The notes beneath the pieces are model-generated. The model made no database searches. It was not told the origin of the DNA and worked only from the letters and a program-made list of their open reading frames with translations. The position numbers and the translations under genes are program-made. 50,040 nt of DNA from assembly GCA_024639325.1 (NCBI GenBank), contig JAHEIO010000021.1, positions 1 through 50,040 of the forward strand. The letters run 5' to 3'. This DNA is from Gammaproteobacteria bacterium (GTDB lineage Bacteria; Pseudomonadota; Gammaproteobacteria; Arenicellales; JAANXG01). This document shows positions 1-50,040 of the stretch, piece after piece; position 1 is the stretch's first letter, and every line of letters begins with the position of its first letter.

Positions 1-34
1 TTTTTTTTTTCAAGCAGAAGACGGCATACGAGAT
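1..34 (+). other. Illumina flow-cell P7 oligonucleotide (artefact)
   Basis: Bases 1-10 are ten T and bases 11-34 match the Illumina P7 sequence, beginning CAAGCAGAAGACGGCATACG and ending AGAT. Flow-cell grafted oligos carry a ten-T spacer before P7, so this is exactly a library or flow-cell sequence and not chromosome. No index-plus-read-primer sequence follows; apparent genomic DNA starts near base 35. The true left flank of recQ is therefore unknown. Confidence 0.95.
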
Positions 35-133
35 GCTTACCGCATTTCCGCTCGAAGCGGATCTTCTCGACTGAATCTTCCGCCGGGGCAGCCCGGCTGC
101 CGCGGGCGATGTTGTGGGAAAATGTGAGAGAAT

Positions 134-1960
134 GTGCGCGTGCAGGATGCCCTCGATATTCTGAAGAGCACGTTTGGCTACCGCGAGTTCCGCCATCATC
201 AGGCGGAGATCGTGGAAACCCTGGTCAACGGCCGCGACGCCCTGGTTTTGATGCCCACCGGCGGCGGCAAATCCCTGTGTTATCAGATACCGGCAATGCT
301 CCGCGACGGTGTGGGTATCGTCGTCTCGCCGCTCATCGCGCTGATGCAGGATCAGGTGGAGGCATTGGGTCAGCTCGATATTCGAGCCGCATTTGCCAAT
401 TCCTCAATGGATGTCAGGGCACAGCGTCAGGTAGAAAACGCGCTGTTGGCCGGTGATCTTGATCTTTTGTACATCGCGCCGGAGCGCCTGCTCAAGGAGC
501 ATACGCTGAATCTGCTGAGCCGGTCACAACTCGCTTTGTTCGCCATCGACGAAGCGCACTGCGTGTCGCAATGGGGACACGATTTTCGCCGCGAGTACCA
601 GCAGCTGTCCGTTTTACATCAACGTTTTCCCGGTATACCGCGAATCGCCCTGACGGCAACCGCTGACGCCCGTACACGCAAAGAGATCGTTACTCAGCTT
701 GATCTGCGCGATGCCGCGGTTTTTGTCAACAGCTTCGACAGACCCAACATTCTCTACACAATCAACGAGGGCCAGAATGCGCGTGATCGGCTGTGGCGAT
801 TTATCGAACTCGAACACGTCAATGATGCGGGTATCATCTATTGTTTGTCGAGAAAAAAGGTGCAGGCTGTCGCGGCCTGGTTGTCCGCGAAAGGCAGGAC
901 CGCCCTGCCCTACCATGCCGGATTGTCCGACGAAACCAGGCGCCTGCACCTGCAGCGTTTTCTGTACGAAGATGGTGTCATCATAGTCGCGACGATTGCT
1001 TTCGGCATGGGGATCGACAAACCGGACGTTCGATTCGTCGCCCATCTCAACCTGCCTAAAAGTATCGAAGCCTACTATCAGGAGACCGGTCGCGCGGGCC
1101 GAGACGGACAACCTGCCAACGCCTGGATGGCCTACGGACTCCAGGACGTAATATTGCTGCGGCAAATGTCTCAGGAATCCGATGCCGACGAACAGCACAA
1201 ACGCGTGACCTGGTCGAAACTCGAGGCGTTGCTGGGCCTCTGTGAACAGACATCGTGCCGTCGACAGGCACTGTTATCCTATTTCGGAGAACAGCTCGAC
1301 GCGCCCTGCGGAAACTGTGACAACTGTCTCGATCCCCCAGAGACATGGGACGGCACCGAGGCCGCGCAAAAAGTGCTTTCCTGCGTCTATCGCGCCGGTC
1401 AGCGCTTTGGCGTCAACTACATTATCGATTTATTGACGGGCAAGCCCGACGAACGAATTCTACGGAACCGTCACGACGGGCTGAGCACCTTCGGCATCGG
1501 GACCGGCCACACGGCAGCGGAGTGGCGGAGCATTTTCAGGCAACTCGTTGCGCAGGGCTATCTTGTTTCGGACATGGTTGGACACGGAACGTTGCGGTTG
1601 ACGGAAAAGGCCCGCCCTTTGTTGCGGGGAGAACACGCCATGCAGATGCGCCGCCAGCGCAAGCCGCTCAAAACGAAGGAATCCAAAACAGTTTCTTTCG
1701 CGGCTCTTTCGGGTGTCGATTCGCAACTGTTCGAAAAACTGCGTGCGCATCGGTCACAACTTGCGCACCAGCGTGCCATACCGCCCTACATCATTTTTCA
1801 TGACAAAACGCTGCATGAAATGGCGCAACAACGCCCGAGAAACGAAAACGACCTGCGGGCCATCACCGGGGTGGGCGAGAAAAAACTAATAGAGTACGGC
1901 GCCGGATTCCTGCATATTGTTGAGGAATTCGTGACGTCACTGAACGTTCCGGAAAGCTGA
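134..1960 (+). CDS. recQ: ATP-dependent DNA helicase RecQ
   Basis: Superfamily 2 3'-to-5' DNA helicase of recombinational repair and stalled-fork processing. Of 608 residues, the Walker A motif PTGGGKS lies near 41-47, the DEAH box at 139-142, and the helicase C-terminal domain follows. The zinc-binding cysteines include CGNCDNC at about 392-398. A winged-helix RQC region and a C-terminal HRDC domain (about 525-600) complete the full-length architecture. The start is a GTG at 134; a GTG at 140 is better spaced from the purine-rich GAGAG at 126-130 and gives the usual family beginning MQDALDIL, so it may be the real start. The gene lies next to the artefactual contig end, so its upstream context is lost. 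A hydrolase gene follows after 13 bp. Confidence 0.97.
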
Positions 1961-1973
1961 TCAAGTCCGGCTG

Positions 1974-2828
1974 GTGCGGGCCCTAATCATATTCGTCGTA
2001 ACCGCATTGACGTCTGCGGGCTGCTCGATTCTCGGCACGGTTAACACGCTTTCGTCAGAAAGCGGCAGTTCCTCCGTTGGTGACATCGCGTACGGCCCGC
2101 ATCCACGTCATCGGCTCGACCTATACCGGCCCGATAAGCCCGGTACCGAAAGCACAATCATCGTATTTTTCTACGGCGGTGCCTGGGCCAGCGGCGAACG
2201 CTCGGAGTACGAATTCGTGGCGCGCAGGCTGGCGACTCTGGGTCACTATGTCGTGGTGCCGGACTATAGGTTGTATCCGGAGGTGACCTTTCCGGATTTC
2301 GTATATGACGGTGCCGATGCCACGGCGTATGTCATGAGAAACATGACCGAACTTGCCGGCGTGACGCGCCCGCTTTTTCTTGCAGGTCATTCAGCGGGCG
2401 CCCATATCGCCATGCTGCTGGCGGTGGATCCTCGATACCTGGCCCGGGTGGGGCGTGATCGCAGCGAACTGGCGGGGGTGATCGGTTTGGCCGGGCCCTA
2501 CGATTTTCTGCCGCTCGAATCGGACAGTCTGAAGCGGATTTTCCCAACTCCCGAGACGCGGTGGGACTCTCAGCCGGTGAACTTCGTCGATGCCGGCGAG
2601 CCGCCGGTATTTCTTGCGCACGGCGACCGTGACGAACGGGTGTGGTTGCGTAATTCGTTGAATATGACCGAGAAGCTGGAATCGGCTGGTAACAGCGTAA
2701 CGCTAAAAATATACCCGGGTTTCGATCACACCGACCTGATCAAGCCATTCGTGTCGTTTATCGATGACGATGCCGGGATTCTGCGCGATATCGAGGCGTT
2801 TATCTCGGCACAAGCGGTAAAGAATTAG
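1974..2828 (+). CDS. Alpha/beta hydrolase (carboxylesterase-like), probable lipoprotein or secreted
   Basis: An alpha/beta-hydrolase-fold esterase of 284 residues. It shows a YGGAW oxyanion-hole motif (the HGGxW position of the hormone-sensitive-lipase/BD-FAE type), the nucleophile elbow GHSAGAH, an acid residue in HGDRDERV and a catalytic histidine in GFDHTDL, in the expected order. The N-terminus is a hydrophobic signal-like segment ending in a cysteine (LTSAGC); this could be a lipobox, although serine at the -3 position is not ideal. The start is a GTG 13 bp after the recQ stop, so the two genes may share a transcript. The substrate is not evident; kynurenine-formamidase-like and generic carboxylesterase roles are both possible. 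Confidence 0.85.
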   Translation: MRALIIFVVTALTSAGCSILGTVNTLSSESGSSSVGDIAYGPHPRHRLDLYRPDKPGTESTIIVFFYGGAWASGERSEYEFVARRLATLGHYVVVPDYRLYPEVTFPDFVYDGADATAYVMRNMTELAGVTRPLFLAGHSAGAHIAMLLAVDPRYLARVGRDRSELAGVIGLAGPYDFLPLESDSLKRIFPTPETRWDSQPVNFVDAGEPPVFLAHGDRDERVWLRNSLNMTEKLESAGNSVTLKIYPGFDHTDLIKPFVSFIDDDAGILRDIEAFISAQAVKN

Positions 2829-2851
2829 ATCGCGCTTGTGGCGAGTTGGTT

Positions 2852-3634
2852 TTACTCATCGGTTGCCTTGTCGTCGCTGCCCCACTTTTGCGCCGCCTTC
2901 AGCATCTCGATTGGAAACGGGAAAAAGATGGTCTGATTACGCTCATGGGACATGTCCATCATAGTCTGCAGATAACGCAGCGTAATCGAGTCGGGTTGGC
3001 CGCGCAGCACACCCGCCGCTTCGGTCAGCTTGTATGAAGCCTGAAGTTCTCCCTCGGCGGAGATGACCTTGGCTCGCCGCATCCGTTCGGCTTCGGCCTG
3101 ACGTGCGATCGCCCGCACCATGCTCTCATCGAGGTCCACGTGCTTGATCTCGACGTTGGCCACCTTGATCCCCCAGGCGTCGGTCTGCTTGTCGAGAATA
3201 TGCTGGATGTCATTGTTGAGCTTCTCGCGTTCCGCGAGCATTTCGTCAAGTTCGTGTTGACCTAGGACCGAACGCAGCGTTGTCTGCGCCAGCTGGCTGG
3301 TGGCTTCATGAAACTGCTCGACCTGGATTATCGCCTTCTCCGGATCCACGACCCGGTAATACACCACCGCGTTGACCTTCACGGAAACGTTGTCTCGCGA
3401 AATCACATCCTGGGTTGGCACGTCCAGTACCCGCGTTCGCAGATCTACCCGGACCATCTGTTGTATGGGGGGCACGATGATGACCAGGCCGGGACCTTTG
3501 ACCGTCTGGAACCGACCGAGAAAAAACACGACCCCACGCTGGTACTCGCGCAGTATGTTGATAATCAGGAACGCGATGATGATAACCAGCGCGAACGCGG
3601 TCACGAAAAAAGGATTCACCAGAAAATTCATCAT
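2852..3634 (-). CDS. Slipin / stomatin-like SPFH-domain membrane protein
   Basis: A prokaryotic slipin of the SPFH/band-7 family, which forms oligomeric cages in membrane microdomains. The 260-residue product has one N-terminal membrane segment (about residues 5-27), then the SPFH domain with the typical [14 protein letters not shown] opening and a C-terminal helical region rich in charged residues ([19 protein letters not shown]). The start chosen is the ATG at 3634, which overlaps the NfeD stop as ATGA behind a GGAGGAGG ribosome site; the very next codon is also ATG. A longer frame reading back into nfeD is a shadow. Slipins are classically encoded beside NfeD, which cleaves the slipin C-terminus in archaeal work, so the pairing supports both calls. 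Confidence 0.93.
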
Positions 3635-5052
3635 TCCTCCTCCACAGGTTCTACAATCAGGGTTAAACCATCCAGTTCCCGCACCTTGACCCGTTGTCCT
3701 CGGCGCACCGGCCGTTCGGTTCGTGCCGACCACAATTCGCCGTGAATGTGGACGTTTCCGGTGCCCTCAAAGTCCCCCAGCGCTTCGCCAACGCTTCCCA
3801 GCATCTGCTCCCGGCCGCTGACGACGGGCTTTTTGCGCTGGCGCAGGGCGATGGAAATCAGGGCAAAGACGAACACAGCGGTGAGAGCGGTCACCGTCAC
3901 GATCAGGGGGATCGAAAGCTGGAATGCCTCGATCTCCGTTTCTATCAGGATCAGGGAGCCGATGATGAACGCCGCCGCTCCGCCAATGCCCAGCACCCCG
4001 AAACTCGGCACGAATAGCTCGCCTACCATAAAGGCGATGCCGAGCAGTATCAGCGCCAGACCCGCGTAGTTTACCGGCAGAACGTGGAATGCGTACAACG
4101 CCAGTAGCAGGCAGATCGCTCCCAGTACACCAGGAAACATCGCGCCCGGATTGGACAGCTCGAAAAACAAACCGTATACACCCAGTATGATCAGAATGTA
4201 CGCGACATTGGGATTGGTGATGACGGCCAGCAATTTTGTGCGCCAGTCGGGCTCAACCGTTTCGACAACGAGATCCCCGGTGTCCAATTGCAATGCGCCG
4301 CTCTGCAGATCTACGCTGCGGCCATCCAGCTGCTCGAGCAGATCGGGAATGTCCCTGGCGACCAGGTCGATGACGTTTTGCTCCAGGGCATCCTCGGCGG
4401 TCAGGTTTACCGCGGAGCGCACGGCCTCGACCGCCCACTCTTCGTTCCGCCCGCGCAGCCGGGCGAGTCCTTTGATATACGCCACGGCGTCGTTGATCAC
4501 TTTGCGCTGCAGGGCATTGCCCGGCTGGGTCGATTCCGACTCGGTGCCTGCTGCCGTCTCGCCGTCTGGTTCCTCGGTCTCAGTTGATTTTTCACCTTCG
4601 GCCGGTTCTTTCTGCTCGCCGAGCCCGCCGGGCGTCATGCTCACCGGCGTGGCCGAACCGAGGTTGGTTGCAGGAGCCATCGCCGCCGCGTGGCTGGCAT
4701 ACATGATGTACGTGCCGGCGCTGGCGGCTCGCGATCCCGGCGGCGAGACGTAAGCGACTATCGGTACACCGCTGGCCAGGATCGCGCTGATAATCTCCCG
4801 CATCGAGGTATCCAATCCGCCAGGGGTGTTCATCCGCAGGATGACCAACGCCGCTCCGGCGGTTCCGGCTTCCTCGATGCCGCGCACGACGAAATCGCTG
4901 GATGCCGGGCCTATCGCCCCCTCCAGCTCCAGCACGATGGCCCGCCGCGCCTCGGTTTGCCCGGTCGCCAACGCGGTGGTCAGAACCAGCACAAGGCCCG
5001 CAGCCAGGGCCGCAATCCCTGTAGAAAACGCGAATCCGCGGGGTAAATCCAT
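3631..5052 (-). CDS. NfeD family membrane serine protease (long form, ClpP-like domain)
   Basis: Long-form NfeD of 473 residues. A signal/membrane segment is followed by a ClpP/crotonase-fold protease domain with the family motif [15 protein letters not shown] and the catalytic serine in [10 protein letters not shown] lysine in [10 protein letters not shown] is the likely general base. A low-complexity acidic linker follows, then several membrane helices (roughly residues 285-410) and a C-terminal OB-fold (NfeD) domain. Of the possible starts I prefer the ATG at 5052; an in-frame TTG at 5070 would add six residues. The stop overlaps the slipin start, implying coupled translation. The expected role is processing of the partner slipin and membrane quality control. 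Confidence 0.93.
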
Positions 5053-5233
5053 CACGATACCGCCCAGCAAGCCAGTGAATTAGCCTAAAAATACCAGTTC
5101 GCGGCGCCCAAGTCGCCCGGCGAATACTGGCGCCACCTCGTTTCTATGACAGCAAACTCCCCGAGACGTTGCACGGCGTGCTATTCGACCTTGGCCCACA
5201 CCGCATGCAGTGGATCGGACCATGGCGACCGGG

Positions 5234-6343
5234 CTACCGAACCAGGATGCTTGCAAGTCGACTCAGGATGATCCCAATCTCCTCCGCTTCGAGCGGAACC
5301 AGTTCGAGGACAAGTGTTCCTTGGGTGTCCCCACTCAGCATGACCCAGATGGACGGCTCACCCGCGCGAAGCTTTTCAACCAAGGACGCGGCATCCATTC
5401 CTGCGCTGGTTGGGTCTATCGCCAGGCAGGCACGGGGAAACGGCATTCCGGCCTTGTCCGGATCCACAGACGCACTGACCCCGGGGAGTCGACCGGCATG
5501 TCTTACGAATTCCAATACTTTCTGTTCCTGCCGATTACGCCAATCGGCAAGGTCGAAATCCTTTCTATCCGTGAGCGCCGCAAGCGCACCGAGGATACCT
5601 TCCTTGGTGGCTTTCATCGAACGTCCGATACCTTTTTCCTGCGCACGAACAGCACCGACCAGTTCAGGATCTCCCAGCACCAGACCCGCGGTTGGGCCGG
5701 CCAAATATTTCTGTGCGCTGACAATCAGCAAATCGGCTCCCGTTGCCAGCAGTTCATCGATACGCATATCCTGCGCCGCGCCGTCGATAATTGCAGGAAG
5801 ACCATGGCGGTGGGCCGAGGATACCGCCTCTCGCATCGGAATCGGTTCACCCCGAGTCAATCGGGACGAGACCAGCAGGAGACAAGCTGCGCGGTCGACC
5901 GACATCGATTCTTCCAACTGGTCGATAGAACACGCATCTTCAAAACCGGCCAGCACCGGCCTGGCTCCGGCAAGCCGTATGTCCTGGACAATCGGGTGGC
6001 CATAGTCGACGGCATGTCCTGCTGGAAGTATCACGCGGTTCGACATCCCCGCGGTGTCGGGCAGCGCCCGTATCTTTTCGATCGAATGGCCGGTCATGGT
6101 GGCCGCAACGGCAAGCGATACGCCGGCCGAAGTGCAGTGAACCACGGCCCCGGCCCGGGCGCCGGTCAGCTTCGAAATCACGCCGCTCGCGGTTGCCTGG
6201 AGCTCGTCGATAACAAAAAAATCCGACAAGGCCTCGCACACAGCCCGGCGGACGTTTTCCGCTGAGCGTGAAACACCCAACGGGGTGTACGTCCCGTGGG
6301 CATTGATTACTCGAGTCAACCCATACAGTTCGTGCGCACTCAA
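5234..6343 (-). CDS. SelA-like PLP-dependent enzyme (aminotransferase fold type I)
   Basis: A 369-residue pyridoxal-phosphate enzyme of the L-seryl-tRNA(Sec) selenium transferase-like superfamily. That group also contains D-glucosaminate-6-phosphate ammonia-lyase, so the name SelA would be misleading. The start NAHGTYTPLG corresponds to the family's INAxGTxTxLG opening. The motif SAQKYLAGPTAG places the Schiff-base lysine at 212, and an aspartate in IIDGAAQDM should contact the cofactor ring. It is too short for a canonical SelA and no selenocysteine machinery is nearby. Translation starts at a TTG overlapping the stop of the upstream DUF2237 gene (TTGA), suggesting coupling. The reaction is probably beta-elimination or deamination of a small amino or sugar acid, but the substrate cannot be read from sequence. 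Confidence 0.85.
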   Translation of the reverse strand: MSAHELYGLTRVINAHGTYTPLGVSRSAENVRRAVCEALSDFFVIDELQATASGVISKLTGARAGAVVHCTSAGVSLAVAATMTGHSIEKIRALPDTAGMSNRVILPAGHAVDYGHPIVQDIRLAGARPVLAGFEDACSIDQLEESMSVDRAACLLLVSSRLTRGEPIPMREAVSSAHRHGLPAIIDGAAQDMRIDELLATGADLLIVSAQKYLAGPTAGLVLGDPELVGAVRAQEKGIGRSMKATKEGILGALAALTDRKDFDLADWRNRQEQKVLEFVRHAGRLPGVSASVDPDKAGMPFPRACLAIDPTSAGMDAASLVEKLRAGEPSIWVMLSGDTQGTLVLELVPLEAEEIGIILSRLASILVR

Positions 6344-6723
6344 TTCAGATCGATGGCGTACTCGCGCAATAACTCAAGCGGAACGACCTCGAGCGCCTTG
6401 AGATGGGTTTTGGTTACGTATACACGTGGCGCCTGACCGCTTTTGTAGGCTTCCAACCATCGCGCCGCACAGAGACACCAGGTGTCGCCCGGCCGCAATC
6501 CGGGGAAGTCGAAATCCGGCATCGGGGTCGAAAGGTCATTTCCCCTGGACTGAGAGAAATCCAGAAATTCACGGGTTGCCTCGATGCAGACGGTGTGCGA
6601 CCCGAGATCCTCGTCGCAGGTGTTGCATTTGCCGTCGCGGAAAAAGCCCGTCAGCGGATTTTCACCGCAAGGTTCCAGGGGCTCGCCCAGCACATTTATC
6701 GAGTTATCCATTGTTACACCCAT
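6340..6723 (-). CDS. DUF2237 family protein
   Basis: A 127-residue member of DUF2237 (COG3651), an uncharacterised family common in proteobacteria and cyanobacteria. Recognised from its diagnostic motifs NVLGEPLEPC, PLTGFFRDG, EDLGSHTVC, GNDLSTP, FPGLRPGDTWCLCA and the closing RW.EA segment. Several conserved cysteines (PC, CNTC, TVC, CLC) could bind a metal or act in redox chemistry, but no function is established. Starts at ATG 6723, or at ATG 6711 four codons later. The stop overlaps the start of the SelA-like gene, so the two are probably made together. Confidence 0.9.
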   Translation of the reverse strand: MGVTMDNSINVLGEPLEPCGENPLTGFFRDGKCNTCDEDLGSHTVCIEATREFLDFSQSRGNDLSTPMPDFDFPGLRPGDTWCLCAARWLEAYKSGQAPRVYVTKTHLKALEVVPLELLREYAIDLN

Positions 6724-6883
6724 ATCAAGATAGCAGCCTTAAAATTGACAAAGTATGTGTTGTTCATTTTCGGCCACTCGACTCACCCCGTAAAGCGATT
6801 TCTCATATCTGCCGCTGTCCGTGGTGATATCACGGCTGCAAGATTGTTGCTTACCTTGGCGACCTGATGGCAAAGTCGGTGGA

Positions 6884-7693
6884 ATGGGCAAACTCGAAGC
6901 GAAATGCAAGGCGGATTTCATTGAAAATGGCTGGTGCCGATTCCCATTGGATCCTGATCTGGCCGCGTGGGTTCAACATTCGCTGCCGGCCGCCCGCCGT
7001 GCCGTGGCTGAAACCGATAATAGGCATTGGTTTCGCTGCGGAGGCACGTGGTTCGTTGGTGTTCACGCCCTGCCAAATGATGGCCACGGCGCGGTTGGTC
7101 AGGGCCCACGGCTTCAATGCGCGGCGGTCGATTTCATTACTCGCACGCTGGGTCTGAACCGATTCGAATGGGACCGCGCGCAGATTTCGGTCTGCTATCC
7201 GGGCTATCCACAACCCATGGACACCGAGTCGGACGCAGCTTACCGTTTTCGGCTCGATCGCGATTCGGCACACGTGGACGGGCTTCTGGCCGAGGGCGGA
7301 GAACGCCGAAGACACCTGCGTGAGCACCACGCATTCATTCTCGGCATCCCGCTCGTCGAAACAGACGACAAGGCCTCCCCCTTCGTCGTTTGGGAAGGCT
7401 CCCACGTGATCATCAAGGAAGTGTTCCGCGATTCCTTCGAAGGCATCCCGGCGCATTCGTGGTGCGAAGTCGATATAACCAATGATTATCATGCCGCGCG
7501 CCGACAAGTGTTCGAGAGCTGTCGGCGGATCGAGATACCGGCGAGACCGGGTGAGGCTTACCTTGTTCACAGACTTGCACTACATGGCGTGGCACCCTGG
7601 CGATCGTCGTCCACGGATTATCCGGATGGCCGTATGATTTGTTACTTCAGACCGGAAATCGGTGGCCCATTCGACTGGCTGCTGGCTGCCTGA
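6884..7693 (+). CDS. Putative 2-oxoglutarate/Fe(II)-dependent oxygenase (PhyH-like)
   Basis: A 269-residue protein of the double-stranded beta-helix oxygenase type, resembling phytanoyl-CoA dioxygenase-family proteins. An HxD pair (H130, D132 in HVDGLL) and a distal histidine (H234 in HRLALHGVAPW) form the likely iron facial triad. An arginine near 250-256 (GRMICYFRPE) could bind the 2-oxoglutarate carboxylate. The segment SPFVVWEGSHVII matches the PGSH-like strand of this family. ATG 6884 is chosen; an upstream in-frame GTG at 6821 would add 21 unlike residues. An EamA transporter follows after 3 bp, suggesting that the product or substrate is a small transported metabolite. The exact reaction is unknown. 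Confidence 0.75.
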   Translation: MGKLEAKCKADFIENGWCRFPLDPDLAAWVQHSLPAARRAVAETDNRHWFRCGGTWFVGVHALPNDGHGAVGQGPRLQCAAVDFITRTLGLNRFEWDRAQISVCYPGYPQPMDTESDAAYRFRLDRDSAHVDGLLAEGGERRRHLREHHAFILGIPLVETDDKASPFVVWEGSHVIIKEVFRDSFEGIPAHSWCEVDITNDYHAARRQVFESCRRIEIPARPGEAYLVHRLALHGVAPWRSSSTDYPDGRMICYFRPEIGGPFDWLLAA

Positions 7694-7696
7694 TCG

Positions 7697-8542
7697 ATGA
7701 CACCCGTCGTTATCACCCTGGTCTTTACGGCCGCGCTGCTTCACGCGGTGTGGAATGCAATGATGAAGTCCGGCGGATCGCCGGAGTTCAGCGTTGCGGC
7801 CTTTCAGCTGGTCGGCGGGTTGATTTGCCTTGCTTTGGTATCTCTAGTGCCGCCGCCGGACCGTGCAAGCTGGCCCCTGATCCTGGCATCCGTCGTGATT
7901 CACAACGCCTACTATCTCACCCTCGCCCAGGCTTATCGCGCTGGGGATCTTTCGCAGGTCTACCCGCTGTTCCGCGGCCTTGCTCCCGTGATGGTCGCCG
8001 TGGGCGCCGCCCTGGCCGCCGGAGAATGGCTCTCACCCGGTATTTGGATCGGTGTCGTACTGGTCAGCATGGGCGTGAGCAGCCTTGCTCTGTTTGGCGG
8101 GACATTCGGCCGCATGTCGCGTCAGTCTGTTTTCTGGGGGCTGACCACCTCCATCCTGATTGCCCTGTATACCGTGGTCGACGGTCTCGGTGTAAGAACC
8201 GCCGGCAACAGTCTGAGCTACATTCTCTGGCTGAACGTATTCGAAGGGATACCGATAATCTGCGTGCTGCTCCTTTTTAGAAAATCGGCGTGGTTCAGTT
8301 ACATCAAGGGCAATGCGGCCGGCGTGATTGCCGGGGGCATTGCCGCATCTACCGCCTATGGACTGGTCATGTTCGCCATGAGCCTGGGCGCGATGGCCGT
8401 CGTATCCTCATTGCGGGAAACCAGCGTGATCTTCGCCGCAATTATTGGCAGCGTGTTCCTGCGTGAACCTTTCGGCGCCGCCCGCATCCGTGCGGCCATT
8501 CTCGTCGCCGCCGGCATTATCTTGATGAAGCTGCTTGGATAG
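7697..8542 (+). CDS. EamA/DMT-family inner-membrane transporter
   Basis: A drug/metabolite-transporter superfamily protein of 281 residues with about ten hydrophobic helices arranged as two EamA repeats. The second repeat ends with the family pattern SLRETSVIFAAIIGSVFLREP. The N-terminal repeat carries the AxxHAxWNAM segment typical of EamA proteins. Such proteins usually export amino acids, amines or small metabolites by proton exchange. It starts 3 bp after the oxygenase stop, so the two are almost certainly co-translated from one message. Substrate not predictable. Confidence 0.9.
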   Translation: MTPVVITLVFTAALLHAVWNAMMKSGGSPEFSVAAFQLVGGLICLALVSLVPPPDRASWPLILASVVIHNAYYLTLAQAYRAGDLSQVYPLFRGLAPVMVAVGAALAAGEWLSPGIWIGVVLVSMGVSSLALFGGTFGRMSRQSVFWGLTTSILIALYTVVDGLGVRTAGNSLSYILWLNVFEGIPIICVLLLFRKSAWFSYIKGNAAGVIAGGIAASTAYGLVMFAMSLGAMAVVSSLRETSVIFAAIIGSVFLREPFGAARIRAAILVAAGIILMKLLG

Positions 8543-8562
8543 TATGGACTTCGAGCAGGTTT

Positions 8563-9447
8563 TCAGGGATCGCCCGAACCGGAAATAGCCCGGGCGGCCT
8601 CGAGGAGGTTGACGAAATAGTCTTCGGCCAGGGGGTCGAGCGCCACGACCCGCCCGCCTATCTCCGCCGCCAGGGTTGCCGCTATCCGGTCGCTGAATTG
8701 CTTTTGCACGAATATCGTGCTGATCCCCTCCCGCTGGATCATTTCCATCAAACGCGCGAGTGCGCGGGGCCCGGGCTCTTTGCCTTCATGTTCGACTGCC
8801 AACTGCTCCAAACCGTAGGCGCGGGCAAAGTATCCCCACGCCGGATGGAACACCAGAAACCGCCTGCTTTCGGCACGTTCGGTGAGGCCTCGAATGTTGC
8901 TGTCGAGCTCGATCAAATCTGCGACAAAACGATCGGTATTGCTTTCGTACGAATCGCGGTTTGCTGGATCGATCTCTAGCAGATAGTCACGAATCGTAGC
9001 GGCAATCTGCGTCACCACCATCGGGTCGAGCCAGATGTGCGGGTCCAGTCCCGAGTATGAATGGTGGTCGGCATCATGCGCAGTATTGCCGGGGTCCAAT
9101 GCCTTAGTTTTCATGGGTATCAATTCGATGCCTTTGCGCGCATCGATAACCATCAGGCCTGGATTGGCCGCCTCGATCCTTTCCATCCAGACCGTTTCGA
9201 ACGGTGCACCGATACGCACGAATGCGGTCGCTTCCGCCAGATCCGCCATCTGCCGCGGGGTGGGCTCATAGGTTGCCGGGCTGTGTCCCGGCTGCACCAT
9301 GCTCTCCACATCGACGTGTTCTCCACCGACGCGCTCGACGAAATGCTTGAGTGGGAGCACGCTGACGAAAAGTCTTGTCTGGGCGGAGCCGGCGGGGCTA
9401 CAGCACGCGCTCAGAAAACACAGCAATAAGGCCAGGGTCGATCGCAT
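8563..9447 (-). CDS. Zinc/manganese ABC transporter substrate-binding protein (ZnuA-like), orphan
   Basis: Cluster A-I metal-binding periplasmic protein of 294 residues, as in ZnuA/TroA. It has a signal peptide (hydrophobic to about residue 22, with two adjacent cysteines at 15-16 that might form a lipobox), a first metal ligand H35 in LPLKHFVERV, and the motif PGHSPATYEPTPRQM. A short His/Asp-rich loop runs over residues 124-132 just before GLDPHIWLDP, whose histidine is the second ligand. FHPAWGYFA supplies another histidine and LDPLAEDY the final acid. No permease or ATPase gene is adjacent, which is unusual for this family. It is the last gene of a tight three-gene minus-strand unit (5 bp after the DUF1285 gene). 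Confidence 0.9.
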   Translation of the reverse strand: MRSTLALLLCFLSACCSPAGSAQTRLFVSVLPLKHFVERVGGEHVDVESMVQPGHSPATYEPTPRQMADLAEATAFVRIGAPFETVWMERIEAANPGLMVIDARKGIELIPMKTKALDPGNTAHDADHHSYSGLDPHIWLDPMVVTQIAATIRDYLLEIDPANRDSYESNTDRFVADLIELDSNIRGLTERAESRRFLVFHPAWGYFARAYGLEQLAVEHEGKEPGPRALARLMEMIQREGISTIFVQKQFSDRIAATLAAEIGGRVVALDPLAEDYFVNLLEAARAISGSGDP

Positions 9448-9452
9448 CCGAT

Positions 9453-10010
9453 CTATTCTTTCGTCGATCCCAACACCCAGAATTTTCCCCGGCTAACCAC
9501 ACCGAGCATCTCGCGTCCATCGACGTTTCGAGTGGTACCGGACTCCGCAATTTCGTAGAACACGCTGCGGCCCAGCAGCGCGTCCAGACGGCCCCGGATC
9601 CGGATCAACGGAACCGGGCCCCGGTCATCTTCCTCCACCCACAGCGGGTGGTCGGAATCGACGACAACCACATCACCGACATTGGTCTGAAAAGCGATTG
9701 CAGCACCCGTGGTCTCGACAATCGACTCCATTCTCACCGCGATGAACGGGGCAAGATCTACCTGTACCAGGATCTTTTCATGGGGCGTAATCAGAAAGAA
9801 GCCATCGTCGTCCCGGCGGAGCAGGGTAGAAAAAAGCCTCACCATCTCCGGTCTGTCGATCGACGACCCCTGGTAGAACCAGGTGCCGTCCCGGCCAATG
9901 CGCATATCGATATCCTGAACACGATCCGGATGCCAGCGATGCACCGGGGGCAGATCGGTGCGCGCATGGTGACGCAATGCCTGAATCAATGAATCCGGAT
10001 CGAAGGCCAC
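9453..10010 (-). CDS. DUF1285 family protein
   Basis: A 185-residue DUF1285 protein. It is recognised by the opening PPVHRWHPDRVQDIDMRIGRD, the segment WFYQGSSIDRPEMVRLFSTLLRRDDDGFFLITP that defines the family, and a second beta-rich half containing DHPLWVEEDD and a closing RLDALLGRSVFYEIAE. Two repeats of a small alpha/beta domain are known in this family; biochemical function is not established. Starts at a GTG, 3 bp after the upstream DUF2520 gene. Confidence 0.9.
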   Translation of the reverse strand: MAFDPDSLIQALRHHARTDLPPVHRWHPDRVQDIDMRIGRDGTWFYQGSSIDRPEMVRLFSTLLRRDDDGFFLITPHEKILVQVDLAPFIAVRMESIVETTGAAIAFQTNVGDVVVVDSDHPLWVEEDDRGPVPLIRIRGRLDALLGRSVFYEIAESGTTRNVDGREMLGVVSRGKFWVLGSTKE

Positions 10011-10013
10011 GGA

Positions 10014-10883
10014 TCAGTTGCCGAGCTGGCGGGAAAGTGCGGCGAGGGCCTCTTCCGGCGCCGTGCCCCGTGACCTCGAAAGAACCAGGGCGACGTCACC
10101 CAGGCGTTTGTACAATTCACAATAGTCCGGTTCCCACGCATTGAGTGCCGCGATTTGTTTTGCAACGGTCCTATGATCGCCGCGGGCGATGGGACCGGTG
10201 AGCGCGTCCGTCGTGTCCAGCTCGAGAACGTTGTCGATGGTCTCTCGAACGATGGGTTCCACTATGGCAAACGCGGTTTCGCGAGCAATGCCCGCTCGTG
10301 CAAACGCCTGAAATCCGATTTCCAACAATGCGGTGAGGTAGTTACAGGAAAATACCGAAGCGGCGTGGTAGATCTCCTTGTGCTCTGGATCGATGGAGAA
10401 CATCCGGCCGCCAACCGCTTCGAAACTGCGAGAGAGCACCGCGGCCGCGCCGGGATCCCCTTCTATCCCGCAGTATGTTCCCGCAAAGGTTTCAACGCAC
10501 AGCGCGGGGTCTGCAAAGCTCTTCACCGGGTGCACGCTGGCAATCGACGCGCCCCGCTCTTTTGCCGCTCCGAGTTCCGCAGACCGGATCGATCCGCTGC
10601 AGTGAAATACGATATTGTCCGGATCCAGCAACCCGGAATCGGCCAGCCCTCGGCAACAATCCGCGAGCCGATCGTCGGGCGTGCCGATCAGAAATACGTC
10701 GGCCCGCTTCATCTGTCCGAGACTCGCTTTGGGCCGGCCCGCACCCATAAAGGACACTGCGCTCGTGGCACTCCGCTGCGACCGATTGAGTACGTCCCCG
10801 ATGCTGAAAACCGAGTGGTCCGCCCACAACCGGCCCATCGTCCTGCCGACGCTGCCACAGCCGATGATGTTCAAGGATTTCAT
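10014..10883 (-). CDS. Rossmann-like and DUF2520 domain-containing oxidoreductase
   Basis: A 289-residue NADP-type dehydrogenase-like protein. The N-terminal Rossmann domain has the dinucleotide motif IIGCGSVGRTMG at 6-17, and the DUF2520 helical domain occupies roughly 125-285. The architecture resembles ketopantoate reductase and pyrroline-5-carboxylate reductase; FHCSGSIRS and ASVHPVKSF are typical of DUF2520 proteins. The substrate is unknown. It is the first gene of the DUF2520-DUF1285-ZnuA-like unit, and the divergent SGNH gene begins 138 bp away. Confidence 0.88.
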   Translation of the reverse strand: MKSLNIIGCGSVGRTMGRLWADHSVFSIGDVLNRSQRSATSAVSFMGAGRPKASLGQMKRADVFLIGTPDDRLADCCRGLADSGLLDPDNIVFHCSGSIRSAELGAAKERGASIASVHPVKSFADPALCVETFAGTYCGIEGDPGAAAVLSRSFEAVGGRMFSIDPEHKEIYHAASVFSCNYLTALLEIGFQAFARAGIARETAFAIVEPIVRETIDNVLELDTTDALTGPIARGDHRTVAKQIAALNAWEPDYCELYKRLGDVALVLSRSRGTAPEEALAALSRQLGN

Positions 10884-11021
10884 GGCGCTTCCGAGATTAA
10901 ATGATAGAGCGCGGATACTAATCGATTAAAATGACCCTTCAAAACCGGTAACATTCGATTCACTCGCACCGTGCCCCTGAAACCTTCCATCCGATGACAT
11001 GGTAATGCTTCACTGAATCCA

Positions 11022-12032
11022 ATGCGAACGGCAGCAGTCAGTACGGTCACTTTCATTCTCTTTCTGCTCGCGTTCGAACTGCTGTTCCGATTCGTGGTGT
11101 ACGTCGACAAAGGTTCGCGGGAAGAGCGGTACCTGGTCCTGCCCCACGACGTGCTCGGATGGTCGCTCAACACACGGATGCGGTCCAAACACCTGAGAAA
11201 CCGGTGCGGAGAGCCTGTCGCAATGGCCGCCGCCCCGCATCACCTCATAGTAAAGTACCCCCGCACTAACGGAGTAAAAAAGATTGTCTTCCTTGGGGAC
11301 TCATTTACCCATGCTCACGAGGTATCCACGGGGATGGCCTATTACGACGTATTCGAGCAGCTCGAAGCGGAGAACTATACGGTATACGCGGTGGCTGTTG
11401 GTGGATACGGCAACCTCCAGGAATACATGGCGCTGCAGGACGTGTTTGACGAAATCCAACCTGACATCGTCGTGTGGCAGCTCACCGGAAACGACATCAG
11501 CAACAACGTTTTTGAACTCGACGACAGTTCCGTGCGGAACAATCAGCGGCCACGGCCCTACTTGGACCCCGAGGACGGTGTGATCCGTATGCAAAATCCC
11601 GGTTTCTGGCTGTTTGACTGGAGCGAGAGCATTGCCTACCTGTTCGAAAAACTGCTGATATTGGATTCGCGGTACGATCTTGGACTGATCCGGTGGCTGG
11701 ACTCCATTGGCAGCATGGATGAGGGCTTCCGGGAAAAATTATACGCCCGCGGCCTTGCTGTTCTGGACAATCTAATAAAACGGGCGGTGAAGACGTACCC
11801 CGACACCACGTTCATCGGCTTTTCGATCGGACCGAAGTTCGACAACGAGTACGAGGAAATATTTACCGGCAACGGCGCACTGTATCTCCCGGCATTCTAC
11901 GAATCTCTGGATGCCGTTGAGCACACGGACTGCAGACCTCTGGACAACCACTGGAACCATGCCGGTAACGCGGTCGCCGGTAAAATTCTCAGCGAACGGT
12001 TGCGGCAGATCCTCACATCCGGGTCCCCGTAA
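11022..12032 (+). CDS. SGNH/GDSL hydrolase with N-terminal membrane segment
   Basis: A 336-residue SGNH-fold esterase/acetylhydrolase. Residues 7-28 form a signal anchor. Block I is IVFLGDSFT with nucleophile S94; block II has glycines in AVGGYGN; block III is LTGND; block V is DNHWNHAG, giving the catalytic D308 and H310. Presumably it acts in the periplasm or on cell-surface polymers, for example removing O-acetyl groups, but no polysaccharide genes are nearby to confirm that. Transcribed alone, with about 100 bp to the next gene. Confidence 0.87.
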   Translation: MRTAAVSTVTFILFLLAFELLFRFVVYVDKGSREERYLVLPHDVLGWSLNTRMRSKHLRNRCGEPVAMAAAPHHLIVKYPRTNGVKKIVFLGDSFTHAHEVSTGMAYYDVFEQLEAENYTVYAVAVGGYGNLQEYMALQDVFDEIQPDIVVWQLTGNDISNNVFELDDSSVRNNQRPRPYLDPEDGVIRMQNPGFWLFDWSESIAYLFEKLLILDSRYDLGLIRWLDSIGSMDEGFREKLYARGLAVLDNLIKRAVKTYPDTTFIGFSIGPKFDNEYEEIFTGNGALYLPAFYESLDAVEHTDCRPLDNHWNHAGNAVAGKILSERLRQILTSGSP

Positions 12033-12131
12033 TCCGGGTATTTGCTAGAATGCCGGCATGCAGAAGCCAGGCCACCGCGGTGCATGATGCGGGCTGGTTG
12101 ATACATTCTTTTTCGACCTGTTTGGAGACGC

Positions 12132-13085
12132 ATGATGGACACAACCGTTGATTCAGCCCTTGGGCAGCATCCGCTGCGAGCCAGAGCGAGCGGAGGCGGG
12201 ACGGAGGAGATGACGAACTGGTATCTGAAATCCGAGGCCGGTCCGCTGCGCGACGTACTTCTGGGACCCGTTGAAGGCTTTCGTTGGCTCGGCGAGGAAA
12301 ACGCTGAATACAGCTCCCTGGTGCGGGATTCCCTTCGCAAGGGGCGCGTATTCGACCGGGCGCTGACCGAGCGACAGCATGCCGAGATGGTCAACGCCTA
12401 TGAAGATGCCGGAGTCAACTGCCATTTCCTGCCCGTTGACGAGGGAACACCGATGCAGGTTTACGCGCGCGACTCTTCTTTCATGACCCCCTACGGTGCG
12501 GTCATATGTCAAATGGCAAATCCCCGGCGGCGCGGAGAGTACGCACCGGCCCTGCGGTTTTACCTGGAAAACGAAATCCCGATCTACGACATGGTGTCGA
12601 TGGGCAGTTTCGAGGGCGGCGACTTCAATATGATCAAGCCCGGTGTAGCCCTGGTGGGCTACACGGACCACCGCTCCGAGAAAATAGCCGCCGAACAGGT
12701 GGCAAGCTGGTTCACCGGCGAAGGGTGGGAGATCAAGCTCGCCCCTATCGATCCTTTCTATGTCCACATCGACCTAATGGTGTGCATGCTGACAACGGAT
12801 TGCGCGGCGGTGTGCCTGGAGACCACGGAGGAGGACATCGTCAGTTGGCTAAGGGAGAAAAACATCGAGATCGTGCCGGCCACATTCGAGGAGACGATGG
12901 CGCTGGGCTGCAATGTCGTTGCGCTGGGCAACGATAAAGTACTGTCCACGCTGGCTGCGAAGGAGCTCAACCAGAAGATGCGTGCAATCGGCCTCGAGGT
13001 CTATGATCCCGACATGACCATGTTTACCTGGGCGGGCGGCGGCGTGCACTGTATGTGTCAGCCTCTGCGCCGCGACGCCGATTGA
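12132..13085 (+). CDS. Arginine-deiminase superfamily hydrolase (dimethylargininase-like)
   Basis: A 317-residue guanidino-modifying enzyme of the arginine deiminase/amidinotransferase/DDAH superfamily. Visible landmarks are RDSSF (substrate-binding Asp), FEGGD at 160-164, the catalytic histidine H212 in HIDLM, and the nucleophilic cysteine C307 in GGGVHCMCQP. It lacks the helical insertion of classical arginine deiminases, so hydrolysis of dimethylarginine or another substituted guanidine is more likely than arginine itself. GGAG at 12124-12127 supports the ATGATG at 12132/12135. However, similarity to relatives seems to begin at MTNWYLK, and an ATG there (12210) also follows GGAGGAG, so the first 26 residues are uncertain. 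Confidence 0.82.
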   Translation: MMDTTVDSALGQHPLRARASGGGTEEMTNWYLKSEAGPLRDVLLGPVEGFRWLGEENAEYSSLVRDSLRKGRVFDRALTERQHAEMVNAYEDAGVNCHFLPVDEGTPMQVYARDSSFMTPYGAVICQMANPRRRGEYAPALRFYLENEIPIYDMVSMGSFEGGDFNMIKPGVALVGYTDHRSEKIAAEQVASWFTGEGWEIKLAPIDPFYVHIDLMVCMLTTDCAAVCLETTEEDIVSWLREKNIEIVPATFEETMALGCNVVALGNDKVLSTLAAKELNQKMRAIGLEVYDPDMTMFTWAGGGVHCMCQPLRRDAD

Positions 13086-13275
13086 CATCGGGCATTGACT
13101 GCGCCGTCACGGTCGACGCCATCGGAAACATGTTTGCGCGATGAGACGGCATCGACCAAGATATTCGTACCCCATTGAAACGTTCATACAACCCAGGCCG
13201 ATTGCGGACTCCTCGAAGGGCCCTATTTTCCTCTTGTGGATGCCTCTATGTCCTGTAGACAATTGCCGCGTTATA

Positions 13276-14385
13276 CTATCCATCACTCCGGCGGATCAAA
13301 TCCACGATGGCTTTCGTGACAGCCACCGTACCCTGGTCCCCGCCGTATTCGACAGGTCGAATTCTTTTTTCGCTAAAACCTCTTTGCACCGCCGCCTCTA
13401 TCGACAACGCCGCGTCGGCCAGCGCCTCGACTCCCGATCTGTCGTGTAGATAGTCGAGCATCATCGCACCGCTCAATATTGCCGCCAGCGGATTGGCCTT
13501 GTCCTGCCCGATGATATCCGGTGCGCTGCCATGGGCCGGTTGAAACAGGCCGTGATCATCTCCAATCTCGGCGCAACAGGCGATTCCCATTCCCCCGACC
13601 AGGCCCCCCGCCAGATCAGAGATGATGTCGCCGAACATGTTTTCCATGACCAGCACGTCGAATTCCCAGGGCCTCCTGATGAGATCGAGCGCCTGCGCAT
13701 CGACATAGTTGCAGGAAGTTTCTATGTCCGGATAGAACCGAGCGCGCTCGTGGAATATCTTTCTGAAAAACGCCATCGACTGGAACACGTTGGCCTTGTC
13801 CACACAGGTGACTTTTCCTTTTCCACCCCTTTGCTTTCGTTTTTGCGCAAGTCTGAAGCCGAAATCATGCAGTCTCTCCGTCGTGGCGCGGGATATTTTC
13901 AGGGTTTCCCGAACTTCCTCATCGCCGATGACGACGGAACGATTGTGTATCGCCGCCGAGTAAAACAGCCCCTCCGTGGACTCGCGAAGCACCACCAGAT
14001 CGATTTCTGACGCTCTGTCGTCGGCCAGCATTTTCGGGGCGTTTGGATAAGCCTTAACCGGCCTGATGCCGGCGTAGAGTTGCAATATCTCCCTCAACCT
14101 GAGATGGGGGGAAACCTCGGTTCCGTTGGCATGGCGCACGCTCGGTAGTCCGATGGCCCCGAGAAGAATCGCGTCCGCCGCTTCGGCCTTTTTCTCCGCA
14201 TCGGGTGCCATTTCGCGGCCGGTTTCGCGGTAGTAAGCCGCGCCTCCCGACAATTCCGAATACACCAGTGCAAAGCCGCGTCTGCGACGGCAAGCGGCTT
14301 CGAGCACCTCCAATGCGGCGTTCGTGACGTCCACGCCGATCCCGTCACCCTTGATCACAACGATATTGAATCGGTTGGTTGTCAT
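13276..14385 (-). CDS. Isocitrate/isopropylmalate dehydrogenase family protein
   Basis: A 369-residue metal- and NAD-dependent beta-decarboxylating dehydrogenase. It begins with the family opening [21 protein letters not shown] and has a substrate-binding arginine-rich stretch ([17 protein letters not shown]). It also carries [12 protein letters not shown] and the metal/active-site motif [48 protein letters not shown] closes the nucleotide site. Isocitrate enzymes are usually larger, and the leuC/leuD/leuA neighbours expected for leuB are absent. A tartrate/malate/homoisocitrate-like or secondary isopropylmalate role is therefore possible. ATG 14385 is the start; the longer reading frame to 14469 adds 28 residues without family character. 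Confidence 0.88.
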
Positions 14386-14625
14386 TCGATTGTCGAGCCT
14401 GGGGAATCGGGCGATGATACAGACGGCACATTGTGCAAACAAATAAATATCAACATGTTGAGCGCGCACGTTGAGTATTTTGTTTAACCTTCACGCCCCA
14501 CCGGGGCGGCCGTGCGGGTTAGCCGCAATATCCCGTGACGCGGGTCGAATTGCGTCGCAGACCGGGAAAAATAAGTGCCGGAGTGTTAAACTGCCCACTA
14601 GAAATGAGCAACCTGAGGAGCCCCT

Positions 14626-15141
14626 ATGATAAGTACGATAATCGCTCCGATCGACGGCACTGAACATTCGGACAATGCGCTGCGCTTTGCATCGGACATT
14701 GCAAAAAAGTACGATGCCAAACTCGTCCTGGTCCACGCTCTCCTGCGCGGAACGTCTGTCGCCATCATGCAGGAAATTGCGGCAGAAAAGGGTTTCCTGG
14801 AGCAGGTCAAGGATGATCTTGCAAATGTGGAAACCATCCCTATCGCAACGGTCGCCGGGGTCGCGGCACCCATGGAAGTGCTTCCCAACGAAACGCTGGA
14901 AGAATTCGGACGTCTGTTGCTGAAGAGCGCCGAGGATAGTATCGCCGGTGTCGGCGAGATCGAGCTTAGGGTAGTCGACGAGGATCCCGCGAAAGCCATT
15001 CTTCAGAGCGCGGAAGAAGAGCGTGCCGACCTTATCGTAATCGGCAGCCGCGGTGTTGGAGATCTTAAGTCGCTTCTGCTTGGCAGCGTATCGCATAAAG
15101 TAGTCGAGCAGGCGAGCTGTCCATGCGTGGTGGTAAAATAA
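14626..15141 (+). CDS. Universal stress protein (UspA family)
   Basis: A 171-residue single-domain UspA-type protein. The N-terminal strand IIAPIDGTEHSDNAL places an aspartate at the adenine pocket. The C-terminal nucleotide-binding signature GSRGVGDLKSLLLGSVSHKV fits the G-2X-G-9X-G(S/T) pattern of ATP-binding members. A TGAGGAG ribosome site stands 7-8 bp before the ATG. It is followed 43 bp later by a CBS-domain gene, a frequent partner. Probably an ATP-sensing stress protein with no enzymatic output visible. Confidence 0.93.
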   Translation: MISTIIAPIDGTEHSDNALRFASDIAKKYDAKLVLVHALLRGTSVAIMQEIAAEKGFLEQVKDDLANVETIPIATVAGVAAPMEVLPNETLEEFGRLLLKSAEDSIAGVGEIELRVVDEDPAKAILQSAEEERADLIVIGSRGVGDLKSLLLGSVSHKVVEQASCPCVVVK

Positions 15142-15184
15142 TGACCCAGCGGACATTCACTTCGTCATTTGCGGGAGAACGATA

Positions 15185-15613
15185 ATGACCAAAATAGCCC
15201 AGCTACTGAAAACAAAAGGTAACGAGGTCTGGTCGGTGAAGCCGACCGACCTGGTCCTGGACGCCGTAAAGATGATGGCGGCCAAGGGTGTCGGAGCATT
15301 GCTGGTAATGGACGGAGACAAACTGGTGGGGATCTTCTCTGAACGTGACTATGCGCGCAAGATCGTACTGGAAGGCAGATCGTCCGGGGATACCTCGGTG
15401 GCTGATATCATGACCGAAAACGTCATCCACGCCACCCCCGATCAGAGCATCGAGGAGTGCATGGGCATCATGACCGAGAGCTATTTTCGCCACCTTCCGG
15501 TGGTCGATCAAGGTCGAGTTGTCGGTATAATCTCTATCGGTGACCTGGTCAAAGTCATCATCGTCGAACAGAGGGAACTGATCAAACAACTCGAACATTA
15601 CATCAGCGGCTGA
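15185..15613 (+). CDS. CBS-domain pair protein
   Basis: A 142-residue protein consisting of two CBS repeats (roughly 10-60 and 75-130), which together form one Bateman module binding adenine nucleotides. Typical CBS phrases are GVGALLVMDGDKLVGIFSERDYARK and FRHLPVVDQGRVVGIISIGDLVK. No catalytic domain is fused, so this is a free-standing energy-sensing regulator. It is preceded by a GGAG-containing ribosome site and sits beside the universal stress gene, fitting a shared stress-response transcript. Converges on yheS with a 6-bp gap. Confidence 0.94.
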   Translation: MTKIAQLLKTKGNEVWSVKPTDLVLDAVKMMAAKGVGALLVMDGDKLVGIFSERDYARKIVLEGRSSGDTSVADIMTENVIHATPDQSIEECMGIMTESYFRHLPVVDQGRVVGIISIGDLVKVIIVEQRELIKQLEHYISG

Positions 15614-15619
15614 TGCCAA

Positions 15620-17524
15620 TCAGGTATCGCTAAGTTTTTCGGCCTTCTCGCTGGCGGTCAGCCATTCGGCTTCCGCCTCATCCAGTGACCTGTCGATCGC
15701 GGCTTTCCTCAGCAGCAGCTCCTTGAGTCGCGGCTTCTGGTCTTCTACATAGAGCGTGTTGTCGGTCAGTTCGCTCTCTATTTTTCGCTTCTCGTCGGTG
15801 AGACGTCCGATATCGGCCTCGGCCTTTCTGATCGAATGGGTCAGCGGCTGCAGCCGCTTCCGCAGCTCCGCCCCGCGACGCCTCGTTAGCCTTCGATCCG
15901 CGCAACTCTCCATTTTGCCCGTTCGGCCGCTGTTGTCCGACCCCTTCAACAACTGTTTTCTTCGCCCCAGCCAGTTCGCGTAGTCATCCAGGCTCTGCTC
16001 GTAGCGCTCTACACGGCCCCGATCTACCAGCAGCAGATCGTCGCAGCTTACTCTCAGGAGATGTCGGTCGTGCGATACCAACACCATGGCACCCGAAAAA
16101 TCCTGCAGTGCATAAGCCAGCGCCTGACGCATTTCGATATCCAGATGGTTTGTGGGCTCATCGAGCAGCAGCAGGTTAGGTTTTCGGTAAACGATCATAG
16201 CGAGTACGAGACGGGATTTCTCACCTCCGGAAAACTGTGCTACCGGTGCCAGCGCTTGTCCATTCGAAAAACCGAATTCGCCGAGATAGTCACGCAATAT
16301 CTGTTCCCCCGCTGCCGGTTCAATCTGCCTCATGTGCTGGATGGAAGATAACTCCGGGCTAAGTTGATCGAGTTGCCGCTGGGCAAAGTATCCGATATTG
16401 ACGTCCCTGTCCGTGTGGCGTTCACCCATCAGCGGCTTCAGCTCTCCTGCCAGCAATTTGATCAATGTCGACTTCCCCGCCCCGTTGCTTCCCAGCAACC
16501 CAACCCGGTCTCCCGGCACCAGACGCAGCTTCACGTTTGACACCACGGTGGATCCATCGTATCCCGCAGAGCAATTGTCGAGTTTTACCAGCGTTGCAGG
16601 CAGTTTTTCCGGAGGCCGCATAGAGAATCGAAACTCTGAATCGACGTGGGCGGGTACGATGAGAGTCATTCTCTCCAGTGCCTTCAGGCGGCTCTGGGCC
16701 TGCCTGGCCTTGGTTGCCTTGTACCTGAAACGATCTATGAATGACTGAATATGTTGGACCTCCCGCTGCTGTCGCAGAAACCGGGAACGCTCGTGGGACA
16801 ACTGCTCTATACGACGCTTTTCGAAGGCCGCATAGTTGCCCCTGAACAGCCTGATCTTTTCCATTTCGATGTGCAGGATATGATCCACGGTACGATCGAG
16901 AAAATCTCGATCGTGGGAAACCATCATCAGGGCACCGGAATAAGAACGCAGCCACTGCTCCAGCCACACTATGGCATCCAGATCAAGGTGATTCGTGGGC
17001 TCGTCGAGCAACAAAAGGTCCGACTGGCACATCAGCGCACGACCGAGGTTCAAGCGCATGCGCCAGCCGCCCGAAAACGTCGAAACGGGTTGTTCGATCT
17101 GACTGGGAACAAAACCCAGACCGTCCAGGAGCTGCGCCCCACGGCTTCTCGCGGCGTAGCCTCCTATTTCATCCATCCGCGAGTGGAGTTCAGACACTTT
17201 TACTCCATCGTCCTGTTGCTGCGCGATCACCAGCTCGGACTCAACTGATCGAAGCCGTTTATCGCCATCGAGCACGTAGTCGATGGCGGAGCGCTCCGTC
17301 GACGCGGCCTCCTGTTCGACATGCGCGATGGTCCAGTCCGCCGGGACATGGCATTCACCCGCGTCCGGCTGCAGCTCCTCGAGGATAAGCGAAAACAGGC
17401 TGGACTTGCCGCTGCCGTTCACCCCGGTAACGCCGACTTTCTGCCCAGGATGGATTTTTACGTTCGCCCCGGAAAACAGCACCCTGGCACCACGGCGCAG
17501 GACAAGATTATCGAAATGCAGCAT
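15620..17524 (-). CDS. yheS: ABC-F family ATPase YheS
   Basis: A 634-residue ribosome-associated ABC-F protein with two ATPase domains and no membrane segment. It has Walker A motifs GVNGSGKSS and GSNGAGKST, signatures FSGGWRMRLNLGRALM and FSGGEKSRLVLAMIVY, two LLLLDEPTNHLD Walker B motifs, and the inter-domain linker expected to reach the ribosomal exit site. The C-terminal region after about residue 545 is a charged coiled coil. It closely follows my recollection of E. coli YheS in length and motif spacing (VIWLE..L.SY, FIDRFRYKATKA). Such proteins relieve stalled translation. Convergent with the CBS gene; divergent from the methyltransferase region. Confidence 0.93.
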   Translation of the reverse strand: MLHFDNLVLRRGARVLFSGANVKIHPGQKVGVTGVNGSGKSSLFSLILEELQPDAGECHVPADWTIAHVEQEAASTERSAIDYVLDGDKRLRSVESELVIAQQQDDGVKVSELHSRMDEIGGYAARSRGAQLLDGLGFVPSQIEQPVSTFSGGWRMRLNLGRALMCQSDLLLLDEPTNHLDLDAIVWLEQWLRSYSGALMMVSHDRDFLDRTVDHILHIEMEKIRLFRGNYAAFEKRRIEQLSHERSRFLRQQREVQHIQSFIDRFRYKATKARQAQSRLKALERMTLIVPAHVDSEFRFSMRPPEKLPATLVKLDNCSAGYDGSTVVSNVKLRLVPGDRVGLLGSNGAGKSTLIKLLAGELKPLMGERHTDRDVNIGYFAQRQLDQLSPELSSIQHMRQIEPAAGEQILRDYLGEFGFSNGQALAPVAQFSGGEKSRLVLAMIVYRKPNLLLLDEPTNHLDIEMRQALAYALQDFSGAMVLVSHDRHLLRVSCDDLLLVDRGRVERYEQSLDDYANWLGRRKQLLKGSDNSGRTGKMESCADRRLTRRRGAELRKRLQPLTHSIRKAEADIGRLTDEKRKIESELTDNTLYVEDQKPRLKELLLRKAAIDRSLDEAEAEWLTASEKAEKLSDT

Positions 17525-17598
17525 TGTCCGGATTGTATCCCATTCGCAATTCGCCCGAATCGGATATCATTGAAAAGCATTTCCTGGAGGACGCAGCG

Positions 17599-17691
17599 AT
17601 GGCCAGCTATCTCGAACATGCGAAGATTTCGCTGCCGGGGATCGTGGCATACCGGTCCGGTAATCCTGCTCGGCCTAATTTGTATGCGTAA
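17599..17691 (+). CDS. Possible 30-codon leader ORF before the methyltransferase
   Basis: A short frame opening at ATG 17599 behind a strong GGAGG at 17586-17590, with the product starting MASYLEHAKISLPGIVAYRS and ending 30 codons on. Its TAA stop (17689-17691) overlaps the start of the methyltransferase frame (ATG 17684). The ribosome site is far better than anything in front of the methyltransferase itself. This could be a translationally coupled leader peptide, or the real N-terminus separated by a frameshift. I recognise no homologue. Confidence 0.4.
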   Translation: MASYLEHAKISLPGIVAYRSGNPARPNLYA

Positions 17692-18469
17692 ACGCGGCAT
17701 GCCGGGCGGTGACGCGTCGCGGCGCCTGATCGATCAGGCCGCTCGCTCGTTCGACGCCGAGCTGCATACCGGGGATTACGGCAAAACCCATTCCGATGCC
17801 GGGCAGTTGGCCTGGATGGTGTCCAAGCTGTGTACCGGCGCGCCGCGCCGCGTGCTGGACCTCGGAACGGGGAATGGATACGTCGCAATGGCGGTTGCCA
17901 GTCATGCTCCTAAATCATTCGTCACCGGTGTGGACGTCGCACAGCAGGCAATAGCGAAGAACAAAGACGCCGCCGCATCGCGGCAACTATCCAACGTCGA
18001 GTTTCAGCCGTGCGACGGCATCACGCTGCCGTTCCCTGACGAGCGGTTCGACGGCGTGGCAAGCCGCTACGCATTCCACCATTTTCCGCGGCCCGACGTC
18101 ACGCTGCCGGAGATCCGCAGGGTGCTCCGCCCCGGCAGTCGATTCGTGCTTGCCGACGCTGTCCGCGAAGACCGCGACGACGTCGATTTCATCAACGCGT
18201 TCCAGAAATTGAAACCGGACGGTCACGTCGAAATGCTGCGATCCGCCGATCTGATAGAGGCAATTCAGCAGCACGGATTTCGTCTGGAGGCGCAGCTCAG
18301 GACAGCTCTGACTTTCGATCGAACGGTAAACCGGAAGTACGAAGATCTGATCCGAATCACACCCGATGCCGTTCTGAACGCCTATGCGCTGTCCCTGGAG
18401 AACGAGCTCATCAAGCTGACCTTTCCCATATGCAGCGCCGTGTTCGTCAAACATGAGTCCCCACACTGA
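17684..18469 (+). CDS. Class I SAM-dependent methyltransferase
   Basis: A 261-residue Rossmann-type methyltransferase of the UbiE/Methyltransf_11 kind. Motif I is VLDLGTGNGYVAMAV, the acidic end of strand 2 is TGVDVAQQAI, motif II lies around LPFPDERFDGVASRYAFHHF, and LRPGSRFVLADAV is motif III. The substrate is not deducible. The start is uncertain: ATG 17684 lacks a Shine-Dalgarno sequence and overlaps the stop of a 30-codon ORF that has one, and ATG 17699 is five codons further in. The frame is open far upstream against yheS, but that part is antisense shadow. Confidence 0.85.
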   Translation: MRKRGMPGGDASRRLIDQAARSFDAELHTGDYGKTHSDAGQLAWMVSKLCTGAPRRVLDLGTGNGYVAMAVASHAPKSFVTGVDVAQQAIAKNKDAAASRQLSNVEFQPCDGITLPFPDERFDGVASRYAFHHFPRPDVTLPEIRRVLRPGSRFVLADAVREDRDDVDFINAFQKLKPDGHVEMLRSADLIEAIQQHGFRLEAQLRTALTFDRTVNRKYEDLIRITPDAVLNAYALSLENELIKLTFPICSAVFVKHESPH

Positions 18470-18562
18470 CGCAGGGAAGCGCCTGCCCGTTGGATTTCTG
18501 GTCAAAATGTCTGGATTGTGATACACACCGGGCCCGACGCAATCAATCCGCGGGGTAACCAC

Positions 18563-20863
18563 ATGATTTCCAAGGTCGCCGTCATAGGCTCCGGCACCAT
18601 GGGTTCCGGCATTGCCGCGCAGCTGGCCAACGCAGGAATCGAAGTACTGCTGCTCGATATCAAGGCAAGCGGCGTTCATGCCAATGCCATCGCAGAGCGC
18701 GCTGTCGAGCGTTTGAAAAAAAGCAACCCGCCGTTGATCGTGCATCGAGATGTATTGGAAAAAATCGCCACGGGCAACATCGAAGACGATCTTCCTTCGA
18801 TCGCCGAGTGCGACTGGATCGTCGAAGCCATTGTCGAGCGCCTCGAACTGAAAAAAGAGCTGTACCGCGATATCGACAAGTATCGCAAACGGGGCGCGAT
18901 CGTTTCTTCGAACACATCCACGATTCCGATGTCACTGCTGGTGGACGGCATGCCGGCGGATTTTCGAAACCACTTTGCCATCACTCATTTTTTCAATCCC
19001 GTTCGGTACATGCGGCTGCTTGAACTCGTCAAGGGGGACGAAACCGCTGAACAGGTTATGGACGTGCTGAGGCGGTTCAATGATGAAAATATGGGCAAGG
19101 GCATCGTCGATTGTCGCGACACGCCCGGATTTCTGGCCAACCGCGTGGGCGTGTTCGCACTTCAGGTCGGAATCGACGAGGCAATCCGCTGCGGACTCGG
19201 CGTAGAAGATGCAGATGCGCTGATGGGCCGCCCCATGGGTATTCCTAAAACCGGTGTATTTGGTCTGTACGACCTGATCGGTCTCGATTTGATGGTCGAT
19301 GTTGTGAAGAGCCTCAAGAGCATACTCCCCGAAGGCGACGCGTTTCATCGCGTAAGCGAACCTAACTCGCTGATCGAGAGGCTCATCGAGGAAGGTTACA
19401 CGGGGCTCAAGGGCCGGGGTGGATTCTACCGCACCCGAGACGGAAAAAGAGAAGCGGTGGATTTATCCACCGGCGGGTGGTGCGCGACGCGGGGGACGGC
19501 ACCCGCGCTGGCGGAAGCCGGCGAGGAGAACGGCGTCAATACGCTGATCGACGGCGACACGCCGCAGCACCGGTTTTGCCGCCGGGTTCTCGCCCGTGTA
19601 CTGGCCTACGCGGCGGGCCTGTTACCCGAGGTGGCGGACAACCCCGCGCCAATCGATGATGCGATGAAACTTGGCTACAACTGGATCCACGGACCGTTCG
19701 AACTCATCGACGTGATCGGCACGACAGGATTCACGAGTATGCTCGATGAAGAAGGCATCCCCAGACCACCTTATCTTACGGAAGCCGACGGACGAAGCTG
19801 CTACCGGGTCGAGCAAGCCCGGTTGGAAAAGAGGCATGTCGACGGACACTACAGACCGCTTAGACGCGCCCCGGGAATCATCAGATTCAACGAGGCGCGA
19901 TGCACATTGCAAGCGCTGAGCGAGAATCAGTCGGCCAGCCTGTTCCGGCTGGAAAACGACATCGGTGTGGTCGAGTTTCACACCAAGGCCAACGCGCTGG
20001 ATGAGGGCTGCATGGAGATCGTGGCGGATGCAGCCGCGCGTGCGGGCAGGGAGTTACGCGGTATTGTCGTGCACAACGACGGCCCGCATTTTTCCGCGGG
20101 CGTCAACCTGAACAGGTTCCGGGAAATGATCGACCGCAGTGACTGGGACGGGATAGATGAGTTTCTAAAGGATTTCCAGCACTCGGTCAGGGCACTGAAG
20201 TATTGTCCGGTACCCGTCGTGGCCGCGCCTTCCGGCCTCACCGTCGGCGGCGGATACGAGGTCACCGCACACTGCGACGTCCTCGTGGCACATACCAACA
20301 TCGTACTCGGCCTGGTGGAATGTATGGTTGGCGTCATTCCAGGCGGCGGCGGGGTGAAGGATACGCTGCATCGATGGCATCAGATACTGGACGACTGGGA
20401 GCAGGCCGCCCACCGGACGTTCATGAACATCGGCTATGGGAAAACCGGAACGTCGCCGCAGCAGGCGGCGGAGCTTGCCTATTTTCGTCAGGCGCTGGAT
20501 CGTCAGGTGATGAATCGCGATCGCCTCCTCTCCTCCGCGTGCGAGGTAATCGACGAATTGTCCGAGAGTTACACGCCGCCCACGCCGCCGGTTTTCCACT
20601 GGTGCGGCGCGACGCCATTCAACGAGATGCGCCGACACCTCGAGAAAAATCATGACGCGGGACGGCTTATGGCCCACGATGTCACCGTCGGCACCGAGCT
20701 CGCCCGCATCGTGACGGGAGGGGAAACCGAGGCCCGAGACGGCGTTAGTGAGGATGAGCTGTACGCGGCCGAACGTCAGTCCTTCGTGACGCTTGCCAGA
20801 ACCGGTGCAACACGCGCCCGCATTGTGCATATGCTGGACCGTGGCGGCCCATTGCGCAACTGA
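18563..20863 (+). CDS. Bifunctional 3-hydroxyacyl-CoA dehydrogenase/enoyl-CoA hydratase (FadN type)
   Basis: A 766-residue beta-oxidation enzyme with the dehydrogenase first and hydratase last, the reverse of E. coli FadB/FadJ and like Bacillus FadN. The NAD site is VIGSGTMGSGIAAQLA at the N-terminus. Dehydrogenase motifs include SSNTSTIPM, ITHFFNPVRYMRLLE and DTPGFLANRVG. The C-terminal crotonase domain shows HFSAGVNL (oxyanion hole), VGGGYEVTAHCD with the catalytic glutamate, and GVIPGGGGVKD. ATG 18563 is the start; a GTG at 18518 is less likely. No thiolase gene is adjacent; gcdH lies 3.7 kb away on the other strand. Confidence 0.92.
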   Translation: MISKVAVIGSGTMGSGIAAQLANAGIEVLLLDIKASGVHANAIAERAVERLKKSNPPLIVHRDVLEKIATGNIEDDLPSIAECDWIVEAIVERLELKKELYRDIDKYRKRGAIVSSNTSTIPMSLLVDGMPADFRNHFAITHFFNPVRYMRLLELVKGDETAEQVMDVLRRFNDENMGKGIVDCRDTPGFLANRVGVFALQVGIDEAIRCGLGVEDADALMGRPMGIPKTGVFGLYDLIGLDLMVDVVKSLKSILPEGDAFHRVSEPNSLIERLIEEGYTGLKGRGGFYRTRDGKREAVDLSTGGWCATRGTAPALAEAGEENGVNTLIDGDTPQHRFCRRVLARVLAYAAGLLPEVADNPAPIDDAMKLGYNWIHGPFELIDVIGTTGFTSMLDEEGIPRPPYLTEADGRSCYRVEQARLEKRHVDGHYRPLRRAPGIIRFNEARCTLQALSENQSASLFRLENDIGVVEFHTKANALDEGCMEIVADAAARAGRELRGIVVHNDGPHFSAGVNLNRFREMIDRSDWDGIDEFLKDFQHSVRALKYCPVPVVAAPSGLTVGGGYEVTAHCDVLVAHTNIVLGLVECMVGVIPGGGGVKDTLHRWHQILDDWEQAAHRTFMNIGYGKTGTSPQQAAELAYFRQALDRQVMNRDRLLSSACEVIDELSESYTPPTPPVFHWCGATPFNEMRRHLEKNHDAGRLMAHDVTVGTELARIVTGGETEARDGVSEDELYAAERQSFVTLARTGATRARIVHMLDRGGPLRN

Positions 20864-21011
20864 CCTGCAATATACCCCGCGGCAACCCGGGAGTCGTTCG
20901 ATGAACCATAGGTGGCGCTTGTCGGCTCGCCTGAATCCGCCATGAACAATACAGTCGTCTGCGTCCCCTTTATCCTGGACACACCCTTACGCGACGGAAC
21001 GACCCGAGATA

Positions 21012-21980
21012 ATGAGAATTCTATTCGCCGACAAGTTTCCCCCATCATTTGCCGAGAAACTCAAACAAATGGGGCACGATTGCTCCGTAAACCCGGATTT
21101 GAAGGCGGAGGAGTTGCCTACTGCGGTCGGCGACAGCGACATACTGGTGGTACGCAGCACCCGCGTCGCCGCCGATACCCTGGAGTCCGCCGCCGGTTTG
21201 AAAATGGTTATCCGTGCGGGCGCAGGCACCAACACGATCGACAAGAAATGCGCCAGCAAGATGAACATCCCTGTTTGCAACGTGCCGGGCAGGAACGCCA
21301 TTGCCGTGGCCGAACTTACGATGGGATTGCTGATTTCCATCGACCGGCGCATCCCGGACAACGTCGCGCAAATCAGGCAGGGCAAATGGAACAAGAAACA
21401 GTTCTCGGAAGCGAGGGGGCTGTTTGGCACTTCTATCGGGGTGGTGGGACTGGGCGCCATAGGCATGGCGGTGGCGGAACGCGCGTATGCGTTCGGCATG
21501 AAGCTGCATATACTCCGCAAGCCCGGGCGTTCACCCGAAGTATCCGGCAGACTCAAGGATCTCAATGCGGTGGAATTGGAGAACCTGTTTGAACTGGCCG
21601 GAGTCTGTGAAATACTGTCATTCCACACGCCCGCTTCTGAGGACACCAAGAAACTGGTCGGCGCCAAACTGCTCGCCGCGATGAAGCCGGGGGCCATACT
21701 GCTGAACACGTCCCGGGGCGATCTCATCGACGAACGGGCCCTTATCGAGTCAATGGACGCGAAAGGCATCCGGGCCGGGCTGGACGTATACTCGGACGAA
21801 CCGTCGTTCGCGCAAGGTACGTTCGATTCGGCCCTGGCACGCCATCCGAATGTTTACGGCACCCACCACATCGGCGCCTCCACGGAACAGGCACAAGCCG
21901 CCGTGGCCCAGGGCGTGGTCGACATCGTCGAAGCCTTCAGCCGTGGCCGCGTCATGCATTGCGTTAATATGAAGACCTGA
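21012..21980 (+). CDS. D-3-phosphoglycerate dehydrogenase-like (SerA family, short form)
   Basis: A 322-residue 2-hydroxyacid dehydrogenase. It shows the NAD site VVGLGAIGMAVAERA, substrate region RSTRVAADTLE and AGAGTNTID, catalytic arginine in LLNTSRGDLIDE, and a histidine in THHIGAST typical of phosphoglycerate dehydrogenases. It lacks the C-terminal ACT/regulatory domains of long SerA proteins, so serine feedback through ACT is not expected. The role as the first step of serine synthesis is supported by serC immediately downstream (32 bp) and DUF1015 after that. Confidence 0.88.
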   Translation: MRILFADKFPPSFAEKLKQMGHDCSVNPDLKAEELPTAVGDSDILVVRSTRVAADTLESAAGLKMVIRAGAGTNTIDKKCASKMNIPVCNVPGRNAIAVAELTMGLLISIDRRIPDNVAQIRQGKWNKKQFSEARGLFGTSIGVVGLGAIGMAVAERAYAFGMKLHILRKPGRSPEVSGRLKDLNAVELENLFELAGVCEILSFHTPASEDTKKLVGAKLLAAMKPGAILLNTSRGDLIDERALIESMDAKGIRAGLDVYSDEPSFAQGTFDSALARHPNVYGTHHIGASTEQAQAAVAQGVVDIVEAFSRGRVMHCVNMKT

Positions 21981-22012
21981 AATTTCAACTAGACCAACTT
22001 TGAGAGAACAAT

Positions 22013-23098
22013 ATGCCTGATCGCGTTCATAATTTCTGCGCAGGTCCCTGCACCCTGCCCCTGCCGGTGCTCGAGGAGGTGCGGGACGAATTCGTAAACT
22101 TCAACGACGAAGGTATGTCTCTGATTGAGATGAGCCATCGGGCCAGGGCTTACGATGAAGTTCATCAGAATGCGATGCGGCTGGCTGTGGAGGTGTCCGG
22201 TGCCCCTGATGAATTCGGCGTCATGTTCATCCAGGGAGGCGCGACGCTGCAGTTCGCCATGGTCCCGATGAACCTGCTCGGAAATGCTCAGCGTGCCGGA
22301 TACATCAACTCCGGCACCTGGGGCAAGGGGGCGATTACCGATGCAAAGCCCCACGGTGACATCTATGTAGCGTGGGACGGTGACGAAACCGGCTATACCC
22401 GGATGCCGCACACCGCTGAGCTGAACGTCGAGCAGAATACGCGTTATCTGCACGTCACTTCCAATGAAACCATCGGCGGCATACGCATGGCTGACTGGCC
22501 GGAAGTCGATGCCCCCCTGGTGGCGGACATGTCTTCGGACTACCTGTCCAGATCGATACCCTGGGAAAAATTCGACCTGGTGTACGGCGGCGTGCAGAAG
22601 AACCTGGGGCCGGCGGGAATGGCCATCGTATTCGTTCGTAAATCCATACTGGAAAACACCAGCAGGAATATCGCCCGCTACCTTCGCTACGACGTCCATC
22701 ATGACAAGGACTCGCTTTTCAACACCCCACCCATGTTTACCATCTACCTCGTCGGCAAAGTGCTCGGCTGGATGAAGGACAAGGGCGGCCTGCCGGCCAT
22801 CGAGCGGGAGGCGGCGGAAAAGGCCGCATTGCTGTATGACACCATTGACGCCAGCGACGGCTACTATACGAGCCCCGTCGACAGGGCATGCAGATCACAC
22901 ATGAACGTTGTATTCCGACTTCCGACCGAAGACCTGGAAAAGAAGTTTCTCACTGACAGTCACGGTGAAAATCTGGTGAATCTGAAGGGCCACAGGAGCG
23001 TCGGCGGTTGCCGTGCCAGCATCTACAACGCCATGCCGACAAGCAGCGTCAAGGCGCTCGCCGACTTCATGGCGGAGTTTCAGCGTGCAAACGGCTGA
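22013..23098 (+). CDS. serC: Phosphoserine aminotransferase SerC
   Basis: A 361-residue PLP aminotransferase converting 3-phosphohydroxypyruvate to O-phosphoserine. It starts RVHNFCAGPCTLPLPVLEE and carries GMSLIEMSHRA, MFIQGGATLQFAMVPMNLL, and the Schiff-base lysine K196 in YGGVQKNLGPAG. The NTPPMFTIYL and GHRSVGGCRASIYNA segments complete the family pattern. A GAGAG ribosome site lies just upstream of the ATG. It lies between the SerA-like and DUF1015 genes on one strand. Confidence 0.96.
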   Translation: MPDRVHNFCAGPCTLPLPVLEEVRDEFVNFNDEGMSLIEMSHRARAYDEVHQNAMRLAVEVSGAPDEFGVMFIQGGATLQFAMVPMNLLGNAQRAGYINSGTWGKGAITDAKPHGDIYVAWDGDETGYTRMPHTAELNVEQNTRYLHVTSNETIGGIRMADWPEVDAPLVADMSSDYLSRSIPWEKFDLVYGGVQKNLGPAGMAIVFVRKSILENTSRNIARYLRYDVHHDKDSLFNTPPMFTIYLVGKVLGWMKDKGGLPAIEREAAEKAALLYDTIDASDGYYTSPVDRACRSHMNVVFRLPTEDLEKKFLTDSHGENLVNLKGHRSVGGCRASIYNAMPTSSVKALADFMAEFQRANG

Positions 23099-23118
23099 AA
23101 CATCGTAAGCCCCTTCCA

Positions 23119-24366
23119 ATGACCACGATCAGGGCGTTCGACGGCTACCTCGTCAATTCGAATCGACTGGAGAAGGTGGTATCGCCCGCGTATGATTCCT
23201 TGAGTGCAATGGAACGCCACGCCTTCTGCCTCGCACACCCTGACAACTACATCAACGCCATGCGATCGGCGGACGAGTACCCGGAAGGCGAACGACCCAC
23301 CCAGGCCGAAATACTGCGGATCAATGCGGCGCACATCAAAAAAATGCTGGCCCAGGGTGATTTCGACAAGCTGGAGCAGCCCTCCCTCTTCATCTATCGT
23401 CTGGCGGTGGGGGACCATCAGCAGACCGCGGTGATATGCGAGATCCCCATAGACCACTACGACAATGGCGAAGTTCTGAGACACGAGAACACCCGCTCGG
23501 ATAAAGAAGATCTGTTGGCAGGCTATTTGGAAGTCGTGGGTGCGTCATCGAGCCCGGTCTGCCTTGCCTACCGCGAAAACAAGGAAATCGATCAACTGAT
23601 CGAATCGGTCAGCCAATCCCCGCCGCTATTTCGATTCAATGCGCGTGACGCGGTAAAACAGACGCTGTGGCAGGTCGCGGATGAGGCTTTGATCGGGGAG
23701 TTCACCGGCCTTTTTTCAGGAGTATCCAAGACCTATCTGACCGATGGACACCACCGTTTCGCGGCCGGTTCACGGTTTGCCGCCAAACGGCGTCGCGAAT
23801 ATCCGGACCACGGCAAGGAAGAACATTTCAACTACATGCTGGTTGCGCTGTTTCAATCGGACCAGCTTCGGATACTGCCCTACAACCGGTGCGTAAAGGA
23901 CCTCAACGGCATGACGACAGAACAGTTCCTGTCGGCACTCTCGGATTCATTTCTGGTCAGGTCATGCGATGCGGTTGAGGCCGAACCGACCAAACTACAT
24001 GATTTCGGCATGTGCCTCGAAGGCGAATGGTACTCGCTGACGCTGAAATCTGCGGGCGGGCTCGAAATCAATCCGGTAGAGGCGCTGGATGTAAGCGTTG
24101 TGCAGAACTTCATCCTTTCACGCGTGCTGGGGATACACGATGCGCGTTCGGACCCGCGCCTGGACTATGTCGCCGGCGATACCGGTATGGAAGGACTGGA
24201 AAGGCGTTGCCGAAACGGTTGGGCGGTAGCATTTGCCTGCTATCCAACATCCGTGGAGGAACTCATGCAGGTCGCGGACCTGGACGAGGTCATGCCGCCC
24301 AAATCAACCTACTTCGATCCGAAGATGCGATCGGGTATTTTCCTCAGATTGTATGGATCCGGATGA
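23119..24366 (+). CDS. DUF1015 family protein with ParB-like DGHHR motif
   Basis: A 415-residue DUF1015 (COG4198) protein. The opening VVSPAYDSLS and the central TDGHHRFAAGSRFAA (D209-R213) are the family hallmarks. The DGHHR motif resembles the active-site motif of the ParB/sulfiredoxin fold, which includes the free-serine kinases SerK and SbnI. Placement directly behind SerA-like and serC, an arrangement I recall from other phyla too, points to a job in serine or phosphoserine metabolism; that is inference. ATG 23119 begins 20 bp after serC; the longer frame into serC is a shadow. Confidence 0.9.
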   Translation: MTTIRAFDGYLVNSNRLEKVVSPAYDSLSAMERHAFCLAHPDNYINAMRSADEYPEGERPTQAEILRINAAHIKKMLAQGDFDKLEQPSLFIYRLAVGDHQQTAVICEIPIDHYDNGEVLRHENTRSDKEDLLAGYLEVVGASSSPVCLAYRENKEIDQLIESVSQSPPLFRFNARDAVKQTLWQVADEALIGEFTGLFSGVSKTYLTDGHHRFAAGSRFAAKRRREYPDHGKEEHFNYMLVALFQSDQLRILPYNRCVKDLNGMTTEQFLSALSDSFLVRSCDAVEAEPTKLHDFGMCLEGEWYSLTLKSAGGLEINPVEALDVSVVQNFILSRVLGIHDARSDPRLDYVAGDTGMEGLERRCRNGWAVAFACYPTSVEELMQVADLDEVMPPKSTYFDPKMRSGIFLRLYGSG

Positions 24367-24521
24367 CGGCAACGTGCGGTTGGGCAGGAACCGCAATTCG
24401 CTATAAGTCCGGCGGCAAACCTGGAATACCGGCAGGTTATTCGGCGCCGCAACGGCAATGGCGATTTCCCGAACAACACCCGGCATCGATGCTGCTGTTC
24501 GATGCGTTGAGCTCGGAATGA
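24363..24521 (+). CDS. Doubtful 52-residue ORF overlapping the DUF1015 stop
   Basis: An ATG at 24363 overlaps the DUF1015 stop as ATGA and opens a 52-codon frame that ends just before the convergent gcdH stop. The product is basic and proline/alanine-rich, with no recognisable domain or membrane segment. The overlap geometry would permit translational coupling, but without homologues it may simply be the open remainder of a shadow frame. Confidence 0.2.
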   Translation: MTATCGWAGTAIRYKSGGKPGIPAGYSAPQRQWRFPEQHPASMLLFDALSSE

Positions 24522-24525
24522 CGGG

Positions 24526-25746
24526 CTAAGACGTGAACGCCTGAATTCCGGTCTGCGCGCGGCCCAGGATCAATGCGTGAATATCGTGGGTCCCTTCGTA
24601 AGTATTTACCGTTTCTAGATTCATTACGTGACGGATAACGTGGTACTCATCCGATATTCCGTTCCCGCCGTGCATGTCCCGCGCCATTCTCGCAATATCC
24701 AGCGCTTTACCGCAATTGTTGCGCTTCATGAGGGAAATCAGTTCCGGGGCACCCTGACCGTTGTCGATCATGCGGCCCAGTCGCAGCACGCCCTGGAGGC
24801 CCAGCGAGATCTCCGTTTGCATGTCGGCCAGTTTTTTCTGAATCAGTTGATTGGCTGCCAGCGGGCGTCCAAACTGTTTCCTGTCCAGCGTATACTGGCG
24901 CGCGGCGTGCCAGCAGAATTCCGCAGCGCCCAGGGATCCCCAGGCAATGCCGAAGCGGGCGCGGTTCAGACATCCAAACGGGCCTTTCAGTCCTTTCCCG
25001 CCGGGCAGGACGTTTTCATGCGGGACGAATACCTCATCCATGGAAATACTGCCGGTCACGGATGATCGCAACGAAAATTTGCCTTCGATAGTCGAGGTCG
25101 ACAGCCCCGTCATGTCTTTGTCCAGCAGAAAACCCCGGATAACGTCCTCCTCGTCTTTCGCCCACACTACCATGACATCCGCAACGGGGGCGTTGGTAAT
25201 CCACATCTTGCTGCCCGACAGTGAATAACCACCGTCAACCGGACGCGCCCTCGAAATCATGCCACCGGGATCGGATCCATGGTCGGGTTCCGTCAACCCA
25301 AAGCACCCGATCTTTTCTCCACTGGCCAGCCCGGGCAGGTACTTGTTGCGCTGAGCATCGCTTCCGTAAGCATAAATGGGATACATCACCAGGCTGGACT
25401 GCACGCTCATTGCCGACCGGTAGCCGGAATCCACACGCTCCACTTCACGGGCAATCAGGCCATAGGAAACATAACTGGCACCGCTGCCCCAGGGCTCGGG
25501 CAGACTGGCGCCCAGAAATCCCAACTGCCCCATTTCCGACATGATCTGGCTATCGAATCGCTCAAGCCTGTAAGCTTCCCTGACCCGGGGCAAAAGCTGC
25601 TCCTGGCTGTAGACGCGCGCGCTATCGGCGACAAGCCGCTCCTCTTCACTGAGCTGCTGGTCGAGTAGAAAGGGATCGTCCCAGGGGATTGAACTTTCGG
25701 CGGACGGTGCGGGAATGGTTGCTTGATACTCTGCTTGCGATGTCAT
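24526..25746 (-). CDS. gcdH: Glutaryl-CoA dehydrogenase
   Basis: A 406-residue FAD acyl-CoA dehydrogenase that decarboxylates glutaryl-CoA to crotonyl-CoA in lysine/tryptophan breakdown. Family-specific features are [14 protein letters not shown] (the arginine/serine-rich substrate pocket differs from ordinary acyl-CoA dehydrogenases), [24 protein letters not shown], the QFGRPLA cofactor motif and the catalytic glutamate in [16 protein letters not shown]. The closing sequence is diagnostic of GcdH. It is transcribed away from the DnaA-box region, which therefore forms its upstream control region. Confidence 0.95.
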
Positions 25747-26045
25747 GGATTCGTATTGTCTCAGATGGACGCTGTGGGTGATTGTAATGAAAATCGCCAG
25801 ACGCTATCCATTTCTTATCCACACGGTCTGTGGATAACTCTGTTGATAACACAAATGTACAGATCCAATCCCTAAGCGAACATTGACGTTCCGCTGTTTG
25901 ATTAAAAAGTATACATTCTTTTAAATTGTTTATTTATCATAGACTTATGAGATTTACTTCACAATTATTTTAAGCGTTGCGTGTTAAACCCGCTTGTCTG
26001 TTACGATTTCATTCATAATGTGTACAACTCTCACGAGCCGGCCGG
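25747..26045. other. AT-rich divergent intergenic region between gcdH and the RDD gene
   Basis: 299 bp without a gene. The gcdH side holds three DnaA-box-like sites (separate entry). The stretch 25895-25975 is strikingly AT-rich for this window. It contains a plausible rightward sigma-70 promoter, TTGATT at 25898-25903 and TTAAAT at 25921-25926 with a 17-bp spacer, but matches are only moderate. Confidence 0.6.
25815..25849. promoter_or_regulatory. Cluster of DnaA boxes (perfect inverted pair plus one near-match)
   Basis: TTATCCACA at 25815-25823 and its exact inverse TGTGGATAA at 25829-25837 both match the DnaA consensus TTATNCACA and are separated by 5 bp. A third site, TGTTGATAA at 25841-25849, differs by one base. 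An AT-rich stretch begins some 45 bp downstream. This could be a DnaA-regulated promoter for gcdH, a DnaA-titrating site or part of an origin; dnaA, mnmG and other usual origin neighbours are not in the window. Confidence 0.7.
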
Positions 26046-26534
26046 ATGTCGGTGCCCGCCGCGGCGCCACACTTGCCTTCCGATCCGGGCATGAACGCTA
26101 GCCCGCATTTCTCACCGGGATCGCTGCCCCGCCGAATGGCCGCCATCGTTTACGACTGCCTCCTGTTATGGGGCATCCTGTTCCTTGCAGGCTTGCCCCT
26201 GCCGATTGTTCCGGAGCACGTGCGGGAGCACTGGGTCGTTCAGACGTTGATCCAGGTGTACCTCCTGTCGACATGCCTGGTTTTTTTCGGCTGGTTCTGG
26301 ACTCACGGCGGCCAGACGCTCGGAATGCGTGCATGGCAACTCAGAGTCGTCGGCGCGGACGGCGCGTCTGTTACCTGGCGCTCCGCCGTGATCCGGTTTT
26401 TCAGTGCAATGCTGTCCTGGGCTGCGCTGGGTCTGGGTTTTTGGTGGGTGCTGATCGACCGCCAAAAGCTCGCTTGGCATGACCATTTGTCCGGTACAAG
26501 ACTGATACGTCTAACCAAATCCCGAAAATTTTAG
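26046..26534 (+). CDS. RDD family membrane protein
   Basis: A 162-residue small membrane protein of the RDD family. PRRMAAIVYDCLLLW is the diagnostic Arg/Asp opening of the first helix (about 30-50). A second helix spans roughly 66-86, followed by the loop GGQTLGMRAWQLRVVGADG, a third hydrophobic stretch and WHDHLSGTRLIRL. Members are proposed to be transporters or membrane accessory proteins. Start may be ATG 26046 or ATG 26091. The repeat copy at 26096-26122 encodes part of the N-terminal tail, which is not conserved in the family. Confidence 0.88.
   Translation: MSVPAAAPHLPSDPGMNASPHFSPGSLPRRMAAIVYDCLLLWGILFLAGLPLPIVPEHVREHWVVQTLIQVYLLSTCLVFFGWFWTHGGQTLGMRAWQLRVVGADGASVTWRSAVIRFFSAMLSWAALGLGFWWVLIDRQKLAWHDHLSGTRLIRLTKSRKF
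26096..26122 (+). repeat. Dispersed repeat, copy A
   Basis: The stretch GCTAGCCCGCATTTCTCACC with its next six bases (26097-26122) matches copy B near 43.9 kb at 24 of 26 positions. It is preceded by ATGAACG, which also occurs beside the second CCGGGCTAG of copy B. This copy lies inside the RDD reading frame and encodes its N-terminal tail. Confidence 0.75.
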
Positions 26535-26563
26535 CTTCGAAAAATGGGTTCAAAAAGGCTCTT

Positions 26564-27634
26564 TTAGTGGACGCGCCGGATGAAGAATACACCCAGCATC
26601 GCGAATAGCATGGTCGGGAGAAATGCGCCCAAAAATGGGGAAATGTCGAAGATTTGAACGATCAATCCAAAACCCTTATCCATTACGAAGAACGCGAGGC
26701 CCAGCATAATGCCGGCGAACAGACTGCCGCCATAGCCTCCGCTTCGAACGCTTCTGAACACGAATGGGATCGCCAGGATAACCATCACCGCGGTAGCCAG
26801 CGGCGTTGCGATCTTTGCCCAGAATGCCAGTTCATAGGCCTCGGTGTCCTGGCCGTTGTCGCGAAGATGGTTGATGTACTGAGACAACTGGTATGCCGAA
26901 AGTTGATCCGGACGAATCAGGAACACCGACAAAATATCCGTCGTAACGTCGGTACTCCAGTATGCCGCGCGCGCGTTCTGGGATCGAGCACTTTCCTTGT
27001 TGATCAGCGTCTGTACGATGCCTTGCAGACGCCAACGCTGCGCTTCTTCCACATAGTTTCCCTTGTTTGCGAATACCAGGGAGCGCAGCCGGCCGTCATC
27101 ATCGAATTCGAACACCCTCACGTCGAGCAGTGACAGATCCGGCAAAACCTCTCCGACGTTCACATAGGATTTATTATCACGCATCCATAAGCCGAAATCG
27201 GACTGCTGATTGATGTTCTCCTGCAGAGCCTGCGCTCTGCCCCGCTGTGCCATGGTTTCCGAATACGGAGTCACAACTTCTCCGAGCAACACAGCGGCCA
27301 GCGCCAGGAAAGCGCCCACTTTGAGCACCGAGCCGGTGAGCCGCGCTACGGATACGCCAGCTGCGCGGATCACCACCAGTTCCGAGTCCACGGCAAGGGA
27401 AGACATGCCGAGAATTGAACCCAAGAGGGCCGACATCGGAAAGATTTCGTAGAGAATCCTGGGCGTAGACAGGATAACGAAGCGAACCGCATCCAGCACA
27501 CCGTATGATCCGATACCGATGTCCGATAACTGATCGATGAAGGTAAGGAACGTAAACAATCCCACCAGCACCGACACGGCCATCAACACCTGATACAGAA
27601 TGTGTTTGGCGATATAGTTATCCAGAATTCGCAT
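26564..27634 (-). CDS. lptG: LPS export ABC transporter permease LptG
   Basis: A 356-residue inner-membrane permease of the LptB2FG complex that extracts lipopolysaccharide and passes it to LptC/LptA. It begins MRILDNYIAKHILYQVLMAV. There are three N-terminal helices (about 12-32, 60-80 and 95-117), then a periplasmic beta-jellyroll domain (roughly 130-265) and three C-terminal helices. The coupling-helix region IFPMSALLGSILGMSSLAVDSELVVIRAAGVS is typical of the family. ATG 27634 is 2 bp after the lptF stop; the longer frame is shadow. The ATPase LptB is encoded elsewhere, as usual. Confidence 0.95.
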   Translation of the reverse strand: MRILDNYIAKHILYQVLMAVSVLVGLFTFLTFIDQLSDIGIGSYGVLDAVRFVILSTPRILYEIFPMSALLGSILGMSSLAVDSELVVIRAAGVSVARLTGSVLKVGAFLALAAVLLGEVVTPYSETMAQRGRAQALQENINQQSDFGLWMRDNKSYVNVGEVLPDLSLLDVRVFEFDDDGRLRSLVFANKGNYVEEAQRWRLQGIVQTLINKESARSQNARAAYWSTDVTTDILSVFLIRPDQLSAYQLSQYINHLRDNGQDTEAYELAFWAKIATPLATAVMVILAIPFVFRSVRSGGYGGSLFAGIMLGLAFFVMDKGFGLIVQIFDISPFLGAFLPTMLFAMLGVFFIRRVH

Positions 27635-27636
27635 CG

Positions 27637-28758
27637 TCAGGTGCCGCTGGATTTGGCCCGGGTGCGGCGCCACCTTATTCGGGGCACCGTCAACAGCGGC
27701 GCATTTTTCTGCCTGCGATAAAGGAACACGGACGCCAGGAACAGGAATATCGCGTGCACCCACCAAAGCCCCACATTGGGGTCGAACCGGCTCTTGCTCA
27801 GCATCGCGACCGAGAATCCCAGAAAATTCGTGTACAGAAAGTAGGCCATGAACGCCAGGATCATACTGGGCAGGCGGGCCTGACGGGGATTGACAAAGCT
27901 AAGCGACAGCGCGAACACCGCAAGAATCGGCACCATAATGACCTTCGCTATGCGCCAGTGCCACTCACTGATCAGGGCAGGATGGGTGTCGCGGTAAATC
28001 ACGGCCGTGGAACGCCCCTTTACCGGAGGCAACAACGAGAGATGGGACTTGGGTTCTATGCGCAGCGCGTAGGTCTCAAAATCCACGATCCGGTAGTCCG
28101 GCTGGCCGGGATTTCCTTCGTAGCGCGTACCGTTCTTGAGTACGAGAAAGCGGTCGTTGGTAAGTTCGTCTTCACGTTGAAATGCATATTTGGATACAAC
28201 GATTCCTTCCTTGCTAAACGAAGACTTGTATACGAAGACATTTTCGTACCGATCCGCTTCGCGATCGAACGCCTCGACGAAATAAACCCCGCGCCCTTTC
28301 TTGGTTTCCATGAAAGTCCCGGGGATGACCCCGGTAACTTCACTGCGGTTACGATATTCCTGCTCAACATCGAATCCCTTTTTGATGGCCAGGGGCGTCA
28401 GCCAGAACGAGAAAAGCGCAACCATTCCGCCAACAATAACGACCAGTACGGATAGCGGCTTGAGAAAATTGACCGGACTGATTCCGCTCGCCGCCAGGAC
28501 GACCATCTCGTTATCCCGGTTCCATCTGCCGAGGACCATGAGTATGGCAATGTACATCATGAGCGGAATAATGACGTCCAGGTATCCGACCGTCTTGAGC
28601 ACGACCAGCGTCAGAATCGCTTCCACGGGCACGTCGCCCCGCACCGCCTGCTGCAGGAATCCGAGCGAACGGACCACGACGAAGATACTCAGGATGACGA
28701 ATGTGACCGCAACGCTGGTCTGCAGGACCTCCCGTACCAGAGCCCGATTGACAATCAC
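27637..28758 (-). CDS. lptF: LPS export ABC transporter permease LptF
   Basis: A 373-residue partner of LptG. It starts with GTG (IVNRALVREVLQTS matches the usual family opening), has the coupling segment LGRWNRDNEMVVLAASGIS, a central periplasmic jellyroll domain (about 135-260) and three C-terminal helices, ending in a basic cytoplasmic tail. No good Shine-Dalgarno sequence precedes the GTG. Copy C of the dispersed repeat begins within 6 bp of the start codon, so the repeat forms its 5' untranslated region. Confidence 0.95.
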   Translation of the reverse strand: MIVNRALVREVLQTSVAVTFVILSIFVVVRSLGFLQQAVRGDVPVEAILTLVVLKTVGYLDVIIPLMMYIAILMVLGRWNRDNEMVVLAASGISPVNFLKPLSVLVVIVGGMVALFSFWLTPLAIKKGFDVEQEYRNRSEVTGVIPGTFMETKKGRGVYFVEAFDREADRYENVFVYKSSFSKEGIVVSKYAFQREDELTNDRFLVLKNGTRYEGNPGQPDYRIVDFETYALRIEPKSHLSLLPPVKGRSTAVIYRDTHPALISEWHWRIAKVIMVPILAVFALSLSFVNPRQARLPSMILAFMAYFLYTNFLGFSVAMLSKSRFDPNVGLWWVHAIFLFLASVFLYRRQKNAPLLTVPRIRWRRTRAKSSGT

Positions 28759-28763
28759 GAGCA

Positions 28764-28803
28764 GCTAGCCCGCATTGTTCAACAGGATCCCGAACGACGG
28801 CGC
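28764..28803 (+). repeat. Dispersed repeat, copy C (abuts lptF start)
   Basis: GCTAGCCCGCATTGTTCAAC followed by AGGATCCCGAACGACGGCGC. Copy B (from 43904) agrees at 34 of 40 positions, including the run AGGATCCCGA. On the lptF strand it occupies the 5' untranslated region immediately before the GTG start. Confidence 0.75.
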
Positions 28804-29015
28804 GGGGGCGCGCCGAACCGGTGGGGAGCGCAGCTGCGGTTCGGGCGAATTCCATGTTGAGGCAAAGCTGAACCAATCAGCGTCGGGACAGGCCGATCTT
28901 CGTTAAAAGCTGTAATTTTGAACACGCTTTCCCATTCGGCGAATTTGTCTTTCACTTCGACAGGATATCAAACAATACGGCCGCCCGGGTACGGCATGCG
29001 GGCTGGTTGGAATTT

Positions 29016-29045
29016 TTGACAAAAGTTGCAATAAAAAAGGACAAT
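29016..29045 (+). promoter_or_regulatory. Candidate sigma-70 promoter for pepA operon
   Basis: A perfect -35 TTGACA at 29016-29021 and a -10-like GACAAT at 29040-29045 (4 of 6) with an 18-bp spacer, 45 bp before the pepA ATG. The -10 match is only fair. Confidence 0.5.
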
Positions 29046-29090
29046 CGCCTAGCCGGATACGCGGCGCAACTTTAAACCACGCACTTCAAA

Positions 29091-30590
29091 ATGAAAACGG
29101 GCAATCAAGTGAAATTCTCGGCAAAAGTCGCCAAAACAAGCAGCAAACAGGGCCCCTGTTGTGTAATCGGGGCATTCCAAGAAAAAGACCTGACCGGATT
29201 AGCCGGGGAGATCGACGCCCTGACCGGAGGCGCATTGAAAAAGCGAATCGAAAGCGGCGACTTCGAGGGAGAGAAAGAAGAGACCCTTGTGATATTCGAC
29301 CCTCCGGGCCTGAATTGCGACAGGCTGCTCGTCGTCGGTTATGGTAAAAGCGATCAAATCGACACGATGCGTTACCGCACGGCATGTGCCACGGTTGCCA
29401 AAAAACTGCGCAGCATGAAGGTCAGGTCCGCCACCGTCTGGATGCTGGGCGACGAGGTGGCCAATTGTGACACGGCGGTGAAGGCCAAGCATCTTGTGGA
29501 AGCAATGGAAGACGCGGTCTACGAGTACAGTCACGACGGCAAGAAAACAAAGAGGCGCGACATTTCCGTGGCACTTGCCGTTAAAAACAAACGGGAGGCG
29601 GACAAAGCCGGCGAAGGCGTGAAGCGGGGTTCGGCCGTCAACGCGGGTGTGAATCTGGCCAGGAACCTGGCCGATCTGCCAGCCAATATCTGCACTCCCA
29701 CATACCTGGCCCGGCAAGCAACGGGCCTTCAGAAAAAATACCGCATCAAATCGCGGATACTCAACGAGTCGGAGATGAAAAAGCTGGGCATGGGATCGCT
29801 ATTGTCCGTGTCCCGGGGCAGCAGGCAGCCCGCCAAACTGATCATCATGGAATACAGCGGCGGTAAGAAATCCCAGCGCCCGGTCGTCCTCGTAGGGAAG
29901 GGACTGACGTTCGACGCTGGGGGTATTTCACTGAAACCGGCGGCCAAAATGGACGAAATGAAGTATGACATGTGCGGTGCGGCAAGCGTGTTTGGTGCGT
30001 TGACCGCCGCCGCGGAAATGAACCTGGCGCTCAATATCGTTGCCATCGTGCCCAGTTGCGAGAACCTTCCGGACGGGGAAGCGAACAAGCCGGGTGATGT
30101 CGTAACGAGCATGTCCGGCAAAACCATAGAGATCCTCAATACGGATGCCGAAGGACGCCTGATCCTGTGCGACGCTCTGACTTATGCGGAGCGCTTCAAG
30201 CCGCAGGCAGTCATCGACGTCGCGACATTGACCGGCGCGTGCGTTGTCGCATTGGGCCACCACGCAAGCGGAATGATGTCCAACGATCAGGAGCTCGCCG
30301 ATGAACTCGTCGACGCCGGTAACAATAGCCTGGACCGCGTCTGGCAGCTGCCCCTGTGGGAAGACTACCAGTCTCAACTGGACAGTAATTTTGCCGATAT
30401 GGCGAATATAGGGGGGCCGGCGGCAGGCGCGATTACGGCCGGATGTTTCCTCTCCCGCTTTGCGGGATCCTTCAAATGGGGCCACATCGATATCGCCGGG
30501 ACAGCTTGGCGAAGTGGAGGCAAGGAAAAAGGCGCAACCGGTCGGGTCGTGCCGCTGCTGAGCCAGTTCCTGATCGACCGCGCAAAGTAG
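29091..30590 (+). CDS. pepA: Leucyl aminopeptidase PepA
   Basis: A 499-residue M17 cytosolic aminopeptidase with two active-site metals; in E. coli the protein also binds DNA in site-specific recombination and regulation. The C-terminal catalytic domain shows VGKGLTFDAGGISLKP (metal-binding lysine and aspartate) and the signature NTDAEGRL at 350-357. The N-terminal domain is the usual poorly conserved macro-like fold. An in-frame GTG at 29109 (VKFSAKV) aligns better with the normal family start and may be the true one. Followed by holC after 33 bp; pepA-holC-valS is a conserved gammaproteobacterial order. Confidence 0.96.
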   Translation: MKTGNQVKFSAKVAKTSSKQGPCCVIGAFQEKDLTGLAGEIDALTGGALKKRIESGDFEGEKEETLVIFDPPGLNCDRLLVVGYGKSDQIDTMRYRTACATVAKKLRSMKVRSATVWMLGDEVANCDTAVKAKHLVEAMEDAVYEYSHDGKKTKRRDISVALAVKNKREADKAGEGVKRGSAVNAGVNLARNLADLPANICTPTYLARQATGLQKKYRIKSRILNESEMKKLGMGSLLSVSRGSRQPAKLIIMEYSGGKKSQRPVVLVGKGLTFDAGGISLKPAAKMDEMKYDMCGAASVFGALTAAAEMNLALNIVAIVPSCENLPDGEANKPGDVVTSMSGKTIEILNTDAEGRLILCDALTYAERFKPQAVIDVATLTGACVVALGHHASGMMSNDQELADELVDAGNNSLDRVWQLPLWEDYQSQLDSNFADMANIGGPAAGAITAGCFLSRFAGSFKWGHIDIAGTAWRSGGKEKGATGRVVPLLSQFLIDRAK

Positions 30591-30623
30591 TCGATTTCCA
30601 GCCGCAGCGGTTCGGGACAGCTT

Positions 30624-31061
30624 ATGACGCCGAAAATCGACTTCTATTTACTCGACAGGCACGTCGCGGATGGCAGATTGCGCGCGGCCTGCCGCCTATG
30701 CAAGAAGATCCACGCTCTTGGCCACAGGATCTATGTAGGGACAATCGATCTCGAGCAGGCGAAAGCCCTCGACGACATGATGTGGACGTTCGATCAGAGT
30801 TCCTTTGTTCCACATGGACCATACGATCCTGAACGCTCCATCGAGGAGGTCCCGGTTGCCATCGGCCAACAACCGCCTTCCGGTGGTGACTACAACGTCC
30901 TCGTGACGCTGCTGGACACCGTTCCCGACCACTACGATGAATTCCCCCGCGTGGCTGAATTAGTGGATAATACGCCTGAAGACAAAGCACGGGCTCGCGA
31001 CCGTTACCGCTGGTACCGGACTCAGGGTTGTGACCTGCAAAAGCACGATATTACTATTTGA
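30624..31061 (+). CDS. holC: DNA polymerase III chi subunit HolC
   Basis: A 145-residue chi subunit, which links the clamp loader to single-stranded-DNA-binding protein. Recognisable from KIDFYLLD at the start, RAACRLCKKIHALGHRIYV, the DDMMWTFDQSSFVPH strand and VLVTLLDTVPDHYDEFPRVAELVD. The C-terminal RARDRYRWYRTQGCDLQKHDI is also typical. Position between pepA and valS confirms it. The next gene starts 6 bp later. Confidence 0.96.
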   Translation: MTPKIDFYLLDRHVADGRLRAACRLCKKIHALGHRIYVGTIDLEQAKALDDMMWTFDQSSFVPHGPYDPERSIEEVPVAIGQQPPSGGDYNVLVTLLDTVPDHYDEFPRVAELVDNTPEDKARARDRYRWYRTQGCDLQKHDITI

Positions 31062-31067
31062 TAACCT

Positions 31068-31730
31068 ATGTGGTTCAGACGCAAAAAAAAGACCGACGCG
31101 GATACCGCGCTGACCGACACGCTGCGTTCGCTGCAGACTTTGCTGGACGAAGAAAGCCCCGGTAAAGATGACGAGGCGCCGGCGGCACCCGAGACGAAGC
31201 CGCAGCGTGAAATGGTGGAGAAAACTGCTGCCGTCGAATCCAGCCTCAAACCCGATGAACAAAATATCAGCAACGCGGTTGCGAGCGACGAACACCTGGA
31301 TTGGGATTTCAATGTCGACCTGGCGCCGGAGGAATTGGCAGGCGACGTGGAGAAAATCGATCCCTTGGAATCGCTTGATTTAGAGACCGTCCCCGATCTG
31401 GATGTCTCCGACATCGGTGAAGCCGATTCCGCGCGCGGCGACGGGGACGCTGAATTGGAGCCGATCGAAGACACGGCGGCATCCAAAAGCACCGACAATA
31501 TTCCGGTTCTGAACAACATTGCGTACCTGCCGGAGAGGAAAGAAAACGATCGCAGTGACGAGGAAAAGGTGCGAAGTGAAACGCCGTTCATGGATCAGTG
31601 CCTGAAGGACATCAGAAAACGACTCAAACGCAATGACCTGCCCGCCATGACCCTCGACCAGGAACAGCAGTTACGGACGGTCCTGACCTCGCTGCTGGCG
31701 CAGAAGACGTCCGGCAAATCCGAATCATAA
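31068..31730 (+). CDS. Conserved acidic protein between holC and valS
   Basis: A 220-residue, strongly acidic and probably largely disordered protein. A basic N-terminal tip (MWFRRKKKTDAD) is followed by about 130 residues rich in Asp, Glu and Ala, then NIPVLNNIAYLP near residue 147. The C-terminus is helical and charged (CLKDIRKRLKRNDL...EQQLRTVLTSLLAQ). A gene of similar kind occupies the same position in Pseudomonas, with a comparable IPVL-type motif as I recall. No function known; close spacing (6 bp) to holC suggests co-expression, and a replication-linked or envelope-linked role is only a guess. Confidence 0.75.
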   Translation: MWFRRKKKTDADTALTDTLRSLQTLLDEESPGKDDEAPAAPETKPQREMVEKTAAVESSLKPDEQNISNAVASDEHLDWDFNVDLAPEELAGDVEKIDPLESLDLETVPDLDVSDIGEADSARGDGDAELEPIEDTAASKSTDNIPVLNNIAYLPERKENDRSDEEKVRSETPFMDQCLKDIRKRLKRNDLPAMTLDQEQQLRTVLTSLLAQKTSGKSES

Positions 31731-31831
31731 CAAGTCCGATCCTACCCGCCCGGCCCCGGCGGATTCAGGTGCCGAATGCGAGCCGCCCCGGGCTCGCGTA
31801 TAATCCTCTGCCTTTGAAAACGTGAACCGGT

Positions 31832-34630
31832 ATGCCGCTAAGACAGTTGAACAAAGCCTATGATCCGCACGAGATAGAGCAGGATCTCTACGACCGCTGG
31901 GAATCAAAAGGGTGGTTTGCGCCTTCCGGCACGGGGAAACCTTACTGCATCATGATCCCGCCGCCCAACGTCACCGGCAGCCTGCACATGGGGCATGCGT
32001 TCCAGGACACCATCATGGACGCATTGATCCGTTACCATCGAATGTGCGGTCGAAACACCCTGTGGCAGGCGGGTACCGACCACGCCGGCATCGCCACACA
32101 AATGGTCGTGGAGCGCCAACTGGCTCATCAGGGCCAACACCGGCTGGACCTGGGCCGGGACGAATTCGTAAAGCGCGTCTGGGAGTGGAAAGCCGAATCG
32201 GGCGGCACCATTTCCAGGCAGCTGCGCAGGATGGGAGCATCCCTGGACTGGACGCGCGAACGCTTCACCATGGACGAAGGATTGTCACGTGCCGTACAGC
32301 AGGTGTTCGTTGAACTTTACAACGAGGGCCTGATATACCGCGGTAAACGATTGGTCAACTGGGATCCCAAGCTGCACACGGCGGTTTCGGACCTGGAGGT
32401 GGTAGCGGAAGAGGAGGCGGGTCATCTCTGGAAACTGCGTTACCCCGTGGTCGGCGATGCCGGAAATTTCCTGACCGTGGCGACCACACGCCCCGAGACG
32501 ATGCTGGGCGACACCGCGGTGGCGGTGCACCCGGAAGATGAGCGCTACCGAGATCTCGTCGGCCGAACGGTGCGGCTCCCACTGGTTGACAGGGAAATAC
32601 CGATAGTCGCGGACGAGCACGTCGATCCCGAGTTCGGATCGGGCTGCGTCAAAATCACACCCGCGCACGATTTCAACGACTATGAGGTCGGTCTGAGGCA
32701 CCATCTGGAAATGATCAACATTTTCGATCCTGATGCCGCCGTCAATCTTCCCGGCACGCCATATCACGGCTTGGATCGATACGAGGCCAGAAAGAACATC
32801 GTACGGGATCTGGATCAGCAGCATCTCCTGGCCGGCATCGAGGACCACAAACTCATGGTGCCGCGTGGCGATAGGACCGGAGAAGCAATCGAACCCTACC
32901 TGACCGACCAGTGGTTCGTCAGGGCGGCGCCGCTTGCCGAGGAATCCATCAAGGCGGTCGAGGACGGCCGCATCAGATTCGTGCCGGAAAACTGGACTCA
33001 CACCTATTTCGACTGGATGCGCAATATAAAGGACTGGTGTATTTCCCGCCAGCTCTGGTGGGGCCACCGCATCCCCGCATGGTATGACCCGGATGGCGAT
33101 ATCTACGTCGCACCAACGGAACAGGATGCTGCCGCCCAGGCGCGGGCAAAAAAAGGGCGGGATGTGCAACTGCATCAGGATCCGGATGTACTGGACACCT
33201 GGTTTTCATCCGCGCTTTGGCCCTTTTCCACCCTGGGGTGGCCGCAGGAGACAGCGGAGCTGAAAACTTTCTACCCCACCAGCGTGCTGGTGACCGGGTT
33301 CGACATCATTTTCTTCTGGGTGGCCAGAATGGTGATGATGGGTCTGAAATTCATGGGCGATATCCCGTTTCACGAGATCTATGTCCACGGACTGGTGCGC
33401 GACGCGCACGGACAGAAAATGTCCAAATCCAAGGGGAATGTGCTCGATCCGCTGGACCTCATCGACGGCATCGACCTGGATTCACTGGTGATGAAAAGAA
33501 CGACGGGGCTCATGCAGCCGAAGATGGCATCCAAGATCGAGGCCCACACCCGCGCTGACTATCCGGACGGCATCCCGGCGTTCGGCACGGACGCGCTGCG
33601 CTTCACGTTCGCCTCTCTTGCTTCGACCGGCCGCAACATCAATTTCGAGCTGGGCCGAATCGGGGGATACCGGAATTTTTGCAACAAGCTATGGAACGCT
33701 GCGCGTTTCGTGTTGATGAATACCGAGGGCCAGGATTGCGGCCGAAGTGGCGGCAAGGGGAGCGACGCACTCGAGCCGAGCCTGGCGGACCGCTGGATTG
33801 TTTCACGATTGCAACAGGTGGAAATCGATACCCACCAGGCGATCCGGGGCTATCGTTTCGACCACATGGCACAGGGCCTCTATCAGTTCGTCTGGAATGA
33901 CTACTGCAGCTGGTATCTGGAACTCTGCAAGGTCGTCCTTTCCGACGACGATGCCGGTCCGGCGGAGAAACGGGCAACACGCCGGACGCTGGTACGCGTG
34001 CTCGAGACGTCGCTGCGCATGCTGCACCCGATCATGCCGTTCATTACCGATGCGCTATGGCAGGAGATCGCAGTTCTTGCCGACAAGCGCGGTGAGACCA
34101 TCATGACCCAGCCCTATCCTCAACCCCAACCGGAAAAGATCGACGACGGTGCTCTGGCGGAAATGGACTGGGTTCAGGCGGTAATCGGCGGAGTTCGCAA
34201 TATTCGGGGCGAGATGAACATCGACCCGAACAAGCCCGTCACGGTGCTGTTGCAGAACGCCTCTTCAGACGACGCGGAATACCTGTCAAGAAACACCCGC
34301 TACCTGAAACGATTCGGAAAATTCGACAGCGTATCCATCGTGTCCGATGACGAGGCGCCCGACTCCCCTGCAGCAGCACTGGTGGGCGGGATGCGGATTC
34401 TCGTTCCACTGGGAACCCTGATCGACAAGGCGGCGGAACTGGCCAGGCTGGAACGCGAGCAGGTCAAGGCACGCAAAGACATGGACCGGATTCAATCCAA
34501 GCTAGGCAATCTCAATTTCGTCGAGAAGGCGCCGGCGGATGTCGTTGCCAGTGAACGCGTGAGGGCGGACAAGCTCGGGACGGTGCTCGAAAACCTTGCA
34601 CTTCAGATCGAGAAAATCCGGGCCTTATAA
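31832..34630 (+). CDS. valS: Valyl-tRNA synthetase
   Basis: A 932-residue class Ia synthetase charging tRNA-Val. The HIGH-type motif is HMGH at 52-55 within [18 protein letters not shown] occurs at 529-533. The long insertion between them is the editing domain that hydrolyses Thr-tRNA, with [17 protein letters not shown] visible. An anticodon-binding helical region is followed by a C-terminal coiled coil (about 865-932, [22 protein letters not shown]). Full length for the family. The last 6 bp overlap the convergent phhB gene. A tRNA-Val gene occurs at 46.3 kb. Confidence 0.98.
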
Positions 34631-34960
34631 CAGGGCATCGGTGCGGGCGGACATGATGAAATCGTTGACGTGCAGCCCGCCGATTTTATGCGTCCACCAG
34701 CTTACCGTGACGCGCCCCCACTCGGTCAGAATCGAGGGATGGTGGTCCTCCTGCTCCGCGATCTCCCCCACCCTGTTCGAAAAGGCCAGCGCCTGTTGGA
34801 AATTTCTGAACTTGAAGGCTCGGGTCAGGCGCTTGACGCCGTCCACCTCGATGATTTCCCAGTCGGGTATCTGGGATTTCAGCTCTCCGATCTGATCCGG
34901 TGTAACCCGCGGTGCATCGGTCCGGCACGCTTCACAGTGTCTGGTTTCAAGTTCTGTCAT
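34625..34960 (-). CDS. phhB: Pterin-4a-carbinolamine dehydratase
   Basis: A 111-residue PCD/DCoH protein that recycles the pterin cofactor of aromatic amino acid hydroxylases. [20 protein letters not shown] contains the three active-site histidine positions with the following TH. An N-terminal extension with two cysteines ([10 protein letters not shown]) is a common bacterial variant. No phenylalanine hydroxylase gene lies nearby. It ends the long minus-strand unit and overlaps valS tail to tail by 6 bp. Confidence 0.95.
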
Positions 34961-34999
34961 GGAGAGATATCCTCTGCAGGGGTCTGATCGTCGATTCTA

Positions 35000-35698
35000 T
35001 CAGCATCGCGGCTGAAAAATACTAACCGCCGCCACCGCGGCCGTCTCGATTCGCAAAACATTACTGCCCAAAGAAACGGGTTGCGCGCCGCTCGCGAGCA
35101 GTTGCGATAGCTCATGATCACTGAACCCCCCTTCGGGACCAATACAGATTGCCACCCTGTCAGTGGAATATTCCGGAATTACCGGAACCCCATCAGGTGT
35201 GGCCAAATACAGCGGTATGGCGGTGTTTTTCATGCTCGAGGCGAATTCTGCGGGAGACCGCACCTGGTCGATCCTCGGCAGGTACGGATTATGACTCTGC
35301 TTACATGCCTGGATGCACACCCGCTTCCAGCGCGGCGCACTGCGGGATGCGGGTTTTACCACGCTGCGGTCGCACAGCAGCGGAACATACTGAAATATAC
35401 CCAGCTGGGTCGTCATATCCAGCAGGACGCGATGACGATCGCCTTTGGGCACCGCAGTAGCGAGCGTGATTTGAGGCCGGGGCCTGTCGATCTGTCTGAC
35501 GAATTCAACCCGCAGTCGCATGGCGTTTCGATCCAATGAAACGATCTTGGCCCCGGCACGCCGACCCTTGCCGTCAATGAGTGCGACGTGCTCACCTGTC
35601 CGCTGCCGGCGGGAACTCGAAGCATGACGCGACTCTGCCGCGTCGACACTGACCAACCCGCCGGAATCGGGGATCGAATCGCAGAAATAGCAATTCAT
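35000..35698 (-). CDS. rsmE: 16S rRNA m3U1498 methyltransferase RsmE
   Basis: A 232-residue SPOUT-class methyltransferase. An N-terminal PUA-like domain opens with YFCDSIPD and HASSSRRQRTGEHVALIDGKG. The C-terminal knotted SAM-binding domain carries GPEGGFSDHEL and SLGSNVLRIETAAVAAVS, the signature of RsmE. Methylates U1498 of helix 44 in 16S rRNA. Starts 2 bp after the rsmJ stop, so the two rRNA methylases are co-translated. Confidence 0.96.
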   Translation of the reverse strand: MNCYFCDSIPDSGGLVSVDAAESRHASSSRRQRTGEHVALIDGKGRRAGAKIVSLDRNAMRLRVEFVRQIDRPRPQITLATAVPKGDRHRVLLDMTTQLGIFQYVPLLCDRSVVKPASRSAPRWKRVCIQACKQSHNPYLPRIDQVRSPAEFASSMKNTAIPLYLATPDGVPVIPEYSTDRVAICIGPEGGFSDHELSQLLASGAQPVSLGSNVLRIETAAVAAVSIFQPRC

Positions 35699-35700
35699 AT

Positions 35701-36426
35701 TTACTTTAGATACATGTCATAAGTCATTAATTTTCCTGCAAATGACTGCTCCGGGGTTTGCCATGGACCGGCGCGATTGGGTCTTTTGACGACGATCCTT
35801 TTGGATGCCGCCTGCCAGGCGGCGTCGAACAGTAGTGCCCGATCATCGTCACTCCCCACCAGTTCGCGTAGCACCCGCAATGGCCTCTTTGCGAGTGCGG
35901 AATCCTTTTTGCGGGGCGCAAACATCGGGTCGAGATACACGCACTCCGCGCGGTGCCGCCCGAGGTATTTCAGCGCGTCGGTGATTACGACCCGGGGATA
36001 GGCCAGCCCCGGCTCGTCCCGTTCGAGTCGCGCTAATCCGTCCAACAGCAATGCCCCTATGACAGGAGATCGCTCGACCGCCACCACATCGAATCCCATC
36101 ATCCACATCAGCAACATGTCTTTGCCCCAGCCGGCGGTCGCATCGATTATTGTTCTGGTGGCGCGTCCGAGCGCCCGGGCCATGGGTCCCCGCCTTGCTA
36201 TCGGCATGCTGCGGTGTTTTCTTCGTAGCCTGACGAAATCCACCGACAGCGGTTTGTGCTGCGGGTGGTCTTTCTCGACCAGACTCAGCGCACCCTCTAT
36301 CTCCCTCAATATCCATCGGGCGTCACCCACAGATCCATTGGCCGACGGGATGCCCAGCTCGTCGACCAGGCGCCTGATGTGCGGCGCGGGCCTGCAACTG
36401 CCGTCGAAAGCGATCGACTCTGCCAT
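35701..36426 (-). CDS. rsmJ: 16S rRNA m2G1516 methyltransferase RsmJ
   Basis: A 241-residue class I methyltransferase restricted mainly to gammaproteobacteria. SAM motif I is IIDATAGWGKDMLLM, the catalytic-type motif is YLDPMFAPRKKDSALAK, and VDFVRLRRKHRS is conserved in the family. Methylates G1516 of 16S rRNA. Three bp separate it from the upstream ABC ATPase, an unusual partner for an rRNA methylase. Useful taxonomic marker. Confidence 0.95.
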   Translation of the reverse strand: MAESIAFDGSCRPAPHIRRLVDELGIPSANGSVGDARWILREIEGALSLVEKDHPQHKPLSVDFVRLRRKHRSMPIARRGPMARALGRATRTIIDATAGWGKDMLLMWMMGFDVVAVERSPVIGALLLDGLARLERDEPGLAYPRVVITDALKYLGRHRAECVYLDPMFAPRKKDSALAKRPLRVLRELVGSDDDRALLFDAAWQAASKRIVVKRPNRAGPWQTPEQSFAGKLMTYDMYLK

Positions 36427-36429
36427 GGA

Positions 36430-38454
36430 TCACGACTCCCGGTGATACAGGTGGCATCTGGCAGCGTGGTCCGCGGTCAGCCGTGCGATATCGGGATATC
36501 GATCCCTGCAAATCGGCAGCACCTTTTCGCAGCGTGGATGGAAATGACATCCACCGGGCGGATTGGCCGGTGAAGGCATGTCGCCACGAATATGCGAGAG
36601 GTGTCGCACCTGCTGCGGATCCGTGGTGGGCACGGCCGACAGAAGCGCCTGCGTGTAGGGATGCCTCGGATCGGAGAGAACGGTGTCGACGGGGCCGCAC
36701 TCGACGATTCGGCCGAGATACATGACCGCCAAGTCGTGGGCAAGGTAAGCCACGACGGACATATCGTGTGTAATGAACAGATAGGAGATGCCGTGGCGGT
36801 GCTGAAGTTCCTTGAGCAGATTCAGGATCTGTGCCTGAACCGATACATCCAGGGCACTGGTCGGTTCATCGCATACGATCAGCCTGGGATTGACGGCCAG
36901 CGCCCTCGCTATGGATATGCGCTGGCGCTGTCCTCCGGAAAATTCGTGGGGATAACGCTGTGCGCTGTCCGCGGGAAGCCCGACCTGTTCGAGCAGTTGC
37001 CCGGTCAGCCGGACCTTCGCTTCGGCGGAAAGGGTCGCGGATCGCGAACGCAACCCTTCACAGACGATATCGCCTACCAGCATTCTGGGATTCATCGACG
37101 AATAGGGGTCCTGGAAAATCACCTGCAATTCGGATCGTTTGTCCCGCAGCATACCGGCGCGCATGCTGGTCAACTCGGTGCCTTCGAACACGACTTTTCC
37201 CCCGCTCGGTCTTATCAACTGCAGGATCCCCTTGCCCGCGGTGGTCTTGCCACATCCCGATTCCCCGACCAGGGCGAGTGTCCTGCCGGTTGAAATGCTC
37301 ATATCGATTCCATCCACCGCCTTGACATGTCCTGTCACCCGGCCGAATATGCCCCGCCTTATGGGGAAATAGATTTTCAATCCACATACGGTCAACAGGT
37401 CCCCAGGCCGATCGTCCATCCCGGCCAGGGGCGGTGCTCTGTCCGTACGAATGTTCCCCTCCGTGGATGGGCGCGTATTCGCGTCTGCCCCGCTTGAATA
37501 CAAATGGCACGCCACCCGGCTGTCGTCCCGATCAGACCACGTCGGTTCACGCTCCCTGCACCTTGACCAGGCTCGTCGGCAACGGGGTTCGAAGCGGCAC
37601 CCGGCGAACTCCGACCGCAGGGAAGGAACGGCGCCCGGAATAACATCCAGTGTTTGTCCTCTCTTACCGATATCCGGCAGCGAGTCGAACAGTTTCTGAC
37701 TGTATGGGTGCAGCGGACTGGTAAAAAAGGTCGTTCGGTCGGCCTGTTCGACGATCTGCCCCGCATACATGACCGCCACCCGGTCCGCCAGCTGGTTGAC
37801 CACGCCAAGATCGTGCGTAATCAACAATACCGCCATTCCACGTGATTTCTGCAGACCGCGGATCAGGTCCAGTACCTGTGCCTGTATGGTGACGTCCAGT
37901 GCCGTTGTGGGCTCGTCCGCAATCAGCAGCCCGGGTTCATTGGCAAGCGCGATGGCGATCACCACCCGCTGATTCATGCCACCGGACAGCTGGTGCGGGT
38001 AAGCGTCGACCACTTTCGCCGGATCGGGTATGCCCACCGAGTCAAGCAGCTCCACAACGTCGTCGCGGATGCGCCGCGCGCTCCCTGCACGGGGCGTGCG
38101 CATGGCCTCGGCGATCTGCAGCCCGACTTTCACAACCGGATTCAGCGAGGTCATGGGCTCCTGAAATATCATTGACATTCCGGCGCCGCGTATCGCCCGC
38201 ATGCGGGCCTCCGGCAATGCCAGAATATTGATGCCGGCGAATCCTACGCTACCCCCGATGATACGCCCGGCCGCCGGCAACAGGCGCATCAGGGAAAGCG
38301 CGGTAATGGATTTTCCGCAGCCGGATTCACCCAGCAGGGCGAGTGTCTTGCCTTCACTTATGTCGAAGCTTATGCCGTCCACCGCCCGTACGGGATCTTC
38401 TGCGGCACCCAGGTAGGTTTTCAGCTGCTCGACGTGCAGGATCGTTTCGCCCAT
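36430..38454 (-). CDS. Fused dual ABC ATPase of a peptide-type importer (YejF-like)
   Basis: A 674-residue protein containing two complete oligopeptide-type ATPases in tandem, as in YejF or a DppD-DppF fusion. Two GESGCGK Walker A motifs and two signatures (LSGGMNQRVVIAIALA, FSGGQRQRISIARALA) are present with normal Walker B sites (LLIADEPTTALD, LIVCDEPTSALD). Each half ends in the oligopeptide C-terminal extension with four spaced cysteines (GCRFEPRC...C...C; GCHFHPRC...C...C), which in OppD-type proteins bind an iron-sulfur cluster. ATG 38454 shares its first base with the permease stop (TGATG). Confidence 0.93.
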   Translation of the reverse strand: MGETILHVEQLKTYLGAAEDPVRAVDGISFDISEGKTLALLGESGCGKSITALSLMRLLPAAGRIIGGSVGFAGINILALPEARMRAIRGAGMSMIFQEPMTSLNPVVKVGLQIAEAMRTPRAGSARRIRDDVVELLDSVGIPDPAKVVDAYPHQLSGGMNQRVVIAIALANEPGLLIADEPTTALDVTIQAQVLDLIRGLQKSRGMAVLLITHDLGVVNQLADRVAVMYAGQIVEQADRTTFFTSPLHPYSQKLFDSLPDIGKRGQTLDVIPGAVPSLRSEFAGCRFEPRCRRAWSRCREREPTWSDRDDSRVACHLYSSGADANTRPSTEGNIRTDRAPPLAGMDDRPGDLLTVCGLKIYFPIRRGIFGRVTGHVKAVDGIDMSISTGRTLALVGESGCGKTTAGKGILQLIRPSGGKVVFEGTELTSMRAGMLRDKRSELQVIFQDPYSSMNPRMLVGDIVCEGLRSRSATLSAEAKVRLTGQLLEQVGLPADSAQRYPHEFSGGQRQRISIARALAVNPRLIVCDEPTSALDVSVQAQILNLLKELQHRHGISYLFITHDMSVVAYLAHDLAVMYLGRIVECGPVDTVLSDPRHPYTQALLSAVPTTDPQQVRHLSHIRGDMPSPANPPGGCHFHPRCEKVLPICRDRYPDIARLTADHAARCHLYHRES

Positions 38455-39854
38455 CACCTTGATCTCAAACGCGGATCGAAGGCGTCCCGTACGGCATCGG
38501 AAAAAAGGTTGGCGGCCAGGACCAGGGAAAACATGAAAATGAAAGCGGCCGCAAGGGACCACCAGACAATCGGTTCTCGCGCCATTTCGAGGCGTGCGCT
38601 GTTGATCATGTTGCCCCAGCTGTGGGTGGTGGGATCGACACCGATCTGCACATAGGACAGCACGGCTTCAGCCAGTACCAAACCGCTGAAATCCAGGACC
38701 ACGGTAATCAGTACGATATGCATTACGTTTGGCAGAATATGGCGGCCTATGATGGCGAAATGGCCCGCTCCCAGGGCCCTGGCGGATTGGACGTAGTCGA
38801 CTTCCCGCAGCTTGAGTGATTCCGCACGCAGATATCTGCACAGACCCGTCCAGCTGGTAACGCCGAGGATCAGGCACAGGAACAGCAGCCTCAAATCCGC
38901 ACGCTCCGCCACACTGGCGAATTCCGCGGCATGATTGTCCAGGTAGACCTGCAGCATGAGAATCGCGGCGGCAATCAACAGCACGCTCGGTATGGAATTC
39001 AACGTGGTGTACAAGTACTGGATCACATCGTCCACCCACCGGCCGAAGTAACCAGCCATCAGCCCCAGCACGACTGCGAGAGGCAGCATGACAAGCGTTG
39101 TCAGGGTGCCGATCACCAGCCCCGTTCTTATGCTCTTGAGGGCCTGATAGAACACGTCGTCGCCGACTTTATCGGTGCCCAGGATATGATAATAGCCGGA
39201 CAGGGCCAACGCCGCCCACGCCACGATCATCACGACTAACAGGGTCACCAGCATTGCGCGCCAGTTCACGGCATTGCGCTGTACGAACATCGCCCGCAGG
39301 CTAGAGCGTACGCGTACGCCGTTTCTCCGGCCCATGACGACGGCCAGAATCAGACATATCAGACCCCACGCTGCCGTTGCCTTTATCCCGGCGCCGAAAG
39401 CGATGGAAGCGATATCCATATTCCTGTCATCGGGATTGGACAAATGTGCACCGCCATGAAACAGCCGAGGATACTGCCGAGACCGTGTACCGTCAGATCC
39501 CTCGACCGTTTCCCTGCTGTAAAGATGGAGTGCGAAGGGCGCCGAGTATGTCTTCTCGCTTCGTTCACGCAAACCGGAAACCAGTTTGTCGAAGACGCTC
39601 AGCGCCTCGCCGGAGTACCGTGTTTCCGCAGCGTTTTCCGCGTGATGGGACAGCGGGCGATAGTGGATGGAGTCGAGGAGACCGATTCCCACATACACCA
39701 GCAGCACGACCAGAGCACTCATCGCCACGCCGCTTCGGGCGACCTCGCGCCAGGGTGCACGGAGATGTTCCCTGCGCGAGGCGTGCAGCGCGAACAGGGT
39801 GGCCAGCGTCACCAGAAGAAAGATCAGTATATCCGTCCAGAACAGAACCAGCAC
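38454..39854 (-). CDS. ABC permease (OppC/YejE-like) with extra N-terminal module
   Basis: A 466-residue inner-membrane permease. The C-terminal 280 residues are a standard BPD permease domain with the coupling loop ESLKLREVDYVQSARALGAG and RHILPNVMHIVLI. Before that come two extra helices (about 5-25 and 42-62), a periplasmic stretch of some 100 residues including PALHLYSRE-like and PRLFHGG segments, and another helix. OppC/DppC proteins are usually near 300 residues, so about 150 residues are additional. The start is taken as GTG 39854, 15 bp after the first permease; the longer open frame across that gene is a shadow. Confidence 0.88.
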   Translation of the reverse strand: MLVLFWTDILIFLLVTLATLFALHASRREHLRAPWREVARSGVAMSALVVLLVYVGIGLLDSIHYRPLSHHAENAAETRYSGEALSVFDKLVSGLRERSEKTYSAPFALHLYSRETVEGSDGTRSRQYPRLFHGGAHLSNPDDRNMDIASIAFGAGIKATAAWGLICLILAVVMGRRNGVRVRSSLRAMFVQRNAVNWRAMLVTLLVVMIVAWAALALSGYYHILGTDKVGDDVFYQALKSIRTGLVIGTLTTLVMLPLAVVLGLMAGYFGRWVDDVIQYLYTTLNSIPSVLLIAAAILMLQVYLDNHAAEFASVAERADLRLLFLCLILGVTSWTGLCRYLRAESLKLREVDYVQSARALGAGHFAIIGRHILPNVMHIVLITVVLDFSGLVLAEAVLSYVQIGVDPTTHSWGNMINSARLEMAREPIVWWSLAAAFIFMFSLVLAANLFSDAVRDAFDPRLRSR

Positions 39855-39868
39855 TTTTCGACCAACCC

Positions 39869-40846
39869 CTATCTCAGTGAAACCCGCGGATCGACCAGGG
39901 CATAGGAGATATCCGTCAGCAGCAATCCAACGATGTACAGTACCGAGCCCAGGAAAACCATGGCACGCACGATGGCGAAATCCTGGCGTTGAATCCCCTC
40001 GATCGTGTAGCTGCCCAGACCGGGTATGCCGAAGAAAGATTCGGTGATCAGGCTGCCCATGAACAGCAATGGCAGCAATACGACAATGCCGGTGAGGATG
40101 GGTATCAAAGCGTTTCTCAGCACGTGCCGGAACAGCACCCTGCCCTCCCGCAACCCTTTCGCGCGTGCGGTCCTGACGTAGTCTTTCTCGATCTCCTCGA
40201 GGAATATGGTTCTGTACCAGCGCGTGCCCGTACCGATGCCGCCAATTATTCCGATGATGACGGGCAGAATGAGGAACTTGAACGCGTCGATGCCGGTGTC
40301 GTATCCGGAGATTGGCACGAGATGCAGCAGCTTGCTGAACAGAAACTGCCCGCCGATGATATAGAAGAGTGTCGAGACGGAAAGCAGGATCACACAAATT
40401 ATGACGCCCCAGAAATCGATGTAGGTCGCGCGGAAAAATGCGATGAGCAGGGCAAACGTGATGTTCAGCAATACGCCCAACAGCAGCGTCGGCAGCGCTA
40501 TTGCAAGACTTGGCCACATTCTCTGGCTGATGTCGTGACCGATGTCACGGCCGCTGTCGGACTGGCCGAAATCGAACAGGAACAACCTGATGGATTTTTC
40601 GAAGAAAATCGTCTGCGTAATTTTGCCGAATCCCTCCTCGTTGTCGTTGAGAACAACGGGTTTGTGATAGCCGTGGGATTTCTTCCAGGTTTGAATCGCT
40701 TCTTCCGTCACCCTCCTGTCGCCGAGCTGTGAGCGGGCAATGTCGTCGGGACTGTTGACCACAAAGAACAATACGAACGTGAGCAGGTTGACCCCGATCA
40801 GGATCGGGATCGCGTACAGGATCCGGCGAATGAGATAGGCGCTCAC
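39869..40846 (-). CDS. ABC permease (OppB/YejB-like)
   Basis: A 325-residue inner-membrane permease of the DppB/OppB type. The N-terminal helix follows SAYLIRRILYAIP (typical RRxxxxIP opening). A periplasmic segment mentions DDIARSQLGDRRVTEEAI and several helices follow. The coupling loop is DYVRTARAKGLREGRVLFRHVLRNALIP. Its GTG start overlaps the stop of the binding-protein gene as GTGA, so translation is coupled. Forms a heterodimer with the second permease. Confidence 0.92.
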   Translation of the reverse strand: MSAYLIRRILYAIPILIGVNLLTFVLFFVVNSPDDIARSQLGDRRVTEEAIQTWKKSHGYHKPVVLNDNEEGFGKITQTIFFEKSIRLFLFDFGQSDSGRDIGHDISQRMWPSLAIALPTLLLGVLLNITFALLIAFFRATYIDFWGVIICVILLSVSTLFYIIGGQFLFSKLLHLVPISGYDTGIDAFKFLILPVIIGIIGGIGTGTRWYRTIFLEEIEKDYVRTARAKGLREGRVLFRHVLRNALIPILTGIVVLLPLLFMGSLITESFFGIPGLGSYTIEGIQRQDFAIVRAMVFLGSVLYIVGLLLTDISYALVDPRVSLR

Positions 40847-43017
40847 CGTGCCGTTACCCGCTCCCTGCGCCGGTAGCTCACCACCGCTGGGATGAGGCTG
40901 AGCCCCAGCAGGCCGGCGGCAATCCATACCGGCCACAACACGGGCTGGTTCCAGGCCGCCGTCGATGCCTCGCGCAGTTGAGGGTCGATGCGGATGTACT
41001 TGAGCGTGTTGTTGGCCATGGTATTGGGCTTGATGTTGTGGACCCATCCATGATGGAGTGAAAATTTCTTCGGATGGAAACCCCAAATCCACGGTGCGTC
41101 TCTGCGTGCGACATCGACCATCTCATCGATCAGCGCCTGCCTCTGCGGCCCGTTGTCCATGTTCTTCACCTCCATGAACAAACGGTCGAACTGCGGATTC
41201 TGGTAGTTGCTCGCGTTCTCTCCGTTGTGTTTTGCCTTTGCATTGGGGCCGTAGAGCAGAAAAAGAAAATTCTCCGGATCCGGGTAGTCCGCGTTCCATC
41301 CCCAGAAGAAGATCTCGCCGGTACCTTTCAGCATTTTCTCGCGGAAACGATTGTAATCCGTAGATCTCACGATGAGCTGGATACCAAGCTTTTTGAATTG
41401 CTTTCGCATCCAGTTCAGTCGCGCTTTATCGTCCGGTCCCCGGCTCACCGCCTCGAAATGCAGCGACAAGGATTCGCCGGATGACTGGTCGATGCCCCCC
41501 GCATAGCCGGCTTCGATCATCAGCCCGAGCGCATCCTCCAGGGATTTACGGACGGGCCTGCCGTCCACCCAGTCATATACATAGGGGTTGATGCCCGCCT
41601 CTCCCGAACGGGCTCCAAAAATTCCCGGCGGCACCGGACCCTGAGCCGCTACACCGCGGCCGTTTGCAAAAATCGAGATGAACTCCTCGAAATCGACGGC
41701 GATGGATATCGCCCTGCGAAGCTTTCTGGCCGAATCGCCGTCGCCTCCAATCACGTCGTCCAGCATATTGAAGCCCATGTAGTAGGTACTGGTTTCGACC
41801 GATGTGGACAGACTCATCCCCCGTTCACTCATATTCTCTGTCAGCACCGCCTCGCCCTGGCCCGTGAAGGTCACCGCCTGATCGAAACTGTCCGAGCCGA
41901 TGCCCGAATCATCGAAATACCCCTGCAGGAACTTGTTCCAGCGGGGGATGGACTCTTTTTCAAGGCTATACACCGCACGGTCCACGAACGGCATTATCCT
42001 GCCTGCATCCGCCAGCAGGCCAAGGCCAATGTCATCCGGACTACCGTCCGCGGGAAACGCTTCTCCCCGAAAATACGGATTACGCCGCATCACCATGCGC
42101 AGGTTCGGATTGTTTTCCGCCAGGTAGAACGGGCCGGTGCCGACGGGATACCAGTCGAGCGTTATGTTTCTTGCCGCCATGCCGGGTTGCGAGTAGAACT
42201 TTTCGGCTTCCCAGGGCATCGGTGCAAAAAAGGGCATGGCCTGCCAGAACAGAAACTGCGGATACTTGCCTTGAATTCGGATTCGATAGGTGTGGCGGTC
42301 GAGCACTTCGGCGCCGGTTAGGGTGTAATCACGCAGGTCGACAAAAGAATCCGAAGAGGTGTCCTCCAACGTTCGTTCAAGAGAACTCCTTAATTCGTCA
42401 AAGCCCACGATGTACTGGGCCATGAGACCGGAGATGGGGCTGTGACGCCTGGGATCTGCAATTCTCTTGATCTGGTAGACGAAATCTTCCGCCGTCAATT
42501 CGCGCGTACCATTGAACCCGAAGTCGGCCAGGGAATGGATGTCACCGAGGTCGCCGGGGCCGAGATCGTGAAATCGATATCTGCCATCGTCCCGGGTGGC
42601 CAGCGCGGGGTGCGGTTGATAGCGAACACCCTGCTTGACTCTGAACTCGTAAACGGTGTACGCCACCTGGCCGGACGGTAAATCGTGTAAAGTTTCCTGT
42701 CCGGCCGCGTCGACGTATCGAATCGACGGCATGCCATCGCTGACCAGTGGAACCAGCATGTACGGGCGTTCGAGATAGTGATATTGCAAAGGCGGTTCAT
42801 AGATCTGGGCAACAAACACATATTCGTCCGAACTGTAGGAACGGGCGGGATCGAGGTGCTTGGGTCTTTCCCGGAAAGAGGAAAAGAACACGTTGGAGGC
42901 GTGGTCGGACTGCGGGTAGGGGTTGTTCCAGGATGCCTGTGCATCCCCGGCTGCACAACATAATTGGACCAGACCGACCAAGGCGGCTTTTGACAGAAAT
43001 TTCGGGATGTTATACAA
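40843..43017 (-). CDS. Family 5 ABC substrate-binding protein with C-terminal membrane anchor
   Basis: A 724-residue periplasmic peptide-type binding protein (SBP_bac_5). An N-terminal signal peptide ends near AGDAQA. The ligand domain includes RPKHLDPARSYSSDE, TAEDFVYQIKRIADP, a WYPVGTGPFYLAENNP core and NWMRKQFKKLGIQLIVRSTD. It is larger than E. coli YejA (about 600). The last 30 residues, PVLWPVWIAAGLLGLSLIPA then a basic tail, look like a membrane helix, so the protein may stay anchored at its C-terminus. The only plausible start is a TTG with a weak ribosome site. First gene of the 8.4-kb minus-strand unit. Confidence 0.9.
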   Translation of the reverse strand: MYNIPKFLSKAALVGLVQLCCAAGDAQASWNNPYPQSDHASNVFFSSFRERPKHLDPARSYSSDEYVFVAQIYEPPLQYHYLERPYMLVPLVSDGMPSIRYVDAAGQETLHDLPSGQVAYTVYEFRVKQGVRYQPHPALATRDDGRYRFHDLGPGDLGDIHSLADFGFNGTRELTAEDFVYQIKRIADPRRHSPISGLMAQYIVGFDELRSSLERTLEDTSSDSFVDLRDYTLTGAEVLDRHTYRIRIQGKYPQFLFWQAMPFFAPMPWEAEKFYSQPGMAARNITLDWYPVGTGPFYLAENNPNLRMVMRRNPYFRGEAFPADGSPDDIGLGLLADAGRIMPFVDRAVYSLEKESIPRWNKFLQGYFDDSGIGSDSFDQAVTFTGQGEAVLTENMSERGMSLSTSVETSTYYMGFNMLDDVIGGDGDSARKLRRAISIAVDFEEFISIFANGRGVAAQGPVPPGIFGARSGEAGINPYVYDWVDGRPVRKSLEDALGLMIEAGYAGGIDQSSGESLSLHFEAVSRGPDDKARLNWMRKQFKKLGIQLIVRSTDYNRFREKMLKGTGEIFFWGWNADYPDPENFLFLLYGPNAKAKHNGENASNYQNPQFDRLFMEVKNMDNGPQRQALIDEMVDVARRDAPWIWGFHPKKFSLHHGWVHNIKPNTMANNTLKYIRIDPQLREASTAAWNQPVLWPVWIAAGLLGLSLIPAVVSYRRRERVTAR

Positions 43018-43087
43018 GAGAGTTTATCCAGAGATCGTGATTATAGCCTCCGATATTTTTCATTCATAACGAGTAGCGAGAAGAACA

Positions 43088-43882
43088 ATGGGATTTATGA
43101 CCGGCAAACGTGCATTGATCGTAGGTGTGGCCAGTGAACGGTCGATTGCCTGGGGAATAGCGAAGGCCATGCACAGGGAAGGCGCCCAGCTGGCGTTGAC
43201 CTACCAGACGGAAAAGCTCAAATCCCGCGTCGACAAGTGTGCCGCCATGGTCGATAGCGATCTCGTTCTGCCTCTGGATGTCTGTGACGATGAGCAGATC
43301 GAGGATGTTTTCAGCCAACTCGGACATCGTTGGGATGGAATGGACTGCATCGTGCACTGCGTTGCTTACGCGCCACGAGAAGAGCTGGCAGGCTCCTACC
43401 TCGACGCGGTAACGCGGGAAGGGTTCCGCACCGCGCATGACGTCAGTTCCTACAGCTTTTCCGCGCTTGCGAAAGCAGGTAGAGGGATGATGTCGGGTCG
43501 ACCGGCGTCGCTTCTGACGCTGTCCTACATTGGCGCCGTTCGTGCCCTCCCCGGCTACAACGTCATGGGGCTGGCCAAGGCCAGCCTGGAAGCCAACGTC
43601 CGCTACATGGCACAGAGTCTTGGCCCCGAGGGAATCCGCGTCAACGCCATTTCGGCCGGCCCGATAAAGACCCTGGCCGCGGCCGGCATCGGCGGATTCA
43701 AAAAAATGATGCAATACTACGAGAAAATTGTGCCGCTGGGACGGGGTGTGACGATCGATGAGGTCGGCAACACCGCGGCTTTTCTGTGCTCCGACCTGGC
43801 ATCCGGCATTACCGGCGAGATCACCTACGTCGATGCGGGATTCAATATGATGGGAATGAGCGAACGATTGATGTCGGAATGA
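43088..43882 (+). CDS. fabI: Enoyl-ACP reductase FabI
   Basis: A 264-residue NADH-dependent enoyl-[acyl-carrier-protein] reductase, last step of fatty-acid elongation. It has the cofactor-binding [18 protein letters not shown] and the active-site pair Y147/Y157 and K164 (YNVMGLAK, the Y-x6-K pattern). [16 protein letters not shown] forms the substrate-binding loop and [16 protein letters not shown] the C-terminal strand. It lies divergently from the ABC operon. Adjacent to ppiD in the same order as recalled for Pseudomonas. The residue equivalent to E. coli Gly93 is alanine, a natural variant. Confidence 0.97.
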
Positions 43883-43893
43883 ATTACCGGCTT

Positions 43894-43972
43894 TGAACAC
43901 CGGGCTAGCCTGCATTTCTCACCAGGATCCCGAGCGATGGCGCAGGACAGGTACCGATGAACGCCGGGCTAG
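43894..43972 (+). repeat. Dispersed repeat, copy B (tandem-type 64-bp unit)
   Basis: TGAACACCGGGCTAG at 43894-43908 recurs 64 bp later as TGAACGCCGGGCTAG at 43958-43972. Between them lies CCTGCATTTCTCACCAGGAT and a tail shared with copy C. The second copy of the motif contains the ppiD stop codon (CTA on this strand). Sits in the fabI/ppiD convergent gap and might affect mRNA 3' ends. Confidence 0.8.
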
Positions 43973-45879
43973 AGGTTCTCCTCGAAGATCTCGATTTTTG
44001 CCGAATCGCGCAGACCCTTCTGATAGCTGGCGAAATAATCGACGCCTCTGCGCCTTGCAAGCGAATTTTCGATCTGCTCTACGGTTGATTCATCAGCGGC
44101 GCCCGCATCTCCTGACTGGACTTCTTTCAATCGATACAGCACGTAGCTGCCGTCCGCGACCGTAACGCTGCCATAGGTTGGCGCAGAGCCGGGAGGTTCG
44201 GCTCTGAATATTTCTTTCGCGACAATCAACGATGTATCCGGATTCGCCATCAGTCTTGTCTGAATGGATTCCTTGGATGTCAGTTGGTTGTCGGCAATGA
44301 TCGAATCCCAGTCAGCCCCGTCCCGCAGCTCCACGAGCAGTTGGTCCCCGGATTCGGCTGTCTTTTTACGCGCCTTTTCCTGACGGATGGATTCTTCGAT
44401 ATCTGCCTGTACATCGGTCAGCGGCTTCACCGCCGCGGGTCGACTGTCGAGTTTACGCAACGCCACCAGCGTATTGAGGTCCAGTTCAATGACCTCGCTG
44501 TTCAGGTTTTCGACATAGACGTCATCGCTGAATGCGGTCTCTCTGACCAACCCGCTGTCTGCTATTCCAGCGCCCGAATCCAGGGAGAACCAGTCGGTTT
44601 CGCGCAGTTCCAGATCCAGTTCCTCGACGACGGCATCCAGAGACTCGGGCTGTTCGAATACGAGATTTCGGAACGTTTCCGCACGATCCACGAACAGCCC
44701 CTCCGCCACTCTCTGCTTCTCTTCTTCGATGATTTCATCGCGAACTTCATCCAGTTCCTTGCCTTTTTCGGATTCCAGACCGGTGAGCTTGATCACGTGA
44801 AAGCCATAGCGCGTCTTGATCGGATCACTGACTTCGTCCTCGCGCATTGAAAACAGCGCGTCCTCGAAAGGTTTGACCATGAGTCCCCTTTCTATCAGCC
44901 CGAGATCACCGCCCATGGCGGCGGAGCCGGGGTCCTCGGAGTGGGCCTTGGCCAGTTCGGCGAAATCCTCTCCGCCTCTGGCCCTTTCGGCGAGTTCGGC
45001 GGCTCTTTCCCGGGCAGCCCGGACCGATTCGTCATCCGCATCGCCGCTCACGGTAATCAGAATGTGGCTGGCTGTTCGCTGCTCCGCGGTTTTGTACAAA
45101 TCCTTATTGCTTTCATAGAAACGTTCGACGTCTTCTTCTGAAATATCCACGTCCTTTGACAGGTCTTCAACGGACAGCTGAATATACTGGATCTTGATCA
45201 TCTCAGGAGACTCGTAGCGCTCAAGGTTTTCCTCGTAGTAGGCTTCTATCTCTTCACTGCTGACTTCGATATCCGTCAAATAGATCTCCGGTTCGAGTGT
45301 AGCGTGATCGAACACCCGTGTTTCCTGGGTTAGTGCCAGCAGGTTTTGCTGATCCGTTTTCGTAACGATGGCGGAATTGCTGAGTCCGTCTCTCATTTGC
45401 TGCAGAACGAACTCGTCGCGCAGGTATGACTCGTAGCCCGCCTTGGTCAGACCCCTGCTTATCAACTGCTGTTGATAAAGGCCGGCGTCGAATTGGCCGT
45501 TCTGTTGAAATTGCGGCGATGTGGTAATGAAACCGGCGAGCTGCTCGTCGCTCACGCGGTAGCCGGCGCTTTCCGCGTCCTGGTCCAGAAGTCGACGATT
45601 GATCAGATCGTCGATAACCGCGTTTCGAAACTCGGGGCTGTTTACGATGTCCGCATCAAATTGACTGCCCATCACTCGGCGCGCGATGTTTCTGCGCTCC
45701 TCCAGCGCGGTGCGATATTGCTGCTGGTCGATTTCCTCACCATTGACCACGACCACATTGAGCGACGCGCCGCCCGCGAAATATTCGTTGATGCCCCACA
45801 ATACGAATGGAATGGATATTATGATAACGATTATCCACGCGATCCAGCCGGTTGCGCGTTCCCTGATTTCAGTCAGCAT
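43969..45879 (-). CDS. ppiD: Periplasmic folding chaperone PpiD
   Basis: A 636-residue membrane-anchored chaperone of the SurA/PpiD type. A short cytoplasmic start is followed by one helix (about 12-34), then a SurA_N-like chaperone region and a parvulin domain around residues 265-360 (ASHILITVSGDA, AKAHSEDPGSAAMGGDLGLIERG, YGFHVIKLTG). A C-terminal domain runs to the end. PpiD acts at the exit of SecYEG on emerging outer-membrane proteins. Placement downstream of hupB and the tRNAs is the classical lon-hupB-ppiD order. Confidence 0.95.
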   Translation of the reverse strand: MLTEIRERATGWIAWIIVIIISIPFVLWGINEYFAGGASLNVVVVNGEEIDQQQYRTALEERRNIARRVMGSQFDADIVNSPEFRNAVIDDLINRRLLDQDAESAGYRVSDEQLAGFITTSPQFQQNGQFDAGLYQQQLISRGLTKAGYESYLRDEFVLQQMRDGLSNSAIVTKTDQQNLLALTQETRVFDHATLEPEIYLTDIEVSSEEIEAYYEENLERYESPEMIKIQYIQLSVEDLSKDVDISEEDVERFYESNKDLYKTAEQRTASHILITVSGDADDESVRAARERAAELAERARGGEDFAELAKAHSEDPGSAAMGGDLGLIERGLMVKPFEDALFSMREDEVSDPIKTRYGFHVIKLTGLESEKGKELDEVRDEIIEEEKQRVAEGLFVDRAETFRNLVFEQPESLDAVVEELDLELRETDWFSLDSGAGIADSGLVRETAFSDDVYVENLNSEVIELDLNTLVALRKLDSRPAAVKPLTDVQADIEESIRQEKARKKTAESGDQLLVELRDGADWDSIIADNQLTSKESIQTRLMANPDTSLIVAKEIFRAEPPGSAPTYGSVTVADGSYVLYRLKEVQSGDAGAADESTVEQIENSLARRRGVDYFASYQKGLRDSAKIEIFEENL

Positions 45880-45924
45880 TAGAAGCGAACACCTATTTCT
45901 TTTGAATATCCTTCGGATACATGG

Positions 45925-46009
45925 TCATTGCGAGGAACGCAGCGACGAGCTACAAACAGAACACGCCGCATGTCAACCACTCCGGATCGCTTCACTTCGT
46001 TCGCAATGA
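45925..46009. repeat. 85-bp inverted-repeat element (REP/MITE-like)
   Basis: Begins TCATTGCGAGGAACGCAGCG and ends CTTCGTTCGCAATGA, whose ends are perfect 9-bp inverse repeats (TCATTGCGA/TCGCAATGA) that extend imperfectly inward. The sequence resembles widespread repeats of the TCATTGCGAGCGAAGCGAAG kind seen in many proteobacteria. No coding frame of note. Lies between ppiD and the tRNA terminator. Confidence 0.75.
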
Positions 46010-46036
46010 GTAAATATAGAATGAATCGTTTCCCGC

Positions 46037-46066
46037 ATAAGAAAAGGGCGAGAAACCTCGCCCTTT
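46037..46066 (-). terminator. Rho-independent terminator after tRNA-Asp
   Basis: A perfect 10-bp stem, AAAGGGCGAG with CTCGCCCTTT around the four-base loop GTTT (minus strand), followed by TCTT. It lies 23 bp beyond the tRNA-Asp 3' end and would end transcription coming from hupB and the tRNAs before ppiD. Confidence 0.85.
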
Positions 46067-46088
46067 ACCGTTGTCTGGCGGTAATGCC

Positions 46089-46165
46089 TGGCGGAGCGGA
46101 CGGGACTCGAACCCGCGACCCCCGGCGTGACAGGCCGGTATTCTAACCAACTGAACTACCGCTCC
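46089..46165 (-). tRNA. tRNA-Asp (anticodon GTC)
   Basis: A 77-nt cloverleaf: acceptor GGAGCGG pairing with CCGCTCC, D-loop GTAGTTCAGTTGGTTAGAAT, anticodon arm CCGGCCTGTCACGCCGG with GTC, T-arm GCGGGTTCGAGTCCCGT and encoded CCA. Anticodon GTC reads Asp codons. Follows tRNA-Val by 102 bp. Confidence 0.96.
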
Positions 46166-46267
46166 CAATACATCCAGACCAGTCAATTCCAAGTGAAAGA
46201 CCCAGCACTACGAATACTGAAGTCCAAAGCCGGGAACGTTTCCCCGGAGAAAACTATCACGACGGGC

Positions 46268-46343
46268 TGGTGGGTGCTGACGGGCTTGAACCGCCGACCT
46301 TCGCCTTGTAAGGGCGACGCTCTCCCAACTGAGCTAAGCACCC
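46268..46343 (-). tRNA. tRNA-Val (anticodon TAC)
   Basis: A 76-nt cloverleaf: acceptor GGGTGCT pairing with AGCACCC, D-arm TAGCTCAGTTGGGAGAGC, anticodon stem-loop CGCCCTTACAAGGCG with TAC, T-arm GGCGGTTCAAGCCCGTC and encoded CCA. Only 10 bp separate its 5' end from the hupB stop, so it is likely processed out of the hupB transcript. Confidence 0.96.
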
Positions 46344-46353
46344 AAAAGGCGCG

Positions 46354-46626
46354 CTAGTTTAGGGCATCCTTAAGTGCTTTACCAGCCTTGAATTTGGGGT
46401 TCTTGGATGCGGGTATGGTAATTGCCTCACCGGTACGCGGGTTACGTCCAGTGCGTGCGGCTCGGTCCGTCACGGCGAAGGTGCCGAATCCCACCAACGT
46501 TACGGCATTGCCGCCGGCAAGAGATTTGGTAATGTTGGAAAACACTGCGTCGACTGCGTTGGCTGCGTCTGATTTGGAAAGGTCGGCCTGAGCGGCGACC
46601 GTATCTATGAGTTCCGCTTTGTTCAC
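46354..46626 (-). CDS. hupB: DNA-binding protein HU-beta
   Basis: A 90-residue HU-family histone-like protein. [11 protein letters not shown] opens the helical dimerisation half. [26 protein letters not shown] forms the beta-arm, with RNPRTG contacting the minor groove, and [13 protein letters not shown] ends it. It is HU rather than IHF judging by the location between lon and ppiD and the conserved NKAELI start. Promoter-like sequence lies 102 bp upstream. Followed directly by tRNA-Val. Confidence 0.97.
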
Positions 46627-46727
46627 GGTTATCGTCCCCTTAGTTGATTGGTTGGTAAGCGGTGAAAATTATTTTGGTTCGGAAGGTAACGTTTGTTGGT
46701 GCTGCGCGCATCTCCTCCGCACGAGAC

Positions 46728-46755
46728 CTTATACTACCGCGAAAAGTGGTGTCAA
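46728..46755 (-). promoter_or_regulatory. Candidate sigma-70 promoter of hupB
   Basis: On the minus strand, TTGACA (46755-46750) is a perfect -35 and TATAAG (46733-46728) a near -10, with a 16-bp spacer. The -10 is 102 bp before the hupB ATG. Confidence 0.6.
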
Positions 46756-46897
46756 GGAACGTGAACTCGAAAAACTAATGTCCTTGACAAAATGTAAATT
46801 TGTGTAACATTTTCGTTTTTTAAAGTAAAACAATGACCTACAACTGACAGATAAAGTCAGTAGTAATCGAACATTTTGCGGAACGCCCCGCGCGGGG

Positions 46898-49321
46898 TCA
46901 ATGGGTCGTAACTGAATCAGATGATGACTCTTCTTCGCCGGTTTTTGACGGCGCGGGTTGACCTGATTTTTCGTCTGTGGAAGAAATCTGCGGCATCTTT
47001 TCAAGTGCTATTTCCAGCACCTGATCGATCCATCGCGCGCTTCGTATTTCCAGATCGTCCTTGATGTTTTTGGGAATCTCGACGAGGTCCTTTTCATTTT
47101 CTTCCGGGATAATCACGGTGCCGATTCCACCGCGGTGGGCGGCTAGAAGTTTCTCCTTGAGTCCCCCTATGGGCAGCACTTCGCCGCGCAGCGTAATTTC
47201 TCCGGTCATCGCCACATCGGACTTCACCGGTATCCCGGTTATGGCCGACAACAAGGCGGTACACATACCGACGCCGGCGCTCGGCCCGTCTTTCGGCGTC
47301 GCGCCTTCGGGTACGTGCACATGGAAGTCATGCTTGTGAAAAAATTCCGGATCGACGCCAAAGCTGACGGCGCGGCTCCTGACTACGCTCATGGCGGCCT
47401 GGATGGATTCCTGCATCACATCGCCCAGCTTTCCGGTATAAATCTGTTTTCCTTTCCCGGTCAGGATGACGGATTCTATGGTGAGTAGCTCGCCTCCCAC
47501 TTCCGTCCAGGCCAGACCCGTGACCTGTCCAACCTGGTTGTTTTCTTCGGCTTTGCCATAGCGAAATTGCTGCACTCCCAGAAATTTACTGAGATTCTTT
47601 GGCGTGATCCGGATGCTCGAACGCCTTTTGTCCAGCAGCAGTTCTTTCGCAACTTTTCGGCATATTTTTGCGATTTCCCGCTCCAGACCGCGCACACCCG
47701 CTTCGCGGGTGTAATATCGTACGATACCGAACAGCGCGGTTTTGGATATGGAAACTTCCTCCGCCTTCAGCCCGTTGGCCTTGATCTGCTTTGGGACCAG
47801 ATAGCGGATCGCTATGTTGATTTTTTCGTCTTCCGTGTAACCCGAAATCCGGATGACCTCCATTCGGTCGAGCAGCGGTGGCGGGATGTTCAAGGTGTTC
47901 GCCGTGGCCACGAACATTACTTCCGAAAGGTCGTAATCGACCTCCAGGTAGTGATCCACGAAGGTGTGATTCTGCTCCGGGTCCAGAACCTCCAATAGCG
48001 CCGAGGACGGGTCACCGCGAAAGTCCATCGACATCTTGTCGACCTCGTCCAGCATGAACAGCGGATTGCGGGATTTCACTTTGGACATGTTCTGCACGAT
48101 CTTGCCCGGCATGGAACCGATGTACGTTCGTCGATGTCCCCGAATCTCGGCTTCATCACGAACGCCGCCAAGCGACATCCTGATGAACTTTCTGTTCGTC
48201 GCCCTTGCTATGGATTTACCCAGCGACGTCTTACCGACTCCCGGAGGGCCGACCAGACATAAAATCGGACCTTTGATTTTCTTGATGCGCTGCTGCACGG
48301 CCAGGTATTCAAGAATACGCTCCTTGACCTTTTCGAGACCGTAGTGGTCTTCTTCCAGAATGTGTTCAGCCGCACCCAGATCTTTTCTGACTTTGTTGCG
48401 TTTCTTCCAGGGGACCTGAACAAGCCAGTCGATATAGTTTCGAACTACGGTCGCCTCCGCCGACATCGGCGACATCATTTTCAGTTTTTTGAGTTCCGAT
48501 TCGGCTTTTTCGCGCGCTTCCTTCGACATGCCGGCTTCGGCGATCTTCTTCTTCAGATCTTCGAACTCGTTCGGCGCGTCTTCGATCTCGCCCAGTTCTT
48601 TCTGAATGGCTTTCATCTGCTCATTCAGATAGTACTCACGCTGGCTCTTCTCCATTTGTTTTTTTACCCGGCCGCGAATCCGTTTCTCGACCTGCAAAAG
48701 GTCGATTTCCGATTCCATCACGCCGAGAATGTGCTCGAGCCGCTCTCGGGTGTCCGCCATCTCGAGGATCTGCTGTTTGTCCTCTATTTTCAGGCTCAGG
48801 TGCGCGGCAATGGTGTCGGCCAGCCTTGCGGGATCATCGATGCCCGCCAGCGAAGTCAGAATCTCCGGCGGGATCTTGTTGTTGAGTTTGACGTACTGAT
48901 CGAACTCGTTCAGCACGGTACGCATCAGTACCTCGATCTCCCGCTCGTCTATAGCCGGATTCGATATCGGGGTAATCAGTGCACTGAAACACTCGTCGGT
49001 TTCGATATAGCGGTTGATGACGACGCGGTTCTCGCCTTCCACCAGCACCTTGACGGTGCCGTCGGGCAGCTTCAATAGCTGCAGAATACTGGCGACGGTT
49101 CCGACCTGATAAATGTCCTCGATTCCAGGATCGTCATCGGTAGCGTTTTTCTGTGCCACGAGCAGGATCTGCTTGCCCGCTTCCATGGACGTCTCCAGGG
49201 CCTTGATCGATTTCTTGCGCCCGACGAACAGCGGAATGACCATGTGCGGGAAAACTACGACGTCCCGCAATGGAAGTACGGGCAGGGAGGAATCTGAATC
49301 GGCTATGAGATTATCTGTCAT
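46898..49321 (-). CDS. lon: ATP-dependent protease Lon
   Basis: An 807-residue LonA protease of the cytoplasm, degrading misfolded and regulatory proteins. The N-terminal substrate domain starts [20 protein letters not shown]. The AAA+ domain has Walker A GPPGVGKT at 358-365 and FMLDEVDKM as Walker B. The protease domain contains GPSAGVGMC with catalytic S681, and a partner lysine in [17 protein letters not shown] 49321 is used; a TTG two codons earlier is possible. A C-terminal Ser/Glu-rich tail is not conserved. Lies between clpX and hupB as in most gammaproteobacteria. Confidence 0.98.
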
Positions 49322-49373
49322 TGGCAATCGACGCGTTGCGGCCCGGTTGAGGGCAAGTATGGGGTTTCTATAA

Positions 49374-49402
49374 CTATGGAGCCAGATCCGGAGAAATTCA
49401 AC
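49374..49402 (-). promoter_or_regulatory. Possible heat-shock (sigma-32-like) promoter of lon
   Basis: Minus strand GTTGAAT (49402-49396, 5 of 7 to CTTGAAA) and CTCCATAG (49381-49374, 6 of 8 to CCCCATNT) with 14 bp between, about 53 bp before the lon ATG. lon is sigma-32 dependent in E. coli, which gives the prior; the match itself is moderate. Confidence 0.4.
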
Positions 49403-49406
49403 TGCA

Positions 49407-49421
49407 ATGCTTAATAAGCAT
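49407..49421. promoter_or_regulatory. Perfect palindrome between clpX and lon
   Basis: ATGCTTA-A-TAAGCAT is a perfect 7-bp inverted repeat around one base, next to the candidate lon -35. Too short and without a T-run for a terminator; it may be an operator or chance. Confidence 0.4.
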
Positions 49422-49455
49422 CCGTAGCCGCCTGAAGCGTGCGGGCTAGGTCGGG

Positions 49456-50040
49456 CTAGTGCGTACTGGTCGAAGCTGCCTTCTGTTCGGATTCTTCATA
49501 GATGTACAGCGGTCGGGCCCCGTCTTTGATGACGCCCGCGTCGACGATGACTTTCTTTACACCTTCCATCGAGGGAAGTTCGTACATCGTGTCGAGCAGC
49601 GCGTTTTCCAGGATGGATCTCAGACCACGCGCGCCGGTCTTCCTTTCCATGGCCTTGGTTGCCAGCGCGGTAAGCGCGTCATCGCGTATTTCCAGGTCCA
49701 CGCCTTCGATCTTCAACAGCTTGTGATACTGCTTCACCAGCGCGTTCTTGGGCTCGGTGAGGATGCATATGAGCGCACTCTCGTCGAGTTCGTCCAGCGT
49801 GGCCACAATTGGCAGCCGCCCCACGAATTCGGGAATCAGGCCGTATCGGATAAGATCTTCCGGCTCAAGATCCCTGAGCACCTCGCCCACGTTTTGCCCA
49901 TCCGTTTTGCTCTTTATCTGGGCGCCGAATCCTATGCTGCTTTTTTCGGAACGGTCCTGGATGATGCGCTCCAGGCCGGAGAAAGCTCCTCCGCAAATAA
50001 AAAGGATGTTCCGCGTATCAACCTGGAGAAATTCCTGTTG
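49456..50040 (-). CDS. clpX: ATP-dependent Clp protease ATPase subunit ClpX (C-terminal part)
   Basis: The frame runs without interruption from the stop at 49456 to the window edge, giving 194 C-terminal residues of ClpX; the N-terminal zinc domain and Walker motifs lie outside. At the truncated end the sequence reads [18 protein letters not shown] followed by SSIGFGAQI. It then continues through [20 protein letters not shown] (sensor region) and [15 protein letters not shown] into [24 protein letters not shown]. All are ClpX-specific. The stop codon TAG is embedded in a TAGCCCG doublet. The order clpX-lon-hupB is the classical one. Confidence 0.97.

Follow-up and report, generated by a model that had tools for sequence, protein, structure and literature searches.

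A candidate DnaA-reactivating sequence beside lptG in a gammaproteobacterial genome, and the distribution of its layout

Background

Three DnaA boxes lie close together, with an AT-rich tract to one side, in the gap between an acyl-CoA dehydrogenase gene and an RDD family gene of a gammaproteobacterium, and the question they raise is what such an element does at such a place. The window analysed here, a stretch of 50,040 bases, is one complete contig (C352) of an assembly of 352 contigs (4.69 Mb, 95.6% complete). An earlier note on the window had offered three answers: a DnaA-controlled promoter, a DnaA titration site, or an origin-related element. A further answer, which that note did not name, is a DARS (DnaA-reactivating sequence), the DNA site where Escherichia coli recharges DnaA; another site, datA, has its own box set and one IHF site and promotes hydrolysis of DnaA-bound ATP. 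Among these readings DARS best fits the features tested, and the sequence comparisons given below make it very probable that the window element is a DARS that recharges ADP-DnaA. Published work is cited by PMC number and, throughout, from excerpts of the papers.

Results and discussion

A three-box core with an AT-rich flank

A sequence scan of the window finds the DnaA-box string TTATCCACA-N5-TGTGGATAA-N3-TGTTGATAA at 25815-25849, between listed open reading frames (Table 1). The earlier note had reported these three boxes, and all of them lie where it placed them; it had also called the chance of a mirrored exact pair low, which is borne out by an expectation, computed from base composition, of 5.3e-6 per window for two exact boxes in inverted orientation separated by 0-20 bp. 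On the same basis, 4.69 Mb should contain the full three-box string 7.7e-11 times; the genome has three. DnaA boxes at no more than one mismatch number 16 in the window, compared with 6.3 expected, and 16 was reached in 0 of 100 shuffles. In taking the boxes for a genuine DnaA-box element, and in turning to relatives for an answer, the note was right.

Table 1. Features of the candidate DARS in the window, its gene neighbours and the core copies of the genome
Feature	Sequence or family	Position	Strand	Remarks
DnaA box I	TTATCCACA	25815..25823	+	exact consensus; same place in E. coli DARS1 and DARS2 cores
DnaA box II	TGTGGATAA (TTATCCACA read on minus strand)	25829..25837	-	5 bp past box I, opposite orientation
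DnaA box III	TGTTGATAA (TTATCAACA read on minus strand)	25841..25849	-	3 bp past box II, same orientation as box II
AT-rich tract		25895..25974	.	81% A+T; holds the predicted Fis and IHF sites
Predicted Fis site	GATTAAAAAGTATAC	25900..25914	.	perfect against GnnYAnnnnnTRnnC; 50 bp past core; position conserved
Second predicted IHF site		25922-25934	-	1 mismatch
Predicted IHF site	TATCATAGACTTA	25935..25947	+	1 mismatch to WATCAANNNNTTR; 85 bp past core; position conserved
Fourth DnaA box	TTGTACACA	26019..26027	-	1 mismatch to TTWTNCACA; 169 bp past core; position conserved
Acyl-CoA dehydrogenase gene (gcdH of the earlier note)	no NCBIfam cut-off reached	24526..25746	-	start 68 bp from core; neighbour only
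RDD family gene	Pfam PF06271	26046..26534	+	neighbour in 16/16 loci of window type
lptG	NCBIfam TIGR04408, over cut-off	26564..27766	-	open reading frame as listed, true start probably further in; 16/16 loci
lptF	NCBIfam TIGR04407, over cut-off	27637..28758	-	15/16 loci
Core copy 1 (window)		C352:25815		
Core copy L005		C241:36523		acetolactate synthase gene on one side, convergent folA and thyA on the other
Core copy L006		C290:19753	-	near an RND transporter gene

The AT-rich tract that the note had seen directly behind the boxes is real, and lies further to the right than was stated. No 80 bp of the window are richer in A+T, and 2 of its 49,961 80-mers reach this level. Because matches to the Fis and IHF consensus strings, as printed in the excerpts of PMC8682772 and PMC4585315, are located inside it, we interpret the tract as a predicted Fis-IHF region. 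The string TTGATTAA had been considered as half an IHF site; that reading was dropped, the position statistics favouring Fis, with IHF 34-35 bp further on.

Comparison with known DARS sites

The E. coli K-12 bioD-uvrB and mutH regions (3.5 and 4.5 kb) were scanned whole for the same arrangement of boxes. The best match in the bioD-uvrB region is TTATCCACT-ATTCC-TGTGGATAA-CCA-TGTGTATTA at NC_000913.3 813,107 (3 mismatches), and the best match in the rppH-mutH region is TTATTCACC-TTTTC-TGTGGATAG-AGT-TGTGAAGAA at NC_000913.3 2,969,135 (5 mismatches); both agree with the excerpted text of PMC5742627, which puts DARS1 at 0.81 Mb and DARS2 at 2.97 Mb. The order and orientation of the boxes and the spacers of 5 and 3 are identical in DARS1, DARS2 and the window. 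The same excerpts, with which those of PMC8682772 agree, describe equal spacing in DARS1 and DARS2, a box I opposite to boxes II and III, and head-to-head DnaA contacts on boxes I and II. A plasmid DARS, that of ColE1, is also similar in that it has three DnaA boxes, two of which are needed in the right orientation (excerpt of PMC5835720); it differs in being plasmid-borne and 70 bp long, and the likeness is drawn from its published description.

In its flank the window element resembles DARS2 in one respect and departs from it in others. IHF and Fis sites lie on the box III side in both (for DARS2, excerpts of PMC4245941; in the window, by consensus only). According to those excerpts the DARS2 core is followed by IBS1-2 and then by FBS2-3, both kinds of site are needed and their position is important. 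Our consensus scan of DARS2 finds IHF-like matches at +58 and +74 and the sole perfect Fis consensus at +110, whereas the window has Fis at +50 and IHF at +85. Since Fis precedes IHF here, unlike the order in DARS2 (the non-essential FBS1 being left out), the element is filed as a DARS that is variant in its flank and not as a DARS2 orthologue. The core boxes of DARS2 are also further from consensus than those of the window, and its box V lies on the plus strand at +176, whereas the fourth box of the window lies on the minus strand at +169. DARS1, described as active without added factors in the excerpts of PMC5742627, contains no IHF consensus at one mismatch or fewer in the 420 bp past its core and a Fis consensus only at +228; the window has both. 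The gene neighbours differ as well: gcdH-like, RDD, lptG and lptF in the window, bioD-uvrB at DARS1 and rppH-mutH at DARS2.

Conserved phasing of Fis, IHF and the fourth box

The flanks of 185 loci were compared, 175 of them with 230 bp on both sides; these contain 167 non-redundant cores (less than 80% identity across the 230 bp flank), all oriented on the core. Since the cores were selected by pattern and the loci are related, the counts given out of 167 are not independent events. In 75 of the 167 cores a sequence that fits the Fis consensus (GnnYAnnnnnTRnnC) without mismatch begins between +49 and +52, and in a further 9 between +38 and +41; the remaining downstream positions, 34,736 in number, give 17 such hits, and 36,072 positions upstream give 28. 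IHF matches of at least 8/9 occur at +80 to +91 in 105/167 (controls: 1 and 3 in two downstream intervals, 4 in the upstream mirror), and TGTKNAYAA, the fourth box, occurs at +150 to +179 in 103/167 (2 in the control interval, 0 upstream). A smaller set of loci gives the same picture, with Fis in 68/146 against 0.39 expected.

The sites also keep their distance from one another. Fis and IHF are paired 32-37 bp apart in 71 of the 167 cores, with 1 such pair in the upstream control, and this strict pair is missing in the other 96. Within paired cores Fis takes one of two places, +39/40 (6 cores) or +49 to +52 (65 cores), with no other offset between 0 and 185, and 48 of the 71 have the fourth box too, mostly 116-119 bp past the Fis start. 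The two Fis positions are 10-11 bp, or one helical turn, apart; where loci of family f10 are shifted, Fis is displaced together with IHF and the fourth box.

Genomic context within the order

The order was surveyed with the N5/N3 pattern at up to 3 mismatches in 60 genomes, the present one included, with the reversed pattern as control. Cores were found in 36 of the 60 genomes (60 matches), and the control gave 0 in all 60 rows; at the same threshold no core was found in 24 genomes, among them all six sampled members of family f11. These six (G022, G030, G035, G040, G044 and G048) have relatives in the order with cores, a pattern of loss or divergence. Each of the four members of the genus has three cores. 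Among the 43 of 60 matches whose contexts were read, 16 are of the window type, 16 are found upstream of a PriA-cluster gene in divergent orientation, and 11 lie elsewhere. The identity of PriA was confirmed by family model for the copies in the congeners G002 and G003. This recurrent neighbour of about 735 aa had been taken from its length for ptsP, a gene that would have pointed to synteny with E. coli DARS2, until a protein and family search returned PriA.

The window-type loci, from families f1, f4, f10 and f12, share one gene order, in which the core is followed by RDD and lptG and, with one exception, by lptF; a locus in the MAG FCS_Gamma_070 (L211) is the orthologue of the window site. 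The distance from core to RDD start ranges from 138 to 780 bp. The earlier note had looked to conservation of the boxes upstream of gcdH in relatives: the core is indeed kept, in the company of RDD and lptG, and the gcdH-like gene stands upstream of it in 4 of the 16 loci, at 68-98 bp, all four from the one genus. In G002, two cores lie 11 kb apart on one contig (C62:7112 and 18244), one of them of the lptG type.

Distribution in the class and phylum

The class was surveyed with TTAYYCACA-N5-TGTGGATAA-N3-TGTKNAYAA at up to 3 mismatches in 369 genomes spread evenly over it. A layout of boxes can serve other purposes than DARS activity, and a survey of patterns does not tell these apart; on this footing a core is present in 307 of the 369 genomes, with 0 in each row of the reversed control, and at this threshold 62 are without one. 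Across the phylum 224 of 398 genomes have a core (control 0 in each row), which by hand count divide into 124/137 within the class and 100/261 outside it. The 100 outside comprise 65 in family f218 (65 of its 74 genomes) and 35 in other families, again by hand count; families f217, f223, f224, f227, f230 and f234 yielded no core in the phylum sample.

Named contigs were scanned in addition for exact matches to the relaxed pattern, which gave at least 117 stretches with at least 121 cores and is not a census. Most titles among the stretches listed are of gamma- or betaproteobacterial groups. The exceptions are L110, L133, L165 and L195, labelled proteobacteria only, L162, with a Candidatus name, L150 (Polarisedimenticolaceae) and L186 (Phycisphaerales), the last of which is perhaps contamination because its proS neighbour is the same as in Competibacteraceae. 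A priA match occurs in 24 of the 117 stretches listed; further recurrent neighbours among them are proS (7 loci), xseA (6), hemW (6), polA (4) and typA (3), each named from one representative fragment. Core-to-origin distance, judged by eye from the matches listed for about a dozen genomes assembled in long contigs, varies from adjoining dnaA to mid-replichore. Cores are numerous in G128 (9), G240 (8), G100 (6) and G456 (9), the usual number being one to three, and a Nitrosomonas MAG (L175, JAIETK010000003.1) has three near-identical cores in one 8-kb stretch.

In the excerpts available, PMC4245941 and PMC8682772 state that E. coli relatives among the gammaproteobacteria conserve the DARS2 core and its sites, PMC5742627 refers to conservation in E. 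coli-proximal beta- or gammaproteobacteria, and PMC13220808 describes Bacillus subtilis as having no DARS. Our search, outside which most subscription papers fell, found no literature placing DARS at priA or lptG or surveying the class; we provisionally regard the distribution as new.

Partner proteins and alternative readings

A family model search finds Hda and IHF-alpha over their cut-offs in the present genome and its three congeners; homologues of Fis, 43-51% identical to the E. coli protein, are also present in all four. Of the 41 genomes searched for DnaA, 37 yield a hit that passes the cut-off; the present assembly is among the four without it, probably owing to an assembly gap. On the minus strand of the window, an open reading frame of 90 aa at 46354-46626 is HU-like by reading and matches the IHF-alpha model weakly.

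If the element were a DnaA-controlled promoter, it would repress or activate the gcdH-like gene or RDD in step with the cell cycle. Its placement could suggest this: the core is 68 bp from the gcdH-like start and that gene is kept beside it throughout the genus; on the minus strand a weak match resembling a promoter, 25810-25781, ends beside the core (2 found, 0.9 expected); and the fourth box is 19 bp ahead of the listed RDD start. However, the gcdH-like gene is missing at 12 of the 12 window-type loci outside the genus, the distance to RDD is not set, and cores of the same layout adjoin many other genes, L005 even lying between convergent ones. A gcdH promoter, which the earlier note had entertained, does not hold as the conserved function when the gene is found in one genus and RDD and lptG at every locus, and we consider the promoter reading very unlikely. 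The note's titration site, a tight cluster merely soaking up DnaA, would account for clustered consensus boxes, is in keeping with the support for DnaA titration by the E. coli chromosome in the excerpted PMC12371093, and is compatible with a DARS role. Titration needs no fixed spacing, orientation, helical phase, Fis or IHF, however, and all of these are conserved; that plain titration fails to predict the fixed spacing of the boxes, Fis, IHF and the fourth box makes this reading highly improbable.

The third proposal takes the element for the chromosomal origin or a second one, in which the AT-rich tract would serve for unwinding. It draws on boxes that adjoin the window's 80 bp of highest A+T content and on the absence of dnaA and its surroundings from the assembly, so that the true origin is unplaced. 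An origin is nevertheless unsupported, because the genome has three such elements and because clusters of a different layout adjoin dnaA at 11 of 12 loci of relatives. In G002 one core (not the window copy) is 225 kb from dnaA on the same contig, no dnaA match lies beside a core in the 117 stretches listed, and the GC-skew profile, that of the window only in a genome of 352 contigs, has no clear switch at the site. We regard an origin as extremely improbable. The DARS reading also has points against it: the order of sites unlike DARS2, the 96 of 167 cores without the strict pair, the incomplete flanks of L005 and L006, and the 62 of 369 and 24 of 60 genomes without a core.

A model for the element and its wider meaning

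By analogy with E. coli, we infer for the candidate DARS binding by DnaA, Fis and IHF, nucleotide exchange (ADP release) and an effect on initiation. Following published E. coli work, ADP-DnaA molecules bound to boxes I and II would meet head to head by their AAA+ domains, with box III aiding assembly; IHF and Fis would shape the AT-rich flank, and the resulting complex would let ADP go. The apo-DnaA would then be released and take up ATP, and so support the next initiation. As for the fourth box, our guess is that an additional DnaA may be bound there across the IHF bend, or that the box may act in feedback as box V of E. coli DARS2 does. With Fis, IHF and the fourth box phased on the core by one helical turn, the active complex can be given a concrete geometric model.

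The surveys suggest that DARS-type sites are common in gammaproteobacteria. A broader proposition, which seems to us evenly balanced between right and wrong, is that DARS belongs to the ancestral replication control of Gammaproteobacteria (beta groups included), where it is very widespread, and reaches some other proteobacterial families; that its common form is the phase-locked core, Fis, IHF and fourth box, often at the priA promoter; and that E. coli DARS1 and DARS2 are rearranged descendants. If this were true, placement at priA would couple DnaA recharging to the replication-restart helicase, and the recurrence at priA does suggest that initiation control is linked to replication restart. 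The conversion of ADP-DnaA to ATP-DnaA outside E. coli is largely unexplored in the searchable literature. As the signature finds candidate DARS in most of the gammaproteobacterial genomes sampled, the DnaA nucleotide cycle becomes testable in many organisms.

Other copies in the genome

Exact TTATCCACA occurs at 28 sites in the genome, and six of these make three inverted pairs with an identical 5-bp spacer. In all three pairs TGTTGATAA sits 3 bp past the second box, which gives three exact copies of the core. The flank of L005 has a Fis consensus at +51 and an IHF match of 7/9; that of L006 has a Fis consensus at +51 and no good IHF match; neither has a fourth box at the usual place.

The site upstream of priA in this genome (L257:1342-1376, minus strand; G000:C124) keeps three of its boxes, II, III and the fourth (+169). 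Its box I reads AAGGTCTGA, and no Fis consensus is found at +30 to +69. G002 and G003 retain the three-box core upstream of priA, and the contig of the remaining congener, G001, ends there. From its sequence the priA-side site looks like a decaying DARS copy, and the genus may be shifting its DARS set. The third core of the genome overlaps the listed start of an open reading frame of 203 aa (L006:6725-7336), the real start of which is probably downstream of the boxes.
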